A stretch of 64,000 nt of DNA from Tropicimonas sediminicola (lineage in GTDB: Bacteria; Pseudomonadota; Alphaproteobacteria; Rhodobacterales; Rhodobacteraceae): NCBI RefSeq assembly GCF_900188335.1, contig NZ_FZOY01000001.1, positions 744,001-808,000 on the forward strand, read 5' to 3'. A program made the position numbers and the translations under genes. Position 1 is the stretch's first letter, and each line of letters opens with the position of its first letter. Positions 1 to 64,000 of this stretch are shown piece by piece. The notes beneath the pieces were generated by a model. The model did no database searches. It worked only from the letters and a program-made list of their open reading frames with translations, and was not told the DNA's origin.

Positions 1-250
1 TCGTGATCACGTACAACTCGCCAAGCACGACGCCGGAACCCGTCCCGGCGCGGACGCGTGCCGCCACACGGTGCGGATCGACGCCGAAGCTGACGACCTG
101 GACGATGCTGGTTGAAAGGGTGTCGTAGATCTCCGGCGGCGTCATCGCGCAGTCCGGCTCCGACGCCGCAAGGGGTGGGGCAGGGATCAGGTTCACCAAG
201 GATGCGAGCGCGATCGCGCATGCGAGATCTCTTGAAACGCTGCCAAACAT
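1..250 (-). CDS. Trypsin-like serine protease, N-terminal part (gene runs off the left edge)
   Basis: The minus strand reads open from an ATG at 250 to the window edge, 83 codons. A purine-rich ribosome site (AGGGAGG) lies just upstream of the ATG. The first ~29 residues form a signal peptide ending near PPLAA, so the product is exported, probably to the periplasm. Around residues 55-83 the text SIVQVVSF...GTGSGVVLGE..VIT is the opening of the chymotrypsin/HtrA fold, just before the catalytic-His region, which lies outside the window. The catalytic residues and any PDZ domain cannot be seen, so DegP-like and simpler trypsin-like proteases cannot be told apart. Confidence 0.7.
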   Translation of the reverse strand, partial: MFGSVSRDLACAIALASLVNLIPAPPLAASEPDCAMTPPEIYDTLSTSIVQVVSFGVDPHRVAARVRAGTGSGVVLGELYVIT

Positions 251-569
251 GACGGCCTCCCTTAACTTCCCCTTGGGAATCCTCTCGCGGGTCGCTCGGC
301 CCGTCCATGATCTGGGTCACGCGGGACGCTGTGTCTCGGCGGTGGGAGTCGGTTGGGAAGGTCGCCGCTGAAGTCGGTCGAGGCCGAAAGTCCGGCGGAG
401 AGAAGCCGCGCCCTCGGGCGGCGCTGCCGCCGTCGGGCGCGGCTCCTGGCGCGCGTGGGACTGTAAAGAGAGGATCCTGCGGGGGGCTTGCGGAAATGGC
501 GGGACTTCGGGCTGCGGCACCGGTAAGTGCCGATCAGGTCTTTGCCAAATCTCGCCCAGGGAGGTCACG
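251..569. other. Intergenic region between divergent protease and GFA genes
   Basis: This 319 bp stretch separates two divergent genes and should hold both promoters. A 91-codon plus-strand frame and an 83-codon minus-strand frame cross it, but both overlap, are Arg/Pro-rich and look like high-GC shadows. No convincing operator, repeat or RNA gene was recognised. Confidence 0.5.
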
Positions 570-1025
570 ATGCCCGAAATGACATTGCCGATGCAGGGCC
601 GCTGCCGGTGCGGCTACCTGACAATCGAGATCACGGCGCCGCCGCTGATGACCGCAGCCTGCCATTGCAAGGGGTGCCAGAGGATGAGCGGCAGCGCCTA
701 TTCGCTGACCGCGATGATCCCGGCGCAGGGTTTCCGCGTCGTGGCAGGCGAGCCGGTGAGGGGCGGTATCCGGGGGCCGCAACTGGACCACTACTGCTGT
801 CCGGAGTGCATGAGCTGGGTCTTCACCCGGATCACAGGGGGGGACGCCTTCGTCAATGTCCGCCCGACGATGTTCGACGATGCGAACTGGGCCGAGCCAT
901 TCATCGAGACCATGACGTCCGAGAGGCTGCCCTGGGCCACGACGACGGCACGGCACAGCTACAAGGCGTTCCCGCCGGAGGCGGAGTTCGCGGACCTGAT
1001 GGCGGCTTTCGCAGCCAGCCGGTGA
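570..1025 (+). CDS. GFA-family (CENP-V/glutathione-dependent formaldehyde-activating-like) zinc protein
   Basis: This 151-residue protein has the cysteine layout of the GFA fold: C12 and C14 in GRCRCG, C31/C33/C36 in CHCKGC, and C76-C77/C80 in YCCPEC. In the family these bind two zinc ions in a small beta-rich domain. The founding member was linked to S-hydroxymethylglutathione formation, but most relatives have no proven activity, so only the fold is assigned. The ATG at 570 follows GGGAGGTCACG, a good ribosome site. It ends 12 bp from the convergent dnaB stop. Cytoplasmic; no signal peptide. Confidence 0.85.
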   Translation: MPEMTLPMQGRCRCGYLTIEITAPPLMTAACHCKGCQRMSGSAYSLTAMIPAQGFRVVAGEPVRGGIRGPQLDHYCCPECMSWVFTRITGGDAFVNVRPTMFDDANWAEPFIETMTSERLPWATTTARHSYKAFPPEAEFADLMAAFAASR

Positions 1026-1037
1026 GGGCCGTCGGGC

Positions 1038-2555
1038 TCAATAGCCCGACTCGCCCTCCTGCCAGGGCTGCGCGAGGTCGCTGAAGCGGGTGAATTCGCC
1101 CTCGAAGGCGAGCGGCACATCGCCGATCGGGCCGTGACGCTGCTTGCCGATGATGACCTCGGCCTTGCCGTGCAGCGAGGCCATTTCCTCCTGCCAGGCC
1201 GCCATGGCTTCGAGGTTGCTGTCGGCGGGCTTCTCGCGTTCCTTGTAGTACTCGCCGCGGTAGACGAACATCACGACGTCCGCGTCCTGCTCGATCGAGC
1301 CGGACTCCCGGAGGTCGCTCAGCTGGGGCCGCTTGTCGTCCCGGCTTTCCACCTGGCGAGAGAGCTGGGAGAGCGCCACCACCGGCACCTCCAGTTCCTT
1401 GGCGATCGCCTTGAGGCCCTGGGTGATCTCCGAGACCTCGTTCACCCGGCTGTCCTTGGCCGTGGCCGGGCGCACAAGCTGAAGGTAGTCGACGAAGAGC
1501 GCGTCGAGCCCGTGGGTCCGCTTGAGCCGTCGGGCGCGGGCGGCCAGCTGGCTGATCGGCAGGGCCGGGGTGTCGTCAATGAAGAGCGGGCAGGCCTCCA
1601 GCTCCTTGGCGGCATCGACGAAGCGGCGGAATTCCTCTTCGGTCATGTCGCCGCGCCGGATCTTGTGGCTGGGAATGCGCGAGGCTTCGGAGAGGATCCG
1701 CGAGGCCAGCTGTTCGGCGGACATCTCCAGCGAATAGAAACCGACGACGCCGCCGTTCACCGTGCCTTCCGAGCCATCCGGCCGCGCGCCGCGGCGATAG
1801 GCCTTGGCGATGTTGAAGGCGATGTTACAGGCCAGCGAGGTCTTGCCCATCGAGGGGCGGCCGGCGAGGATCAGCAAGTCCGAGGGGTGCAGGCCGCCGA
1901 GCTTCTTGTCGAGGTCGCGCAGCCCGGTGGAAATACCGGCCAGCCCGCCCTCGCGCTGATAGGCGGCGTGGGCGACCTCGATGGCATCGGTGATCGCGCG
2001 CAGAAAGCTCTGGAAGCCGGTCTCCGACTTGCCCTGTTCGCCCAGCTTGTAGAGCGCCTGTTCGGCCTCGACGATCTGCTCCTTGGGTTCGGAGGCGATA
2101 TCGACATTGCCCGCCTTGGACGTGATGTCCTTGCCGAGGGCGATCAGCTCGCGCCGGATCGCGAGGTCGTAGATGATCTGCGCGTAATCCCGCGCGGCAA
2201 AACTGGAGATCGCGCCGCCGGCGAGCTTGGCAAGATAGGAGGGACCGCCCAGCTCCTTCAGGCCAGGGTGATCCTCGAGAAAGGCTTTCAGCGTGACCGG
2301 GGTGGCCTGCATGTTCTTGGCGATCCGGGCGCTCGCGACCTCGTAGATCCGCGCGTGGACCGGGTCGAAGAAATGCTTCTCGGAGATGACGGACGCGACC
2401 CTGTCGTAAATATCGTTGTTCGTCAGGATCGCGCCCAGCAGCTGCTGCTCGGCCTCGATATTGTGGGGAAGCGTGTCTTCCACCGCTGCACTGCCCGTCT
2501 CTGCCCGTGCTGCCAATTCCGCCGGGTCTGCCCTCACGCCCGTCAATTCGTTCAT
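1038..2555 (-). CDS. dnaB: Replicative DNA helicase DnaB
   Basis: The 505-residue product is the hexameric helicase that unwinds DNA at the fork and loads primase. The N-terminal domain opens with PHNIEAEQQLLGAIL. The RecA-like C-terminal domain has Walker A GRPSMGKTSLA, Walker B LDALFVDYLQL, and the DnaB signature around ALSQLSRQVE and LRESGSIEQDADVV. The frame extends upstream to a TTG at 2612, but that extension is not DnaB-like; the ATG at 2555 gives the usual family length. It is the last gene of a minus-strand run after pyrC, an RTX gene and pyrE. The 262 bp gap upstream of it probably holds its own promoter. Confidence 0.95.
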   Translation of the reverse strand: MNELTGVRADPAELAARAETGSAAVEDTLPHNIEAEQQLLGAILTNNDIYDRVASVISEKHFFDPVHARIYEVASARIAKNMQATPVTLKAFLEDHPGLKELGGPSYLAKLAGGAISSFAARDYAQIIYDLAIRRELIALGKDITSKAGNVDIASEPKEQIVEAEQALYKLGEQGKSETGFQSFLRAITDAIEVAHAAYQREGGLAGISTGLRDLDKKLGGLHPSDLLILAGRPSMGKTSLACNIAFNIAKAYRRGARPDGSEGTVNGGVVGFYSLEMSAEQLASRILSEASRIPSHKIRRGDMTEEEFRRFVDAAKELEACPLFIDDTPALPISQLAARARRLKRTHGLDALFVDYLQLVRPATAKDSRVNEVSEITQGLKAIAKELEVPVVALSQLSRQVESRDDKRPQLSDLRESGSIEQDADVVMFVYRGEYYKEREKPADSNLEAMAAWQEEMASLHGKAEVIIGKQRHGPIGDVPLAFEGEFTRFSDLAQPWQEGESGY

Positions 2556-2817
2556 TGCTCTGCCCGCTGTTTGTTGTCCGCCCTCATACCGACAGGCCTG
2601 CTCCACGGTCAAAATGTATATCTCTGTGGAGAACCTGTGAGCGACAATTCCCTACCGCATCTTGAGTTCGGCCGGCCTCATCCGTCAAGATTCTGTAGTG
2701 CTGATCGGCAAGGCTGCGCCGGGCTGCGTCACAGAGGCCCGTCGCCGGCATACCGTTGTGCTCTGTTTTGCCCCGACAGAGCCCCGCTGCGGCTGGTCTC
2801 GAAGCGAATCGCCGGGA

Positions 2818-3492
2818 TCAGCGCCGGGCGGCCTGCCAGGCGCGGGGATCGGCCAGAAAGGCCTCGACCTCGGTCAGCGTGGCGGCGTCAAAAGCCTCGC
2901 GCCGACGCGCCTCCGCCAGCACGTCGTGCCAGGTGCAGAGGTGGTGCAGCGCAACGCCGTGGTCGCCGAGGGTCTTCGTGGTGTCGGGAAAGATTCCGTA
3001 ATAGAAGATCACCGCGGTATGGGCGCAGGAGGCGCCGGTTTCCCGGATCGCGTCCACGAAGCTCAGCTTCGAGCCGCCGTCGGTGGTGAGATCTTCGACC
3101 AGCAACACGCGGTCCGTCTCGCCCATGACGCCCTCGATGCGGGCGTTGCGGCCATAGCCCTTGGGCTTCTTGCGCACATAGGTCATAGGCAGGCCCATCC
3201 GCTCGGCCACCAGCGCGGCAAAGGGGATGCCCGCCGTCTCGCCGCCGGCAATGTTCGTGAAGGCCTCGAAACCCGCGTCGCGCATGACCTTGGCGGTCAG
3301 GAAATCCATCAGCGTGGAGCGGATGCGCGGGTAGGAGATCAGCTTGCGGCAGTCGATGTAGGTGGGCGAGGGCAGGCCCGAGGCGAGGGTGAACGGCTCG
3401 CGCGCGTTGAAATGCACCGCCCCGATCTCCAGAAGCATCCCGGCGGAGATGCGGGCCATGGTCGCGTCGTCGGGGTGCGTGGTGGGGATCAT
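2818..3492 (-). CDS. pyrE: Orotate phosphoribosyltransferase
   Basis: PyrE joins orotate to PRPP to give OMP in de novo pyrimidine synthesis. The 224-residue protein shows the OPRT hood region ([20 protein letters not shown]) and the PRPP-binding loop [17 protein letters not shown]. The catalytic-loop segment is [17 protein letters not shown]. The start is the ATG at 3492; sixteen upstream codons in frame are not family-like. The gene lies on the same strand as pyrC, but a 1.4 kb RTX gene separates them. Confidence 0.93.
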
Positions 3493-3663
3493 CGGTGCCG
3501 TCCTCTTCTTCTGTCCGAGAAATGTCCCCGCCGGAGGCACGAAGACTTATGTCCCGCCGGAGATTTCATGCCTCCGGCGGGGGTACTTGAGCCAAGAAGA
3601 AATGGCTAGGGCTTTCGTCCGCAACCGCCCATGCCGGTCTGTCGAGGGCCCGGCATGGGGCGA

Positions 3664-5082
3664 TCAGAACAGGAAGTCTGCCGCGTCCAGGTCGGCGAAC
3701 TTGACGTCAAGCAGGGTCAGCACGTCGCCGTTGCCGGCGTCGATCACCACGTCGCCGCTGTCGCGGGACATGTGGTTCTGCTTGAGGTCGCGAAAGCCCT
3801 TGATCGAGGAGACGTCGGAGAGGTCGATCACTTCCGCATCGTCGTTGGCGTCGAAGTCGCGGACCACGTCCTTGTCGAAACCGTCGGCGAAGACGAACTT
3901 GTCGCTTGCGTTGCCGCCGGTGAGCTTGTCGTTGCCCTGGCCGCCGACGATCGTGTCGCGTCCACCGGCACCCAGGATCGTGTCGGCGCCGTTCTCGCCT
4001 TCGAGTGTATCGTTGCCGCCGTTGCCAAGGAGCCGGTCCTTGCCGTCGCCGCCCAGGACATGGTCCTTGCCCCCGGCGCCGCGGATCGTGTCGTTGCCGC
4101 CGTTTCCGCGGAAGGTGTTGTCGCCGTTGTTGCCGATGAGTGTGTCGCCGGACTCGCTGCCGTAGGCGTTCTCGATGCTCACCAGCGTGTCGGTGTCACC
4201 GAAGCCGTCGGTCGCGGTGCCCTTCGCGAGGTTCACGGACACGCCGGCGGTGCCGCCGTAGTTGGCATCCTTTTCGTAGCGCGCGACGTCCATGCCGCCG
4301 CCGCCCTTGATCAGGTCGTCGCCCTCTAGGCCGCGGAAGGCGTTGTCATTGCCGTCGCCGATCATCGTGTCGTCGAACATCGAGCCGCGGACCATTTCGA
4401 AGTTCAGCACCTTGTCGGTGTTGCCCCAGCCATCGGTCGCGGTCTGCTTGGCGAGGTTGACGCTGATCGCGGCCGGATCGAACGTGTAGTGGAGCTGGTC
4501 GTAATCCGCGCCTCCGTTGAACGTGTCGTTGCCCTTCGAGCTGTAGATCTCGTCCTCGCCGGCGCCGCCCTTGAGCGTGTCCTTGCGGCTCGTGCCGTAG
4601 AGCTCGTCGACTTCGCTGATATCGACATCGGCGAACTCGCTGAGGAGGATCCGCTGGTTGGGGGCGAAATCGCCGGTGGCCTTGCTGAAACCGTCGATGC
4701 TGTCTCCGAAGGAGTCGAACTGTTTCAGGGTGGAGAAATCAGGCAGGTCGGCGCCGCCGAGCACGATGAAGTAATCGGTGTTCGTGTCGTTGTCGCCCTC
4801 GATCGAGATGTTCAGGATCGTGGTCTTCTTGCCGTTCCAGCTGATGGTTCCGATGTAATCGTCCCCGACCAAGCCGGCGATGTTCTGGCCATTCGCGGTC
4901 ACCGAATAGAGATTGTCGCTGATCGAGACCTTGGGAAGGTCGTCCTTCGACGTCTCCTTGACGGAATAGCTGATGTAGGAATTGTCCGGCCCGACGATCT
5001 GGAATTCGACGTTCGGGGTGAAGGAAGTGGCGTTGTCGCCGTCGTAAGTGGCGGAAAAGCCGGTCAACGTGTAGGTTGTCAT
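3664..5082 (-). CDS. RTX (hemolysin-type calcium-binding repeat) protein
   Basis: This 472-residue protein has a unique N-terminal half (~1-190) followed by runs of GGxGxDxLxG-type nonapeptides (GGAGEDEI, GNGGNDTI, GGDGKDRL, GNGGNDTL, GGQGNDKL) interspersed with SVNLAKxTATDGxGxTD spacers. Such repeats fold into calcium-loaded beta-rolls outside the cell. The C-terminus (LTLLDVKFADLDAADFLF) has the acidic/hydrophobic look of an uncleaved type I secretion signal, and no Sec signal is present. No HlyB/HlyD-type exporter is in the window. The start is the ATG at 5082, because the upstream TTG extension looks unrelated. The N-terminal half matches no enzyme I recognise. It sits between pyrC and pyrE. 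Confidence 0.88.
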   Translation of the reverse strand: MTTYTLTGFSATYDGDNATSFTPNVEFQIVGPDNSYISYSVKETSKDDLPKVSISDNLYSVTANGQNIAGLVGDDYIGTISWNGKKTTILNISIEGDNDTNTDYFIVLGGADLPDFSTLKQFDSFGDSIDGFSKATGDFAPNQRILLSEFADVDISEVDELYGTSRKDTLKGGAGEDEIYSSKGNDTFNGGADYDQLHYTFDPAAISVNLAKQTATDGWGNTDKVLNFEMVRGSMFDDTMIGDGNDNAFRGLEGDDLIKGGGGMDVARYEKDANYGGTAGVSVNLAKGTATDGFGDTDTLVSIENAYGSESGDTLIGNNGDNTFRGNGGNDTIRGAGGKDHVLGGDGKDRLLGNGGNDTLEGENGADTILGAGGRDTIVGGQGNDKLTGGNASDKFVFADGFDKDVVRDFDANDDAEVIDLSDVSSIKGFRDLKQNHMSRDSGDVVIDAGNGDVLTLLDVKFADLDAADFLF

Positions 5083-5211
5083 GCTGCGCGTTACCTTGTC
5101 TGTCTGAAGGTGATCGTGAACCAATTGAGCGAGTGTGTGCGGATAGGCGGATTTTGCGGCAGAATTGCGGAAATTCGCCGCCCATCAAGGCTCTAGCTTC
5201 TTTACTTAACG

Positions 5212-6255
5212 TCAGCTGCGCTCAACGTGCCACGCGATCGGCCTGCCGGGATCGAAGACAACGACCGGGCCTTCACCGGTCTCCAGCGGCGCGGGGATGT
5301 CGAGCGCGTTTCCCTTGCGCAGGGTGATCCGGGTCTCGTTGGCGGGAAGGCCATAGAAGGCGGGGCCGTTGAGCGATGCGAACGCCTCGAGCCGGTCGAG
5401 CGCGCCAGCATCGTCGAACACCTGCGCTAGGCAGGGCATCGTCACCGACGCGGAAAACACGCCGGCGCAGCCGCAGGCGCATTCCTTGTTGGCCTGCGTG
5501 TGCGGGGCGGAGTCGGTGCCCAGGAAGACGCGATCGAAGCCGGAGGTGGCCAGTTCCACGAGCGCCTCGCGGTGGCTCTCGCGCTTGGCGACCGGCAGGC
5601 AGTAATAGTGCGGCTTGATCCCGCCCACGAGGATGTGGTTGCGGTTGATCATCAGGTGGTGGGTGGTGATCGTGGCGCCCAGCGTGCTGTCGCCGGCCTT
5701 CATATAGGCGCAGGCATCGGCGGTGGTGATGTGCTCCATGATCACTTTCAGGCCGGGGGTGCGGCGGCGGATTGGGTCGAGCACCTCGTCGATGAACACG
5801 GCCTCGCGGTCGAAGATGTCGATCTCGGGGCGGGTGACCTCGCCATGCACGCAGAGCGGCACGCCGGCCTCGGCCATCGCCTCGAACACATGCTGGACCT
5901 TGTCCATGTCGCGCACGCCGGAGGCGGAGTTGGTCGTCGCCCCGGCGGGGTAGAGCTTCACGGCCGTAATCAGCCCCGAAGCGTGGGCGGCCACGACGTC
6001 GGCCGGGTCCGTCGCCTCGGTGAGGTAGAGCGTCATCAGCGGCGTGAAATCCGCGCCCTCCGGCAGCGCCGCGAGAATGCGTTCGCGATAGGCGCGCGCA
6101 TCGTCCGAGGTGATGACCGGCGGCACCAGGTTCGGCATGATGATCGCGCGGGCGAAGTCGCGGGCGGTTTCGGGCAGGACAGCCTTGAGCATTGCGCCAT
6201 CGCGCAGGTGCAGGTGCCAGTCATCGGGGCGGCGGAGCGTGAGGGTCTGGGTCAT
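5212..6255 (-). CDS. pyrC: Dihydroorotase, class II (PyrC type)
   Basis: PyrC closes carbamoyl-aspartate to dihydroorotate. At 347 residues it has the compact class II length. Metal ligands are visible: [10 protein letters not shown] near residue 13, the carboxylated lysine in [12 protein letters not shown], then [12 protein letters not shown] and the aspartate in LGTDSAPH. The start chosen is the ATG at 6255 ([13 protein letters not shown]); a longer frame upstream has no family resemblance. It is divergent from ureD across a 187 bp promoter region and is the first gene of the minus-strand run that continues to an RTX gene and pyrE. Confidence 0.94.
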
Positions 6256-6442
6256 GTCGAATGCGGCATAGCGCAGCCGCCCTCGCGGCGCCAGTGCGAG
6301 CGATGCCCACCACCGCGCCAGCAGGTTGCCTAGAGGATAGGCAATGAGCGGAAATATGTGCATCTGCATGCTTCGCACCCTTTATGCCGCGTTGCAGCAT
6401 GGGTGCCGCTGCGGTAGGGTCCGGCAACGAAACGGAGTACCG

Positions 6443-7273
6443 ATGTTCGATATCGCACCTGGCCGGACAGACCTTCAGCGCGCCCGCGGACGCGCGGCTG
6501 TCGCGTTCGGCTGCCGCGCGGGCCGGACCCGGTTGAGCGGGCTGCACCAGTCGGGCTGCGCCAAGGCGATGCTCCCAAAGGTGCCGGGCGCGCCGGAGGC
6601 GGTGTTCCTGAACACGGCAGGCGGGCTGACCGGCGGAGATCGGCTGGAATACGTCGTCGATCTCGCTGAGGGCGCAGAGGTCCGTGCGACGACACAGACC
6701 GCGGAGCGCGCCTATGCCTCGGCGGGCGGTGTGGCGCAGGTGCGTTGCCGGCTCGCGGCGGGGCAGGGAAGCGTGCTCGACTGGCTGCCGCAGGAAACGA
6801 TCCTGTTCGATAAATGCGCACTGGAACGCGAGACGGTCGTGGAACTGGAAGGCGACGCGCGCCTGTTGCTGTGCGAGACACTTGTCTTCGGCCGGGCCGC
6901 TATGGGCGAGGCGGTGCACCAGTTGCATCTGAGCGACCGCCGGGAGATCCGCCGCGACGGTCGGCCCGTACTGATCGATGCGGTACGGATGGACGCGGCG
7001 GCGATGGCGCGCAGCGGCGGCGCGGCGATGCTGGGAGAGGCGCGGGCCGTCTCGATGGTTGCGCTGGTGGAACCGGGTGCCGAAGATGCGCTCGGGCCGA
7101 TCCGCAGCCTGATGCAAGGCGCGGGGCCTGAGCTCGTGGCAGAAGCCTCGGCCTGGGACGGGCGCTGCGTGATCCGCCTGATGGCGCGCGACCTGTGGCC
7201 ATTGCGCCGCATGCTTGTGCAGCTGTTGACACATATCCGGGGCACGGTGCCACCGCGCGTCTGGCAGAACTGA
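6443..7273 (+). CDS. ureD: Urease accessory protein UreD
   Basis: UreD (276 aa) is the platform on which UreF and UreG assemble to deliver nickel and CO2 to apo-urease. Recognisable segments are [36 protein letters not shown] and [14 protein letters not shown] near the middle, and [10 protein letters not shown] at the C-terminus. Start: ATG at 6443 with a modest ACGGAG ribosome site; the upstream in-frame extension overlaps the pyrC promoter and is Cys/Arg-rich noise. It is the first urease gene and lies 8 bp from ureA, so the two are almost certainly co-transcribed. Confidence 0.92.
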
Positions 7274-7281
7274 GGAATACG

Positions 7282-7584
7282 ATGAACCTGACCCCAAGAG
7301 AGAAGGACAAGCTGCTGGTGAGCCTTGCCGCCATGGTGGCGCGCAACCGGCTGGAGCGCGGCGTGAAGCTGAACCATCCCGAGGCGATTGCGCTGATCAC
7401 CGATTTCGTCGTCGAGGGCGCGCGCGACGGCAAACCGGTCTCGGAACTCATGGAGACCGGCGCCGGCGTGGTGAGGGCCGACCAATGCATGGACGGGATC
7501 GCCGAGATGATCCACGAGGTGCAGGTGGAGGCGACGTTCCCAGATGGCACCAAGCTGGTGACCGTGCACCACCCGATCCGCTAG
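7282..7584 (+). CDS. ureA: Urease gamma subunit
   Basis: The 100-residue product is the small structural subunit of the nickel enzyme that hydrolyses urea to ammonia and carbamate. The sequence [20 protein letters not shown], the segment [20 protein letters not shown] and the end [11 protein letters not shown] are family hallmarks, and 100 aa is the canonical length. The ATG at 7282 lies 8 bp after ureD. The in-frame upstream extension from 7195 lies inside ureD and is rejected. Confidence 0.96.
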
Positions 7585-7588
7585 GCCG

Positions 7589-8071
7589 ATGGTCGCAAGC
7601 TTCGTCCTCTCGCTGCTGGCCGGGTTCCTGACCTCCCGGGCCGAGCCGCTTCTGGTGGCGGTGATCCGTCGCTTGGGCGGTGGGGACGTTGTGCTGGCGG
7701 GGGTGGATCTGCGGGTGCTTGGCTTCGGGCTGATGCTGCTGATCGCGGCCACGCTCGTCGCCCTGCTCGGGGCGGACAGTTCTGCGTGGCTCGCGGTGTC
7801 CGGTGGCCTTCTCGGCTATTTCGGACGTGATCTCTACGCCTTCGCCCGCGACCCGCACGGGGCGGCCGGCGCCGCCGAGGACAATTGGGATGGCGAGCTT
7901 GCCCAGCCGGGCGAGCGCCGGACCCCGGTGGATGCTGCGTCCGGCGGACCGGACGCCGTGGATGCAAGGGACGACGAGGCCGCTGCGGAAATCACACTGC
8001 GCGCGGTGAAGGAAGCAATGGAAGCCGAGCCTTCGCAAGAGGGCGACGAGCACAAGGAGACCGACCGATGA
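7589..8071 (+). CDS. Unassigned small membrane protein between ureA and ureB
   Basis: The 160-residue protein has an amphipathic/hydrophobic N-terminus, then two likely membrane segments at ~44-61 and ~66-82 ([19 protein letters not shown] and the next GG-rich run). A ~75-residue acidic Ala/Asp/Glu-rich cytoplasmic-looking tail follows. The ATG at 7589 begins 4 bp after ureA, and its stop overlaps the ureB start as ATGA, so it is translated within the urease operon. It is not a known urease subunit or the UreJ/HupE-type nickel permease. Its role is unknown; membrane tethering of urease or urea/nickel access are possibilities, not evidence. Confidence 0.75.
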
Positions 8072-8373
8072 TCCCCGGAGAAGTGATGCCCGCCGAGGGC
8101 GAGATCACCCTCAACGAGGGCAGCGAGGCCATCACCCTGATGGTGGCCAATACCGGCGACCGGCCCGTGCAGGTCGGCAGCCACTATCATTTCGCCGAGA
8201 CCAACTCGGCACTGGATTTCGACCGCGAGGCCGCGCGCGGCATGCGGCTCGATATCGCCGCCGGAACGGCGGTGCGTTTCGAACCCGGTCAGCGTCGCGA
8301 AGTGACGCTGGTGCCCTTTGGCGGCGCCCGCCGGGTGTTCGGATTCAATCAGGCCGTTATGGGAGACCTCTGA
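8068..8373 (+). CDS. ureB: Urease beta subunit
   Basis: UreB (101 aa) is the second structural subunit of the alpha3beta3gamma3 urease. [18 protein letters not shown] at the start, the [15 protein letters not shown] block and [16 protein letters not shown] are diagnostic, and the length is canonical. Its ATG overlaps the stop of the preceding membrane-protein gene (ATGA), which predicts translational coupling. The upstream in-frame extension from 7885 is an Arg/Gly-rich shadow of that gene and is rejected. Confidence 0.95.
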
Positions 8374-8437
8374 CGAGGAGCGGCCAGTCCCGCGGGCGGG
8401 GGCCCCTGGGACATGAAAGCAAGGAGTTTACGGAAAG

Positions 8438-9259
8438 ATGATCCAGTTCATGACCCCCATAGATTATTGGCGCACCTCCATGGCCCTGTTCAGCCGCACG
8501 GCGGAACTGCAGGTCGAGATGATGCGCATGTCCTTCGGGATGGCCGACGGGCTTACCCGCAGCATCGGCATGCCGGCCACGACGATGATGCAGATGATGC
8601 AGCCCACCGGCCTGTCGGTGAAGAAGGCCAGCGACGCTGCCGAGAAGGCCGCCGATGCACCGCGTCCGGCTCCTGCGCGCCCGGCGGCAGGTGTCGCGCG
8701 CCTGCGCCCGGTCGAGACCCCGACTGAGGCGCCCAAGCCGGCGACGCGCAAGGCACCGGTGCGCAAGACGACGCGCAAGGCGGCCGCTCCGGCCGCGACG
8801 AAGCCTGCACCCGCCAAGGCGCCTGCAAAGGCGAAGGCCGAGGCTCCGGCCGCGGCGAAGCCGGCGGCTCCCGAGGCGGCCAGCACGCCGGCCGCGACCA
8901 CCTCGACGCCGGCGCCGAAGCCCCGGACCACCCGCCGCCGTGCGCCGGCGAAGCCCGCGACACCGGAGAACCTGACCGCGCCGGAGGCCAAGACCGCCGC
9001 AAAGCCGACGACGCGCCGCAAGCCGGCCGCCAAGAGCACCCGGTCGACCGCCAAGAAGGCCGCCGAGGCGCCGAAGACCGCCGCCCCGGCGCCCGCTGCC
9101 GCTGCTCCGGCGCCGAAAGCCGCCACCGAATCACTGGCAAAGGCCGCCGCGCCGGCTCCGTCCGCCCCGAAACCGGACGCCACAGCGGCGTCTCCGGCGG
9201 CAAATTCGACTGGGAATTCAGCCCCTTCGGCGGCGAAGTCCGAAAAGGATGGCGCGTGA
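8438..9259 (+). CDS. Ala/Lys/Pro-rich protein with short helical N-terminus (unassigned)
   Basis: The 273-residue protein has two parts. Residues 1-~60 (MIQFMTPIDYWRTSMALFSR, then Met-rich helices) resemble the small amphipathic helices of phasin-like proteins. Residues ~65-273 are low-complexity Ala/Lys/Pro/Thr with TRKAPVRKTTRKAA-type repeats, like the basic tails of bacterial histone-H1-like proteins. No catalytic motif is seen. A strong AAGGAG site precedes the ATG at 8438. It lies in the urease operon between ureB and ureC. It could bind nucleic acid or polyhydroxyalkanoate granules; neither is shown. Confidence 0.7.
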   Translation: MIQFMTPIDYWRTSMALFSRTAELQVEMMRMSFGMADGLTRSIGMPATTMMQMMQPTGLSVKKASDAAEKAADAPRPAPARPAAGVARLRPVETPTEAPKPATRKAPVRKTTRKAAAPAATKPAPAKAPAKAKAEAPAAAKPAAPEAASTPAATTSTPAPKPRTTRRRAPAKPATPENLTAPEAKTAAKPTTRRKPAAKSTRSTAKKAAEAPKTAAPAPAAAAPAPKAATESLAKAAAPAPSAPKPDATAASPAANSTGNSAPSAAKSEKDGA

Positions 9260-9346
9260 TCGCTAACGAATGGCGCTCCCCCCTTGCGCCCACGGGCGCA
9301 GGGGTTACCTTGATTGGCAACCGTACGTTGCCAGAAAGCGCCCCTC

Positions 9347-9448
9347 ATGCGTCTGCTGTCACTGATCGACCGTCTTCTAGGATTGCTGGCCCCCGCGCCG
9401 CAGCCAATCCCGATCCCCGTGAAGGATCCGAAGGGGCCTCGCCGCTGA
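9347..9448 (+). CDS. Possible 33-residue small protein
   Basis: An ATG at 9347 opens MRLLSLIDRLLGLLAPAPQP and continues to a TGA at 9446-9448. It has a short hydrophobic helix followed by a Pro-rich, basic end. The ribosome site is weak. A different, 73-codon frame from 9256 covers the same DNA but looks like noise. It fills the gap between the Ala/Lys/Pro-rich gene and the next small gene, so it may be a real operon member, but the support is thin. Confidence 0.3.
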   Translation: MRLLSLIDRLLGLLAPAPQPIPIPVKDPKGPRR

Positions 9449-9473
9449 CAACGGCGCCGAGCGGTGGCCACTC

Positions 9474-9800
9474 GTGAGGCCTTTCGCTCCCTCATCTGCC
9501 GACCTTTCCCGCGAGCTGCTCGACATGGGAATGGAAGCGGCCATGATCGCCATCGAAGCTCATTTGGTGGTGTCCTACCGGACAAGCCAGTTCTGCGGTC
9601 TCAGACCGATGGACGGGGCGGAAGTCCGACGCATGTTTTCCGAAAAACCGCCAGCCTTCGCCGCCGCCGCTTTGGCCGCAAGCTACCTGGCCTTCTCCGG
9701 GCAGCGCCCGGACCGGATCTTCGCCGCAGCGCTTCGCCCGCTGCGCGGCGAGACCAACCGCAACTCCCGCCGTCTCGGCGGCGAAATCCTCCCCAGTTGA
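9474..9800 (+). CDS. Unassigned small helical protein upstream of ureC
   Basis: The frame encodes 108 residues from a GTG at 9474, or about 90 from an ATG at 9525. It contains ELLDMGMEAAMIAIEAHLVV, a Met/Ala-rich amphipathic helix, then SYRTSQFCG. This pattern recalls small alphaproteobacterial proteins with an EA..VI.LR.. helix found beside polyester-granule or envelope genes. It ends 21 bp before ureC on the same strand, so it is probably co-transcribed. No enzyme motif or signal peptide is present. Function unknown. Confidence 0.55.
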   Translation: MRPFAPSSADLSRELLDMGMEAAMIAIEAHLVVSYRTSQFCGLRPMDGAEVRRMFSEKPPAFAAAALAASYLAFSGQRPDRIFAAALRPLRGETNRNSRRLGGEILPS

Positions 9801-9821
9801 TCTGACCGAAAGGGACCCGTC

Positions 9822-11531
<1,710 letters not shown>

Positions 11532-11562
11532 AGGCACACTGCGGGCGCGCTTTGCGCTCGCA

Positions 11563-11587
11563 GCATTCGTTATGCACGTGCAGCATG
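11563..11587 (+). promoter_or_regulatory. Upstream element 1 of the DUF1127 pair
   Basis: A segment beginning GCATTC and containing the palindrome TGCACGTGCA (11573-11582) lies ~90-115 bp before the first DUF1127 start. Over 24 positions, 19 match the copy at 11975-11998 before the second DUF1127 gene. A TATGAT box at 11593-11598 follows and could be its -10. The binding protein is unknown. Confidence 0.45.
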
Positions 11588-11676
11588 ATGGGTATGATCG
11601 GCGTGAGGTGGCGAAACCGGTGTTAGCGCTCTAGATATGGGTCAGGGAGGGTGACCGATAGTCAGGAGTCTGGTTC

Positions 11677-11898
11677 ATGTCCGATCTTTCCAGCGTCAAC
11701 GGTAGCGTTTCTTCCAGTGTTTTTGACGTCGTCCGCGATGTCTTCGGTCGCATCATCGACGCCTTCGGTGCCGTTGAAACCGGTGTGCGGCGGCGGAATG
11801 CGTATCTCGAGCTGAGCCAGATGTCAGATGAAGAACTGGCGGATCGCGGTCTGACCCGTGTGGATATCGTCAGCTACGTCTTCGACAAGGTTCACTGA
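11677..11898 (+). CDS. DUF1127 family protein 1
   Basis: The 73-residue protein ends in the DUF1127 helix pair RRRNAYLELSQMSDEELADRGLTRVDI, with the arginine-rich start and the L.D.GL.R.DI signature. In alphaproteobacteria these small proteins are often stress- or stationary-phase-induced and some bind RNA, linking them to phosphate, carbon or sRNA control. The Ser/Val-rich N-terminal 30 residues are not part of the domain. A second DUF1127 gene follows 141 bp downstream, preceded by a similar upstream element. It lies between ureC and ureE without known urease function. Confidence 0.85.
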   Translation: MSDLSSVNGSVSSSVFDVVRDVFGRIIDAFGAVETGVRRRNAYLELSQMSDEELADRGLTRVDIVSYVFDKVH

Positions 11899-11974
11899 GG
11901 GCGCGAACGCCCCCCGGTCGCGGCTTACTGGAGCCATGCCACTTGTGCATGGCCGTCATCCGGCTGTGGCAATG

Positions 11975-11998
11975 GCATTCATGCTGCACCTGCAGTAT
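11975..11998 (+). promoter_or_regulatory. Upstream element 2 of the DUF1127 pair
   Basis: GCATTCATGCTGCACCTGCAG and the next bases repeat the element at 11563-11587, with a dyad CTGCA-CC-TGCAG. It sits ~42-65 bp before the second DUF1127 start. The shared element suggests that both genes answer to one regulator. Confidence 0.45.
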
Positions 11999-12039
11999 CC
12001 AGCGCGCCGAAACCTACAGAGATCCATCAGGTCAATCCC

Positions 12040-12261
12040 ATGTCCGTCACGACCTCCGACGAAAACCGCATCTCCCTCCTGGAGGTGCTCACCGCGCCGA
12101 TCGACGGCGCGCTTGCGCTGTTCAGCCCTTCCTGCCGCCACAGCCGGCGGATGAAACGTATCGACTTCCTGAACGGGCTGTCCAACGAGCAACTCGCTCA
12201 GCGCGGACTGCGCCGCAGCGACATCGTGCGCCACGTCTATCGCACCGCGCACAAAGGCTGA
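12040..12261 (+). CDS. DUF1127 family protein 2
   Basis: This protein is also 73 residues long. Its C-terminal half reads RRMKRIDFLNGLSNEQLAQRGLRRSDIVRHV, matching the DUF1127 signature LS..QL..RGL.RSDI. The N-terminal halves of the two paralogs differ. The start is the ATG at 12040 (MSVTTSDEN). Two adjacent DUF1127 genes with related upstream elements point to a local duplication. The product is probably cytoplasmic and basic; a regulatory or RNA-binding role is inferred only from the family. Confidence 0.83.
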   Translation: MSVTTSDENRISLLEVLTAPIDGALALFSPSCRHSRRMKRIDFLNGLSNEQLAQRGLRRSDIVRHVYRTAHKG

Positions 12262-12299
12262 CCTCGCCTTCGCCGGTGCCGCGTGATAGCCTTTGCTTC

Positions 12300-12938
12300 A
12301 TGCGAATGACCGGCTTTTCCAAGTTTCTCACCTTCGGCCTCACGGCGGCGATGACGCTGTCCACGGCCCATGCGGGCGCGCCTCAGTGTCCGACCCGCGA
12401 TGCGCTCGAACGCGGACGCTCGGCCTACGTGGCCTATCCCGACGGGTCCGTCGTGGCGTTGCGTTTGCTGGGGGACGGCAAGGTCCAGGAGACCACCCGG
12501 TTCGATGACCACGTGGGCGAGTTCCGCATGGTCTCTCTCGGCGGCGTCTTCATCGCCGACGAGGTCGACCTGAGCGGCGAGCGGGTGGAAGAGAGCAGCC
12601 GGATCACGACGTCCTATCCGGCCGATCTGGCCAAGCGCCTGCCGCTTCGCCCGGAGCAGGAATTCACCCTCGTCGCCGAGAACAGCTTTGCCGACGGCAC
12701 GCCGCCGGAGCAGGAGCTGGTCGAGGTGCGCACCGGCGATGAATCCGAGATCGAGATCGCAGGGTGCCGGTTCCGGGCCTTTCCCGTGCTGCTGACCTAC
12801 CGATGGGGCGACGACCATTTCACCTCGATGATGACCCATCTGCCCGGTCTCGGGTTGTCTCTGGAACTTGCGCGCGTTGATCCCGCGGCCGAGCCGGAGC
12901 CCTTCGCGCCGGTCCTTTTCAGCCTCGAACGCCCCTGA
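12300..12938 (+). CDS. Secreted/periplasmic protein of unknown function
   Basis: From the ATG at 12300 the frame gives 212 residues. It starts MRMTGFSKFLTFGLTAAMTL and has a signal peptide cut near AHAG-APQC. The mature part is beta-rich and acidic, with two cysteines (after the cleavage site and in IAGCRF), no transmembrane segment and no recognised catalytic motif. It stands between the DUF1127 pair and ureE on the same strand. A frame extension upstream to 11943 crosses the DUF1127 gene and is rejected. Confidence 0.75.
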   Translation: MRMTGFSKFLTFGLTAAMTLSTAHAGAPQCPTRDALERGRSAYVAYPDGSVVALRLLGDGKVQETTRFDDHVGEFRMVSLGGVFIADEVDLSGERVEESSRITTSYPADLAKRLPLRPEQEFTLVAENSFADGTPPEQELVEVRTGDESEIEIAGCRFRAFPVLLTYRWGDDHFTSMMTHLPGLGLSLELARVDPAAEPEPFAPVLFSLERP

Positions 12939-13013
12939 GCCCCCCTTTTACTGCTGCACCGCAGCGGCTAGGCTGCGGCGATGGTGCGGCAGGGTCGCGA
13001 AAAGGGGATGGGA

Positions 13014-13514
13014 ATGGCGGATCTCGGACGGGCGCATTCTGTGGAACGTGGCGGTGGCGCCGGGGCGACGGATCTCGTGCGACTGGACTACGAGGGCCGG
13101 TTTCTCCGCCGGCGTCGCCTGCAGACCGATGCCGGCAATTCCGTCGTGGTCGACCTGCCCGACACGACCTCGCTGGAGGATGGCGATGCGCTGCTGCTGG
13201 AAAGCGGTGCGAAGCTCGCTGTGGTGGCCGCCGAGGAGCCGCTGCTGGCGGTGACCGGCGAGAACCTGCCGCGGCTGGCCTGGCATATCGGCAATCGCCA
13301 TACACCCTGCCGGATCGAGGCGGATCGGCTGCTGATCCGGGAAGATCATGTGCTCGCCGCGATGCTGCGGCAGCTCGGCGCGACGGTGGAGCAGCTGCAT
13401 GCGCCATTCTCCCCTGAGGGCGGTGCCTATGGCCACGGCCGGACCATGGGGCACGACCACGGGCATTCCCATGACCACGGCCATGAGCACGGACACCCCC
13501 ACAGCCATGAGTGA
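13014..13514 (+). CDS. ureE: Urease accessory protein UreE (nickel metallochaperone)
   Basis: UreE carries nickel to the UreDFG complex. The 166-residue protein has the peptide-binding N-terminal domain (LRRRRLQTDAGNSVVVDLPD) and the metal domain with AWHIGNRHTPCRIEADRLLI and DHVLAAMLRQLGA. It ends in a histidine-rich tail holding ten His in the last 21 residues, an extra nickel store seen in some UreE proteins. ATG codons at 12981, 13008 and 13014 are in frame; AAAGGGG sits well for 13014. The gene overlaps ureF by 8 bp. Confidence 0.9.
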   Translation: MADLGRAHSVERGGGAGATDLVRLDYEGRFLRRRRLQTDAGNSVVVDLPDTTSLEDGDALLLESGAKLAVVAAEEPLLAVTGENLPRLAWHIGNRHTPCRIEADRLLIREDHVLAAMLRQLGATVEQLHAPFSPEGGAYGHGRTMGHDHGHSHDHGHEHGHPHSHE

Positions 13515-14145
13515 CGCCGACCTGCTGACCCTGACCCAGTGGCTGTCACCGGCCTTTCCGGTCGGTGCCTATGCCTATTCGCATGGCCTCGAAGCGGCGA
13601 TCGCGGACGGAGAGGTGACCTCGGCCGAGGTTCTGGAGGGTTGGCTGGCGGATGTGCTGCGCTTCGGGGCAGGGCGCTCGGACGCCATTCTCCTGGTCCA
13701 TGCGATGCGCAGCGAGGCGGCATTCGACGAGCTTGCCGGGTTGGCCGAAGCGCTGGCCGCATCGGCGGAACGTCACCGCGAAACGATAGAGCAGGGCGCG
13801 GCCTTCACGCGCGCGGTCAACGCGCTGACCGGTGCGGAGCGCCCGCCCGTGGCGCTGCCGGTCGCGGTGGGCGCTGCGGCGGCAGGCTTGACGCTTCCGC
13901 CGGAGCGGGTGGCCGCGCTCTACCTGCACGCTTTCGCCTCCAACCTCGTTTCGGCCGCCGTCCGGTTCATTCCGCTGGGCCAGACCGAAGGGCAGGCGGT
14001 GCTGGGCGCGCTGCATCCGCTGATCGCGGAACTCGCCGACGAGGCCGCAAGGGCACCGCTGACCGAGATCGGCACGGCGAGCTTCGGGGCCGATCTCGCG
14101 GCGATGCGCCACGAGCGGCAGGACGTGCGCCTTTTCAAGACCTGA
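13507..14145 (+). CDS. ureF: Urease accessory protein UreF
   Basis: UreF (212 aa) is an all-helical GTPase partner of UreG in the urease maturation complex. Key segments are [20 protein letters not shown] and [12 protein letters not shown] at the start, then [20 protein letters not shown] and the C-terminal [12 protein letters not shown]. The start at 13507 overlaps the 3' end of ureE (TGA at 13512-13514), indicating coupled translation. The upstream frame to 13348 is a shadow of the UreE His tail. ureG follows after 58 bp. Confidence 0.93.
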
Positions 14146-14203
14146 CAGAGATGCGGTCCGGGCGTTTTCCCGCGTCAGACCCCGCACCAGACAAGGAGAT
14201 CCC

Positions 14204-14815
<612 letters not shown>

Positions 14816-14836
14816 GGCCGGAAGGGCGCCAGCGGG

Positions 14837-15745
14837 TCAGCCGTTGACGGCCCCGGCGGTCTGCTCCTGCCCGGCAAGCTGGCGTTCTGCCGCCCGCGCC
14901 CAGCGGGCGCGCAGCTTCGGGTGGTTGACGGTATCGATATGCCGCTCCACCCGTCGCAGGTACGGCTTGTGCGAGAACCGCGCCTGGTAAAGCTCCCGGT
15001 AGAGCGACGGCTCCAGCGTGCCCTTTCCCGCCGCGCGCAGCAGCGGCAGCAAGACACCCATCTGCAGCATGTCCTTCTCCGGCGTCTTGCCGAGCCAGGG
15101 ACAATCGAGCCGCATCAGGTCCGGCCGGTCGAACAGGGTCGCGTGCATCGCGTCTTCCGCCACATGAGGATCGTGCAGCAGCACCACCTCTTCGGCCGCC
15201 TCGAGCATCTCGGGGGCATAGCCGTAGCGGTCGGTGAAATCCGTGCGCCGAAGCGCGGGATACCGGCGGTCCCACGGGGTGAGCCGTGGGTCGAGCGTCG
15301 CCAGCGGCCGCACGAGGAAGGCGGTGGCGCCGGGGGCCACGACCGAATAGGTGGCGGCGGCATATCCGCAAGGCCCGGCGCCGTAGAAGATCACGCGTTC
15401 GAAAGCGTCGAAGAAGCCCTCGTCGACCAACTCGTCAAAGAAGGCGTAAACCGCCTCCGAGCGGAAGAAGGTTTCGCCGTCGCTGTACAGGCACAGGTGC
15501 GACCATCCCTCGCGGCCGGCCACGCCGAGCCCGAAAGGCAGGTGCGGCGCGGGGCCGTCCCGGAAGCTCTCGATGGTCTCGAAGGTCACGACTAGGATAT
15601 CGTCGTCCTCGGTGAACAACGCCCCGTGGTACGCGTCCAGTCGGCGGTGGTAGCCATGATCCGCGCCATGCCGGTCCAGCCGTGCATGAACGTCGCCTCG
15701 CGCCGATGGAGAAAGGCTCTGCGGATTACTGGTACCTTGGGTCAT
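14837..15745 (-). CDS. Conserved alpha/beta-fold protein (unassigned)
   Basis: From the ATG at 15745 the product is 302 residues. Longer starts at 15796 (ATG) and 15805 (TTG) have no ribosome site. The central segment VIFYGAGPCGYAAATYSVVA has a glycine-rich nucleophile-elbow-like turn after a hydrophobic strand, followed by FLVRPLATLDPRLTPWDRR. This resembles an alpha/beta hydrolase core with Cys in the elbow position. No PAPS-reductase motif is seen, although I recall relatives in Rhodobacterales carrying that label. It converges on ureG. Function unknown. Confidence 0.7.
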   Translation of the reverse strand: MTQGTSNPQSLSPSARGDVHARLDRHGADHGYHRRLDAYHGALFTEDDDILVVTFETIESFRDGPAPHLPFGLGVAGREGWSHLCLYSDGETFFRSEAVYAFFDELVDEGFFDAFERVIFYGAGPCGYAAATYSVVAPGATAFLVRPLATLDPRLTPWDRRYPALRRTDFTDRYGYAPEMLEAAEEVVLLHDPHVAEDAMHATLFDRPDLMRLDCPWLGKTPEKDMLQMGVLLPLLRAAGKGTLEPSLYRELYQARFSHKPYLRRVERHIDTVNHPKLRARWARAAERQLAGQEQTAGAVNG

Positions 15746-15839
15746 CGTGACGGGGGTCTTTCTGGGATCATGCACGAGTATACTGTCGATGACCATTCGA
15801 GCCAAACTTGGGCCGAATTGGGAAGAGGCCTTGGGGATC

Positions 15840-16424
15840 TCAGGGCATTGCGGCGGTGCCGGCGGCCTGATGCCATCTGGAGAGGAAGGTAACCACGTTT
15901 CCGCAGGATTGTCGCGGAAAATAGGTCAATCCGCCGAAGGTCGCGAGGTCGAAGACCTGTGCGATTTCCGGCCGCGTTTCCGGCAGGCGAAGCACAAGTG
16001 CGCGGAGCCCGTCCATCTTCCCGAGGTCCGGCAATGCGGCGGCGGGACCGCGTGCGAGGTCGCTGATAATCAGGGTCGGCTGGAAATCCGCCGGCGCCGC
16101 GACGTGGCACGTGGCGCGGATCAGGCGGTTTTCTGAAAGAACTTCAGACAGGTAGGCGAGGCGATCGGTCTCCCGTTCGACAATTGCAAGATGACGCAAT
16201 CCCAAGCGGAGGCCGAGCAGCACCGGGATCAGCCCGGAGCCGCCGCCGAGGACGAGCGCGCGGTCCGAGGGCCGAGCCACGCTCATGGCCGTCTTGATCA
16301 GGGTGTCTGTGGCGCCGCCTTCCTCGAGCTCCGACAGTTCCCCCGGAGACAGGATCGCGTCTGCCCCCGGGAAACGGAGCGCGCCATCCGCAATGAGCGT
16401 TTTGGTGGATGTGTCATCTGGCAT
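15840..16424 (-). CDS. Methyltransferase-like protein (SAM-binding fold)
   Basis: The 194-residue protein has a Rossmann motif I-like segment ALVLGGGSGLIPVLLGLRLG followed by an acidic strand end in LAIVERETDRLAYLSEVL. This is the arrangement of SAM-dependent methyltransferases of the FkbM/small-molecule type. The second half (TLIISDLARG, LRALVLRLPE) fits later strands of the fold. It is shorter than typical enzymes and no substrate domain is seen. The ribosome site GAAGGGAAAT supports the ATG at 16424. It is on the same strand as the 14837-15745 gene and 94 bp upstream of it, so the two may form an operon. Confidence 0.65.
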   Translation of the reverse strand: MPDDTSTKTLIADGALRFPGADAILSPGELSELEEGGATDTLIKTAMSVARPSDRALVLGGGSGLIPVLLGLRLGLRHLAIVERETDRLAYLSEVLSENRLIRATCHVAAPADFQPTLIISDLARGPAAALPDLGKMDGLRALVLRLPETRPEIAQVFDLATFGGLTYFPRQSCGNVVTFLSRWHQAAGTAAMP

Positions 16425-17286
16425 TTTCCATTTCCCTTCGCCGGCCGGAACGAAATAGCAGACGTCCGCGCGTTAGGGAATTCGGAGCCGCCGGCCTCTC
16501 CTTCGACGCGAATCGAGGGGCAATTGGCTTGAACGTTGCTCATGAATTGGGGGAGGCGAAGGGTCGCAGAAAACTGCGGATCGGGGCGTTGAATTTGCTG
16601 GCCAAGTGCATGTGTTTTGTGCTGTGTTCCCTCCAGCGAACACGTAAAAGTGTTTCGAAAGACAATTCAGGCGGTCTTGGATCCGCAAAATTACAATTTG
16701 TGTTTGAATTTGTAATTATTTGGCCAGTCCGACGGACGTGTTGCCAAAATCGGGGTAAGTGAATTGGATCGGGTTCAGGTGGTGGATTTCGGAGTTTCCG
16801 AAATTGCGACCACGCGCGAGCCAGTCGGGTGGGAGACCCGATACGAGATTCGAGGGCCTGACCGGCTCCTCTCCGGTTCCCGGGCAACGGTGCAGTTGCC
16901 GCGGATCAGCCGGACGGAACGACTGGTCAGGACCACGCACCGAGGTCCAGGGAGGGGACATCCGGCCGGGGAGGCGATGGTGACATCGCTTTTCCGGCCG
17001 ACGCGCGACTGGGGCGGCGAAATCTCCCGCAGTCAACGCACTGGCCGATGATCGATCATCCTTTTCCCGGCCGCCTGGCGCGAATACGCCTTAACGAAGA
17101 CCGCCTACATCGTCCGCGGCGCGAGCTATACCTTGGGCCGGAGCTGCAGCGGCCCGATTCAGGCCGGGTTCCGTGACAAGGCAGGCCCAGGTTGCCGGAA
17201 ATCCCCCGCTGGCCTAGAAAAGGGAACGAAGCGAACGCCCCCGTAGCCACGCGCTCGGCGCGAGGAGGGGCAGACAGGATCATGCC
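16425..17286. other. 862 bp region without a convincing gene; partly AT-rich
   Basis: Short frames here on both strands are Arg/Pro-rich and mutually overlapping, so none is called. The part from ~16590 to ~16760 is clearly richer in A/T than its surroundings and holds a dyad (16689-16717). The right end carries the promoter and ribosome site (GAGGAGG, ~17258-17266) of the arginase gene. It may hold regulatory DNA or a decayed insertion. Confidence 0.5.
16689..16717. repeat. AT-rich imperfect inverted repeat
   Basis: Arms AATTACAATTT (16689-16699) and AATTTGTAATT (16707-16717) are inverted copies with one mismatch around a 7-nt spacer. The AT content is unusual for this genome, so it may be an operator or a factor-binding site. 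Confidence 0.45.
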
Positions 17287-18216
17287 ATGAACAGGATCGT
17301 TCTGCTGGGAGCACCGGTGGAAGAGGGCAGCGGTCGGCGCGGCTGCCGGATGGGGCCGGATGCCTATCGGACAGCCGGTTTGCAGGAGGACCTGTCGGGG
17401 CTGGGCTTCGAGGTCGAAGACCTCGGCAATGCCACCTGCGAGCCCGCGCCCGATGCGGTGGCGCCAAATTCCCGGCTGGTCGAACTTGAGCGCGTCGCGG
17501 GCTGGACGCGGGCGCTGCACGGATGGGCACGCGATCTCGGCCAGCGCGACGCTTTCCCGATCTATCTCGGTGGCGATCACAGCCTGTCGCTGGGCACGGT
17601 CACCGGGCAGGCTGCGGCGGCGGAAGCCCTTGGCCGGCCGCTCTTCGTGCTCTGGCTCGACGCGCATTCCGATTTCAACACCTTCGAGACGACCGAAACC
17701 GGCCACCTGCACGGGGTGCCGCTGGCCTATGCCTGCGGGCTTCCGGGGTTCGATGCGCTGCTCGGCCGCCCCGTCCCGTCAGTGGTCGATCCGGCGAATG
17801 TGTGCATCCTCGGGCTGCGGTCGGTCGACAAGGCGGAGCGCGTGCTGCTGCGGCGTTCCGGCGCCGAGGCGCATGACATGCGCGCCATCGACGAGGCAGG
17901 GATCGCACGCCTGCTGGAGCCGTTCCTCGAGACGGTGGCCGGTGCGGGCGGGCTGCTTCACGTCAGTCTCGACGTCGACTTTCTCGATCCGGGGATCGCT
18001 CCGGCGGTCGGCACCACGGTGCCAGGCGGGGCGACCTTCCGGGAGGCGCATCTCGTCATGGAGATGCTGCACGACAGTCGCCTTGTCTCCTCGCTCGACC
18101 TGGTGGAGCTGAACCCATTCCTGGACGACCGCGGCCAGACGGCGCGGCTCATGGTGGACCTGACCGCCAGCCTGTTTGGCCGGCAGGTGCTGGACCGGCC
18201 GACGCGCGGCCATTGA
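17287..18216 (+). CDS. rocF: Arginase (ureohydrolase family)
   Basis: The 309-residue protein hydrolyses arginine to ornithine and urea using two manganese ions. Metal ligands are in GGDHSL (95-100), DAHSDFN (125-131) and SLDVDFLDP (~226-234), with the substrate loop TGHLHGVPLAYA between. The N-terminus VLLGAPVEEGSGRRGCRMGP is arginase-like rather than agmatinase-like. Formiminoglutamase is a less likely alternative. Its urea could be used by the urease encoded 3 kb away. An MFS transporter gene follows 76 bp downstream on the same strand. Confidence 0.88.
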   Translation: MNRIVLLGAPVEEGSGRRGCRMGPDAYRTAGLQEDLSGLGFEVEDLGNATCEPAPDAVAPNSRLVELERVAGWTRALHGWARDLGQRDAFPIYLGGDHSLSLGTVTGQAAAAEALGRPLFVLWLDAHSDFNTFETTETGHLHGVPLAYACGLPGFDALLGRPVPSVVDPANVCILGLRSVDKAERVLLRRSGAEAHDMRAIDEAGIARLLEPFLETVAGAGGLLHVSLDVDFLDPGIAPAVGTTVPGGATFREAHLVMEMLHDSRLVSSLDLVELNPFLDDRGQTARLMVDLTASLFGRQVLDRPTRGH

Positions 18217-18292
18217 AAGCCTTGGCGCAAGGCGACTCCGCGAGGCCTTCGCGGCGTGCTAGGCTGGTCCAATCCACCTTCGGGGAACGGGC

Positions 18293-19510
18293 ATGACCAC
18301 CAGCCAGAAACAACATCTCCGCGCGCCTCGCGAGCGCTGGCTGATCCTCGGCGCCTCGGCGATCATCCTTGCGGTGACGATGGGGCAATTGGTGAACGGC
18401 CTGTCGGTTTATTTCGTGCCGCTGGAGGTCTCGCAGGGCTGGAGCCGGGCGGAGATCGCGCTGATCAACACCTCGGGTCTGATCGGCCTCGCCCTGGGAT
18501 CGCTGGTGATGGGCTTTGCGGCGGAGCGGTTCGGCATCCGACCGGTCGCACTGTTCGGCGTCATCGCGACCGGGGTGGCCACCATCCTCGCCTCCCGGGC
18601 CGAAGAGCTCTGGCAGATGTACGCCCTTTTCCTGCTGGCCGGTGCGCTCGGTGGCGGGGCGTTGTCGGCGCCGCTGATGGCGCTGGTGGGCAACTGGTTC
18701 GTGGTCGGTGCGGGGCTGGCAATCGGCATCGCGTCCGCCGGACAGGCGCTCGGGCAAGGCGGGATGCCGCTTGCGGGTGCATTCCTGATCGAGGCTCTCG
18801 GCTGGCGGGATGCGCTCGCCGTTCAGGGGCTCTTTACCCTCGTCGCCCTCGTGCCACTGGCGCTTCTGCTGCGCGACCCGCCAGAGACCGGGAACGGCGC
18901 TGTCCTGTCGGATCAGACCCCATCGGGCCTGCCGAACGGGCTGATCACCGCCTGGCTCTCGCTCGCGGTGCTGTTCTGCTGCACCTGCATGGCCGTGCCG
19001 CTCATGCACTTGGTGCCGCTGATCCAGGGCTGCGGCTTCCCGGCGCCTGAGGCGAGCGGGGTCCTCTTCTCGATGCTGATGGTCGCGATCCTCGGGCGGG
19101 TTGCCTTTGGCCGGCTTGCGGACATGATCGGGGCGGTCCCGGCCTACCTCGTAGCATCGGGTTGGCAGACCACTCTGGTGTTCGGCTTCACGCTGCTGGG
19201 GCGGCTCGATTCGTTCTACGTCTACGCGGCGATCTACGGGTTCGGATATGCCGGGGTGATGACGACGCTTCTGGTCACGGTGCGCAACCTGAGCGCCCCG
19301 GCTCGTCGGGCCTCGTCGCTCGGCATCGTCATTGCGTTTGCCTATCTCGGCCATGGGCTGGGCGGCTGGCAGGGCGGGCTCTTCTACGACGCCACGGGCG
19401 CCTATTCCTGGACCTTCGCCAATGCCGCCTTCGCGGGGATCGCGAACCTGGTGATCGTCGGCGCGCTGTGGCTGACGATCAACCGGCGCCCGCGCCCGAC
19501 GCCTGCCTGA
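18293..19510 (+). CDS. Major facilitator superfamily transporter
   Basis: The 405-residue protein has about twelve membrane helices. The loop 2-3 signature is degenerate (MGFAAERFGIRPVA), and helices 4-5 have the GxxxGxGGxxPLAG arrangement. The N-terminal region (LVNGLSVYFVPLEVSQGWSR) resembles the oxalate/formate and monocarboxylate-like MFS branch. It lies 76 bp after arginase, so it may carry an organic acid or amino acid related to that pathway, but the substrate is not readable from sequence. It converges on infC across a terminator. Confidence 0.85.
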   Translation: MTTSQKQHLRAPRERWLILGASAIILAVTMGQLVNGLSVYFVPLEVSQGWSRAEIALINTSGLIGLALGSLVMGFAAERFGIRPVALFGVIATGVATILASRAEELWQMYALFLLAGALGGGALSAPLMALVGNWFVVGAGLAIGIASAGQALGQGGMPLAGAFLIEALGWRDALAVQGLFTLVALVPLALLLRDPPETGNGAVLSDQTPSGLPNGLITAWLSLAVLFCCTCMAVPLMHLVPLIQGCGFPAPEASGVLFSMLMVAILGRVAFGRLADMIGAVPAYLVASGWQTTLVFGFTLLGRLDSFYVYAAIYGFGYAGVMTTLLVTVRNLSAPARRASSLGIVIAFAYLGHGLGGWQGGLFYDATGAYSWTFANAAFAGIANLVIVGALWLTINRRPRPTPA

Positions 19511-19533
19511 CGCGGCAACCGTCGCCCCGGAAT

Positions 19534-19557
19534 GAAAAACCCCCGCAGAAGCGGGGG
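19534..19557 (-). terminator. Rho-independent terminator of infC
   Basis: On the minus strand CCCCCGC-TTCT-GCGGGGG (arms at 19551-19557 and 19540-19546) is followed by TTTTT. It lies 35 bp after the infC stop. Confidence 0.8.
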
Positions 19558-19591
19558 ATCATCAGGTCGTCTTGGTCGTATGGGCGGCCGC

Positions 19592-20137
19592 TCACTTGGC
19601 GAGCGGACCGATCATCATGACCATCTGGCGGCCTTCCATCTTGGGCATGTTCTCGACCTTGCCCAGTTCCTTGATGTCTTCGGCGACACGTTCCAGCAGG
19701 TCGCGGCCAAGGTTCTGGTGCGCCATCTCGCGGCCGCGGAAGCGCAGCGTGACCTTCACCTTGTCGCCATTCTCCAGGAAGCGGACGACGTTGCGCATCT
19801 TGACGTCGTAGTCATGCGTGTCGGTGTTGGGGCGGAATTTCACCTCCTTCACCTCGATCGTCTTCTGCTTCTTGCGGGCTTCGGACTCGCGCTTCTGGGT
19901 CTCGTATTTGTACTTGCCGAAATCCATGATCTTGCAGACCGGCGGAGTGGCGTTCGGCGAGATCTCAACGAGGTCGAGACCGACCTGCTCGGCGAGTTCC
20001 ATCGCCCGGGCAGGGGTGACCACGCCGACGTTCTGGCCTTCGGGGCCGATTAGCCGGATTTCGGGGGCCCGAATACGGTCGTTTACGCGGGGGCCGGTGT
20101 CGCGCGTTGGCGGCGCGTTGTGAGGTCTGCGGGCTAT
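19592..20137 (-). CDS. infC: Translation initiation factor IF-3 (ATA start)
   Basis: IF-3 binds the 30S subunit, checks the start codon and blocks premature 50S joining. The visible text [32 protein letters not shown] and [13 protein letters not shown] is IF-3. Reading upstream of the first ordinary start (GTG at 20023) gives a family-typical N-terminus beginning [20 protein letters not shown], opened by ATA at 20137-20135. AAAAGGAC sits 8 nt before it. The resulting 181 aa matches family length. A rare start codon in infC allows autoregulation by IF-3 itself. The gene is divergent from an unassigned membrane-anchored protein. Confidence 0.9.
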
Positions 20138-20381
20138 GACGTATGTCCTTTTGTCATTGCGGGAAAAGTGGCGGGAAAATAACGACCTTGTGGCCGTGTT
20201 TCAAGGGAATTGCAGGTGTTTTGCGGAACTGAAGCCGGATGCGCCGGACATGCAACGTCGCGCGCCGGTCATGTTGTCCTGCCAGGCTGGGCGAAGGCCC
20301 GCCTATTCCGCGGCGCCCCGCTGTGCAAACGCAATTTGAACCCCATCTAGTGGTAATACATGCATGGGAGGGAGCTTCACC

Positions 20382-20906
20382 ATGAACAAGACAGTCGGAA
20401 TTATCCTGGCCGCGGTCGTCGTGGTCCTCGCGATCTGGTACCTGATGGGGTCCGGACAGGAACCGCCCGCGGAGGCGGAGCCGCCGGCGGCCAGCGAATC
20501 CTCACTTCCCGCCGAGACCGGGGATGTCGCCGCCGAGGCCGAAACGGAAGCCGAGTCCGCCATCGAATCGGCCGCCGAGGCGATGGGCGAGGCGGCAGAT
20601 GCGCTGAAGGATGCGGCTGCCGACATGGAAGCCAGCACCGAGGAGATGATCGCCGGGCTGAGCGCCGCGCTCACGTCGGCGACCGCCGAGGTCAGCGGCG
20701 ACCTTCAGTCGGCGCTGGACGGCATCGACACCTCCGCGCTGTCGGTCGAGAATTTCAACTACGACAACATCGTCGCGAAGATCGAAGCCTCGAACCTGTC
20801 CGAGGAGAACAAGCAGACGATCATCGCCACGCTCGACAAGGCGCGCCAGTCTCCGGAGGCGCTGCAGGCCGCGCTGGAATCGTTCCGCACTGCGATGGAG
20901 CAGTAA
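20382..20906 (+). CDS. Membrane-anchored Ala/Glu-rich protein (unassigned)
   Basis: The 174-residue protein has a single N-terminal membrane helix (VGIILAAVVVVLAIWYLMG, ~5-23). A Pro/Glu-rich linker follows, then Ala/Glu/Asp-rich helical repeats and a C-terminal region ending LQAALESFRTAMEQ. The helical part is probably periplasmic. Start: ATG at 20382 after GGGAGGG; the upstream in-frame ATG at 20364 is less well placed. There is no recognisable enzyme motif. It converges on fpr across a shared terminator. Confidence 0.75.
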   Translation: MNKTVGIILAAVVVVLAIWYLMGSGQEPPAEAEPPAASESSLPAETGDVAAEAETEAESAIESAAEAMGEAADALKDAAADMEASTEEMIAGLSAALTSATAEVSGDLQSALDGIDTSALSVENFNYDNIVAKIEASNLSEENKQTIIATLDKARQSPEALQAALESFRTAMEQ

Positions 20907-20918
20907 CCGCACAACGAA

Positions 20919-20948
20919 AACGGCCGCCCGTGGAATGGGGCGGCCGTT
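20919..20948. terminator. Bidirectional terminator-like hairpin
   Basis: AACGGCCGCCC (20919-20929) pairs perfectly with GGGCGGCCGTT (20938-20948) around an 8-nt loop. It lies between the convergent 20382 gene and fpr, with A/T-tract bases on both sides. Confidence 0.7.
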
Positions 20949-20975
20949 CTCGGTTGGCGTGCCGAGCCACAGCGG

Positions 20976-21833
20976 TCAGTCGACGAATGCCTTCTCGACC
21001 ACGTATTCCTTGGGCTCCGAGTTGGCCCCCTCGCGCAGCCCGTATTCCTCGAGCAGTTCCTTGATCTCGAGGTTGAAGGCGAGGTTGCCGCAGACCATCG
21101 CGCGGTCGGTTTCCGGCGCGATCGGGGCCACGTCGAGATCCCTGAACACTTCGCCGGAGCGCATCAGGTCGGTGATCCGGCCCATCTTGGGGCTCTCCTC
21201 GCGGGTGGTGGTCGGGTAGTAGCGCAGCTTCTTGTGGAAGTCCTCGCCCATCAGCTCGGCCAGCAGCTCGTCCTTGCGGATGTTCTCGATCAGATGGGCG
21301 CCATAGGCCAGCTCGCCGACCTCGCGGCAGGTGTGGGTGATGATGACCTCGTCGTAATCCTCGTAGGTCTGCGGCTCGCGCAGCAGCGAAGCGAAGGGCG
21401 CGAAGCCGGTGCCGGTGGCGAAGAACCACAACCGCTTGCCGGGCAGCAGGGCGTCATGGACCAGGGTCCCGACCGGCTTGGGGCGCAGGATGATCTCGTC
21501 GCCCACCTGGATGTTTTGCAGCTTCGATGTCAGCGGGCCGTCCTGCACCTTGATCGAGTAGAACTCCAGTTCCTCGTCCCAGGAGGGGGAGGCGATGGAA
21601 TAGGCGCGCAGGATCGGCTTCTGCTTGCCCGTCTTCGGGTCCGGGTCGCCCATCAGGCCGATCATGACGAACTCACCGGACCGGAAACGCAGCGACTGCG
21701 GCCGGGTGCAGCGGAAGCTGAACAGACGGTCCGTCCAGTGCTGGACGAAGGTCACTGTCTGCGCGTCGGGCAGGGTGGGAACGGCCTTGATCGGTTGGGC
21801 GTCGGTCACGGGGCTTTGCTCGGTCATGTTCAT
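20976..21833 (-). CDS. fpr: Ferredoxin-NADP+ reductase
   Basis: Fpr moves electrons between NADPH and ferredoxin/flavodoxin. The 285-residue protein has the FAD-binding RAYSIASPSWDEELEFYSIK, the NADP-binding FATGTGFAPFASLLREP and the C-terminal MVCGNLAFNLEIKELLEEYG. A ~20-residue N-terminal extension (MNMTEQSPVTDAQPIKAVPT) precedes the core. It is the last gene of the minus-strand cys run, where it could supply reduced ferredoxin to the CysI sulfite reductase. That run lacks a CysJ flavoprotein. Two ATGs (21833, 21827) are possible starts. Confidence 0.9.
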   Translation of the reverse strand: MNMTEQSPVTDAQPIKAVPTLPDAQTVTFVQHWTDRLFSFRCTRPQSLRFRSGEFVMIGLMGDPDPKTGKQKPILRAYSIASPSWDEELEFYSIKVQDGPLTSKLQNIQVGDEIILRPKPVGTLVHDALLPGKRLWFFATGTGFAPFASLLREPQTYEDYDEVIITHTCREVGELAYGAHLIENIRKDELLAELMGEDFHKKLRYYPTTTREESPKMGRITDLMRSGEVFRDLDVAPIAPETDRAMVCGNLAFNLEIKELLEEYGLREGANSEPKEYVVEKAFVD

Positions 21834-21898
21834 GCTGCCGGGGCCGTGGCCCCGTCCTGTTCCTATATTCGAAGTGTGGATTTACCGAAAGGGGCCGG

Positions 21899-22312
21899 TC
21901 AGCCGGCGAGCCGCGACCGATAGTCGTGGTCCTGCCAGTTGGCGCGGGCGCGCCACTGAGGCTCGGGCTGGCGGGTGGCGAGGGCGTCGTCGATCTCGAC
22001 CTCGTCGAACCCGGAACGCCGCGCCATCGCATATTGATCCGCCAGCACGTGGCCCTTTGCCCGTAGCCGCCCGGCATAGCCCATGCGCCGCAGGGCGCGG
22101 GCGATGGAAAAGCCGCGGCCGTCTGCGAAGCTGGGGAAGTCCACGCGGATCAGCGGGATGTCGTCCAGCCGGCCCGCGAGGGTGCGCGGGTCGGTGTCGG
22201 AAGTCAGGTCGAGCGCCGGGGCGGGCCCGTTGGCCGGCAGGGTCTCGGGCGTGACGAAGTCGGCGGAATGGCTGTCGGGGCCGAAGCCCGCGTCGGTGAC
22301 GATAACGGTCAT
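21899..22312 (-). CDS. DUF934 family protein (sulfite-reduction operon)
   Basis: The 137-residue protein contains LIRVDFPSFADGRGFSIARA and LRRMGYAGRLRAKGHVLADQ, the DUF934 core, and ends with a WRARANWQDHDYRSRLAG-type tail. In proteobacteria the family is found next to cysI/nirA-type sulfite reductases; its biochemical role is not settled. The ATG at 22312 is 16 bp after the cysH stop, so it belongs to the operon. Confidence 0.85.
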   Translation of the reverse strand: MTVIVTDAGFGPDSHSADFVTPETLPANGPAPALDLTSDTDPRTLAGRLDDIPLIRVDFPSFADGRGFSIARALRRMGYAGRLRAKGHVLADQYAMARRSGFDEVEIDDALATRQPEPQWRARANWQDHDYRSRLAG

Positions 22313-22328
22313 GGTCTCGGTCCTCGTG

Positions 22329-23066
22329 TCAGGCGGCATTGGTGCGGACGATCTTGCCGTCCACGAAATGGATGCCGCATTCGTCCTTGTCCTGGCCGCG
22401 CCAGCGGCCCGCGCGCGGGTCTTCGCCCTCGGCCACCGGAGAGGTGCAGGGGGCGCATCCGATCGACGGGTAGCCCTTGGTCACCAGCGGGTGGCGCGGC
22501 AGCTTGTGGGCGCGGATGTAATCGGCGATCTGCCCGGCGGTCCAATCGGCCAGCGGATTGATCTTGAGCCGGTTTCCCGCCTCCTCGACCAGCGGCAGCG
22601 CCGCACGGTTGCCGTTCTGGAACCGCTTGCGCCCGGTGATCCAGCTGTCGAACCCCGCGAGCGCCTCGTCCAATGGCCGGGTCTTGCGCAGGTCGCAGCA
22701 GGCATCGGTGTCACGCATATGCAGCGTGTTGGCCGGGTCTTCCTGCGCGAGGTTCATCGCCCGGGCGCGGATCACCCGTACGCCGGTCAGGCCGAGCTTG
22801 TCGGCGACCTCGCGTTGGTAATCCAGCGTTTCGGGAAACAGCATCTGGGTGTCGATGAACAGCAGCGGCGTCGCCGGGGCGACCTGGCTCAGCATATGCA
22901 GCAGCACCACCGAATCCGCCCCGAAGGAGGAAACCATCGCCACCTCGCCGGTCAGCGGATGGTCGAGTGCGGCGCCCAGCTGCTCGGGGCCGGTCAGCCC
23001 TTCGAGATCGGCGATGATCCGGCTTGCCCGGTCGACGGGCGCAGAAGAGATCGATTCACGCGGCAT
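22329..23066 (-). CDS. cysH: Adenylylsulfate (APS) reductase, CysH family
   Basis: The 245-residue enzyme reduces activated sulfate to sulfite. The PP-loop-like SSFGADSVVLLHML is near residue 45, and FIDTQMLFPETLDY follows. Two cysteine pairs, CC in TDACCDLRK and CAPC in SIGCAPCTSP, are the ligands of a 4Fe-4S cluster, which favours the APS-using (assimilatory APS reductase) branch over the E. coli PAPS type. The C-terminal KDECGIH carries the catalytic cysteine. The ATG at 23066 follows GGAGAAACGGAAAG and overlaps cysI by 11 bp. Confidence 0.92.
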   Translation of the reverse strand: MPRESISSAPVDRASRIIADLEGLTGPEQLGAALDHPLTGEVAMVSSFGADSVVLLHMLSQVAPATPLLFIDTQMLFPETLDYQREVADKLGLTGVRVIRARAMNLAQEDPANTLHMRDTDACCDLRKTRPLDEALAGFDSWITGRKRFQNGNRAALPLVEEAGNRLKINPLADWTAGQIADYIRAHKLPRHPLVTKGYPSIGCAPCTSPVAEGEDPRAGRWRGQDKDECGIHFVDGKIVRTNAA

Positions 23067-24720
23067 CTTTCCGTTTCTCCGGTCCATAAAGCGCCTCCTT
23101 GAAAGGCGCGGCGCCCAGGCGCCGATAGGTTTCGAGAAAGCCTTCGCCCTCGTCGGTGCGGTGTTCGAGATAGGCCAGCATCAGCCGTTCCACCGCCGGG
23201 ACGATCTCGTCATAGGCAAAGCCGGGGCCCGCCCGCTCGCCGATCGCGGCGGTCTCGGTGGCGTCGCCGCCGAGCGTGATCTGGTAGTTCTCCACCCCGG
23301 CCCGGTCGAGCCCGAGGATGCCGATGTGACCCACGTGGTGGTGGCCGCAGGCGTTGATGCAGCCGGAGATCTTGATCTGCAGCGGGCCGACCTCGTGCTC
23401 GATCCTGAGCGTGTCGATCCGTTCGGCCAGTTGGGTCGCGACGGGGATCGAGCGGGCGGTGGCCAGCGCGCAGTAATCCATGCCGGGGCAGGCGATGATG
23501 TCTGAGGCGAGCCCGACGTTGGCAGTGGCGAGCCCGGCGCGTTTCAGCTCGGCGTGCACCGTGGCGAGATCGGCCTTGCGGACATGCGGCAGGATCACGT
23601 TCTGCTGGTGCGAGATCCGCAGTTCGTCGTGGCCATAGCGCTCGGCCAGGTCGGCCAGCACACGCATCTGCTCCGCGGTGGCATCGCCCGGCGTCTGCCC
23701 ATGCGCCTTGAGCGACACGGTGACGATCGCGTAGTCGGGGTGCTTGTGGTCGGCTAGGTTGGTGTCGGCCCAAGCGCGGAACACCGGGTCCGCCTTGGCC
23801 TCTTCCAGTGCCTCGGCGCCACCGGCGACGAAGTCGGGCGTGACGAAACGCTCGCGGATGCGGGCGATCACGCGCTCGTCCACGCCTTCGAAATCGGCGC
23901 GTGTCTGGACGAAGGCTTCCTCCACCTCGTCGCGGATGGTTTCGAGGCCGGCCTCGTGGACGGTGATCTTGATCCGCGCCTTGTACTTGTTGTCCCGCCG
24001 GCCGTAGCGGTTGTAGACGTGGACGATCGCTTCCAGGTAGGGCAGCAACTCGCCCTCGGGCAGGAAGTCGCGGATCACCTTGCCGATCATCGGCGTCCGG
24101 CCGAGGCCGCCGCCCACGATCACCTCGAAGCCCGGTTCCCCGTCGCGCTCCACCATTCGAAGCCCGATGTCATGGGCGCGGGTGACGGCGCGGTCGTTGG
24201 GCGAGCCGGTGATGGCGATCTTGAACTTGCGGGGCAGGAACTGGAACTCGGGGTGGTCGGTCGACCACTGGCGGATGAGTTCCGCATAGGGGCGCGGGTC
24301 GGCGATCTCGTCGGCCGCGGCGCCGGCGAAATGGTCCGAGGTCACGTTGCGGATCGTGTTGCCGGAGGTCTGGATGGCGTGCATCCCGACCTCTGCCAGC
24401 GAGTCCAGCATGTCCGGCACGTCGGGAAGCTTGGGCCAGTTGTACTGGATGTTCTGTCGCGTGGTGAAATGGCCGTAGCCCTTGTCCCACTTCTCCGCCA
24501 GCTCGGCCAGCTTGCGCATCTTGACGGAATCGAGCGAGCCATAGGGGATGGCGACGCGGAGCATGTAGGCGTGCAGCTGCAGGTAGAGGCCGTTCATCAG
24601 CCGAAGCGGCTTGAACTCGTCCTCGGTCAGCGAGCCGTCGATGCGGCGCTCCACCTGGGCGCGGAACTGGGCGTTGCGCTCGGCGAGAAAGGCGGCGTCG
24701 AAGTCGTCGTAGCGGTACAT
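23056..24720 (-). CDS. cysI: Nitrite/sulfite reductase hemoprotein (assimilatory sulfite reductase)
   Basis: The 554-residue protein reduces sulfite to sulfide with siroheme and a 4Fe-4S cluster. The duplicated ferredoxin-like halves are visible (DKGYGHFTTRQNIQYNWPKL and the later LRISHQQNVILPHV). The cluster cysteines are in ACPGMDYCALA and SGCINACGHHHVGHIG. The first half has QTSGNTIRNVTSDHF. Sulfite rather than nitrite is inferred from the neighbours cysH and cysG. No CysJ gene is present; electrons probably come from ferredoxin via the nearby fpr. Overlaps cysH by 11 bp. Confidence 0.93.
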   Translation of the reverse strand: MYRYDDFDAAFLAERNAQFRAQVERRIDGSLTEDEFKPLRLMNGLYLQLHAYMLRVAIPYGSLDSVKMRKLAELAEKWDKGYGHFTTRQNIQYNWPKLPDVPDMLDSLAEVGMHAIQTSGNTIRNVTSDHFAGAAADEIADPRPYAELIRQWSTDHPEFQFLPRKFKIAITGSPNDRAVTRAHDIGLRMVERDGEPGFEVIVGGGLGRTPMIGKVIRDFLPEGELLPYLEAIVHVYNRYGRRDNKYKARIKITVHEAGLETIRDEVEEAFVQTRADFEGVDERVIARIRERFVTPDFVAGGAEALEEAKADPVFRAWADTNLADHKHPDYAIVTVSLKAHGQTPGDATAEQMRVLADLAERYGHDELRISHQQNVILPHVRKADLATVHAELKRAGLATANVGLASDIIACPGMDYCALATARSIPVATQLAERIDTLRIEHEVGPLQIKISGCINACGHHHVGHIGILGLDRAGVENYQITLGGDATETAAIGERAGPGFAYDEIVPAVERLMLAYLEHRTDEGEGFLETYRRLGAAPFKEALYGPEKRKDAA

Positions 24721-24795
24721 GGGACTCTCCGGTCTCGAAATTCAACTAACCTGAAATATTCATTCAGGAAAGCTGAAAGTCATATTCAATTTCTG

Positions 24796-25104
24796 TCACT
24801 GATGCCCTGCGGCAACCTGCTTGCCGTGGGCGTAGTTCGAGGGGCCGCGCGAGCGGAACGCCTCGCGGAAGTGCACCGGCTCCGGCCCATTCGGGCCCGC
24901 CTTGGCATCGGCCAGGTAGGCGCCGACGATGCGGTTCTGCTGGCGCTCGGCGTCCAGCAGCCGGATCGTGGCATGGGCTTCGTCTTCCAGGAGCTCGGCC
25001 TCGGAATGGCTGCGGGACCAGCGGTCGTCTGCGGTCAGGTAGACGACATCGCCTTCGATCAGGTCGTTCGCGGTCACGATCTTGGGGGAGAACGGGCGGG
25101 GCAT
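24796..25104 (-). CDS. DUF2849 family protein
   Basis: The 102-residue protein begins MPRPFSPKIVTANDLIEGDV and contains VVYLTADDRWSRSHSEAELL and a C-terminal EAFRSRGPSNYAHGKQ. DUF2849 genes lie between cysG and cysI in many alphaproteobacteria; the function is unknown, with a sulfite-reduction accessory role inferred from position. Its ATG shares one base with the cysG stop (TGATG), implying coupled translation. Confidence 0.85.
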   Translation of the reverse strand: MPRPFSPKIVTANDLIEGDVVYLTADDRWSRSHSEAELLEDEAHATIRLLDAERQQNRIVGAYLADAKAGPNGPEPVHFREAFRSRGPSNYAHGKQVAAGHQ

Positions 25105-26504
25105 CAGGCGTGTTCCTTCAGCAGGGTTGCGGTACGGGGCAGGGCGGCGCGGGCATCGCGCGGGGCGAGACCGAACATCAGGACGGCCGGGCCGGTCAGC
25201 TCGGCGGCGCCGAGGTCCTCCGACAGGGTCGCGAGGCGGCTGGCGACGACCCGGCTTTCGGGGCGCGAGGCGTTCTCGACGATGGTCACCGGGGTGTCCG
25301 AGGCAGCGCCATGCATCAGCAGGCGGCCCTGCAGGAAGCGCGCGGCGCGCTTGCCCATGTAGATGGCGGCGACCGCACCCGGGCGGGCGAGAGTGGCCCA
25401 GTCCTGCTCGGCAAAGCCCTTGACGTCATGGCCGGTCAGCAGCCGCATGTCGGAGTTCCGGCCGCGCGCGGTCAGGCTCTGGCCGATCTGGGCTGCGGCT
25501 GCGGAGGCAGCGGTGATGCCGGGCACGATGGTGTAGGCGATGCCCGTGGCGTCGACGGCATCGAGTTCCTCGTCAAGACGGCCGAAGACGGTGGCATCGC
25601 CGGACTTGAGCCGGACGACCTGAGCGCCGGTGGCGGCATGTTCCACCAGAAGGGCGTCGATCTCGGCCTGCGGGGTGGACGGGCCGAACCCCTCCTTGCC
25701 GACGGCGATCACGGTGGCCTCGCGGCGGGCGAGCTCGAGGATCGGTGCGGGCACCAGCCGGTCGTGGATCACCACGTCGGCCTCGTCGAGGGCGCGGCGG
25801 GCCTTGAGGGTCAGCAGGTCCGGATCGCCCGGGCCGGCGCCGACGAAGTGCACATGGCCGGGCCGGGCCTCGGCGGCGAGATGCGCGGCGAGTTCCGTCT
25901 CCAGCGCGCTCTGGATCGCATCCTCGCCTTCGACCGCGGCACGGGGGCCGGAGCGGAAGTAGAAGGCGGACCAGAAGTCGCGGCGCGGACGGCCGTGCGG
26001 CAGCGCCTCGGCCCTGGCGCGGAACGTCTTGCCGATGCGGGCAAGCAGGCCCAGCCCCTGGGGCAGGCGCTCCTCAAGGTCGCGCTTGATGGCGCGGGCC
26101 AGAACCGGCGCCGCACCCTCGGTGCCGATTGCAACGGTGACAGGATCGCGGTCAACGATGGCCGGGGTGATGAAATCGCTCGCCTCGAGATTGTCGACCA
26201 CGTTCAGCGGAACCCCGGCGGCGCGCGCGAGGCTGCCGAGCCTGGCGTCCGCCGCATCATCCTCGTAGGCGGCATAGGCGAGCGCTGCGCCGAGCAGGTC
26301 GCAGGCGCCGGGGATTGCGCGGTGCAGGGTAAGCAGACCGTCGTTGGCCCAGGCGAGGATCTCCGGCGCGGGATCCTCGGCGAAGACATGCAGGTCGGCC
26401 TCGGTCTTGAGCAGCAGGCGAAGCTTGGCCAGTGCGGCCGCACCGCCGCCCGCGAGGACGATCCGCCGTCCGGCGGTGTCGACGAAGATCGGGAAGTGCT
26501 GCAT
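25104..26504 (-). CDS. cysG: Siroheme synthase CysG (fused dehydrogenase/ferrochelatase and methyltransferase)
   Basis: The 466-residue protein makes siroheme from uroporphyrinogen III. Residues ~1-200 are the precorrin-2 dehydrogenase/ferrochelatase half, with FPIFVDTAGRRIVLAGGGAA (NAD site). Residues ~215-455 are the SAM-dependent uroporphyrinogen methyltransferase, with GHVHFVGAGPGDPDLLTLKA, VIHDRLV, RLKSGDATVFGR and YTIVPGITAASAAAA. It is the first gene of the cys run and supplies the cofactor for CysI. It is divergent from an Lrp-type regulator over a 143 bp region with dyads. Confidence 0.94.
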   Translation of the reverse strand: MQHFPIFVDTAGRRIVLAGGGAAALAKLRLLLKTEADLHVFAEDPAPEILAWANDGLLTLHRAIPGACDLLGAALAYAAYEDDAADARLGSLARAAGVPLNVVDNLEASDFITPAIVDRDPVTVAIGTEGAAPVLARAIKRDLEERLPQGLGLLARIGKTFRARAEALPHGRPRRDFWSAFYFRSGPRAAVEGEDAIQSALETELAAHLAAEARPGHVHFVGAGPGDPDLLTLKARRALDEADVVIHDRLVPAPILELARREATVIAVGKEGFGPSTPQAEIDALLVEHAATGAQVVRLKSGDATVFGRLDEELDAVDATGIAYTIVPGITAASAAAAQIGQSLTARGRNSDMRLLTGHDVKGFAEQDWATLARPGAVAAIYMGKRAARFLQGRLLMHGAASDTPVTIVENASRPESRVVASRLATLSEDLGAAELTGPAVLMFGLAPRDARAALPRTATLLKEHA

Positions 26505-26532
26505 CGGGACTCTCCTGAGGCGTGTTTCTGCA

Positions 26533-26576
26533 CCGCAATATAGAATTTTGTCCTGTGTTCTCGCCAGATATTGCGG
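26533..26576. promoter_or_regulatory. Inverted repeat in the cysG/lrp intergenic region
   Basis: CCGCAATAT (26533-26541) and ATATTGCGG (26568-26576) are perfect inverted copies with centres 35 bp apart, between divergent cysG and the Lrp-family gene. They are candidates for operator half-sites of the adjacent regulator. Confidence 0.5.
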
Positions 26577-26582
26577 AAAAGA

Positions 26583-26596
26583 AGAACATATGTTCT
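26583..26596. promoter_or_regulatory. 14-bp perfect palindrome, candidate Lrp-family operator
   Basis: AGAACATATGTTCT is a perfect palindrome ~51-65 bp before the Lrp/AsnC-type gene and ~80 bp before cysG. Lrp-family proteins bind short AT-centred dyads and commonly control their divergent neighbour. Confidence 0.55.
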
Positions 26597-26647
26597 GCCT
26601 TGCTCAGGGAGGTCACGTCTATTTCCCGGATATAGGAGCAAACCTGA

Positions 26648-27115
26648 ATGGCTGTCCGTCTCGATGCCACCGATCGGAAAATCCTTGCGGAGCTGCAGCG
26701 CGACGCAGACCAGTCACTGGACGAAATCGCGCGCAATGTGGGCTCATCGAAGACCCCGGTCTGGAATCGCATCCGAAAGCTGCGCGAGGCCGGGGTGATC
26801 CGGCGCTCGACGGTGCTGCTCGACCCGGAAGCGCTTGGTCTGGAAGCCTGTTTCTTCGTGCTGATCCGCACCAGCGAGCACGAGGCGGATTGGCAGAAAC
26901 GCTTTCTGGAGGCGCTGCAGGCGCGTCCGGAAGTGCTCGAGGCGCACCGGCTGGCTGGCGATATCGACTACATCCTCAAGGTGCAGGTACCCAACGCCCG
27001 GGCCTATGACACGTTCTATCAGGCGCTGATCTCGGAGGTGCGCATCCATAACGTGACCGCGCTGCTCTCGATGGAGGAGATCAAGTCCACCACGGCGCTC
27101 CCGCTGGGGGCGTAG
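26648..27115 (+). CDS. Lrp/AsnC family transcriptional regulator
   Basis: The 155-residue protein has the N-terminal helix-turn-helix LDEIARNVGSSKTPVWNRIR after MAVRLDATDRKILAELQRDA. A RAM ligand/oligomerisation domain (LDPEALGLEACFFVLIRTSE to SLMEEIKSTTALPL region) follows. It is divergent from cysG and probably controls the cysG-to-fpr run; the effector could be an amino acid such as cysteine, but this is inference. The ATG at 26648 follows ATAGGAG. Confidence 0.9.
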   Translation: MAVRLDATDRKILAELQRDADQSLDEIARNVGSSKTPVWNRIRKLREAGVIRRSTVLLDPEALGLEACFFVLIRTSEHEADWQKRFLEALQARPEVLEAHRLAGDIDYILKVQVPNARAYDTFYQALISEVRIHNVTALLSMEEIKSTTALPLGA

Positions 27116-27197
27116 GGCTCCCGCCGGTCTTCGGCGCCTTGCGGCGCCTCATCCCGTTGGGCGTGGCACCTGCGGTGGGCTGGCACGGTGTGGTGGA

Positions 27198-28379
27198 TCA
27201 ACAGGTGAGCATGAGCCGTTCGAGGCCGTGGAAATGGTAGATGTCGGCGTAACGCGGAGAGTTCGCGATCTGCAGCTCCCGGCAGGCGGCGAAGAGGATC
27301 GGCAAGGTGCGGGAAAGTTCGAGCCGGGCGAGGGGCGCGCCGATGCAGAAATGCAGCCCCGCGCCGAAGCTCGCGTTGGTGACGATGGGGCGGGCGGGGT
27401 CGAACCTGTCGGACTCGGGAAAGACCGTGGCGTCGCGATTTGCCGAGGCGAGAAGGCAGGCCACCTGTTCGCCGCGCCGGAATCGGTGGCCGAACATCTC
27501 GACCTCTTCGTAGGCATAGCGGGTGAACAAGTGCAGCGGCGGGTCGTGGCGCAGCACTTCCTCAACCAGGGTGGGCAGCAAGGCCGGATCGCGGGCGGCT
27601 GACCCGAGGCCGCGCTCCACGATCGCCTTCACGCCGTTGCCGATGCTGTGGACGGTCGCCTCGTGACCGGCGTTGAGCAGCAGGATGACGGTCGAGACAA
27701 GCTCGTCGGCGCTGAGCCGGTCGCCGTCGGCTTCCGCGGAGATCAGCCGGCTCAGCAGATCGTCGCGCAGCGCTGTGCGCCGATTGCCGATAACCTCCTC
27801 GAGATAGGCGCGGAACGCGAGGGTCGCGGCGACGGCCGCGTCTTCGGTCTCCCGGGTGCGGCTGGCCTGGTACATGCCGACCATCGCGTTGGACCATGCC
27901 AGCAGGTCCGATGTCCGGTCCTCCGGCACGCCGAGAAGTCGCGCGATGACGGTGACGGGCAGCGGGCGGGCCAGGGCGTCGAGCAGGTCGAACGGGCCCT
28001 CGGGAAAGGCCGAGACCAGACGGGTGGCAAGGGTGTCGATGTCGGGCGCCATCGCCTCGATCCGGGCGGTGGTGAACGCGCGCACGACCAGCCCGCGCAG
28101 CCGTGTGTGCCGTGGCGGCTCGAGCTCCAACATCGAATGCGCTTCCACCGCATAGAACGGGGCCAGCCGTTCCGGCACCGGCTGGGCCAGCTCCGGCGGG
28201 ATTTCGCGCCCGAAACGCCGGTCCCGGAGGATGGCGTTGACGGCCCTGTGGGTGGTGGCCGCGACCATGCCGTATTCTTCCCAGAACACCAGGTCGCCGC
28301 TGGCGCGGGCGCAGGCGTAGAACCGGTAAGGGTCCTGCACGAAGGCGGGGTCGGTCGGGGATTGGGACAATCGATCCAT
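27198..28379 (-). CDS. Cytochrome P450
   Basis: The 393-residue soluble bacterial P450 shows the I-helix oxygen motif LLLNAGHEATVHSIGNG, the K-helix EEVLR (ExxR), and the heme-binding segment SFGAGLHFCIGAPLARLEL with the proximal cysteine. The B/C region LEPPRHTRLRGLVVRAFT is typical of the class fed by ferredoxin. It belongs to the general CYP107/CYP1xx-like bacterial set; the substrate is unknown. No ferredoxin or reductase gene is adjacent. The ATG at 28379 is preferred over a TTG extension to 28427. Convergent with the Lrp-type gene. Confidence 0.9.
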   Translation of the reverse strand: MDRLSQSPTDPAFVQDPYRFYACARASGDLVFWEEYGMVAATTHRAVNAILRDRRFGREIPPELAQPVPERLAPFYAVEAHSMLELEPPRHTRLRGLVVRAFTTARIEAMAPDIDTLATRLVSAFPEGPFDLLDALARPLPVTVIARLLGVPEDRTSDLLAWSNAMVGMYQASRTRETEDAAVAATLAFRAYLEEVIGNRRTALRDDLLSRLISAEADGDRLSADELVSTVILLLNAGHEATVHSIGNGVKAIVERGLGSAARDPALLPTLVEEVLRHDPPLHLFTRYAYEEVEMFGHRFRRGEQVACLLASANRDATVFPESDRFDPARPIVTNASFGAGLHFCIGAPLARLELSRTLPILFAACRELQIANSPRYADIYHFHGLERLMLTC

Positions 28380-28504
28380 GGTCCCGTGGTGGCCGTTCGG
28401 GGCGTTCGGCGCAAGGGGCGGCTTCAAGGCCGTGCGCGCCGCGGTGACTTTTCATCCCCATGCCGGGCGCTTAGGCTGGCGGGCGGAGGATGAGGCGAGG
28501 GATC

Positions 28505-30280
28505 ATGTCGCGCGCAAAGGCGATGCTGCTCTACCTGATGGCACTGGCGGCGGTTGCCGGCGGCGTCTGGTGGTTTGCGCTGACCTCCGACCTGCGTGCG
28601 CTTTCCGAGCGCGGGCAGGCCGACCTTTCGCTCGCCAGCGACCGGATGGTGGGGCAACTGCAAAGGTTCCGTGAGCTGGCCGTCTTGCTCTCCGACCATC
28701 CGGAGCTGACTGCCCTGCTCGACGGGCGCGGAAACGCGGCGAGCGCGTCCGGGGTGCTGCAGCGCACGGCGGACAGGACGGGGTCGTCCGAGATCCTGGC
28801 CGTTTCTGCGAGCGGGCGGGTTCTGGCATCCTCGAAGGCGCGCAGCGGGACGCTTGGCGCATCCACATACCTCCGCCGCGCGCTTTCGGACGGGGCGCTC
28901 GGGACCTATCACGCGGTCGACCCGGAAACCGGGGAGCGGGCCGTGACCTTCGCGGCCCCGGTCTTTGCGCCGTCTGGGCCGGTTGCAGGTGCGGTGATCG
29001 TGCGGGCGAACGTCTCGGCGGTCGAGGCGGAATGGCGGGGGGATGCCATGACCGTCGCCTTCACCGACTCCTACGGCGTGGTCTTCTCCTCGAACCGGAG
29101 CGAGCTGCTGTTCGGGCTGCGCGGGGAGCCGTCGCCCGAGGTGGCGGAGCGTTACCGGGGGATCGACCTCGTGCGATTCCCGGACGTGCGGGAGCTGCAC
29201 ATCGCGGGTCTCGAGCTGTGGTCGCTCGATGCGGGGCGCTACCTGCCACGGATCGCGCTGCACCTGACGCGGCCGCTGCCTGTCATCGGGATGACCGGCG
29301 AGGCGCTGGTCGACGTGGCGCCCTCGCTGCAGCTGGCGAGCTGGCAGGCGCTGGTGGTGCTGGCGCTGGGGCTAATGGTCGGCGCGCTGGTCATGATCCT
29401 CGCAGACCGGCGGCGCACGCTGGCCGAGCGCCTGGAGCTGGAAGCCGGCGCGAACGCGGTTCTGGAGCGGCGTGTCCGGGAGCGGACGGCCGAATTGTCG
29501 GCGACCAACGCGGCGCTCCGGCGCCAGGTGGAGGAGCGCAAGGCGGCGGAGGCGGCGCTGAAACGGGCGCAGGCCGATCTGGTCCAGGCCGGCAAGCTGA
29601 GCGCCCTGGGGCAGATGTCCGCCGGGATCAGCCACGAGCTGAACCAGCCGCTCATGGCGATCTCGTCTTTCGCCGAGAACAGCACCGCCTTTTTGGAGCG
29701 CGGAAGGCCCGAGAAGGCGGCGGAGAACCTCGGCAAGATCTCGGAGCTGGCGCGGCGGATGGGGCGGATCATCCGCAACCTGCGCGCCTTTGCGCGGCAG
29801 GAGGTGGGCGAGGTGCGCGCGGTGGACCTCGTTGCGGTGGTCGAGGCGGTGCTGGAGCTTGGAGGCGGCCGGCTGCGGCGCGACGAGGTCGTGCTGGACT
29901 GGGAGCGGCCGAAGCTGCCGGTGCTGGCCATGGGCGGCGAGGTGCGGCTGCAGCAGGTGGTGATGAACCTGGTCAGCAACGCGGTCGATGCGATGGAGGG
30001 CCGCCCGGAAAAGCGGCTGACGATCCGGGTCGAGCCGGGCAATCCGGTGCGGCTGCGCGTGGCCGACACCGGTTGCGGCATCGACGCGCCGGACCGGATC
30101 TTCGATCCGTTCTACTCGACCAAGGAGGTCGGCCATTCGGAAGGCATGGGGCTCGGTCTCTCGATCTCCTACGGGATCGTGCAGAGCTTCGGCGGCGTGA
30201 TCCGCGGCAGCAATCGCCCGGGCGGCGGCGCCGAGTTCGTGGTCGAACTGTCGCCCTTCCGGGACGAGGTGGCAGCATGA
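28505..30280 (+). CDS. dctB: C4-dicarboxylate sensor histidine kinase DctB
   Basis: The 591-residue membrane kinase has TM1 (~7-24), a ~250-residue periplasmic double-PAS-like sensor domain and TM2 (~283-303, WQALVVLALGLMVGALVMIL). A coiled-coil linker follows, then the H-box GQMSAGISHELNQPLMAISS, the N-box QVVMNLVSNAVDAMEG and the ATP lid VADTGCGID...GMGLGLSIS. The layout is that of rhizobial DctB, which senses succinate/malate. ATG at 28505 follows GAGGCGAGGGATC. It overlaps dctD by 4 bp (ATGA), and both precede dctPQM. Confidence 0.9.
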   Translation: MSRAKAMLLYLMALAAVAGGVWWFALTSDLRALSERGQADLSLASDRMVGQLQRFRELAVLLSDHPELTALLDGRGNAASASGVLQRTADRTGSSEILAVSASGRVLASSKARSGTLGASTYLRRALSDGALGTYHAVDPETGERAVTFAAPVFAPSGPVAGAVIVRANVSAVEAEWRGDAMTVAFTDSYGVVFSSNRSELLFGLRGEPSPEVAERYRGIDLVRFPDVRELHIAGLELWSLDAGRYLPRIALHLTRPLPVIGMTGEALVDVAPSLQLASWQALVVLALGLMVGALVMILADRRRTLAERLELEAGANAVLERRVRERTAELSATNAALRRQVEERKAAEAALKRAQADLVQAGKLSALGQMSAGISHELNQPLMAISSFAENSTAFLERGRPEKAAENLGKISELARRMGRIIRNLRAFARQEVGEVRAVDLVAVVEAVLELGGGRLRRDEVVLDWERPKLPVLAMGGEVRLQQVVMNLVSNAVDAMEGRPEKRLTIRVEPGNPVRLRVADTGCGIDAPDRIFDPFYSTKEVGHSEGMGLGLSISYGIVQSFGGVIRGSNRPGGGAEFVVELSPFRDEVAA

Positions 30281-31506
30281 CGCGACAGGTCCTTCTGGTC
30301 GATGACGACGCATCGGTGCGCGAGGCGCTCGGGCAGACGCTCGAACTCGCCGATCTCGAGCCGATCCTGGCCGGCAGCTATATCGTCGCCAAGGACCATG
30401 TCGCCCGCGAGTTTGAAGGCGTCGTGGTGACCGACATCCGGATGCCCGGCAAGGACGGTTTCGCGCTGCTCGACTTCGTGCGCTCGGTCGATCCGGACCT
30501 GCCGGTCATCCTGCTCACGGGCGAGGGCGACGTGCCGATGGCGGTGCGGGCGATCTCGAACGGGGCGTTCGATTTCCTTGAAAAACCTTGCGCGCCCAAG
30601 GTGTTCCTCTCCGTTGTTCGGAGGGCGCTCACGGCGCGGGACCTGGTGCTCGAAAACCGGCGCCTGAAGCGGGAACTGGCGGCAGGGGACGCTGCGGCGC
30701 GACTGCTGCGGGGGACTTCGGCGCAGTCGGAGGAGTTGCGGCGGCGCGTTCGGCTTGTCGGGCGTGCGGGGGCCGAGGTGTTGGTCTCCGGGCCGCCGGG
30801 CTCGGGCACGTCCAAGGTGGCCGAGGTCATCCACCTCGTCTCTTCCGCTTCCCAGCATCCCTTCGTCAAACGCTCGGCGGCCGCGCTCACACCGGACGGA
30901 CTCGCCGAGGCAGTGGCGGCGGCCGGGGCGGGCACGCTGTTCCTCGACGAGGTCTCCGCGCTCGATCCCTCGGCGCAGCTCACGCTGCTCGACTGGCTCG
31001 ACAGCGGCGGCGAGGCGCGGGTGATCGCCGGGACCTATCGCGACCTGCAGGCGCTCGTCGACGCCGGCCGGTTCTCGGCCGACCTGGCGATGCGGCTGGA
31101 AGTGCTGCGGGTCGACATTCCACCGCTGGACGAGCGCAAGGAGGACATCGGCCCGCTGTTTCGCCACTACGTCGCGCTGGCTTGCGAACAGGCGGCGCTG
31201 CCGGAGCCGGACATCACGCCCGACGTCGTTGCCCGGCTGATGGCGCAGGACTGGCCCGGCAACGCGCGCAGCCTGATGAACGCCGCGATGCGGTTCGCCA
31301 TGGGGCTCACCGACCCGGCGCCCGAGCAGGAGATGGGGCTGAACGACCAGCTCGCACAGGTGGAGCGGACGCTTTTGGTGGCGGCACTTGAGCGAGCCGG
31401 GGGCCGCGCGGTGCAGGCCGCGGAGATGCTCAAACTGCCGCGCAAGACCTTTTACGACAAGCTCGCCCGCCACGGGCTACGGGCGGAAGATTACCGGCAC
31501 GACTGA
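30277..31506 (+). CDS. dctD: DctD-type response regulator with degenerate AAA+ domain
   Basis: The 409-residue protein has a receiver domain (acidic pocket D9-D11, phospho-Asp D53 in VTDIRMPG, T81, K103), an AAA+ domain and a C-terminal Fis helix-turn-helix (QAAEMLKLPRKTFYDKLARH). The AAA+ domain is unusual. The Walker A region reads GPPGSGTSK (172-180) with Thr in the catalytic Lys position. Only ~17 residues separate SAAAL from the Walker B-like GTLFLDE (219-225), so the whole GAFTGA loop that contacts sigma-54 is absent. It probably activates by another route. Overlaps dctB by 4 bp. Confidence 0.88.
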   Translation: MTRQVLLVDDDASVREALGQTLELADLEPILAGSYIVAKDHVAREFEGVVVTDIRMPGKDGFALLDFVRSVDPDLPVILLTGEGDVPMAVRAISNGAFDFLEKPCAPKVFLSVVRRALTARDLVLENRRLKRELAAGDAAARLLRGTSAQSEELRRRVRLVGRAGAEVLVSGPPGSGTSKVAEVIHLVSSASQHPFVKRSAAALTPDGLAEAVAAAGAGTLFLDEVSALDPSAQLTLLDWLDSGGEARVIAGTYRDLQALVDAGRFSADLAMRLEVLRVDIPPLDERKEDIGPLFRHYVALACEQAALPEPDITPDVVARLMAQDWPGNARSLMNAAMRFAMGLTDPAPEQEMGLNDQLAQVERTLLVAALERAGGRAVQAAEMLKLPRKTFYDKLARHGLRAEDYRHD

Positions 31507-31586
31507 CCGGGAGCTCATCGGTCCCCTGTCGATTCGCCCGCGTCGTGACTTGCTGGACTCCGTGCCCGGCAGCATGTCGCTCAAAG

Positions 31587-31604
31587 TGTGCGGAAATCCG
31601 CACA
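31587..31604. promoter_or_regulatory. Operator dyad 1 upstream of dctP
   Basis: TGTGCGGAAATCCGCACA is a perfect dyad of 8-bp arms around AA. With the second copy it is the best candidate for DctD binding. Confidence 0.65.
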
Positions 31605-31618
31605 AGCCCCCGGGTTCC

Positions 31619-31636
31619 TGTGTGGTCATCCGCACA
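31619..31636. promoter_or_regulatory. Operator dyad 2 upstream of dctP
   Basis: TGTGTGGTCATCCGCACA matches dyad 1 at 15 of 18 positions. The centres are 32 bp apart, about three helical turns, so two dimers would sit on one DNA face. Confidence 0.65.
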
Positions 31637-31828
31637 GATGGCGCGCTCGCTTCGGCGGATCATCTCAGGATATCTGAATATTCTTTTGATATTTAGGGAT
31701 TTAACCGGGTTCTGGCGGCTTGCGTAAAAACCTGTTGGAGCAAGCGTCGGGAGCCTGTCTTCTCTCCTGCAAGGTCTGTCGAGGAGCAGACCGTACACAA
31801 TTCAGATATGTCTTGGGAGGACATCCGA

Positions 31829-32830
31829 ATGAAGTACATCACTGCTGCGGTCAGCGCGCTGGCCGTCACCCTGAGTGCTGGCGCCGCGCTTGCGGCCTGC
31901 GATGAGGGCGAGATCGTCATCAAGTTCAGCCACGTCACCAACACCGACAAGCACCCCAAGGGCATCGCCGCCTCGCTGCTGCAGGAGCGCGTCAACGAGG
32001 AGATGAACGGCAAGGCCTGCATGGAGGTCTTTCCGAACTCGACCCTCTACAACGACGACCAGGTCCTCGAGGCGATGCTGCAGGGCGACGTCCAGCTGGC
32101 CGCGCCGTCGCTTTCGAAGTTCGAGAAGTTCACCAAGCAGTTCCGCATCTTCGACCTGCCGTTCATGTTCAAGAACATGGAAGCCGTCGATGCGTTCCAG
32201 AGCTCGAACGCCGGCCAGGCCATGCTCGGTTCGATGGAGCGCCGCGGGCTGAAGGGCCTCGGCTTCTGGCACAACGGCCTCAAGCAGTTCTCGGCCAACA
32301 AGCCGCTCGTCATGCCCGATGACGCCAAGGGCCTGAAGTTCCGCGTGCAGCCCTCCGACGTGCTGGTCGCCCAGATGGAAGCGCTCGGCGCGAGCCCGCA
32401 GCCGATGGCCTTCTCCGAGGTGTACGGCGCGCTGCAGACCGGCGTTGTCGACGGGCAGGAGAACACCTGGTCGAACATCTACGGCCAGAAGTTCTTCGAG
32501 GTACAGGACGGCATCACCGAGACCAACCATGGCGTTCTCGACTACATGGTCGTGACCTCGATCGATTGGTGGGAAAGCCTCGACGAGGACGTTCGCACCC
32601 AGCTCGCCACGATCTTCGACGAGGTGACCGCCGAACGTAACGCCGCCATCGCGCAGGTCGATGCCGACAACCGCCAGGCGATCCTCGATGCCGGGGCCGA
32701 GATCCGCGAGCTGACCGAAGAGCAGCGCGCCGCATGGGTCGAGGCGATGAAGCCGGTCTGGGATCAGTTCGAAGGTGACGTGGGCACCGAGAACATCGAG
32801 GCCGCCCAGTCCATCAACATGTCCATGTAA
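31829..32830 (+). CDS. dctP: TRAP transporter substrate-binding protein DctP
   Basis: The 333-residue periplasmic protein binds C4-dicarboxylates for the TRAP system. A signal peptide (MKYITAAVSALAVTLSAGAA, cut after ALA) is followed by IVIKFSHVTNTDKHPKG, the opening of the DctP fold. The conserved LKFRVQPSDVLVAQMEALGA holds the arginine that binds the substrate carboxylate, and GVVDGQENTWSNIYGQKFFE is diagnostic. ATG at 31829 follows TGGGAGGA. Sodium-coupled uptake needs DctQ and DctM, encoded next. It is the first gene of dctPQM, probably controlled by DctBD. Confidence 0.95.
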   Translation: MKYITAAVSALAVTLSAGAALAACDEGEIVIKFSHVTNTDKHPKGIAASLLQERVNEEMNGKACMEVFPNSTLYNDDQVLEAMLQGDVQLAAPSLSKFEKFTKQFRIFDLPFMFKNMEAVDAFQSSNAGQAMLGSMERRGLKGLGFWHNGLKQFSANKPLVMPDDAKGLKFRVQPSDVLVAQMEALGASPQPMAFSEVYGALQTGVVDGQENTWSNIYGQKFFEVQDGITETNHGVLDYMVVTSIDWWESLDEDVRTQLATIFDEVTAERNAAIAQVDADNRQAILDAGAEIRELTEEQRAAWVEAMKPVWDQFEGDVGTENIEAAQSINMSM

Positions 32831-32840
32831 GGCAATCCGG

Positions 32841-32885
32841 CGGGCCGGCGGCGGGGAGGGCGCGTCTCTCCCGGTCGCCGGCCCG
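32841..32885 (+). promoter_or_regulatory. Stem-loop between dctP and dctQ
   Basis: CGGGCCGGCG (32841-32850) pairs perfectly with CGCCGGCCCG (32876-32885), and an inner GGGAG/CTCCC stem can extend it. There is no U-tract, so it may stabilise the dctP mRNA or partly attenuate, giving more binding protein than membrane subunits. Confidence 0.6.
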
Positions 32886-32907
32886 TCATCGTGCCAGGGG
32901 AGGGGCC

Positions 32908-33609
32908 ATGAGCACCCATTCGCGACATCAACCCGAGACGATGCTCGGCGAGGCGATTGCCCGCTTCGAGGAAGTCGTCATCGCCGTGCTGCTTGGCGCA
33001 ATGGTCGTGCTGACCTTCGTCAACGTCGTGCTGCGCTATGTCTTCAACGACAGTCTGATCTGGGGCCTCGAGGTGGTTCTGGTGCTCTTCGCCTGGCTGG
33101 TCCTGTTCGGCATCTCGCATGCCTTCCGCATCAATGCCCATCTCGGCGTGGACGCGGTGGTCAACATCGTGCCGCCGAAGACCAAGCGCGTCATGGGCAT
33201 CATCTCCGCGCTGTGCTGCGTTGCCTACGCGGCGCTGCTGATGAAGGGCGCCTGGGATTACTACGCCCCGTTCGCCGGGCTCGACGCGACCACGGGGCGC
33301 TGGTTCCCGACCGGCTTCGCCGACAGCCGTGACCAGGCCTGGTACGAAACCGATCAGATCCCGATGCTGGACTGGCTCCGCTGGCTGGAACCCCTGGTCA
33401 ACCAGGGCGAGAGCTACGAGAAGCTGCCGCGGCTGGTGGTCTACCTGATCCTGCCCGTCGGCTGCCTGCTGCTGCTGCTGCGGGTGATCGAGGCCACGGT
33501 GGGCATCATCACCGGCAAGCATGACGTGCTGATCGTCAGTCACGAGGCCGAGGATCAGGTCGACGACCTGAGCGGCACCCACCACGACGACCCCTACTAC
33601 AAGGACTGA
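32908..33609 (+). CDS. dctQ: TRAP transporter small membrane subunit DctQ
   Basis: The 233-residue protein has four membrane helices. The first follows EEVVIAVLLGAMVVLTFVNV with VVLRYVFNDSLIWGLEVVLV next, and FRINAHLGVDAVVNIVP is the family loop. A long insertion between helices 3 and 4 (~115-170) matches the larger C4-dicarboxylate DctQ type. DctQ packs against DctM in the sodium-driven TRAP complex. The gene begins 78 bp after dctP, past the stem-loop, and ends 7 bp before dctM. Confidence 0.92.
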   Translation: MSTHSRHQPETMLGEAIARFEEVVIAVLLGAMVVLTFVNVVLRYVFNDSLIWGLEVVLVLFAWLVLFGISHAFRINAHLGVDAVVNIVPPKTKRVMGIISALCCVAYAALLMKGAWDYYAPFAGLDATTGRWFPTGFADSRDQAWYETDQIPMLDWLRWLEPLVNQGESYEKLPRLVVYLILPVGCLLLLLRVIEATVGIITGKHDVLIVSHEAEDQVDDLSGTHHDDPYYKD

Positions 33610-33615
33610 CGCCCC

Positions 33616-35010
33616 ATGGAAATCGTGCTCCTGTTCGTCATGGTGGTGGCGCTGCTGCTGATCGGCGTGCCGATCGCCGTCAGCCTCGGCCTCAGCTCCA
33701 TCCTCTTCCTGCTGGTCAATTCCGACAGTTCGCTCGGTTCGGTGGCGCAGTCGCTCTACCAGGCGATGGCCGGCCACTACACGCTGCTGGCGATCCCGTT
33801 CTTCATCCTGGCCTCCAGTTTCATGTCGACCGGCGGCGTCGCCAAGCGGATCATCCGCTTCGCCATCGCCTGCGTCGGGCACCTGCCGGGCGGCCTCGCC
33901 ATCGCCGGCGTCTTTGCCTGCATGATCTTTGCCGCGCTCTCCGGCTCCTCGCCCGCGACCGTGGTGGCCATCGGTTCCATCGTCATCGCGGCGATGCAGA
34001 AGGTCGGCTATTCCAAGGACTTCGCCGCCGGGGTGATCTGTAACGCCGGCACGCTCGGCATCCTGATCCCGCCCTCGATCGTCATGGTCGTCTACGCCTC
34101 CGCCACCGATGTCTCGGTTGGCCGCATGTTCCTTGCGGGCGTGATCCCGGGCCTGATGGCCGGTGGCATGCTGATGATCACGATTTACGGCATCGCCAAG
34201 ATCAAGAACCTGCCCAGGGGAGACTGGCTCGGCTGGAGCGAGATCGGCGCCTCGTTCCGTGATGCCTTCTGGGGGCTGATGCTGATCGTGATCATCATGG
34301 TCGGGATCTACGGCGTGCCCTTCGTGACCCCGGCGCTCTTCACGCCAACCGAGGCCGCGGCCGTGGCGTCCGTCTATGCCTTTATCGTGGCGAGCTTCGT
34401 CTACCGCGACATGGGGCCTCTCTCGACTCCGGACGGGCAGCAGAACATCCCGCTTATCAAGCGACCCTATGCGCTGGTCACTGCCTTCTTCCACCGGGAC
34501 ACGATCGCGACGCTCTACGACGCCGGCAAGCTGACCGTGACGCTGATGTTCATCATCGCCAACGCGCTGATCCTGAAACACGTCCTGACCGACGAGCAGG
34601 TGCCGCAGACCATCGCGGAGGCGCTTCTGTCGGCCGGCTTCGGCAAGGTCATGTTCCTCGTCATGGTCAACGTGATCCTGCTGATCGGCGGCCAGTTCAT
34701 GGAGCCGTCGGGCCTGCTCGTGATCGTGGCGCCGCTGGTCTTCCCGATCGCCATCGAGCTTGGCGTGGATCCGATCCACCTCGGCATCATCATGGTGGTG
34801 AACATGGAGATCGGCATGATCACGCCACCGGTGGGACTCAACCTCTTCGTGACCTCGGGCGTCGCGGGGATGCCGATGATGCGGGTGGTGAAGGCCGCGC
34901 TGCCCTTCCTGGCCGTGCTCTTCGTCTTCCTCATCGTGGTCACCTACGTGCCATGGATCTCGACCTACCTGCCCAACACGATCATGGGGCCGGAGATCAT
35001 CACCAACTGA
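33616..35010 (+). CDS. dctM: TRAP transporter large membrane subunit DctM
   Basis: The 464-residue protein is the transport subunit with ~12 helices. Typical elements are the ALSGSSPATVVAIGSIVIAA hairpin, AGVICNAGTLGILIPPSIVM, and near the end EIGMITPPVGLNLFVTSGVA. The middle ~235-300 holds a hydrophilic loop found in the C4-dicarboxylate (DctM) subfamily. It completes the dctPQM operon, and a strong hairpin follows at 35055-35082. Confidence 0.94.
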   Translation: MEIVLLFVMVVALLLIGVPIAVSLGLSSILFLLVNSDSSLGSVAQSLYQAMAGHYTLLAIPFFILASSFMSTGGVAKRIIRFAIACVGHLPGGLAIAGVFACMIFAALSGSSPATVVAIGSIVIAAMQKVGYSKDFAAGVICNAGTLGILIPPSIVMVVYASATDVSVGRMFLAGVIPGLMAGGMLMITIYGIAKIKNLPRGDWLGWSEIGASFRDAFWGLMLIVIIMVGIYGVPFVTPALFTPTEAAAVASVYAFIVASFVYRDMGPLSTPDGQQNIPLIKRPYALVTAFFHRDTIATLYDAGKLTVTLMFIIANALILKHVLTDEQVPQTIAEALLSAGFGKVMFLVMVNVILLIGGQFMEPSGLLVIVAPLVFPIAIELGVDPIHLGIIMVVNMEIGMITPPVGLNLFVTSGVAGMPMMRVVKAALPFLAVLFVFLIVVTYVPWISTYLPNTIMGPEIITN

Positions 35011-35054
35011 TCGGTCGCTGCCTGCAGGGGTTTGGGCGTGGAGCCGAAAGAAAG

Positions 35055-35082
35055 CGGCCGCCGGGAGGGATCCCGGCGGCCG
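35055..35082. terminator. Hairpin between dctM and a convergent RTX gene
   Basis: CGGCCGCCGGGA (35055-35066) and TCCCGGCGGCCG (35071-35082) form a perfect 12-bp stem with a GGGA loop, followed by TCTTCGTT. It can serve both converging transcripts. Confidence 0.75.
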
Positions 35083-35104
35083 TCTTCGTTCCCTGGTGAC
35101 ACAC

Positions 35105-37057
35105 TCACGCGATGTCGTCGAGCGTGAGCCCTTCAAGCAGCAGCGAGTTCTCTGCCCAGCTGATCAGAACACCGCCGGCCTTCGCCACCTCGGTGACCGT
35201 CGCCTTGGTCTTGATGGTGTAGCTGTCGCTCTCCGGATCGAAATCGGTGATCACGTCGTCGCCGGTCGCACCGGCGAAGATGAACGTATCGCGACCGCCG
35301 CCGCCGATCAGAACATCGTTGCCGCCGTTGCCGTAGAGCTTGTCGTTGCCCGCGCCGCCATTCAGCGTGTCGTCGCCCGCGCCGCCAACCAGCCGGTCGC
35401 CCGCACCTCCGCCCGCGATCCTGTCGTCGCCGGAATCGCCCTTGAGCGTGTCGGCGCCGGCGGAGCCGTTGAGCGTGTCCCGGCCCTTGCCGCCGCGCAG
35501 GGTGTCTGCGCCGCCTCCGCCGACGAGCCGGTCGTTGCCGTCGCCGCCGTCGAGCGTGTCGTTGCCGGTCTGGCCGAAGACCTTGTCATTCCCGGCCTCG
35601 CCGAGGAGGGTGTCGTTGTCGCCGCCGCCGCGCAGTGTGTCGTCGCCGTCACCGCCAAGAACCCTGTCCGCGCCAGAGCCGGCATCGACCACATCCTTGC
35701 CGCCGAGGGCGCGCACCACATCGTCGCCTCCCCGGGCGGTGATCTCGTCCGCGCCGGCGCTGCCTTTCAGCGTGTCGTCCTTTGCGGTTCCGTAGATCTG
35801 CTTCGGGCCAACGGGCTGTGACTTGCCCGCATCGGCGGTGACCTCGAAGAGCCGGTACTGCAGCTGGTCGACGGTGCCGATCGCGCTCTGGTCCACGTAG
35901 CTGACCCAGACCTTGCCATCGGCCGTCTCTGTCATGTCGTGCAGGTACTGGACGCCGGCGCTGTTGCTGTTGAGAAACCGGGCCGGGCCGGCGACGGTGC
36001 CATCGCCGTTGAAGGCCTGTGCCTTGATGCCGACGCTGTCGGTGCCGACATCCGCCTCGTTCTGCGTCCAGGCCACGATGAAGCCGCCGTTCGACAGGCC
36101 GAGAATGTTGAAATCGTTGCGGACGCTGTCGGCGCCGTTGGGCACGTCGATCTCGACCGCCTTCACCAGACGGGCCGCCTTGTCATAGGTCTCGACACGG
36201 AGGTTGTTCGAACCGGTCGCGGGATACTGCTTCCAGACAAGTGCGAAGCCGCCGTTCTTCAGCGCCGCCACCTCCGGATGGTCGCGGCGGGTGCCGGTCT
36301 CGTCTAGATCGACCTCGTAGCGGCCCTTGCCGGTCCCGGAAATGCCGGTCGGCGCATCGTTCAGACCGGCGCCACTGATCCAGAGATTGACGGGGTAGCT
36401 GTCGTCGTTGACCGCGACGAAATTGCCGTTGGACAGTTCGGCGATCCCGGGAAGGAAGACGAAGCCGTCCGTGGTGATCTCGACCTCCTTGCCGACGCGC
36501 CCACCCTGGGCGTCGAACCGCTGGGCAAAGGCGCCTTCGTTGGGGCCGCCATCCGTCCAGATCGCCAGGAATCCGCCGTCCCTGGTGGCGATGACGTTGC
36601 CACTGGTGTTGTCGTCGTCGTAGTTGGAGCCGCCGGTCACGGTGTGCGGATCGTCCCGGGTCACGATGATCTCCTTGCCGCGCGGCGAGCCGTTGGCATT
36701 GAAGATCCGGGCATGGATGTCGGTGTCGTTGTGGCCCTGTCCCAGCGGGGCGTAGCTGACCCAGCTCATGACGAAGCCGCCGTCCTTCAGCGCGGTGATT
36801 TCCGGACTGCCCTGGATCCCCGCCGTCGTCATGTTGACCAGTTTCACCGCGCCCGATGGCTTGCCGCCGGCCGAATAGAGCTGAACGAAAATGGCTCCGT
36901 CGGTGTCGGTGAAGCCGCCGGCCGGAAAGACCAGGGTCTGCGCCCATGCGACGGCAACCTTGCCGTTTTTCAATCCTGCGGAAACGGGGGTGATACCGTC
37001 GAAGATGGCGTCGACGGATCCGAGGTCCTTTGACGGACCAAGAGGTTTGATTGTCAT
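35105..37057 (-). CDS. Large RTX calcium-binding protein
   Basis: The 650-residue protein has an N-terminal region (~1-420) with repeated units of the pattern LKDGGFVMSWVSY, TRDGGFLAIWTD and LSNGGFIVAWTQN, which look like blades of a beta-propeller. About sixteen RTX nonapeptides follow (~445-600; GGDGDDTL, GGGDNDTL and similar). It ends in a short C-terminal segment (GVLISWAENSLLLEGLTLDD) resembling a type I secretion signal. No Sec signal is present. Start: ATG at 37057, with upstream in-frame codons rejected as non-family. It is divergent from the iron-binding protein gene; no exporter genes are near. Confidence 0.88.
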   Translation of the reverse strand: MTIKPLGPSKDLGSVDAIFDGITPVSAGLKNGKVAVAWAQTLVFPAGGFTDTDGAIFVQLYSAGGKPSGAVKLVNMTTAGIQGSPEITALKDGGFVMSWVSYAPLGQGHNDTDIHARIFNANGSPRGKEIIVTRDDPHTVTGGSNYDDDNTSGNVIATRDGGFLAIWTDGGPNEGAFAQRFDAQGGRVGKEVEITTDGFVFLPGIAELSNGNFVAVNDDSYPVNLWISGAGLNDAPTGISGTGKGRYEVDLDETGTRRDHPEVAALKNGGFALVWKQYPATGSNNLRVETYDKAARLVKAVEIDVPNGADSVRNDFNILGLSNGGFIVAWTQNEADVGTDSVGIKAQAFNGDGTVAGPARFLNSNSAGVQYLHDMTETADGKVWVSYVDQSAIGTVDQLQYRLFEVTADAGKSQPVGPKQIYGTAKDDTLKGSAGADEITARGGDDVVRALGGKDVVDAGSGADRVLGGDGDDTLRGGGDNDTLLGEAGNDKVFGQTGNDTLDGGDGNDRLVGGGGADTLRGGKGRDTLNGSAGADTLKGDSGDDRIAGGGAGDRLVGGAGDDTLNGGAGNDKLYGNGGNDVLIGGGGRDTFIFAGATGDDVITDFDPESDSYTIKTKATVTEVAKAGGVLISWAENSLLLEGLTLDDIA

Positions 37058-37260
37058 GATGTCACTTGTAAAGTAATTGAATTTGATGGTTTTTCCAACC
37101 GGCGGCACGGTTTCACGGTGGTCGAAACGGGTCAAGGGTTTTGGTGGGCCGGTGGATCGGCACATGTGCCCCGGTGCCGCGCCGCATCAGTTTCGAGTTG
37201 ACGAAATCGAAAAACCGATAGAAACACTCGGATAATGAAACGCGCAACCCGGGAGACCCC

Positions 37261-38292
37261 ATGTCGTATTCGATTCCGCGCTCAATCGCTCTGCCGCTCG
37301 CCGCGGCCCTGCTGACGGGCACGGCGCTGGCAGCAGCCGCCGAAGGCGAGCTCAACATCTATTCCTCGCGCCACTACGACACAGACGACCGGCTCTATTC
37401 CGATTTCGAAGAAGCCGAAGGCGTCACGATCAACCGTATCGAGGGCAATGCCGACGAGCTGGTGGCCCGGATGCAGGCCGAGGGGATCAACAGCCCCGCC
37501 GACGTGCTCATCACCGTCGACACCTCGCGCCTCTACCGCGCCAAGCAGGCCGGCGTTCTGCAGTCGGTCGACAGCGATATCCTTGAAGAGCGCATCCCCG
37601 CCCACCTGCAGGATGCCGACAACCAGTGGTTCGGCTTCTCGCAGCGCAGCCGGATCATCTTCTACGACAAGGAGAATGTCGCCGAGCCGCCGCAGACCTA
37701 CGCCGAGCTTGCCGATCCGAAGTACAAGGGCATGATCTGCATCCGCTCCTCGAGCAACGAGTACAACCAGACGCTTCTCGCCTCGATCGTGACCCACGAG
37801 GGCGAAGAAGCCGCCCGCGCCTGGGCTGAAGGCGTGGTGGCCAACATGGCCCGCGACCCGCAGGGCGGCGACACCGACCAGCTCCGTGGGCTGGTGTCGG
37901 GCGAGTGCGATATTTCGGTCTCGAACACCTACTATTTCGCGCGGGCCATCCGGACCGAGGTCGAGGGCGTCAGCGCTTCGCTCGACAGCATCGGCTGGGT
38001 CTTCCCGGATCAGGACGGCAACGGCGCGCACATGAACCTCTCCGGCGCCGGGGTCGCGGCCCATGCGCCGAACCGCGAGAATGCGGTGAAGTTCCTCGAG
38101 TACCTGTCGAGCGACTCGGCGCAGGCTTACTTCTCGGCCGGCAACGACGAGTTCCCCTCGGTCGAGACCGCGGAGCTCGCTCCCTCGGTGGCCCAGCTCG
38201 GCGAGTTCAAGGCAGACGACGTGAGCCTGTCGGACGTGGCCGAGAACATCGCCACGGCGCAGAAGATCTTCAACGAGGTCGGCTGGAAGTGA
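37261..38292 (+). CDS. fbpA: Ferric iron ABC transporter substrate-binding protein (FbpA family)
   Basis: The 343-residue periplasmic protein has a signal peptide cut near ALAAAAEG and then LNIYSSRHYDTDDRLYSDFE, the FbpA opening with a metal-ligand Tyr. The tyrosine pair that holds ferric iron is in SNTYYFARAI (~225). NRENAVKFLEYLSSDSAQAY near the C-terminus is typical. It delivers Fe(III) to an ABC permease; a matching permease is encoded next door on the opposite strand. A dyad TTTCG-N6-CGAAA (37191-37206) lies 55-70 bp upstream. Confidence 0.9.
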   Translation: MSYSIPRSIALPLAAALLTGTALAAAAEGELNIYSSRHYDTDDRLYSDFEEAEGVTINRIEGNADELVARMQAEGINSPADVLITVDTSRLYRAKQAGVLQSVDSDILEERIPAHLQDADNQWFGFSQRSRIIFYDKENVAEPPQTYAELADPKYKGMICIRSSSNEYNQTLLASIVTHEGEEAARAWAEGVVANMARDPQGGDTDQLRGLVSGECDISVSNTYYFARAIRTEVEGVSASLDSIGWVFPDQDGNGAHMNLSGAGVAAHAPNRENAVKFLEYLSSDSAQAYFSAGNDEFPSVETAELAPSVAQLGEFKADDVSLSDVAENIATAQKIFNEVGWK

Positions 38293-38335
38293 TCATCGCC
38301 GGGCCCCGGTGAGGGCCCGGGATCATCTCAGGGAT

Positions 38336-38367
38336 ACGGCGCGGGGCAGGTTGCCTCGCGCCGTTTT
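38336..38367 (+). terminator. Terminator of fbpA
   Basis: ACGGCGCG (38336-38343) pairs with CGCGCCGT (38357-38364) and runs into TTTT, overlapping the first stop base of the convergent fbpB. Another GC hairpin (GGGCCC..GGGCCC) lies just upstream at ~38301-38320. Confidence 0.7.
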
Positions 38368-40055
38368 CATTCCGCCGGGGTCGCTGCGGTGCCGAAAACC
38401 CGGGAGCGTTTCGCCCCGAGCGACCGGCAGACCAGGATCACCGGCAGCAGGCCCACGGCGACGATGGCGAGGCTCGGCACCGCAGCGCCGTCCAGCCGCT
38501 CGTCGGAGGCCAGCCGGTGCGCCTGCACCGCCAGCGTGTCGAAGTTGAACGGCCGCATGATCAGCGTGGCCGGCAGCTCCTTCATCACGTCGACGAAGAC
38601 GATCAGCAGCGCGGTCAGCACCGAGGGGCGCAGCACCGGCACGTGGATCCGCTGCAGCATCGCGGTCGGCCGGGTGCCGAGGGTGCGGGCGACGGCGTCG
38701 ATGTTAGGGTGGATGGTGCCGAGCCCGCTGTCGTAGGTGTTGAGCGCGGCGGCCATGAAGCGGACCATGTAGGCGCAAACCAGCAGCCAGATCGAGCCGG
38801 TGAAGAGCAGGCCGGTGGAGAGCCCGAAGGTCGCGCGCATCCAGGCGTCGAGCGCGTTGTCGAAGGCGGCGAAGGGCACCAGCAGGCCCACTGCGATCAC
38901 GCCCCCCGGCACGGCGTAGCCGATGCGGGCGAGGTGGCTCGCGCCGGAGGAGGCGGGCCCGGGCCAGAGGCGCATGCGAAAGCCCACGAGAACCGCCCCG
39001 ATCACGGTCAGCACCGAGGCGGTGCCGGCCAGGACGATGGTGTTCCGGATGTAGCCGACATAGCGCGGCGACATCAGCGACTGCCCGCTGCCGATCCCCA
39101 TGGACAGAAGCAGCGCCACCGGCAGGATGAACCCCAGGAGCACGGGAACCGCGCAGAGCAGGGTCGCGCCCCATTTCGCCGGCCCGGCGAGTTGGGTCGG
39201 GGGCAGGCGCTCGAAACGTTTGCCCGCGCCGTGATGGCGGGCCGCGCCGCGCTGCATCCGTTCCAGGATGGCCAGCAGCAGCGCAAAGCCGAGCAGGCAG
39301 AGCGCCAGTTGCGCCGCCGCGGCCCGGTCGGCCATGGTGAACCAGCTCGTGTAGATGCCGGTGGCAAACGTCTGCACGGCGAAATAGGAGGTCGTGCCGT
39401 AGTCCGCGATGGTCTCCATCACTGCCAGCAACACGCCGCCGGCAATCGCCGGGCGCGCCATCGGCAGGCTCACGCGCAGAAAGGCCGTCCACGGGCCGCG
39501 GCCGAGCGCGCGGGCGGCGAGAAAGGCGGTGGCGCTCTGCTGCAGGAAGGCCGCGCGGGCCAGCAAGTAGACGTAGGGGTAGAGCACGAGGATCAGCATC
39601 ACCGCCGCGCCTGTGACCGAGCGCACCTCGGGGAACCAGTAGTCGCGCGGGCCCCAGCCGGTGACGTCGCGCAGCAGGGTCTGCACCGGGCCCGGGTGGT
39701 CGAGGAAATGTGTGTAGGCATAGCCCATCACGTAGGCCGGGAAAGCCAGCGGCAGGGCCAGCGCGATCTCGAAAAAGCGCGCTCCCGGAAAGCGGGTCAT
39801 GGTGACCAGCCAGGCCGCGCCAGTGCCGATGGCCGCGGTCCCGAGCGCCACGATCACCACAAGCTGCAAGGTGGTGGCAGTGTAGGTCCAGAGAACCGTC
39901 TCGGCGAGGTGCCGCAGCGTGTCGGTGGAGCCGAGCAAGGCGGCAACCGCTACCGCAACCATCGGCAGCAGGCACATCAGACCTATGAACAGCGCCCCTC
40001 CGCGCAGGAGGCCGGTCGCGAAACGGTCGGCGAGATCGGAAGGGCGCAGGCTCAT
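38367..40055 (-). CDS. fbpB: Ferric iron ABC transporter permease (FbpB family)
   Basis: The 562-residue membrane protein is a fused double-permease with ~12 helices. Each half carries an ABC-permease EAA loop: SATAFLAARALGRGPWTAFL in the first and IDAVARTLGTRPTAMLQRIH in the second. This two-half layout is that of FbpB/SfuB. It converges on fbpA rather than being in line with it. It lies 13 bp after tpiA on the same strand, so it may share tpiA's transcript. No FbpC ATPase gene is within the window. Confidence 0.88.
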   Translation of the reverse strand: MSLRPSDLADRFATGLLRGGALFIGLMCLLPMVAVAVAALLGSTDTLRHLAETVLWTYTATTLQLVVIVALGTAAIGTGAAWLVTMTRFPGARFFEIALALPLAFPAYVMGYAYTHFLDHPGPVQTLLRDVTGWGPRDYWFPEVRSVTGAAVMLILVLYPYVYLLARAAFLQQSATAFLAARALGRGPWTAFLRVSLPMARPAIAGGVLLAVMETIADYGTTSYFAVQTFATGIYTSWFTMADRAAAAQLALCLLGFALLLAILERMQRGAARHHGAGKRFERLPPTQLAGPAKWGATLLCAVPVLLGFILPVALLLSMGIGSGQSLMSPRYVGYIRNTIVLAGTASVLTVIGAVLVGFRMRLWPGPASSGASHLARIGYAVPGGVIAVGLLVPFAAFDNALDAWMRATFGLSTGLLFTGSIWLLVCAYMVRFMAAALNTYDSGLGTIHPNIDAVARTLGTRPTAMLQRIHVPVLRPSVLTALLIVFVDVMKELPATLIMRPFNFDTLAVQAHRLASDERLDGAAVPSLAIVAVGLLPVILVCRSLGAKRSRVFGTAATPAE

Positions 40056-40068
40056 GCGAGCGTTTTTA

Positions 40069-40818
40069 TCAGGCTTTCTGAAGCGCGTCGATGATGGCTC
40101 CGAAATCGGCCGCCTTCAGCGAAGCCCCACCGACAAGCGCGCCGTCGACATTGGCCACGGCAAAGATCTCGGACGCATTCGACGGTTTCACGGAGCCACC
40201 GTAGAGCAGCGACACGGCATTCCCGATCTCGGCGCCGAACCGTTCGACCAGCCGGGCGCGCATGAAGTCGTGGACTTCGGCGATCTGCTCGATGGTCGGG
40301 ATTCGGCCGGTGCCGATGGCCCAGACGGGCTCGTAGGCCACGACGAGGTTCTGGCCGGTCACGGCTTCGGGGATCGAGCCGGCAAGCTGGGTGCCCACGA
40401 GATCCAGCGTCTCGCCCGCATCGCGCTGCTCCAGCGTCTCGCCGACGCAGACCACGGCGATCAGCCCGGCGCCGGTGGCGGCCATCGTCTTGGCGTTGAC
40501 GATCTCGTCGGTTTCGCCGTGATCGGTGCGGCGCTCGGAATGGCCGAGGATCACGTAGGTACCGCCTGCGTCCTTGATCATCTCGGCAGAGATGTCGCCG
40601 GTGTGGGCGCCACTGGCGTTCATGTGGCAATCCTGCGCCCCGGTGGCGATTGCGCTGCCCTCGGCGCGGGTGCTCAGCCGGTCCAGCAGGGTGGCGGGCG
40701 GGCAGATCAGCACCTTGCAGCCGGGCGCGGGAAAGGCCGCGATCATCGCGTCGATCTCGGCCAACGAGGCCTCGGTGCCGTTCATCTTCCAGTTACCGGC
40801 GGCCAGTTTCTGCGCCAT
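40069..40818 (-). CDS. tpiA: Triose-phosphate isomerase
   Basis: TpiA (249 aa) interconverts dihydroxyacetone phosphate and glyceraldehyde 3-phosphate. AAGNWKMNG carries the Asn/Lys catalytic residues near 8-10, ILGHSERR holds the catalytic histidine (~94), [10 protein letters not shown] contains the catalytic glutamate and loop 6, and [15 protein letters not shown] is the phosphate-binding loop. The start is the ATG at 40818; an upstream frame to 41031 is Arg/Pro-rich noise. Confidence 0.96.
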
Positions 40819-40922
40819 GGGTCGTCCCTCCGTCTGAGCTTGTGGGTCGGCAGCCAATTTGCAGCGGTGCGCTGCGGGGTCAAGGTCCGCTCGCCGCGGC
40901 TCTTTGGTACACCCTCCACGCC

Positions 40923-41771
40923 TTACTCGGGCAGGGGGCGCAGGGAGGCATCCGTCAACAGCTCCGTCAGCGCGTTCAGCGCCGCGCGGACGGGCGGGTC
41001 GTGGCGCGCCTCGTGGTGGGTGACCAGCCATTCGTCATGCGAGAGCTCTTCGATCTTGGGGGAGACGCGTTGCAGCCCCAGAACGGCGTCGCCGGCAAAG
41101 CAGGGCAGGACGACACGTCCGATTCCCTCGAGGGCAAGGTCCACCGCCACGCGGGTGTCACTGGCGAGCATGACCACCCGGTCCGCCCGGTTCGCCTGCA
41201 CCCAGAGGGCCGTCGGGGTCGAGGCCCGGTCCGGTGCGAGCGCGATATACCCGGTCACGTCCGGCGAGACGCCGTATTCCGCATTCTCGATCCGGGCCGT
41301 CCGGCGCCCGGCCAGCCAGTCCTGGGTGGGCCGCTTGTTGCGGATACCGATGTCGGCCTGCCGGCGGGCGAGGTCGAGGGGTAGGTTGGAGGCGAGAAGG
41401 TCCGGCGCCCAGCTTGCTTCCTCCGACCAGATGCGGCGAATGTTTCGGGCCACGAACCACGACGTCCAGGTCCCGGCTGTGATCCGCACCCGTGCGACGC
41501 TCCGGCCTTCGCTGCGCCACCGGTCGATCCCGGCCGCGGCCGATCTGAGAGGGATCGCCCGCTCGACCAGTTCCCGTCCCTCGCTGGTCAGCGCATAGCC
41601 GCTGGGGCCGCGCAGAAACAGGCGCCGGCCCAGGGCCTGTTCGAGCTTGGTCATCCTGCGGCCCATAGTCGGCACGCTGATTCCGGTCTGGGCGGAGGCT
41701 GCCGAAAGCGAGCCGGTTTCAGCCACCTTCAGGAACAGGGCGAGATCATCAAGAGGCAGCGCGTTTTTCAT
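40923..41771 (-). CDS. LysR family transcriptional regulator
   Basis: The 282-residue protein has the LysR helix-turn-helix at ~8-60 ([20 protein letters not shown], then [20 protein letters not shown]). A periplasmic-binding-like effector domain follows. The target is not clear; it is divergent from a small ORF at 41864 and lies upstream of tpiA on the same strand. The start is the ATG at 41771 (MKNALPLDD), because the in-frame ATG at 41816 precedes non-LysR residues. Confidence 0.87.
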
Positions 41772-41863
41772 TTTTGAAAACCTACCTGCAATCTGCGGCG
41801 CTGTCACGATTGCCATGTGGCTGCTTTATTGAGGGCAGTCATTTAAAACTGAAAGGACAAGAG

Positions 41864-42097
41864 ATGCGTCTGCGTCCCCTTTACGATTTCGAGAGCGACC
41901 TGATCTGGCTTGCCTCCCGCCCGAAATCCGAAGCCGAACTGATTGAGGCCCGGGTGCGGAGCCACGAACGCTGGAGCCGCCGCCGCAGGATGCTGCGGTT
42001 GCGTGCGGCGGTGTTCGGACGGTCGTCGGAAGGTCGGGCCGAAGCAGGCCGGCCTGTCAGCCAGAGGTCTGGTCGGTCAGGCTCTCGTCGAACTTGA
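41864..42097 (+). CDS. Small basic protein (unassigned)
   Basis: The ATG at 41864 follows a good GAAAGGACAAGAG site and gives 77 residues starting MRLRPLYDFESDLIWLASRP. The middle is Arg-rich (RSHERWSRRRRMLRLRA). Its last ~40 bases overlap the end of the convergent sufA gene, so the true end may differ. It is divergent from the LysR gene, a frequent position for a LysR target. No family recognised. Confidence 0.45.
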   Translation: MRLRPLYDFESDLIWLASRPKSEAELIEARVRSHERWSRRRRMLRLRAAVFGRSSEGRAEAGRPVSQRSGRSGSRRT

Positions 42098-42428
42098 TCG
42101 ACTCGCCGCAGCCGCAGGATTCGGTCACGTTGGGGTTGCGGAATTTGAAGCCCGCTTCCAGAAGCGAGATCTCGTAATCTATCTCGGTCCCGAACAGGAA
42201 CATCTGCGCCATCGGGGCGATCATCACCCGCGCGCCGTCCTGTTCGACGACCTCGTCGAGCGGGTCCACCGTGTCGGCGAACTCCATGGTGTACTCCATT
42301 CCCGCACAGCCGCCCTTCTTGACGCCGAGGCGCAGGCCGGACTTGCCGTCACGCTCCATGAGCTTGACGATGTGGGCCGCGGCACGCGGTGTCAGGGTCA
42401 CGGCCTGCTTGCCGGGAATGGAAAACAT
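42057..42428 (-). CDS. sufA: Fe-S cluster assembly A-type carrier (HesB/IscA/SufA family)
   Basis: The 123-residue protein has the A-type carrier fold and its three cysteines: C41 in KKGGCAGMEY and the CGC pair in ESCGCGES near the C-terminus. It accepts and passes on Fe-S clusters. TLTPRAAAHIVKLMERDG is the usual N-terminus. It lies 84 bp downstream of sufT on the same strand, so the two may be co-transcribed. ErpA and SufA cannot be separated from sequence alone; the sufT neighbour suggests the SUF system. Confidence 0.9.
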   Translation of the reverse strand: MFSIPGKQAVTLTPRAAAHIVKLMERDGKSGLRLGVKKGGCAGMEYTMEFADTVDPLDEVVEQDGARVMIAPMAQMFLFGTEIDYEISLLEAGFKFRNPNVTESCGCGESIKFDESLTDQTSG

Positions 42429-42512
42429 CCTGTCGATCCTCTTGTTCCGGGTCCGATGTAGGAGCCCGGTCTGTCCGGCTCAAGGGCGCGGCTGCGCCCG
42501 AAGCCGGTCGGC

Positions 42513-42875
42513 TCACATGAAACCCAACTCCAGCCGCGCCTCGTCGGACATCATTTCCATGCCCCAGGGCGGATCCCAGGTAAGGTCCACATCCACCTGC
42601 TTGACGCCGGGCAGGGGTTCGATCGCCTCGGCCACCCAGCCGGGCATATCGCCCGCCACCGGGCAGCCCGGCGCGGTGAGCGTCATGGTCACACGGACTT
42701 CCGCTTCCGGGTTGATCTCGATCGTGTAGACCAGTCCGAGGTCGTAGATGTTCACCGGGATTTCCGGATCGTAGACCGTGCGGCAGGCTTCCACGATGCT
42801 GTCGTAGAGCGGATGATCTGTGGTGGAAGGCCGGATTGTCGGTTCCCCTTCCATCGGGTTGCTTTGGGCGTGCAT
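42513..42875 (-). CDS. sufT: SUF-system Fe-S assembly protein SufT (MIP18/DUF59 family)
   Basis: From the ATG at 42875 the protein has 120 residues. The DUF59 core is SIVEACRTVYDPEIPVNIYD, LGLVYTIEI, and MTLTAPGCPVAGDMPGWVAE with the conserved cysteine. It ends VDVDLTWDPPWGMEMMSDEA. SufT helps Fe-S maturation under high demand. The in-frame extension to 43067 is not family-like. A 191 bp gap to a divergent GGDEF/EAL gene holds the promoters. Confidence 0.92.
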   Translation of the reverse strand: MHAQSNPMEGEPTIRPSTTDHPLYDSIVEACRTVYDPEIPVNIYDLGLVYTIEINPEAEVRVTMTLTAPGCPVAGDMPGWVAEAIEPLPGVKQVDVDLTWDPPWGMEMMSDEARLELGFM

Positions 42876-43066
42876 CTGATAACCGTGTCCTCGAGGGATA
42901 CTCGATGGTTTATATAAGAAATGTTTCAGGCGGGGTCCAGTGTGGCACGGTGGCGGCCCGGATACCGAACCGATCAAATTGCGCGGGCTTTCCGTTCGAG
43001 CCTTAACCGGCTGGCCATCCTTTCCCTTCCAGATCAGGCGGCGAAACGAAAAGAGATGCTGCCGCA

Positions 43067-44644
43067 ATGCCTTCCAAACTTGAATACCTGCTGCTCGTTG
43101 CCCTGTTTCCTGCGAGTTGGATCCTCGGGGCGCAATTCGACCTGTTCGAGGGCCTCGTGGACTACATTCGCCTGCACGAGGAAATGGAACTGGACGAGCT
43201 CATCAGCGCGGTTCTGGTGCTGGGGCTCCTGCTGCCGGCCCTCCTCGGCATCTGGAACCGTCGGTTGCGCCGGCACCTTCGCAGCCGTCAACTGGCCGAA
43301 CAGAGGGCGCAGCACATCTCCCGCCACGATGCGCTGACCGGGCTTTATAACCGTCGGGTGATGAACGACGCGCTTCGGGAGCGGATCGCGAAGGCCCGGC
43401 GCGGTGGTGCGGCGCCGGCGATCCTCCTCATGGATCTGGATCGCTTCAAGCCGGTCAACGATCTGCGTGGCCACGACGTTGGAGATCTCATTCTCAGGGA
43501 AGTTGCGAGGCGGGTGAAGGCTTGCTGCGGCGAGGATGAACTGCCGATACGGCTTGGCGGAGACGAGTTCGCCATTCTCGCCGCCGGGACCGAAGAACTT
43601 GGCGGTGCCGGCGGGCTGCCGCGGCGCATTCTCGCTGCCATGGAGCGGAAGTTCATCATTGGCGATTCGGAGTTGAGTATCGGCGCCAGCCTCGGCGTCG
43701 CGATCTGGCGTGAGGGGCTCGATGCGCCATTGTTGCTGCGCCATGCCGACCAGGCGATGTATCGCGCGAAGAAGGAGGGCCGCGGCCGGATCTCCTATTT
43801 CGACGACGCCCTGGGGGAGCGGCTGCGGGAATTGGCCGAACTGGAGGCCGAACTGACGGCCGCGATAGAACGGGAAGAGATCGAGCCCTACTTCCAGCCG
43901 ATCGTCCAGATCGCGGACCGCAAGCTCGTGGGCTTCGAGGTCCTGGCGCGATGGCACCACGACCGCCTCGGCAACGTGCCGCCGGATCGCTTCATCCAGC
44001 TTGCCGAAGAGACCGGCCAGATCGCGGCGATCAGCTGGCAGATCCTCCGAAAAGCCTGCATCGCCGCCCGCGACTGGGATCCGTCACTGACCATCGCCTT
44101 CAACCTGTCGGCGAAGCAGTTCCGCGATGCGGACCTGTCGCCGCGGATCGAGGCCATCCTGCGGGAGACGGGCTTTCCGGCGGAGCGGCTGGAGATCGAG
44201 ATCACAGAGACCGCGATCATCGACGACATAGACCGCGCCCACGAGGTGATCGATCAACTCCGCTGGCAGGGGATCCAGATCTCGCTGGACGATTTCGGGA
44301 CCGGCTTCTCCAGCCTGGCCACGCTCTCCCGGCTGCCGTTCGACCGGCTGAAGATCGACAGCAGCTTTGTCACCACGGTGTCCCAGGACCGTCAGAAGGC
44401 GAAGATCGTTGCGGGCATCATCTCTCTCGCAGGATCGCTCGACCTGAGCGTGACCGCCGAAGGGATCGAGACCGAGGACACTCTGGAGATGCTGGCGGGG
44501 CTGCAATGCCCGCTGGGGCAGGGATATCTCTTTGACCGTCCCATGCCGCGCGACAAGGTGGACGACTTGCTGTCGCATGGCGTGACCTGGACCGGCGAGA
44601 TGACCCATGGCACGCAGCGAACGGTTCTGTCCGGAATCGCGTGA
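43067..44644 (+). CDS. Membrane GGDEF/EAL protein (cyclic-di-GMP turnover)
   Basis: The 525-residue protein has two N-terminal membrane helices (~4-22, ~45-64), then a GGDEF domain with an intact RLGGDEF (164-168) and D in LLMDLDRFKPVND. The EAL domain follows: the signature is EVL (291-293, FEVLARW), with NLSAKQF, EITET, DDFGTG, LKIDSSF and TAEGIET all present. So both cyclase and phosphodiesterase residues are kept; EVL is a tolerated EAL variant. No RxxD inhibition site precedes GGDEF. It is divergent from sufT. Confidence 0.93.
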   Translation: MPSKLEYLLLVALFPASWILGAQFDLFEGLVDYIRLHEEMELDELISAVLVLGLLLPALLGIWNRRLRRHLRSRQLAEQRAQHISRHDALTGLYNRRVMNDALRERIAKARRGGAAPAILLMDLDRFKPVNDLRGHDVGDLILREVARRVKACCGEDELPIRLGGDEFAILAAGTEELGGAGGLPRRILAAMERKFIIGDSELSIGASLGVAIWREGLDAPLLLRHADQAMYRAKKEGRGRISYFDDALGERLRELAELEAELTAAIEREEIEPYFQPIVQIADRKLVGFEVLARWHHDRLGNVPPDRFIQLAEETGQIAAISWQILRKACIAARDWDPSLTIAFNLSAKQFRDADLSPRIEAILRETGFPAERLEIEITETAIIDDIDRAHEVIDQLRWQGIQISLDDFGTGFSSLATLSRLPFDRLKIDSSFVTTVSQDRQKAKIVAGIISLAGSLDLSVTAEGIETEDTLEMLAGLQCPLGQGYLFDRPMPRDKVDDLLSHGVTWTGEMTHGTQRTVLSGIA

Positions 44645-44852
44645 TCTTGCGGAGGGTGGAGCCTTGGCAGGCAGGACTGGAGGGGTTCTGCAAGTCCGGG
44701 CCGCGCGAGATGGCAGCCCCTTCTATACCCTCGGGCGTTGCGACCTTCTCATCTGTCCAAGCTGCGAGTCGCCGCTCCGCCTGACTTGCCACCCGGAAGC
44801 GGAGGCGGGGCCGAACGGATCGGCGGGAATTGCATCGGTCGTGGCGTTCTGA

Positions 44853-45995
<1,143 letters not shown>

Positions 45996-46413
45996 GGGGG
46001 AGGCCTGGAGCAGATTGCCTCGAGCCGTCCAGAATGCGGGGCAGGGCGCGCGCCCGCGCTCGAAGACTCACCTCTCGCAGACGTGATCCGGATGCCCGGC
46101 GCGCGTGCGTTCCGGGCGCGAAGTGATCTCCATTCGGGCGGCACGGGAAGCGGTGTTGCGCCGCTGGCCGTTTCGCCGTGCGCTGATTGAACCGTGCCTT
46201 TCCATTGGCTTGCCGGATCGGCCGGGCAATCCGGGAAAGCACGGGGCAATGTCGGCTTGCCGACGCCGGAGGAGACAGGCACATTGGTCCGGATTCAGGG
46301 GTCTGGTTGAAACGGGCGGTCTGCGAGCCCACCTGTAGACACCGAGACCGGAGAGGGCCGTGGTTGCCGCGAAGCGGGGCCGGTGCCTTCTTGCCAAGAA
46401 CAGGAAAACGAGC
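45996..46413 (+). other. 418 bp intergenic region between tgt and lon
   Basis: No gene is supported; frames here are short and Arg-rich, and the long minus-strand frame is the antisense of lon. A heat-shock-like promoter is possible at 46306-46335. The lon ribosome site CAGGAAAACG is at its right end. Confidence 0.5.
46306..46335 (+). promoter_or_regulatory. Possible sigma-32 type promoter of lon
   Basis: GTTGAA (46306-46311) and CCCACCTG (46328-46335), 16 nt apart, resemble the CTTGAA / CCCCATNT heat-shock boxes expected for lon. The match is partial and read by eye. Confidence 0.3.
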
Positions 46414-48831
46414 ATGCTTGAGCCTCTCAGCCAATCCTATCCCGTGCTGCCACTGCGCGACATCGTGGTCTTTCCCCACATGATCGTGCCCCTCTTCGTG
46501 GGCCGGGACAAATCCGTCCGCGCGCTGGAAGAGGTGATGCAGGACGACAAGCAGATCCTTCTGGCCAGCCAGATGGACGCCTCCGACGATGATCCGTCTT
46601 CGGACGGGATCTACCAGGCGGGCGTTCTGGCCAATGTGCTGCAACTCCTCAAACTGCCCGACGGCACCGTGAAGGTGCTGGTGGAGGGCATTCGCCGCGT
46701 CCGGATCGAGGAATACCTCGAGAACGACGATTATTTCGAAGCCCGCGCCGTGTCGCTCGAGGAAGTGCCTGGTGACGCCGACACCGTGGCAGCGCTGGTT
46801 CGCTCGGTCGGCGAGGAATTCGAACGCTATTCCAAGATCAAGAAGAACATCCCCGAGGAAGCGCTTGCTGCAGTGGCGGAGACCCGCGAGGCCGCCAAGC
46901 TGGCCGACCTCGTGTCGGGGCACCTGGGAGTGGAAGTGGGCCAGAAGCAGGAGCTTCTGGAGACCCTGTCCGTCGCCGAGCGCCTCGAGAAGGTCTATGG
47001 CCTGATGCAGGGCGAGATGTCGGTTCTTCAGGTCGAGAAAAAGATCAAGACCCGCGTGAAGTCCCAGATGGAGCGGACGCAGCGCGAGTATTACCTGAAC
47101 GAACAGATGAAGGCGATCCAGCGCGAGCTGGGCGACGGCGAGGACGGCTCCAACGAGATCGCGGAGCTGGAAGAGAAGATCGCCGAGACCAAGCTCAGCA
47201 AGGAAGCGCGCGAGAAGGCCGAGGGCGAGCTGAAGAAGCTCAAGAACATGTCCCCGATGTCGGCCGAGGCGACGGTGGTGCGCAACTACCTCGACTGGAT
47301 GCTGTCGATCCCGTGGGGCACCAAGAGCCGGGTCAAGAAGGACCTTGGTCGCGCCCAGGCCGTGCTCGACAACGACCATTACAGCCTCGAGAAGGTGAAG
47401 GAACGGATCGTGGAGTACCTGGCCGTGCAGCAGCGCAGCCAGAAGCTCAAGGGCCCGATCCTCTGCCTGGTCGGCCCTCCGGGCGTCGGCAAGACCTCGC
47501 TCGGCAAATCGGTGGCCAAGGCCACGGGCCGGGAGTTCATCCGTATCTCGCTTGGCGGCGTGCGCGACGAGAGCGAGATCCGCGGCCACCGCCGGACCTA
47601 CATCGGCTCCATGCCGGGCAAGATCATCCAGGCGCTGAAGAAGGCAAAGACCACGAACCCGCTCATCCTGCTCGACGAGATCGACAAGATGGGGCAGGAC
47701 TTCCGTGGCGATCCTGCCTCGGCGATGCTGGAAGTGCTCGATCCGGAGCAGAACGGTACTTTCGTCGACCATTACATGGAGGTCGAGTACGACCTGTCGA
47801 ACGTGATGTTCCTGACCACGGCGAACTCCTACAACATGCCCGGTCCGCTGCTGGACCGGATGGAGATCATCCCGCTGGCGGGCTACACCGAGGACGAGAA
47901 GCACGAGATCGCGCGGCGGCACCTGATCGGCAAGCAGATGAAGAACCACGGCCTCAAGGCCAAGGAATTCGAGCTGACCGACGAGGCGCTGACGGAGATC
48001 ATCCGGACCTATACCCGCGAGGCGGGGGTACGGAACCTCGAGCGCGAGATCGCCAAGCTCTGCCGGAAGGCGATCACCAAGATCGTCAAGAAGGAAGTCG
48101 ACAAGGTGGTCGTGCGGCCCGAGGACCTCGAGGAGTTCCTGGGCGTGAAGCGGTTCCGTTATGGTCTGGCCGAGAAGGAAGACCAGGTGGGAGTCGTGAC
48201 CGGCCTTGCCTGGACCTCCGTGGGCGGCGACCTGCTGTCGATCGAGGCGCTGAAACTGCCCGGCAAAGGGCGGATGAAGACCACCGGCAAGCTCGGCGAC
48301 GTGATGAAGGAGTCGATCGACGCGGCGAACAGCTTCGTTCGTTCCATCGCGCCGGAGATCGGGGTGAAGCCGCCGAAGTTCGACACGATCGACATCCACG
48401 TCCACGTTCCGGAGGGCGCGACGCCCAAGGATGGCCCCTCGGCGGGTGTGGCGATGGTCACCTCGATCGTTTCGGTGCTCACCAAGATCCCGGTCCGCAA
48501 GGACATCGCGATGACAGGCGAGGTCACCCTGCGTGGCAACGTGCTGGCAATTGGCGGTCTCAAGGAGAAACTTCTCGCGGCCCTGCGCGGCGGCATCAAG
48601 ACGGTGCTGATCCCGGAGGAGAACGAGAAGGATCTGCCGGAGATCCCCGACAACGTGAAGGAAGGGCTCGAGATCATTCCCGTGGCGCATGTGCGTGACG
48701 TGCTGAAACAGGCCCTGGTGCGGATGCCGGAGCCCATCGAATGGGACGAGGCCGCCGAGGAAGAGGCCGCGGCCGCCCGTGCCGCCGCTGCCGAAGCCGC
48801 CAAGGCCGAAGCGGCCCGCACGGCCCACTGA
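46414..48831 (+). CDS. lon: ATP-dependent protease Lon
   Basis: Lon (805 aa) degrades misfolded and regulatory proteins in the cytoplasm. The N-terminal substrate domain begins [21 protein letters not shown] coiled-coil region (~185-260) precedes the AAA+ domain with Walker [10 protein letters not shown] and Walker [10 protein letters not shown]. The protease domain has catalytic S676 in [10 protein letters not shown] and K717 in [10 protein letters not shown]. The C-terminal ~30 residues form an Ala/Glu/Lys tail beyond the usual end. ATG at 46414 follows CAGGAAAACGAGC. A hairpin terminator follows at 48855. Confidence 0.97.
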
Positions 48832-48854
48832 GCCGACCCGCCTGACAGACCTGA

Positions 48855-48880
48855 GAGGCGCCCCCATCGGGCGCCTCTTT
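48855..48880 (+). terminator. Rho-independent terminator of lon
   Basis: GAGGCGCC (48855-48862) pairs with GGCGCCTC (48870-48877) and is followed by TTT, 23 bp after the lon stop. Confidence 0.75.
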
Positions 48881-48968
48881 GCGTTCTGAAATCTGCCCGG
48901 GACCGAGAGAGTTCGCTTGGTGCGGCCCCGATCCGCTGCTAGTCAGTGGCAGACAATGGAGGTCTCCG

Positions 48969-49301
48969 ATGGCAGCTCAAGCTTCCGATTCTACCAATTC
49001 CAAACCGGCCGCCGACAAGGCGCAGAAAGGCTCCGCCGATGTGCGAAAGCCTGACCTCGTCGACCGCGTCGTCGCTGCGACCGGCGCCAAGAAGGCCGAC
49101 GTGCGCTCGGTTGTCGATGCGACACTGGCCGAGCTGGGCAAGGCCCTGGCAAAGAACGACACGCTGCACCTTCCGCCGCTGGGGCGGGTGAAGGTTCAGA
49201 AGCGCAAGTCTGTCGACGGTGGCGAGGTCCTGCAACTGCGCGTTCGCCAGGTTGCAGAAGGCGCCGCGAAGCCGAAGCGGAGCAAGGAAAAGCCGGAATA
49301 A
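48969..49301 (+). CDS. HU/IHF-like DNA-binding protein
   Basis: The 110-residue protein has an unusual ~30-residue Ser/Lys-rich N-terminal extension. An HU fold follows: LVDRVVAATGAKKADVRSVV (helices), LAELGKALAKNDTLHLPPLG, then the short arm segment GRVKVQKRKSVDGGEVLQLR. The canonical RNPxT arm tip is not visible, so DNA binding may differ from true HU. It may organise the nucleoid. Start: ATG at 48969 after AATGGAGG. It lies just upstream of tRNA-Val. Confidence 0.82.
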   Translation: MAAQASDSTNSKPAADKAQKGSADVRKPDLVDRVVAATGAKKADVRSVVDATLAELGKALAKNDTLHLPPLGRVKVQKRKSVDGGEVLQLRVRQVAEGAAKPKRSKEKPE

Positions 49302-49353
49302 CCGACGCCCCCTCTTGCAGACCGGACGGACGGGCGGTAAGAGGCGCGTCACC

Positions 49354-49428
49354 GGGTGATTAGCTCAGTGGTAGAGCGCTTCGTTCACATCGAAGATGTC
49401 GGGGGTTCAAATCCCTCATCACCCACCA
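49354..49428 (+). tRNA. tRNA-Val (CAC anticodon)
   Basis: The 75-nt cloverleaf has acceptor GGGTGAT pairing with ATCACCC, discriminator A and an encoded CCA at 49426-49428. The D arm is TAGCTCAGTGGTAGAGC. The anticodon stem CTTCG/CGAAG encloses the loop TTCACAT, giving anticodon CAC (reads GUG). The T arm is GGGGG-TTCAAAT-CCCTC. A T-rich tract (CCCTTTTG) follows. Confidence 0.95.
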
Positions 49429-49783
49429 TTTCCCTTTTGTGACGATGAAGAACGGCCCCTCGGTCCGGGGCTTGCAGCCGTTGTCTCGCCAGAGCGGGCT
49501 ATGCTGGCAAGAATGTAACCGTGCCGGGGATCCGGATGCGCGCTCGCTCGGATCGCGATTCCCGATGATGTACCCCGCAAACCCTCGCAGGGGGAGCAAC
49601 AGCCCCATACGCTGGCTGCGTGGTGTAGGCCAGATGGCCATCGTACCCCCCCGAGCCGCGATCATCCCCGCCGTGTTGCATTCGCCGGTGCCATGCTTGA
49701 AACGGGGCCCCGAGACCGCGGGCGCCAGGTTCGACAGCGCATTTGTCGCCGTAGCCTTGCGGGGCCGCAAGGGAGGGGGAACC
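49429..49783 (+). other. 355 bp between tRNA-Val and the arsH leader
   Basis: No supported gene; a 125-codon frame running through it has no ribosome site and no family likeness. GCCCC-TCGGTCC-GGGGC near 49455-49471 could end the tRNA transcript. The right end carries a strong purine-rich site (49770-49780) that serves the 10-codon ORF below. Confidence 0.45.
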
Positions 49784-49816
49784 ATGGAAACCTTCAAGGG
49801 ACATCGTTTTGTCTGA
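49784..49816 (+). CDS. 10-codon ORF overlapping the arsH start (possible leader)
   Basis: ATG at 49784 follows AGGGAGGGGGAACC, a very strong ribosome site, and encodes [10 protein letters not shown] before TGA at 49814. It overlaps the first codons of arsH, which has only a TTG start. Ribosomes ending here could restart on arsH. The alternative is a sequencing frameshift that hides the true arsH start. Confidence 0.4.
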
Positions 49817-50543
49817 CCGAGAAACCGACACCACCACCCCGCAGATCGACGAGGCAAGCTTTGCTGCAATCGACCGGGAGACGCTGTTCGCTCCGCCCGT
49901 CTATGCCCATCCGCCCCGTATCCTGATCCTCTACGGATCGCTCCGGGAACGGTCGTTCAGCCGGCTGTCGGCCGAGGAAGCCGGTCGCATCCTGACGCGC
50001 CTGGGGGCGGAGGTGCGGTTCTATCATCCGTCGGGGCTTCCTCTCGTCGATGACGATGCCGACAGCAGCCACCCGAAGGTCCGCGAACTGCGCGACCTGG
50101 TCGCCTGGTGCGAGGGCATGGTCTGGTCGAGCCCGGAGCGTCACGGCGCCATGACGGGCCTGATGAAGACCCAGATCGACTGGATTCCGCTGTCCGAGGG
50201 CGCCGTGCGCCCCACGCAGGGCAAGACACTTGCGGTCATGCAGGTCTCCGGCGGCTCGCAGAGCTTCAACGCGGTGAACCAGATGCGGATTCTCGGGCGC
50301 TGGATGCGGTTGCTGACCATTCCCAACCAATCCTCTATTCCCAAGGCGTTCCAGGAGTTCGACGAGACCGGGCGGATGCGCCCGTCGCCGCTCTACGACC
50401 GCATCGTCGACGTAATGGAGGAGCTGATGAAGTTCACCCTGCTGACGCGCGGTCGGGCGGATTACCTGGTGGACCGCTACTCCGAACGCAAGGAGACGGC
50501 CAAGGCGCTCATGGCGCGGGTCAACCTGTCCAAGGCCACCTGA
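49809..50543 (+). CDS. arsH: ArsH, NADPH-dependent FMN reductase/organoarsenical oxidase
   Basis: The 244-residue flavodoxin-like protein contains the ArsH motif [20 protein letters not shown], then [20 protein letters not shown] and [20 protein letters not shown], all diagnostic. Family members oxidise trivalent organoarsenicals and reduce quinones. The best start is TTG at 49809, with AAGGGA 8 nt upstream; the next in-frame ATGs lie too deep in the protein. The other ars gene in the window, arsC, is 2.8 kb away on the other strand. Confidence 0.92.
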
Positions 50544-50571
50544 CGCCCCGAACGTAAGCGACGGGGCGTCA
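50541..50571. terminator. Hairpin between arsH and a convergent secreted-protein gene
   Basis: TGACGCCCCG (50541-50550, containing the arsH stop) pairs perfectly with CGGGGCGTCA (50562-50571) over an 11-nt loop. It can stop transcripts from either side. Confidence 0.65.
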
Positions 50572-50583
50572 GGCGGATCGCGC

Positions 50584-51120
50584 TCACTCGGCGGAACTGC
50601 GCACAGACCATGTCTGGTAGGCGCCCTGGCCTTCGTCGCAGGGCTGTAGCGACAGCGCCTTGATCTGGTTGGCATCGCTGCGACCGCCGCGGGTGTCTTC
50701 GCCGAGGGTAAAGCACATCTCCGGCGCGGAGGCCGGCATGATCGTGCCGTCACCGGAGAAGGCGAAGGTTTGCGCGTCGCCGCCGTCGCAGGCCGCAAGG
50801 TCGATCCCTGTACCGGCTTCGGTCGACGACACCTCGGCGCAGACATCGAACTCCGGCATGTAGAGCACGCCCTCGGCGAACCGGTCGGTGTCAAAGGTCT
50901 GGTCGACGCCAAGCTCGCCGCCGGGGCTGTAGCAGGTGTGCCCCTGAAGCCCGTCGTCGGGATTGGCGGCCGCGCCCTGCGCACGCGCGATGTCGAGGCA
51001 ATACCCGTTCTGGGTGTTGTCCAGCAGGTCAGCGAGGAAGATCTCGACATTCTCCGCCTGGGCGGTGCCGGCCGTCAGAAGCATGGCGGTGAATGCGGCA
51101 AGCGTTACTTGTCTGAGCAT
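50584..51120 (-). CDS. Secreted protein, possible ricin-type beta-trefoil (paralog B)
   Basis: The 178-residue protein has a signal peptide (MLRQVTLAAFTAMLLTAGTA, cut after AQA). The mature part has YCLDIARAQG, HTCYS, FDVCAEV, DLAACDGGDAQ, MCFTLG and a final QTW in GAYQTWSVRSS, with paired cysteines and QxW-like elements of ricin B lectin folds. It is the same length as its neighbour at 51153 and shares long blocks with it (VLYMPEFDVCA, SNQIK-type end), so they arose by duplication. Carbohydrate binding is possible, not shown. It is the last gene of a three-gene run. Confidence 0.75.
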   Translation of the reverse strand: MLRQVTLAAFTAMLLTAGTAQAENVEIFLADLLDNTQNGYCLDIARAQGAAANPDDGLQGHTCYSPGGELGVDQTFDTDRFAEGVLYMPEFDVCAEVSSTEAGTGIDLAACDGGDAQTFAFSGDGTIMPASAPEMCFTLGEDTRGGRSDANQIKALSLQPCDEGQGAYQTWSVRSSAE

Positions 51121-51152
51121 GGGGAAGTCCTTTTGTTCGATTTGTGCTGGCG

Positions 51153-51689
51153 TCAGTCGTCGGACGACCGCGCGCGCCAGGTCTGGAATGCCGCGAGATC
51201 GTCGCTGCAGGGCTCAAGGGTGAGCGACTTGATCTGGTGCCGCGAGGTGCCGCCCCGGCCAAGGCGCGTTTCCGCTCCGGCCGTGTAGCACATGCCGGGA
51301 GCGTCGACCGGTGAAAGCTTGCCCTCAGCGGTCAGGGCGATCTTCTGGGCGGCGCTGTCGTTACAGGTGGCGAGGCCCAGCTCGGCGCCCGCGTCGAGAC
51401 CGGCGGCCGTGGCACAGACGTCGAACTCAGGCATGTAGAGCACATTTTCGGCCAAGCGCTCTGACGCGAAGATCTGATCGACACCGAGAGCGCCCTGGTA
51501 GCTGTAGCAGGTGTGGGACTGGAGCCCGCCGTCGATGGCGGCCTGTTCCTGCGGGCCCGAGATGTCCAGGCAATAGCTGTTCAGGTCGCCATCGAGGTCG
51601 TCGACGAGGGTGATCTCGACCTGTTCCGCATGGACCGGTGACAGCAGGCAGAGCAGGATGGCGGTGATGGACAAGGAGCGAATGAGCAT
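51153..51689 (-). CDS. Secreted protein, possible ricin-type beta-trefoil (paralog A)
   Basis: This is also 178 residues, with signal peptide MLIRSLSITAILLCLLSPVH (cut after AEQ or VHA). The mature region aligns with paralog B: NSYCLDISG, LQSHTCYSYQGALGVDQIF, AENVLYMPEFDVCA, GLATCNDSAAQK, PGMCYTAGAETRLGRGG, and QTW near the end. The ATG at 51689 follows GAAGGAACA. Earlier in-frame ATGs (51719) lack a ribosome site. It is 32 bp from paralog B and 78 bp from the DUF1566 gene upstream, all on the minus strand. Confidence 0.75.
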   Translation of the reverse strand: MLIRSLSITAILLCLLSPVHAEQVEITLVDDLDGDLNSYCLDISGPQEQAAIDGGLQSHTCYSYQGALGVDQIFASERLAENVLYMPEFDVCATAAGLDAGAELGLATCNDSAAQKIALTAEGKLSPVDAPGMCYTAGAETRLGRGGTSRHQIKSLTLEPCSDDLAAFQTWRARSSDD

Positions 51690-51767
51690 CGGATTGGTAT
51701 GTTCCTTCGGGCGTTTCATTGTGACTGCGCGGGTTGCGCGGGGCAAAGGGATTTACGTTGTCGGTGA

Positions 51768-53003
51768 TCAGCGAACGCAGCGCACGAGGTTGTCGGGCCG
51801 GTCGACATCGCAGGCATTGACGGAACACAGATCCTCCTCGGAAAGTTCCTGCCCGTTCAGCGTCTTGATCGAGGAGCGTTGGGCGCCCGCGCCGTGCCAG
51901 TCGGTGTAGTCGGTCTGATCGCCGGCCTTGCTGAGGGCCTTGCCGAAGGCGATCACGTTGGCGTGGCTCTTGATGTCGCCAAAGGTCGTGCTGGTCCAGT
52001 AGTCGAGCGTCTCGGATTCCTGCGTGATCCCGAAGACCGATGTGTCGATTGCCGGGAAGCCGGTGCGATTGTAATCGACGATGCTCTGCAATTCCTTGGA
52101 ATTCGGAAGGTACCAGTCGTCGTGGCCGGCCAGTTCCAGCGCCTCGCAATAGGCGAGCGCCTCGGCCCATTCACGGCGCGTGCCGTCATCGTCCTGCTGC
52201 CACATCCGGCCGGTCGCGTCGTCTGTCACCGTTCCGTCGCCATTGTCGACGAAGGCGTTGACACCATAGACGTTCTCTTCACCGGCAACGCATCGCACGT
52301 AGTTCCCTGGCGCCTTGCCGTCGGCGGGGCCATTGGCCAGCCCGCTGCTCGCCGCTTCCGCGCCGGTGTAGAAATCGAGGCCGGTGCCGTAGGATTTGAT
52401 ATGGCCATCGGCAAAGTTGAATCCGAACGCGCCCTGGTTCCGGCCGTTCATCACGGGGCCCTTCACGTAGAGCGTGCTGCTCCAGTACTGACCGGCAAAG
52501 ATCATCTGGCCGTCCGGGTACTCGAAATCGAACATTTCGGTATCGATGTAGGGCGTCGGCGTGCCGTCCTCGGGCTTCAGCAATTCGCCGCGAAAATCGG
52601 CCAGCGCGTAGAGTTCCTTGATCGACGGCACGCGCCAGTCGCTCCGGCCGGCGAGGTCCAGCGCGTCGCAATAGGCGAGGGCGTCGGCATATTGGAGGCG
52701 GTCTGTCTGCGGCGTCTTCTGCCAAAGCAGCCCGGTGTTGGTGTCCAGAACCGTGCCATCGCCCTTGTCCGTGTAGGAGGCCGGGAGTCGCGGATGCTGT
52801 GCGTCCTGGCCGAAGAGGGGCTCGCCTTCCGACGGGCAGGCGATCGACGCGCCTGTCAGGTCGAAACATGTGTCCTGCATCGTGTCGACGAGGGGGTAGG
52901 TCACCTGCTGGGACAGGCCCGCCGAAGCCGAAAGGACGATCATCGCGGGCAGGAGAGAGGCGAGATACGGGGGCGAGGATTTCTTGCGGGTTTCAGGCGT
53001 CAT
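51768..53003 (-). CDS. Secreted protein with two DUF1566 (Lcl-type) domains
   Basis: The 411-residue protein carries a signal peptide (KKSSPPYLASLLPAMIVLSA, cut near GLSQ). Two DUF1566 repeats follow, each with a DNGDGTVxDxxTGLxWQ opening, an ALAYCxALxLAGxxDWxxPxxKEL core and a YWSST/YWTST motif. The first spans ~75-260 and the second ~275-411. The domain is known from Legionella Lcl-like and other surface proteins; its activity is unknown. ATG at 53003 or 53027 is possible. It is the first gene of a run with the two lectin-like paralogs. Confidence 0.82.
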   Translation of the reverse strand: MTPETRKKSSPPYLASLLPAMIVLSASAGLSQQVTYPLVDTMQDTCFDLTGASIACPSEGEPLFGQDAQHPRLPASYTDKGDGTVLDTNTGLLWQKTPQTDRLQYADALAYCDALDLAGRSDWRVPSIKELYALADFRGELLKPEDGTPTPYIDTEMFDFEYPDGQMIFAGQYWSSTLYVKGPVMNGRNQGAFGFNFADGHIKSYGTGLDFYTGAEAASSGLANGPADGKAPGNYVRCVAGEENVYGVNAFVDNGDGTVTDDATGRMWQQDDDGTRREWAEALAYCEALELAGHDDWYLPNSKELQSIVDYNRTGFPAIDTSVFGITQESETLDYWTSTTFGDIKSHANVIAFGKALSKAGDQTDYTDWHGAGAQRSSIKTLNGQELSEEDLCSVNACDVDRPDNLVRCVR

Positions 53004-53300
53004 GGGTCGGGTCCGGTTTGACTGCATGTGATGACGTGCCACGTACAGGCTTGGGATGCCGCGGTCGTCCGAGCCGCTGTTCGCGAACGTCACAGGCCTT
53101 TTCGCCGATGTCCGAGTGGAGCGGCGAGAGGGGAAAGTGTCTGAAATTCAGTTGCTTGTGCGCGCCGCTGAATCGAAACGTCCCGCTACGATGCGTATGG
53201 GTGCGAACGGTGGATCTGACGTGGCCGCTCCGTGGAACCGGACACAGACGAGGGGATATCATTCTCATCCGAGTGCCAGGGCGCGATACAGGCGCGGAGG

Positions 53301-53720
53301 TCAGATCACCCGGTGGCCCATCGCATCGAGGATCATCTGGCCGTCTTCCTTGTAGACGGGTCCTTCCGGCCAGCGGTCGAGAAGGTCCAACACGAACTCA
53401 GAAGGACGGCACAGGCGGACGCCTTTGGGCGTGCAAACGAGGGGGCGGTTCACCAGCACCGGGTGCTCGAGCATCGCGTCCAGAAGCCTCTCTCCCGGTA
53501 CGGACGGGTCGAGTAACCCCAACGCCTCCGCCGGGCTCTTCGTGATCCTGAGCGCCGCTCGCGGCGACAGGTCCGCGGCGGCGAACAGCCCGAGGAGTTG
53601 CGGACGGGTCCAGCCGGTCTCGAGATAGGGAATGACGTGCGGCTCGTATCCGGCGGCCCTGACCAACGCGAGAACGTTTCGAGACGTGCCGCAGTCAGGG
53701 TTGTGGTGAATAACGATCAT
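53301..53720 (-). CDS. arsC: Arsenate reductase ArsC (glutaredoxin-coupled type)
   Basis: The 139-residue protein reduces arsenate to arsenite. The active-site loop HHNPDCGTSRN (catalytic C10) is at the N-terminus, with the ArsC partners LRITKSPAEALGLL and VLVNRPLVCTPKGVRLCRPS (conserved arginine). The start is the ATG at 53720; the upstream in-frame extension is not family-like. No arsB, acr3 or arsR gene is adjacent. It is 2.8 kb from arsH, separated by the secreted-protein run. Confidence 0.92.
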   Translation of the reverse strand: MIVIHHNPDCGTSRNVLALVRAAGYEPHVIPYLETGWTRPQLLGLFAAADLSPRAALRITKSPAEALGLLDPSVPGERLLDAMLEHPVLVNRPLVCTPKGVRLCRPSEFVLDLLDRWPEGPVYKEDGQMILDAMGHRVI

Positions 53721-53931
53721 CTGCCTGTCGGTCCCGGGCGTGTCTGGTGTCGTCACGGCGCCTGCTTCGTTGAGCGGTCCGCCCGTTCCCGCCATTTCGC
53801 GTGCGGGCACAGGCGCCCGGCTCGGCAGCGCGCGCTTCGATGATACCTATTCCGAAAGCTGCACCCTTTTGTGACATGCCTAACTTCTCTGGGAACCGTC
53901 CGTGAAAGCCCGCCACGTGTCACACCGCAGT

Positions 53932-54672
53932 TCAGACCATGCCGCCGTTCGCGCGCAGGGTCTGGCCATTGATCCAGCCGCCGTCGGGCCCCGCCAGAAA
54001 GGCGACGGTGTTTGCTATATCTTCCGGTTGGCCGAGCCGCTCGAGCGGATTGGCCTTCGACAGCGCCTCGATCTGCGCCTCCGTCTTGCCGTCAAGAAAC
54101 AGCGCGGTGGCCGTCGGTCCCGGAGCCACGGCGTTCACCGTGATATTGCGCCCCCTTAGCTCTCGGGAAAGGATGTCGCCCATGACCTCGATGGCGGCCT
54201 TGGTCGCGGCATAGATCCCGTAGCCGGGCAGTTTCGCCCCGACCACGGAGGTCGACAGGTTGATGATGCGGCCGCCGTCGGGCATCCGCCGGGCCGCTTC
54301 GCGCAGCGTGTTGAACGTGCCCCTGAGGTTGATGTCGATCATCCGGTCGAACATCTCGTCACCGCTCGCGGCGAGTGGCGCAAGCTGCATGACACCGGCG
54401 GAATTCACCAGCACAGCGGGACTGCCGAACGCCCCCTCGGCCGCATCGAAGAGCCGCGCCACCTGTGCGGGGTCGGAAACATCGGCCTGCACGCAAATGG
54501 CGCGCCCGCCTTCGCTGTGGACCTGTTCGGCCACGCCCTCCGCGGCCGCGCGGTTCCCGGCATAGTTCAGGACGACCGCGAATCCTTCTGCTGCGAGCCG
54601 TGTCGCAATGGCGGCACCGATCCCGCGCGAGGCACCGGTGACAAGGGCGGTCTTTGTGGCTTCAGCGGTCAT
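53932..54672 (-). CDS. Short-chain dehydrogenase/reductase
   Basis: The 246-residue classical SDR has the NAD(P) motif TGASRGIGAAIATRL at ~13-27. NSAGV marks strand 4, Ser-Tyr-Lys is in LSTSVVG...YGIYAATKAAIEVM, and WINGQTLRANGGMV closes it. The FabG-like ending does not prove ketoacyl-ACP reductase activity; many similar proteins reduce sugars or aromatic ketones. It is divergent from a LysR-type gene across 113 bp and is probably its target. Confidence 0.9.
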   Translation of the reverse strand: MTAEATKTALVTGASRGIGAAIATRLAAEGFAVVLNYAGNRAAAEGVAEQVHSEGGRAICVQADVSDPAQVARLFDAAEGAFGSPAVLVNSAGVMQLAPLAASGDEMFDRMIDINLRGTFNTLREAARRMPDGGRIINLSTSVVGAKLPGYGIYAATKAAIEVMGDILSRELRGRNITVNAVAPGPTATALFLDGKTEAQIEALSKANPLERLGQPEDIANTVAFLAGPDGGWINGQTLRANGGMV

Positions 54673-54785
54673 GGGTGGTCTCCTTCGTTCAAGCTCCGAT
54701 CCAAGCGTCTTCGGGAGACCTAGCTGCCTTGCCCCTTTCGGTTAATTGGCGTCTTTTCGGCAAGAGAATCCGGTGGGGCCGAACA

Positions 54786-55676
54786 ATGGACAGATTCGAC
54801 GAGATGCGCGTCTTCATCCGCGTCGTGGAGACACGGAGCTTCCGGCGCAGCGCGGAAAGCCTCGGCTTGCCGCCCTCGACCGTTTCGGACGTCATCAAGC
54901 GGATGGAGGCGCGGCTGAACATACGGCTGCTCGACCGCACGACCCGCGTGGTCGCACCCACGCTCGATGGGGAAGCATGGTATCGCCGATGCCTCGACAT
55001 CGTGGACCGGGTGGAGGACGCAGAAGCCGCCTTTTCCGACGATGTGGTCCGGGGTCGGTTGCGGGTGGATGTTCATGGCACGCTTGCCCGGCATTTTCTG
55101 CTGCCGGGACTGCCGGAGTTCCTGGCGCGGCATCCCGATCTGGAGCTCGTGCTGTCGGAGGGCGACCGGCTGGTGGATCTCATCCGGGAGGGCGTGGATT
55201 GCGTGGTACGGGTCGGCACACCGGACGACAGCGATCTGATCCAGCGCCGTCTGTGCAGCCTGGGCGAAGCCGTCGTCGGATCGCCGGGCTATTTCGAGCG
55301 GCAAGGCGTGCCGCAGACGCCGGAGGATCTCGACGGGCACCGGTGCGTTGCCTTCCTGTCTTCGCGGACCGGAACGCCCATGGACCTGAGCTTTGCGTCC
55401 GGCGGTGCCGAGATCACACGGCCCTTGCCGGCGACTCTGGTAGTGACTGGTGCGGAAACCATGCTCGATGCCGCGCGGCGCGGTCTCGGCCTGATCCAGG
55501 CGCCACGCTACCACCTGGAGGCGGACCTCGCCGCTGGCCGGCTTGTCGAAGTCCTGTCCGGTTTCGCCCCGGACCCCACGCCGGTCCTGGCGCTCTATCC
55601 CCGCGACCGGCAGCTATCGCCGCGGTTGCGCGTGTTCCTCGACTGGCTTTCGACCCGTTTCTCGCCAGCAGGCTGA
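54786..55676 (+). CDS. LysR family transcriptional regulator
   Basis: The 296-residue protein has the LysR helix-turn-helix (MRVFIRVVETRSFRRSAESL, GLPPSTVSDVIKRMEARLNI) at ~6-60 and an effector domain (LVDLIREGVDCVVRVGTPDD). It is of the CrgA-like branch that usually represses a divergent dehydrogenase gene, here the SDR. The start is the ATG at 54786; upstream in-frame codons overlap the SDR promoter and are rejected. Confidence 0.88.
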   Translation: MDRFDEMRVFIRVVETRSFRRSAESLGLPPSTVSDVIKRMEARLNIRLLDRTTRVVAPTLDGEAWYRRCLDIVDRVEDAEAAFSDDVVRGRLRVDVHGTLARHFLLPGLPEFLARHPDLELVLSEGDRLVDLIREGVDCVVRVGTPDDSDLIQRRLCSLGEAVVGSPGYFERQGVPQTPEDLDGHRCVAFLSSRTGTPMDLSFASGGAEITRPLPATLVVTGAETMLDAARRGLGLIQAPRYHLEADLAAGRLVEVLSGFAPDPTPVLALYPRDRQLSPRLRVFLDWLSTRFSPAG

Positions 55677-55750
55677 GCCTCCTGATCTCCCGCAGTCGGC
55701 ATCTTTCGGCGCCAGCGATTGACAACGCGACCGCCAAACGCCACTTGCCG

Positions 55751-56128
55751 ATGATGCGCATTCGCTCCCACATTCCGCTGCTTTGGGCCAGGACCTGTTT
55801 GGTCCTGCTACTTCTGGGTGCGGGTATCTGGGGCGAGAGTGTCCGCCCGCCGCTTTCGCCGGCTGCCTTCGCTTCCGAGCGGGTTGAGCAGACGATCGGG
55901 CAACTGGCGGGGCTCCCGGCAGAGGACTGCCTGCAGTCGCTGAGGTCGGAGCACGTGGTGCCTCCGGGCAGGGAAAGCGCGGAAGGGGCACCGGTGGCCG
56001 CATCGGAACTCGCCCAGCTACCGGACGAGCATTTCGAATACCTGGCCGCGCCGAGGGCGCCACCGGCCGGCCCGCAAAAGGTCTCGCGGGCCCATCGCAG
56101 CCGCGGACCTCCCATCGACATGATCTGA
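55751..56128 (+). CDS. Small exported or membrane-anchored protein (unassigned)
   Basis: ATG at 55751 (or 55754) gives 125 residues with a hydrophobic N-terminal segment (IPLLWARTCLVLLLLGAGIW). A Glu/Pro-rich soluble part follows with VEQTIGQLAGLPAEDCLQSL. It lies between the LysR gene and secDF on the same strand. The ribosome site is poor and no family is recognised, so it could be a chance frame. Confidence 0.4.
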   Translation: MMRIRSHIPLLWARTCLVLLLLGAGIWGESVRPPLSPAAFASERVEQTIGQLAGLPAEDCLQSLRSEHVVPPGRESAEGAPVAASELAQLPDEHFEYLAAPRAPPAGPQKVSRAHRSRGPPIDMI

Positions 56129-56239
56129 TCGCGCCTTTGACCGCCTCCGCTCGGAGGCCGTCGGCGCATGCACTCCCAAAGATACAAAGCAACCGACAGG
56201 AACGATCGGCCGTGTGGCCGGTTCCGTCGTGGAGAGATC

Positions 56240-58840
56240 ATGAAACGACCTACACTTCTGAAACGCATCGGCGTTTGGGGCATCTGCCTGCTGTGCCTGT
56301 GGCTCGCCCTGCCCAATGCCTTCTACGCGCGTGTCGACGCGCAGAACCAGTCCTCCGCCGCCGAGCACGCCGTGGAGGCAAGCTGGCCCGGCTGGATGCC
56401 GTCCTCGCTCATCAACCTCGGGCTCGATCTGCGTGGCGGTGCGCACCTTCTGGCCGAGGTGGACGTGCTCGGCGCGATCGACCAGCGCCTTGCTGCCCTG
56501 TGGCCCTCGCTGCGCGATGCCCTGCGCGAGGAAGGGGGCAGCTCGGTCCAGATCAGGCGGATTGATGCGCCTTCCGGTGAAATGCGCATCGCGCTCACAC
56601 CGGCGGACTTCTCCGAGCGGGCAGCCGAGATCGCGGCAGGTTTCGCTTCGAGTGTCGTGACGCCGGCTGGCCTGGCGGCGCAGGATCTGGACGTGGCGCT
56701 CGAGGAGGGCGTGCTGGTGCTGCGCTACTCCGATGCCGGCACGCAGGCGCTGACCGACCAGCTGGTCTCCCAGAGCCTTGAAACCATTCGCCGCCGGATC
56801 GACGAGGCAGGAACCCGCGAGCCGACCATCCTGCGGCAGGGCGAGGACCGGATCGTGATCGAGGTGCCGGGCTTCTCCGACGCCGAGGCTCTCAAGGGCC
56901 TGATCGGGACCACCGCGCAGCTGTCGTTTCACGAGGTCCTGCCGCGTGGGAGCCAGGACGACGATAGTGCCCTCACCTTGCCCTTGGCCGGGGAGGCCGG
57001 GGTGACCTACCAGCTCGATCCGAAGCCGGTGGTGTCGGGCGATCACCTGACGGATTCGCAGGCGAGTTTCGATCAGAACGGGCGCCCGGCGGTCTCCTTC
57101 CGCTTCGACACGGCCGGCGCGCGTGCCTTCGGTGATTTCACCGCCGCCAATATCGGCAGCCCCTTCGCCATCGTGCTGGATGGAGAGATCCTGTCGGCGC
57201 CGGTCATCCAGGACCATATCCCGGGCGGCAGCGGGATCATCACCGGGCAGTTTACCATCGATGAAAGCACACAGCTGGCGACGCTGCTGCGCTCCGGCTC
57301 CTTGCCGGCAAAGCTGACTTTCCTTGAGGAAAAGACGGTTGGCCCCGAGCTTGGCAGTGACAGCATTGCTGCGGGCCTGAATGCCGGGCTGATCGGGCTT
57401 GCGGCCGTCAGCGCGCTGATGCTGGTCTGCTACGGCGGTCTGGGCCTGGCGGCCGTCGCTGCGCTGGCCATCAACATGGCGATCCTGATGGCCGTCCTCT
57501 CCGTCGTCGGAGCGACGCTGACCCTGCCGGGGATTGCGGGGATCGTCTTGACGCTCGGCATGGCGGTGGATGCCAACGTGCTGATCTTCGAGCGCATCCG
57601 CGAGGAGGTGCGCAGCGAGCGGAACCTGTGGCGGGCGGTCGGGCGCGGGTTCGACAATGCCTTTTCCTCGATCCTCGACGCGAACCTCACCGGCCTGCTG
57701 ACCGCCGGGCTGATGTTCTGGCTCGGCGCCGGCCCGGTGCGCGGCTTCGCGATCACCCTGGGGCTGGGCATCCTGACCTCGATGTTCACCGCGCTTGTGG
57801 TCACGAAGCTCATCCTGCAGAGCTGGCTGGAATGGCGTCGCCCCTCCCGCCTGCCGCTGAACGGGCTGTTCCGCTTTCTCGACCGGCAGCCGGTGATCGA
57901 TTTCTTCCGCCTGCAATGGGTGACCTTCGGCGCCTCCGCCACCGCCATGCTGGCCTCGATCCTGCTCATCGCCACGCTCGGCCTCAACCTCGGCATCGAC
58001 TTCACCGGCGGAACCAGCCTGCGGATCGAGACGCCACATGTGCTGCAACTGGAGGAGTACCGGGGCGCGCTGAGCGACCTCGGGTTCGCCGACGTGGCGG
58101 TGTCCGAGGTCTTCGGCTCGGGCGGGGCGGACGCGGCCCATGTCGCCAACCTCCGCATCGCCGCCGAGAGCGACGGGGCATCGGGCGGTGCCGCATTGTC
58201 GTCGGAGCAGGTGCAGGATGTGCGCACGGCGCTGTTGCAGGTGGACCCGGACATGAGCTTCACCGCGAGCGAAAGCATAGGCGGCAAGGTCTCTCCGGAG
58301 CTGGTCAATGCCGCGATGATGGCGATCGCGGGCGGGGTGCTCTCGATCCTCGCCTATGTCTGGATGCGCTTCGAATGGCAGTTCGCCGTCGGTGCGGTCG
58401 TGGCTCTCGTGCACGACATCCTGCTGACGCTCGGGTTGTTCGCCCTTCTGGGGTTGAAGATCGACCTGGCCTTCGTGGCGGCGCTGTTGACCATCCTCGG
58501 GTATTCGATCAACGACACGGTCGTTGTCTTCGACCGGGTGCGCGAGAACCTCAGGCGCCATGTCTCGATGCCCCTGCGGGACCTGCTGAACCTTTCGGCC
58601 AGCGAAACGCTGAGCCGGACCGTGCTGACGTCGGCGACCACGCTGATCGCCCTGTTGGCGCTGTTGCTGTTCGGCGGGGACGTCATCCGGAGCTTTGCGC
58701 TGGCGATCACCTTCGGGATCGTGGTCGGCACCTATTCGACAATCTACGTGGCCAAGAACATCGTCCTGTTCCTCGGCGTCGACCGAAGACTGCCGGAGGC
58801 CCGGAAGCCCGTCGGCCGGTTCGATCACATCGAAGCGTAA
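56240..58840 (+). CDS. secDF: Protein translocase SecDF (fused SecD-SecF)
   Basis: The 866-residue protein fuses both halves of the proton-driven export motor. SecD: TM1, then INLGLDLRGGAHLLAEVDVL, the periplasmic P1 domain, and TGQFTIDESTQLATLLRSGS before five helices containing MAVDANVLIFERIREEVR. SecF: LNLGIDFTGGTSLRIETPHV, then YSINDTVVVFDRVRENLR. ATG at 56240 follows GGAGAGATC; a longer start at 56168 is less likely. Fused SecDF in alphaproteobacteria is often a second copy beside separate secD and secF; those are not in the window. Confidence 0.93.
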   Translation: MKRPTLLKRIGVWGICLLCLWLALPNAFYARVDAQNQSSAAEHAVEASWPGWMPSSLINLGLDLRGGAHLLAEVDVLGAIDQRLAALWPSLRDALREEGGSSVQIRRIDAPSGEMRIALTPADFSERAAEIAAGFASSVVTPAGLAAQDLDVALEEGVLVLRYSDAGTQALTDQLVSQSLETIRRRIDEAGTREPTILRQGEDRIVIEVPGFSDAEALKGLIGTTAQLSFHEVLPRGSQDDDSALTLPLAGEAGVTYQLDPKPVVSGDHLTDSQASFDQNGRPAVSFRFDTAGARAFGDFTAANIGSPFAIVLDGEILSAPVIQDHIPGGSGIITGQFTIDESTQLATLLRSGSLPAKLTFLEEKTVGPELGSDSIAAGLNAGLIGLAAVSALMLVCYGGLGLAAVAALAINMAILMAVLSVVGATLTLPGIAGIVLTLGMAVDANVLIFERIREEVRSERNLWRAVGRGFDNAFSSILDANLTGLLTAGLMFWLGAGPVRGFAITLGLGILTSMFTALVVTKLILQSWLEWRRPSRLPLNGLFRFLDRQPVIDFFRLQWVTFGASATAMLASILLIATLGLNLGIDFTGGTSLRIETPHVLQLEEYRGALSDLGFADVAVSEVFGSGGADAAHVANLRIAAESDGASGGAALSSEQVQDVRTALLQVDPDMSFTASESIGGKVSPELVNAAMMAIAGGVLSILAYVWMRFEWQFAVGAVVALVHDILLTLGLFALLGLKIDLAFVAALLTILGYSINDTVVVFDRVRENLRRHVSMPLRDLLNLSASETLSRTVLTSATTLIALLALLLFGGDVIRSFALAITFGIVVGTYSTIYVAKNIVLFLGVDRRLPEARKPVGRFDHIEA

Positions 58841-59134
58841 GACCTTGCGCTCTGTCCGTGTTCCCAGTCGGCACGGGCAGGGCGCCCCGTCGGCGTCCAG
58901 CGAAGAATTTCGAGCGGGGCAGACTCGCGCGCACTGCCCTGGCCCGTCACGACGTTTCAGGTCATGGAAAGCCGTGGCCCGGGGGCAAGGCTCTGAGATG
59001 GAGGGCTTTCCGGGGGCGGTGGTGGGTGATGAGAGACTGCCATGTTTCCGAAATTTGGAAGTAAAATCAGTACTTCGGTGTCCCGCGCGCCGCGCAATGC
59101 CGCGTTATGCGGATCAATGACTTAGTGGGCAGGG
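58841..59134 (+). other. Gap between secDF and the IS array
   Basis: No gene is supported in these ~294 bp, and no trace of the GTA gp15 5' part is seen here. CAATGAC at 59115-59121 recurs at 63279-63285 just outside the right end of the array, so it may be a target duplication if the left IS end lies at ~59122 rather than 59135. Confidence 0.4.
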
Positions 59135-59164
59135 TGTCCCACGGATTTCTGTCCAGCCCCATTC

Positions 59165-59443
59165 CTATGGGCCAATTCTGAGTAGAGTTTCGGGGACCGG
59201 TGGCCTCATTTTGAGCGCTTGATGCGGGCGGATGTGGTTGTACTCCCTGAGCCAGCAGTTGATAGCGATCTGGGCCTGTCTGGTGGTCGAGAACCACTCA
59301 GCATTCAGGACCTCGCGGCGGAGGGTGCCGTTGAACCGCTCGTTGTATCCATTCTCCCAGGGCGATCCCGGATAGATCCGGATGGGTTTCACTCCGACCT
59401 TCTCAAGCCAGGCCTGCGTAGCTTCGGCGGCGAACTCGGGACC
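59165..59443 (-). pseudogene. IS3 transposase OrfB, C-terminal half
   Basis: The 93-codon piece starts at GGT (59443) with GPEFAAEATQAWLEKVGVKP. It holds the DDE glutamate in SPWENGYNERFNGTLRREVL and ends HIRPHQALKMRPPVPETLL and four more residues. It continues the N-terminal half that stops at SDN (61074): together SDN-GPEF restores the catalytic-Asp signature. Confidence 0.88.
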
Positions 59444-59451
59444 GTAGCACC

Positions 59452-59467
59452 TCGGGAAGAATGGCTG
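59452..59467. repeat. Left subterminal inverted repeat of IS110 element 1
   Basis: TCGGGAAGAATGGCTG, 8 nt inside the left end, matches the reverse complement of 61049-61065 (TCGGGAAAAATTAGCTG) apart from three differences, one of them a gap. Confidence 0.65.
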
Positions 59468-59580
59468 CCGAGAGGTTATGGCCACGCGCGCAGCCCTCAG
59501 ATAGCGCAGCGTGTGGCCATAACCGGGTCTCAGGTCTCAACAGTGGTTTTGCATGAACCACACCGCTGAGGAGACCGGCT

Positions 59581-60837
59581 ATGACCGCCACCGATACTAC
59601 CGCCTCGACCTTGATGGTCGCCATCGACATTTCCAAGCATCGCCATGAAGTGTTGATCGGCGCCCCCGGCAAAAAGCGCCGTCGCCGACTGACGATCACG
59701 AACGCGCTGGACGACTTTCAGCGCTTGGCCACGGCGCTTTCCAGCTACGATCTACCGGTGCGGATCGGGTTTGAGGCGACCGGCAACTACCATCGGCCGT
59801 TGGCGCACCACCTCGGCCAGGCCGGGTTCGATCTGAAGCTCGTCTCTTCCGTCGGTCTGGCCCGGACGCGTGAAGCCCTGCACAACAGCTGGGACAAGAA
59901 CGATCCCAAGGACGCCCAGGTCATCCTGCACATGCTCGAGATCGGGGCTGTTCAGTTCTTCCATGATCCGCTTGTAACCGGCACTGCCGACATCCAGGAA
60001 CTGTCGAAGACGCACGAGATCGTCTCGCGTTCGAAGACCGAGCTGTGGCATCGCATCCTGACCCACTACCTGCCGCTCTACTTTCCCGAGGCCGAACGCT
60101 TTCACCGCAGCTCGCGCACCGACTGGTTCCTGGCCTTCCTGGAGAAGTATCCGTCACCACACATGATCTCTGCCATGAGCTGCGAGGCCTTCATCGCCGA
60201 TGCCTGGCAGGTAGTCGGCCGCAAGGTGTCCAAAGAACGCTTGCTTTCAGATATTTACGCCACGGCGGTTGGCTCCGTGGGATTGCCCGTCCACCCGGAC
60301 TCCGATGCCGTTCGCATGTTCCGCCTCGTGCTGGCCGAAGGGCGCAGTCTGGTTCGACAGCGCGACGAGATCGAGGCGCGGGCCGTCGAGCTTCTCTCCG
60401 ATCACCCGGACTACCAGCTCCTGACCACCGTCCCGGGGATCGGCCCGATAAACGCTCTGACCATTCTCGCCGAAGCCGGTGATCTGCGCCGGTTCCGGCA
60501 CCACCGACAGTTTCTGAAGTTCTGCGGCATGGATCTCGCCACCGTGCAGTCCGGAATGTTCCGCGGCCAGAGCAGGATATCCAAATACGGCAACGCCCGG
60601 CTCCGCCGAACCTTCTGGATGGCCGGCCAGGTCGCGGTTCTCAAACGCACCAACAGCTTCCGCGACAAGTTCGAACGCTACATCGCGCGGGATCGACACA
60701 ACGCCCATCTGCGTCGCAAGGCCTACACCGCAATCGCTGCCAAGATGGCGCGCACCGTACACGCCGTGGTCAAACACGGCGAACCCTATCGCCCCTTCTT
60801 CGAGGGGGTGAGCCCAGGCGGAAGGACCCTTGTCTGA
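59581..60837 (+). CDS. IS110-family transposase 1 (DEDD recombinase)
   Basis: The 418-residue protein has the RuvC-like DEDD N-terminal domain (MVAIDISKHRHEVLIG, FEATGNYHRPLA, KNDPKDAQVILHMLE). The C-terminal Tnp_20 domain has TVPGIGPINALTILAEAG, LKFCGMDLATVQSG with Ser, and SKYGNARLRRTFW. It is longer than usual (~340-400). IS110 enzymes use a guide RNA to choose donor and target. Codon use matches the chromosome, and the frame is intact, so it may be active. Confidence 0.9.
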   Translation: MTATDTTASTLMVAIDISKHRHEVLIGAPGKKRRRRLTITNALDDFQRLATALSSYDLPVRIGFEATGNYHRPLAHHLGQAGFDLKLVSSVGLARTREALHNSWDKNDPKDAQVILHMLEIGAVQFFHDPLVTGTADIQELSKTHEIVSRSKTELWHRILTHYLPLYFPEAERFHRSSRTDWFLAFLEKYPSPHMISAMSCEAFIADAWQVVGRKVSKERLLSDIYATAVGSVGLPVHPDSDAVRMFRLVLAEGRSLVRQRDEIEARAVELLSDHPDYQLLTTVPGIGPINALTILAEAGDLRRFRHHRQFLKFCGMDLATVQSGMFRGQSRISKYGNARLRRTFWMAGQVAVLKRTNSFRDKFERYIARDRHNAHLRRKAYTAIAAKMARTVHAVVKHGEPYRPFFEGVSPGGRTLV

Positions 60838-61073
60838 TAAGAGCCGTGGAGGCAGCTCGCTGACCTCGTAGATAATGTTCAGGTCTTCCGCTTGGGATTT
60901 TGGATCTCGTCTTAAGGACGGTGAGGGCCGCCTCTGCGCGTACCCTGTGTTTGCTATGGGAGAGACCGCTTCTTGACGGCGGAGACCGCCTGGGCAACCA
61001 TATCAGGGCATTCGGGACACCGGATGCCCCATGACCTGCTGACCTAAACAGCTAATTTTTCCCGATATAGGAC
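60838..61073 (+). ncRNA. Candidate guide (bridge/seek) RNA region of IS110 element 1
   Basis: This 236-nt non-coding right end lies where IS1111-group elements encode their guide RNA. It can fold; GGGCATTCGG (61006-61015) pairs with CCGGATGCCC (61020-61029) with one G-U pair, and GGCGGAGACCGCC is another short dyad at 60978-60990. The assignment is from position and structure only. Confidence 0.4.
61049..61065. repeat. Right subterminal inverted repeat of IS110 element 1
   Basis: CAGCTAATTTTTCCCGA, 8 nt inside the right end, is the inverted partner of 59452-59467. Confidence 0.65.
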
Positions 61074-61626
61074 GTTGTCGCTTCGGACGAACTCGGGCTT
61101 TCCGTGCCGCAGGAACAGGCCGTAGAGGACCTCAAGCACGTCCTCTGATCTCATCCGTGTCCTGACCTCCACCGCGAGCGCCTGGCGGGTGTATTCATCC
61201 AGCACGGTCAGCATCTTGTAGCTGCGCCCGTTGCTGAGCTTGTCGTGAACGAAATCGACGCTCCAGACGTGGTTCGGATGCGTCGGTCGCAGCCGGATGA
61301 TCGAACTGTCCTTGTGGTAGAGCCGTCGTTTCTGCTTTTGGCGCTGAGGGAGTTGCAACCCTTCCTCGCCCCACAGGCGCTCGATCTTCTTGTGGTTCAC
61401 GCGCCAGCCCTCGATCCGCAGCAACTCGGTCACCTTGCGGTAGCCGTAGCGACCATAGCTCTTTGCCAGGCGGATCATGGCCAGCCGCAGGGCGTCATCG
61501 TTCTTCTCGACGGCGTGGTACTGCATCGAGCTGCGGGCAAGGCCGATCACCTCGCAGGTTCGCCGCTCCGACGTGGCGAGCTTCTGGCGGGTGTGAATGA
61601 CGGCCTGACGAAGCTGGCTCGTCGTC
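61074..61626 (-). pseudogene. IS3 transposase OrfB, N-terminal half
   Basis: The half begins in the overlap with orfA, whose stop is at 61625, where IS3 elements use a -1 frameshift. An internal GTG is at 61550. It contains SYGRYGYRKVTELLRIEGWR, the first catalytic Asp in HVWSVDFVHD, and ends HGKPEFVRSDN at 61074, where IS110 element 1 begins. In the present DNA translation would run into the IS and end VLYREKLAV at 61044. Confidence 0.85.
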
Positions 61627-61783
61627 AGGCCCTGGGCTTTAGGAAATTCAGGCTTTCCTTGAGAATGAGCTTGTCGAGTTCCAGCTCTGCCACGATCTTC
61701 TTCAGTCGGGCATTTTCCTTCTCAAGGCCGCGCAACTCCGAAAGTTGCGACTTGCACATCCCGCCGAACCGACGACGCCAGTT
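61625..61783 (-). pseudogene. IS3 OrfA, C-terminal part
   Basis: The 53-codon piece starts AAC TGG (61783) as NWRRRFGGMCKSQLSELRGL. It has the leucine-zipper ENARLKKIVAELELDKLILK and ends at 61625. It continues the N-terminal piece at 63231-63100. Confidence 0.85.
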
Positions 61784-61789
61784 GATGGG

Positions 61790-61804
61790 ATGGACGGCTC
61801 TCCC
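61790..61804. repeat. Left inverted repeat of IS110 element 2
   Basis: ATGGACGGCTCTCCC is the exact reverse complement of 63084-63098. Confidence 0.85.
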
Positions 61805-61848
61805 GCCCCCGGCACAGGATCGGGTTGCTGAAGACACAGGAGGGAAGA

Positions 61849-62865
61849 ATGACCATCACGACCATCGGAATTGATCTTGCCAAGAACGTATTCGAGCTTT
61901 GTGGGCTGGATGATAGCGGGGAAATAAAGCTACGCCGACGTGTGCGGAGGGAGACACTTCTTCGGGCTGTCGCAGAGGTCCCGGCCTGTGTGATTGGTAT
62001 CGAGGCTTGCACCGGCGCATTTTATTGGCAGCGCCAGTTCGAGGCGCTTGGCCATGAGGTCCGGATCATCGCGCCGCAGCACGTCAAGCCTTTTGGTCGG
62101 CGGCAGAAGAATGACCGCAACGATGCCGAGGCCATCGCGATTGCAGTCGTCCAGCCCCGCATGCGGTTCGTGCCGAAGAAAAGTGTCGCCCAGCAGGATG
62201 TGCAGACCCTGCATCGGGCGCGGCGGCGCATGGTCAATCACCGAACCGCATTGGTCAGTCAGATGCGTGGCATTTTGCTTGATCGTGGGATCGCCTTCGG
62301 GCAGTCGATCACGCGGGCTCGCGCCATGATCTCTCGGATCATCGAAGACGAGAGCAATGAGCTCACGAAGCTTTGCCGCGAGACCCTGTCATCCCTCCTG
62401 GCATTGATGGCCGAGATCGACATGCGGGTCCGGGAGTTCGACAGACGCATCGACCAAGTCTACCGGGAGAGTGAGGCCTGTCGCCGGGTGGGGAAGATAC
62501 GTGGTGTAGGGCCGAAGACTGCCACTGCCGTCGTTGCCGCGATCGGGGATGGCCGCGACTTCGACAACGGTCGACACATGGCTGCCTGGCTGGGACTGGT
62601 CCCGCGCCAGCATTCCAGCGGAAACCGAACAGTCCTGATGGGGATCAGCAAACGTGGCGACCAGCATCTGCGAACTCTGCTGGTCCATGGCGCCCGCGCG
62701 GTCGTTCGAACTGCAGTCGGCAAGACGGATCGGTTCAGCCAATGGGTGAATGAGCTCCGGGAGCGCCGCGGGACGAACCGCGCCATCGTGGCCGTCGCCA
62801 ACAAGAATGCGCGCATCATCTGGGCACTGCTGGCCAAGAATGAGGAATACCGTCCCGCAACCTGA
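61849..62865 (+). CDS. IS110-family transposase 2
   Basis: The 338-residue enzyme has the DEDD motifs in TIGIDLAKNVFELCG, GIEACTGAFYWQRQFEALGH and KNDRNDAEAIAIAVVQPRMR. The C-terminal Tnp_20 domain follows (RGVGPKTATAVVAAIGDG, AAWLGLVPRQHSSGNRTVL with Ser). It has the normal length and an intact frame. The ATG at 61849 follows AGGAGGGA. It is probably still functional with the RNA encoded in its right end. Confidence 0.92.
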   Translation: MTITTIGIDLAKNVFELCGLDDSGEIKLRRRVRRETLLRAVAEVPACVIGIEACTGAFYWQRQFEALGHEVRIIAPQHVKPFGRRQKNDRNDAEAIAIAVVQPRMRFVPKKSVAQQDVQTLHRARRRMVNHRTALVSQMRGILLDRGIAFGQSITRARAMISRIIEDESNELTKLCRETLSSLLALMAEIDMRVREFDRRIDQVYRESEACRRVGKIRGVGPKTATAVVAAIGDGRDFDNGRHMAAWLGLVPRQHSSGNRTVLMGISKRGDQHLRTLLVHGARAVVRTAVGKTDRFSQWVNELRERRGTNRAIVAVANKNARIIWALLAKNEEYRPAT

Positions 62866-63099
62866 CGCGGAACGGTTCAAGGTGCAGGCGAGAGAGGAAA
62901 TGACCCGACCGGACGGTCCCGGTGCATGGAGACCCTGGCTTTTATAAAGGCCTTTGAGGCCGACCATTTGTTGAGGGCCATGCTTCGCGGATTACCCATT
63001 TGGGCGCGCCGACATCGACCGGCGACGCCGGATAGATGTCAGCACCCGTCATCGATCGGAGGCCGCCTCGAAAAGCTTGCATAGGGAGAGCCGTCCATA
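62866..63099 (+). ncRNA. Candidate guide (bridge/seek) RNA region of IS110 element 2
   Basis: The 234-nt non-coding right end after transposase 2 is in the place and of the size expected for an IS1111-group guide RNA. No gene is supported on either strand. Target-matching loops should hold parts of the junction GCGACCTATTACATC/AACTGG; I did not confirm such a match by eye. Confidence 0.4.
63084..63098. repeat. Right inverted repeat of IS110 element 2
   Basis: GGGAGAGCCGTCCAT, the exact reverse complement of 61790-61804, ends one base before the deduced right limit. Confidence 0.85.
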
Positions 63100-63231
63100 G
63101 ATGTAATAGGTCGCATCGCTGACACCGACTGCACGACACGCCGCCCGAACGTCGTTTCCCTCCGCCAGCTTCAGTTCGATCTCGCGCAACAGCTTCAGGA
63201 TGTCTTCGTCCGAATAACGCTTCCGAGCCAT
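63100..63231 (-). pseudogene. IS3 OrfA, N-terminal part
   Basis: ATG at 63231 follows GGACAGGAG. The 44 codons begin MARKRYSDEDILKLLREIEL and carry the helix-turn-helix AACRAVGVSDATYY, ending in ATC at 63100. The rest of orfA resumes at 61783; in the present DNA the frame runs into IS110 element 2 (YGRLSLCKLFEAASDR). Confidence 0.87.
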
Positions 63232-63284
63232 CTCCTGTCCCCCTTCCTCGGCCAAATTAGTGGCCCAGTTTTAGGGGGCAATGA

Positions 63285-64000
63285 CAACCCTATCCGTTCT
63301 TTCCCGAACTGACCGATGTCTGGAGCGATGGCGAGAACTGGCGGCTGGGGCACTGGCTCACCGGCCGGCTCGGCTCCGCGTCGCTGGCCGCGCTGGTGCG
63401 CGATCTCTGCCTCCGGGCCGGGCTGACCGCCGATCAGATCGATGTCTCCGGTCTCTGGGGCGCCGTCGAGGGCTATGCCGTCACCGGGATCGAAGCGCCG
63501 CGCAATGCGTTGACCACGCTGGGACGGCATTTCGGCTTCGATGCGGTGGAGAGCGAAGGTGTCATCCGGTTCTTCATGCGGGGCCGTGCCGCGGTGGCGA
63601 CGCTGACCCTCGACGATCTGGTGGCCGCGGAGAGCGGCGAGCCGATCGAACTGACCCGCGCCCAGGAGACGGAACTGCCGCAGGCGCTCAAATGGAGCGT
63701 GACGCGGGCAGATGAGGATTATGACGCGGTGGTGGTCGAGGCGCGTCGCATCACTGTGGAGTCCTCGCGGATCAGCAGCGAGTCCTTCCCCATGGCGGTG
63801 CCGGCAGAGGAGGCGGAACGGCGTTGCCGGCGCGCGCTGATGGAGGCATGGGTCGGACGGGAGACGGCGAGCTTCCGGCTCCCGCCCTCCCGGCTCGCGC
63901 TGGATCCGACAGATGTGATCTGGCTCGATCATGACGGCAGGCTCACCGAATACCGCCTGACCTCCGTCGCTGATGGCGAGGCGCGCAATGTCGAGGTGAT
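63285..64000 (+). pseudogene. GTA tail/host-specificity protein gp15, 5'-truncated (continues beyond window)
   Basis: From CAA at 63285 the frame is open for 238 codons to the window edge. The in-frame triplet before it (63282-63284) is TGA. The text YPFFPELTDVWSDGENWRLG, HWLTGRLGSASLAALVRDLC, then GFDAVESEGVIRFFMRGRAA matches the phage-tail (Phage-tail_3-like) part of the rhodobacterial GTA gp15 protein, also labelled host specificity protein. The N-terminal TIM-barrel part (~600 residues) is missing at the IS3 end and not seen left of the array. A product from an internal start is possible. Confidence 0.8.

Follow-up and report, generated by a model that had tools for sequence, protein, structure and literature searches.

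Why does a single IS3-family element carry two IS110-class insertions, and what brought both to the same copy? This question is raised by a locus in the window (the whole 64-kb stretch of DNA analysed), where domain and profile searches identified one IS3-family element on the minus strand (about 59130-63280) split twice by IS110-class elements, designated here E1 and E2, as the earlier note had described. The nest of both elements within one IS3 copy is genuine. Judging from sequence, E1 and E2 are very probably RNA-guided elements of the IS110 class aimed at codons common to many IS3 relatives.

Two IS110-class elements nested in one IS3 element

The host element (59130-63280, minus strand; Pfam, NCBIfam and uninterrupted relatives) comprises OrfA and OrfB broken at two points. 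Its right end (...GGGGGCA) lies at 63280, and its left end could be placed only to about 59126-59149. The four pieces show the makeup of the IS3 family, with a helix-turn-helix in OrfA, and HTH_21 and a DDE integrase core in OrfB (Pfam domains HTH_Tnp_1, HTH_21, rve and rve_3). In the upstream piece of OrfB (61044-61550, minus strand; Pfam/NCBIfam), the IS3 part stops at ...RSDN at 61074 and the reading frame continues into E1, and in the downstream piece (59165-59485, minus strand; Pfam/NCBIfam) the frame starts inside E1 and the IS3 part begins with GPEF at 59443. These pieces cover positions 110-283 and 284-366 of the NCBIfam IS3 model, so that they are flush, and taken singly they score under its whole-protein cut-off. 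The IS3 part of the upstream OrfA piece (63049-63255, minus strand; Pfam and uninterrupted relatives) stops at ...DATYY at about 63103, and that of the downstream piece (61625-61837, minus strand; same evidence) starts with NWRRRFGG at about 61783.

Intact IS3 relatives, which the earlier note had proposed to look for, were found outside the genome of origin: L170, L171 and L190 are continuous across both sites and share 75-77% identity across the 710-bp middle segment. At the OrfB site, uninterrupted relatives read RSDNGPEF or RSDNGAEF (RCDNGPEF in one case), in agreement with the SDN/GPEF join proposed earlier. The OrfA join had been given as TYYI/NWRRR, which leaves an Ile codon not present in these relatives. 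Nine of ten readable sequences place a single residue between the Tyr-Tyr pair and Trp (as in TYYNW or TYYTW), the exception being the fragment L187 with two. Since uninterrupted relatives read TYYNW and not TYYINW, the earlier cut (61784-63099) falls 3 bp short of the true E2 element, which measures 1319 bp. Thus, the claim that both elements can be excised to the base holds for E1, within one ambiguous base, and fails for E2. Excision restores the OrfA and OrfB frames as stated, even with the uncorrected E2 cut, because the error amounts to one codon.

E1 (59444-61073, plus strand, 1630 bp) is located in OrfB between the SDN and GPEF codons. Its ends are those shared by its relatives, since full-length copies from plasmids and genomes of the family terminate at the same bases; the positions 59445-61074 fit equally (one ambiguous base). 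IS110-type elements have a short, imperfect subterminal repeat or none; in E1, sequences close to the two ends match by eye at about 10 of 11 bp, and this pair is not among the 25 longest repeat pairs listed of 85. The E1 transposase (59581-60837, plus strand, 418 aa; ORF, Pfam, NCBIfam) contains DEDD_Tnp_IS110 and Transposase_20 domains, and its length is within the 395-455 aa given for the subgroup containing IS110. However, IS110-type elements have the longer non-coding region upstream, whereas E1 has 137 bp upstream and 236 bp downstream, the latter with a covarying hairpin and donor guide, and E1 is therefore not classed as a typical IS110-type member. IS110-type exceptions having a downstream non-coding region exist (PMC11187229).

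E2 (61783-63101, plus strand) is an IS1111-group element in OrfA, with ends corrected from uninterrupted relatives, repeats and the 7+3 rule. Its subterminal inverted repeat is 15 bp long and 100% identical (61790-61804 and 63084-63098; usually 11-13 bp in this group), and the corrected ends yield extensions of 7 bp on the left and 3 bp on the right past this repeat, as in IS1111 elements (PMC11187229); ends moved by a base or so are likewise compatible with the empty site. The E2 transposase (61825-62865, plus strand, 346 aa; ORF, Pfam, NCBIfam) matches PF01548 and PF02371, and its DEDD and Transposase_20 domains and length are inside the IS1111 range (330-350 aa). The non-coding region is of the downstream IS1111 type, with 236 bp past the ORF versus 42 bp ahead of it. 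With the NCBIfam model NF033542 ('IS110 family RNA-guided transposase', cut-off 140), the two transposases score 224.7 and 336 bits. Although E1 and E2 had been called unrelated, their transposases are distantly related, with 27.6% identity across 145 aa, and the two elements probably entered one IS3 copy in separate events.

Insertion sites of related elements

The earlier note suggested conserved IS3 sequence as a preferred target, and relatives of both E1 and E2 do recur at these codons in divergent hosts. The right flank of E1-type elements (n = 35, window copy included) is GTTGTC in 30 cases, GTTATC in three, and GTTGTG and GTTGCC in one case each. Hence, 33 of 35 right ends carry GTTRTC (Asp-Asn codons), with 32 distinct 14-mers among the 35, and in 29 of 30 left flanks the junction base follows CC. 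These counts were made without a condition on the flank, as counts from patterns holding part of the target are partly circular. Among flank peptides of at least 45 aa (48 loci), the rve domain was found in 28 of 34 from the right side and rve_3 in 32 of 37 from the left, and the host genes match IS3 and IS481 models (22 and 26 of 34, overlapping). The same catalytic codons are hit in divergent hosts, mostly rve genes, which supports the suggestion that such a site would let E1 track many IS3 relatives. Two further insertions of E1 relatives, one in a TonB receptor gene and one in a subtilase gene, also hit Asp-Asn-Gly codons; since the codons are the same there, the target is a short DNA motif and not the gene. 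Some of the E1 hosts are similar to each other, and their insertion may be shared by descent.

E2 relatives are found at F/Y-Y-x-W codons, mainly in the OrfA helix-turn-helix. Of the flank peptides of at least 20 aa from 28 loci, HTH_Tnp_1 is present in 18 of 24 on the right side and 14 of 22 on the left. Two further loci, L033 and L077, have both element types in one IS3 element. In L077, from a chromosome record titled complete, the two elements stand 351 bp apart (710 bp in the window), and this intervening stretch is 57.3% identical to that of the window.

When the E1 protein was searched against the whole class, matches at E <= 1e-100 came from just 2 of 337 genomes, and plasmid records were used in place of this search (25 of 134 matching records). 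Loci of relatives were tabulated for 74 of 80, with four from Legionella and two from Burkholderia cenocepacia left out; L071 (repeat not found), L070 (right target unreadable) and L163 (runs of N) were also omitted, and L191, an E2 relative from E. coli with a degenerate right end, was excluded from the end definition. Some loci, for instance the pairs L034/L062, L038/L067 and L039/L065, are probable duplicates (identical flanks or scores), and identical guide-target combinations were counted once.

Predicted guides and their pairing with targets

Each transposase would use an RNA from its own 3' non-coding region, in which two short guide strings would read opposite strands of a target of roughly 10-12 bp. 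Searches with 4227 Rfam models over 58800-63600 gave no match at E up to 1. In E2, guide-target comparison points to a right-target guide UUUUAUAAA (62940-62948, plus strand), predicted to pair with TTGTARWA, and a left-target guide CCAUUUG (62964-62970, plus strand), predicted to pair with the coding strand at the x-Trp codons. A hairpin GGCC...GGCC (62949-62961, plus strand) separates the two guides and shows covariation, with both sides changed in three of four pairs (0/500 shuffles). The top-strand guide lies 5' of the bottom-strand guide, as in the IS1111 group. Across the E2 group, the right guide UUUUAUA(AA) would pair with TTGTARWA and the left guide CCAUUUG with the coding strand of CCANNTR, so that the guides would jointly spell the T-[F/Y]-Y-x-W codons of the OrfA helix-turn-helix. 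The window copy of E2 has two mismatches and one wobble with its own target in 14 positions.

The E2-type guide-target set includes 32 elements with 27 distinct combinations, 22 of them with full targets. Pairing was found in 286 of 308 cells against a mean of 260.6 after target shuffling, a value reached in 0 of 5000 trials; because the compared elements are kin, neither this nor the Fisher value below is a probability of independent events. In the sub-lineage of L072, L074, L078 and L097, the left guide is CCAGCTG with the target CCAGC, and the right guide ...ATCG with the target CG; in these elements, position 6 of the left guide does not match the junction base in its right-hand copy. Guide strings in the 3' non-coding region of the E2 group thus change when the site changes, in support of the RNA-programmed targeting suggested earlier, and we infer that an RNA is produced and directs insertion.

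The guides of E1 are more tentative. A right-target guide candidate GAUAAUG (60871-60877, plus strand; conservation and targets) would spell Asp-Asn-Gly, the catalytic DNG of rve transposases, by pairing with CRTTRTC (the Asp and Asn codons), with U facing the third position in both. Among 37 aligned elements, this string is GATAATG in 34, GATCATG in one, GGTAATG in one and unreadable in one, and a similar 7-mer appears in 207 of 2000 shuffles of the E1 non-coding DNA (a chance of about 0.1 alone). It is preceded by a hairpin (60849-60867, plus strand) that shows covariation: 97.5% of cells pair and 11 cells are changed on both sides (0/500 shuffles), the number of changed pairs (two) being not above shuffles. 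The uncertain left-target guide candidate GCCGU (60843-60847, plus strand) sits ahead of this hairpin and is not conserved in L148 and L167; TTCRGGYC is a possible alternative. GACCT/AGGTC, tried as a stem around the right guide, is not conserved across all copies. For the donor, a guide UUUGCUA (60950-60956, plus strand), predicted to pair with the left end TAGCA, covaries with it (n = 35): TAGCA/TTTGCTA in 28 elements, TAACA/TTTGTTA in five, one wobble (L013) and one mismatch (L164). The other donor guide candidate, AGGACG (60915-60920, plus strand), is identical to the right end ...TAGGACG. The donor strings are ordered bottom strand before top strand, which is the IS110-type order, and the left target guide is weak.

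Most guide bases facing third-codon positions fit both synonymous choices, U facing a purine and G facing a pyrimidine. At the third-codon positions R7, R10 and L7 of the E2-type set, 44 pairs are Watson-Crick, 33 wobble and 4 mismatched (33 of 81 pairs G.U), versus 232, 3 and 15, respectively, at ten non-third positions (G.U in 3 of 250). Opposite dG, R7 and R10 have U in 28 and C in 4 cases, compared to 3 and 52 at non-third positions (Fisher 2.6e-15, among kin as stated above). Another third-codon position, number 4 of the left guide, departs from this rule (n = 22; 11 Watson-Crick, 3 wobble and 8 mismatches, one of them C.A). The lack of C.A and A.C pairs at third positions is not special, since they are also missing at non-third positions; it is the wobble excess that is special. 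If wobble is tolerated at third-codon positions, as these counts suggest, one RNA could track a conserved protein motif despite codon variation. That some IS110-class guides are codon-degenerate and so follow a conserved protein motif instead of a single DNA sequence, a solution reached by two distant lineages preying on transposase genes, we regard as an even proposition.

Alternative explanations

The clustering in IS3 genes would be uninformative on targeting if IS110-class elements inserted widely and were retained only in dispensable IS genes. The majority of the examined sites are indeed in transposase genes, and the window holds six further copies of the bare E1 core motif, CCRTTRTC, one of which lies within E2, so that the bias to transposases is not explained by the motif alone. 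Such survivorship may well add to this bias, but it cannot explain why insertions in different IS families share their codons down to the exact base (GTTRTC at 33 of 35 right ends), nor does it account for the TonB receptor and subtilase insertions at these codons, and as the full explanation it is improbable. We consider it quite improbable that the motif is read by the transposase protein instead of RNA. The transposases are similar inside each group, and the RNA is predicted from DNA sequence; however, guide strings vary with the target among E2 relatives of 57-89% transposase identity, and RNA use is published for members of both groups (PMC11187229, PMC11208160).

The recurrence of the sites could also stem from a single old nested composite that was inherited or moved as a whole, given that both elements surround one IS3-like stretch at three loci (the window, L033 and L077) and that OrfB sequence is similar in several E1 hosts. 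This origin is very improbable, as the hosts of E1 are mixed in their matches to IS3 and IS481 models, their 35 right flanks comprise 32 distinct 14-mers, and the stretch in L077 differs in length and sequence from that of the window. Repeats often break assemblies and this genome is in 32 contigs, but an assembly artefact is hardly credible: E1, E2 and the middle IS3 segment are single-copy in the genome, the nest is interior to a 914,591-bp contig, a similar arrangement exists at L077, and single E1 insertions are found in plasmid records, most titled complete. RNA-guided targeting of shared codons is thus the reading retained here.

Comparison with characterized elements

The targeting of IS3 catalytic codons is already published for ISEc21, which targets the codons surrounding the second D of the DDE triad in some members of the IS3 family and requires RNA from its non-coding region for movement (PMC11187229), and the principle is therefore known. 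By its published description, ISEc21 shares this class of target site with E1, but it has an upstream non-coding region and a transposase of 358 aa, whereas the conserved non-coding region of E1 is downstream and its transposase has 418 aa. A search for ISEc21 as a third independent case did not show it among 60 listed of 1547 records, and the record that PMC7096625 names for it is a drug-resistance plasmid. E2 resembles the IS1111 seekRNA members ISEc11, ISKpn4 and ISPa11 in subterminal repeats, downstream non-coding region, guide order and transposase (346 aa); in contrast to its target in IS3 OrfA coding sequence, a short linear site, attC and REP are named as targets for those members (PMC11187229). 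The bridge RNA of IS621 holds a target loop and a donor loop within one RNA (PMC11208160, as far as consulted). According to the same parts of that paper, IS621 targets REP elements and has a low mismatch tolerance in general, but one rG:dT pair is tolerated at target position 4, which recalls the wobble in the guides described here; the term wobble and a codon pattern were not found in them.

In the literature searched, there was no report of the OrfA target or of mostly wobble-tolerant guide bases at third-codon positions. One class of RNA-guided mobile elements would repeatedly exploit another via codons that can scarcely vary in the elements attacked. Should the reading based on wobble be true, natural bridge RNAs give a rule for tolerating synonymous variation, by which a guide tracks a protein motif across families; this is relevant to how specific programmable recombinases are. 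Specialization on other mobile elements also occurs in IS4321 and IS5075, IS1111 elements specialized on the inverted repeats of the Tn21 family; they resemble E1 and E2 in this respect, but their targets are terminal repeats and not codons.

Two elements nested in one IS3 copy

The 5.17-Mb genome holding the window carries an IS3-family element in pieces at about 59130-63280 on the minus strand, comprising OrfA (HTH_Tnp_1) and OrfB (HTH_21, rve and rve_3). OrfB is split between the codons ...RSDN and GPEF... by E1 (59444-61073, 1630 bp), a plus-strand IS110-class element with a 418-aa transposase, and its pieces abut flush at positions 283 and 284 of the NCBIfam IS3 model in the profile match. 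OrfA is split between ...TYY and xWRRR... by E2, a plus-strand IS1111-group element with a 346-aa transposase. Both transposases contain DEDD and Transposase_20 domains and, sharing 27.6% identity over 145 aa, are distant relatives; similarity between the 3' non-coding regions is not significant (blastn, best E 0.27). Within this genome, E1 and E2 are single-copy, as is the middle segment of the IS3. Against the TIGR-Tas RNA-guided endonuclease model, whose cut-off is 100 bits, the transposases (59581-60837 and 61825-62865) score below threshold, at 42.4 and 30.7 bits.

The earlier note had excised both elements to the base. Its E1 cut is right, give or take a one-base shift, because E1 relatives, from plasmids as well as from family genomes, have the same two ends and the uninterrupted IS3 relatives carry RSDNGPEF, RSDNGAEF or RCDNGPEF. 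The E2 cut (61784-63099) does not hold, as the rejoined OrfA reads Tyr-Tyr-Ile-Asn-Trp with an extra Ile, whereas nine of the ten uninterrupted relatives with a readable motif have one residue between Tyr-Tyr and Trp (Asn in L170, L190, L171 and L174) and the tenth, the fragment L187, has two. The single residue indicates that E2 is 1319 bp long, e.g. 61783-63101. These ends place 7 bp (left) and 3 bp (right) outside the 15-bp subterminal repeat, in agreement with the IS1111 extension rule as given in PMC11187229. Uninterrupted relatives, which the earlier note had proposed as a check, exist, with L170, L190 and L171 continuous across both insertion sites.

To the right of the IS3 element, at 63281-64000, is a phage tail gene matching PHROG 4271 (positions 729-962 of 1309) and Phage-tail_3, whose start does not adjoin the nest. 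On its left the IS3 element neighbours secDF, and it may mark a deletion or rearrangement. Elsewhere in the window, the protein encoded at 35105-37165 contains calcium-binding repeats of the RTX type (Pfam HemolysinCabind).

E1 target sites and candidate guide RNA

E1 DNA was matched at least in part by 57 of 345 family genomes and by 134 plasmid records (56 over at least 80%). At the 35 loci where BLAST reaches the right end, counted with the flank unconditioned and the window copy included, the six bases that follow read GTTGTC (30), GTTATC (3), GTTGTG (1) and GTTGCC (1). GTTRTC makes up 33 of the 35, a repeated insertion at one motif of the kind that the earlier note had named as support, and the 35 flanks comprise 32 distinct 14-mers. 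CC precedes the junction base at 29 of 30 left ends. In a larger set of 42, partly circular since its end patterns contain part of the target, the two variable target bases are third-codon positions (Asn codon, G 34 and A 8; Asp codon, G 36 and A 6). Flank peptides, with the sides searched separately and the window's own included, matched rve in 28/34 and rve_3 in 32/37 cases, and the overlapping NCBIfam IS3 and IS481 matches numbered 22/34 and 26/34. Two insertions, L015 in a subtilase gene and L151 in a TonB-receptor gene (assigned from peptide and annotation), lie at Asp-Asn-Gly codons and are natural targets outside transposases. Together, the recurrent right flanks, the rve/rve_3 peptides and these two loci indicate that E1 targets DNG codons, those of rve transposases and in at least two cases those of other genes. 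ISEc21 is stated in PMC11187229 to target, in certain IS3 members, the codons surrounding the second D of DDE. The sites of E1 belong to this class, so E1 adds a case to a principle already published.

The RNA downstream of the E1 transposase gene looks like the guide RNA, because a donor string follows the left end and a hairpin covaries. The donor string TTTGCTA/TTTGTTA tracks the left end TAGCA/TAACA in 33 of 35 elements, the exceptions being L013 (wobble) and L164 (mismatch). In L164 the left end TAACA stands with the donor guide TTTGCTA; the right part of this element is similar to the other sub-lineage, so it may have arisen by recombination. Ahead of the right guide (the string that would pair with the right target side) lies a hairpin with 11 cells changed on both sides (0/500 shuffles); its changed-pair count is not above shuffles. 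GATAATG, the candidate right guide, is conserved in 34 of 37 elements, but shuffling the two non-coding stretches of E1 yields such a 7-mer in 207 of 2000 trials. GCCGT is a weak candidate for the left guide, as L148 and L167 keep the target without it.

E2 target sites and candidate guide RNA

Six aligned transposases, used to scan the genome collection, picked out 486 E2 relatives; 80 loci were kept and 74 of these tabulated. The alignment (n=33) comprised the window copy, four further loci and the 28 tabulated loci of at least 57% identity whose repeat was usable. Where both flanks are readable, they read CCANN|T-RTA... or nearly so, with the codons [F/Y]-Y-x-W; E2-type insertions, too, recur at one motif of their own. 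HTH_Tnp_1 was found in 18/24 right-flank and 14/22 left-flank peptides of the 28 loci, and its pieces join at profile positions 41 and 42 in the window and in the displayed member. One left peptide matches HTH_32, another helix-turn-helix, and the flanks of L068, L069 and L074 are unlike OrfA. Among 5426 complete E. coli genomes, 288 carry relatives of one gammaproteobacterial member, 89 of them with a match over at least 80% of the query, and an IS3 transposase lies under the match in all ten of the matches listed.

Flanks other than these occur at loci of at most 54% identity where the repeat could be identified. Many relatives of about 50% identity or less (L099-L141) share AATGGG (left) and GTAC (right), apparently a target separate from the OrfA site; several Variovorax copies among them have a nearly identical right flank.

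The E2-type 3' RNA has the layout CCTG..-[right guide]-GGCC..GGCC-..-[left guide]-..GAGG, and this order, with the top-strand guide first, is that of IS1111. In the whole structure 99.0% of cells are paired. The hairpin between the guides shows both-side changes at 3/4 pairs, a changed-pair count matched by 0/500 shuffles; pair types are no more numerous than in shuffles. The guides change along with the target. L072, L074, L078 and L097 combine the guides CCAGCTG and ...ATCG with the targets CCAGC and CG, and gammaproteobacterial members combine CCAGTTG with CCAATT or CCAGTT and TATTATAT with an ATAATA target; their CCAGTTG guide is found, too, opposite CCATGT and CCAGGT, where one or two positions are mismatched. 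Across 32 elements (27 distinct guide-target combinations, 22 with full targets), pairing was observed in 286 of 308 cells, against a target-shuffle mean of 260.6 (0/5000 trials reach the observed value).

Wobble at third-codon positions

At the third-codon guide positions R7, R10 and L7, pairs in E2-type elements are Watson-Crick in 44 cases, wobble in 33 and mismatched in 4, against 232, 3 and 15 at ten non-third positions, with no C.A or A.C pairs at either. Opposite dG, the guide base is U in 28 and C in 4 cases at R7 and R10, and U in 3 and C in 52 at non-third positions (Fisher 2.6e-15, relatedness ignored). The fourth third-codon position, L4, breaks this rule (11 Watson-Crick, 3 wobble, 8 mismatch, one C.A). 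The candidate right guide of E1 has U at both third positions, though its targets mostly have G there. Wobble pairing in the guides is plausible, given that IS621 tolerates an rG:dT pair (PMC11208160), and we infer selection favouring these third-position guide bases. In the open-access literature searched, mostly as listings, no report was found of the OrfA target or of the codon-wobble guide pattern.

Double nests in other genomes

Both element types surround one IS3-like stretch in L033 (genome G258) and in L077 (Labrenzia sp. THAF82, from a record labelled as a complete genome). The E1-type part is incomplete in both (92 bp of the right end and about 1.1 kb, respectively), where the fetched loci end. 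In L077 the two elements are separated by 351 bp, shorter than the 710 bp of the window, and this stretch is 57.3% identical to the window's; L077 therefore does not carry a copy of the window's nest.
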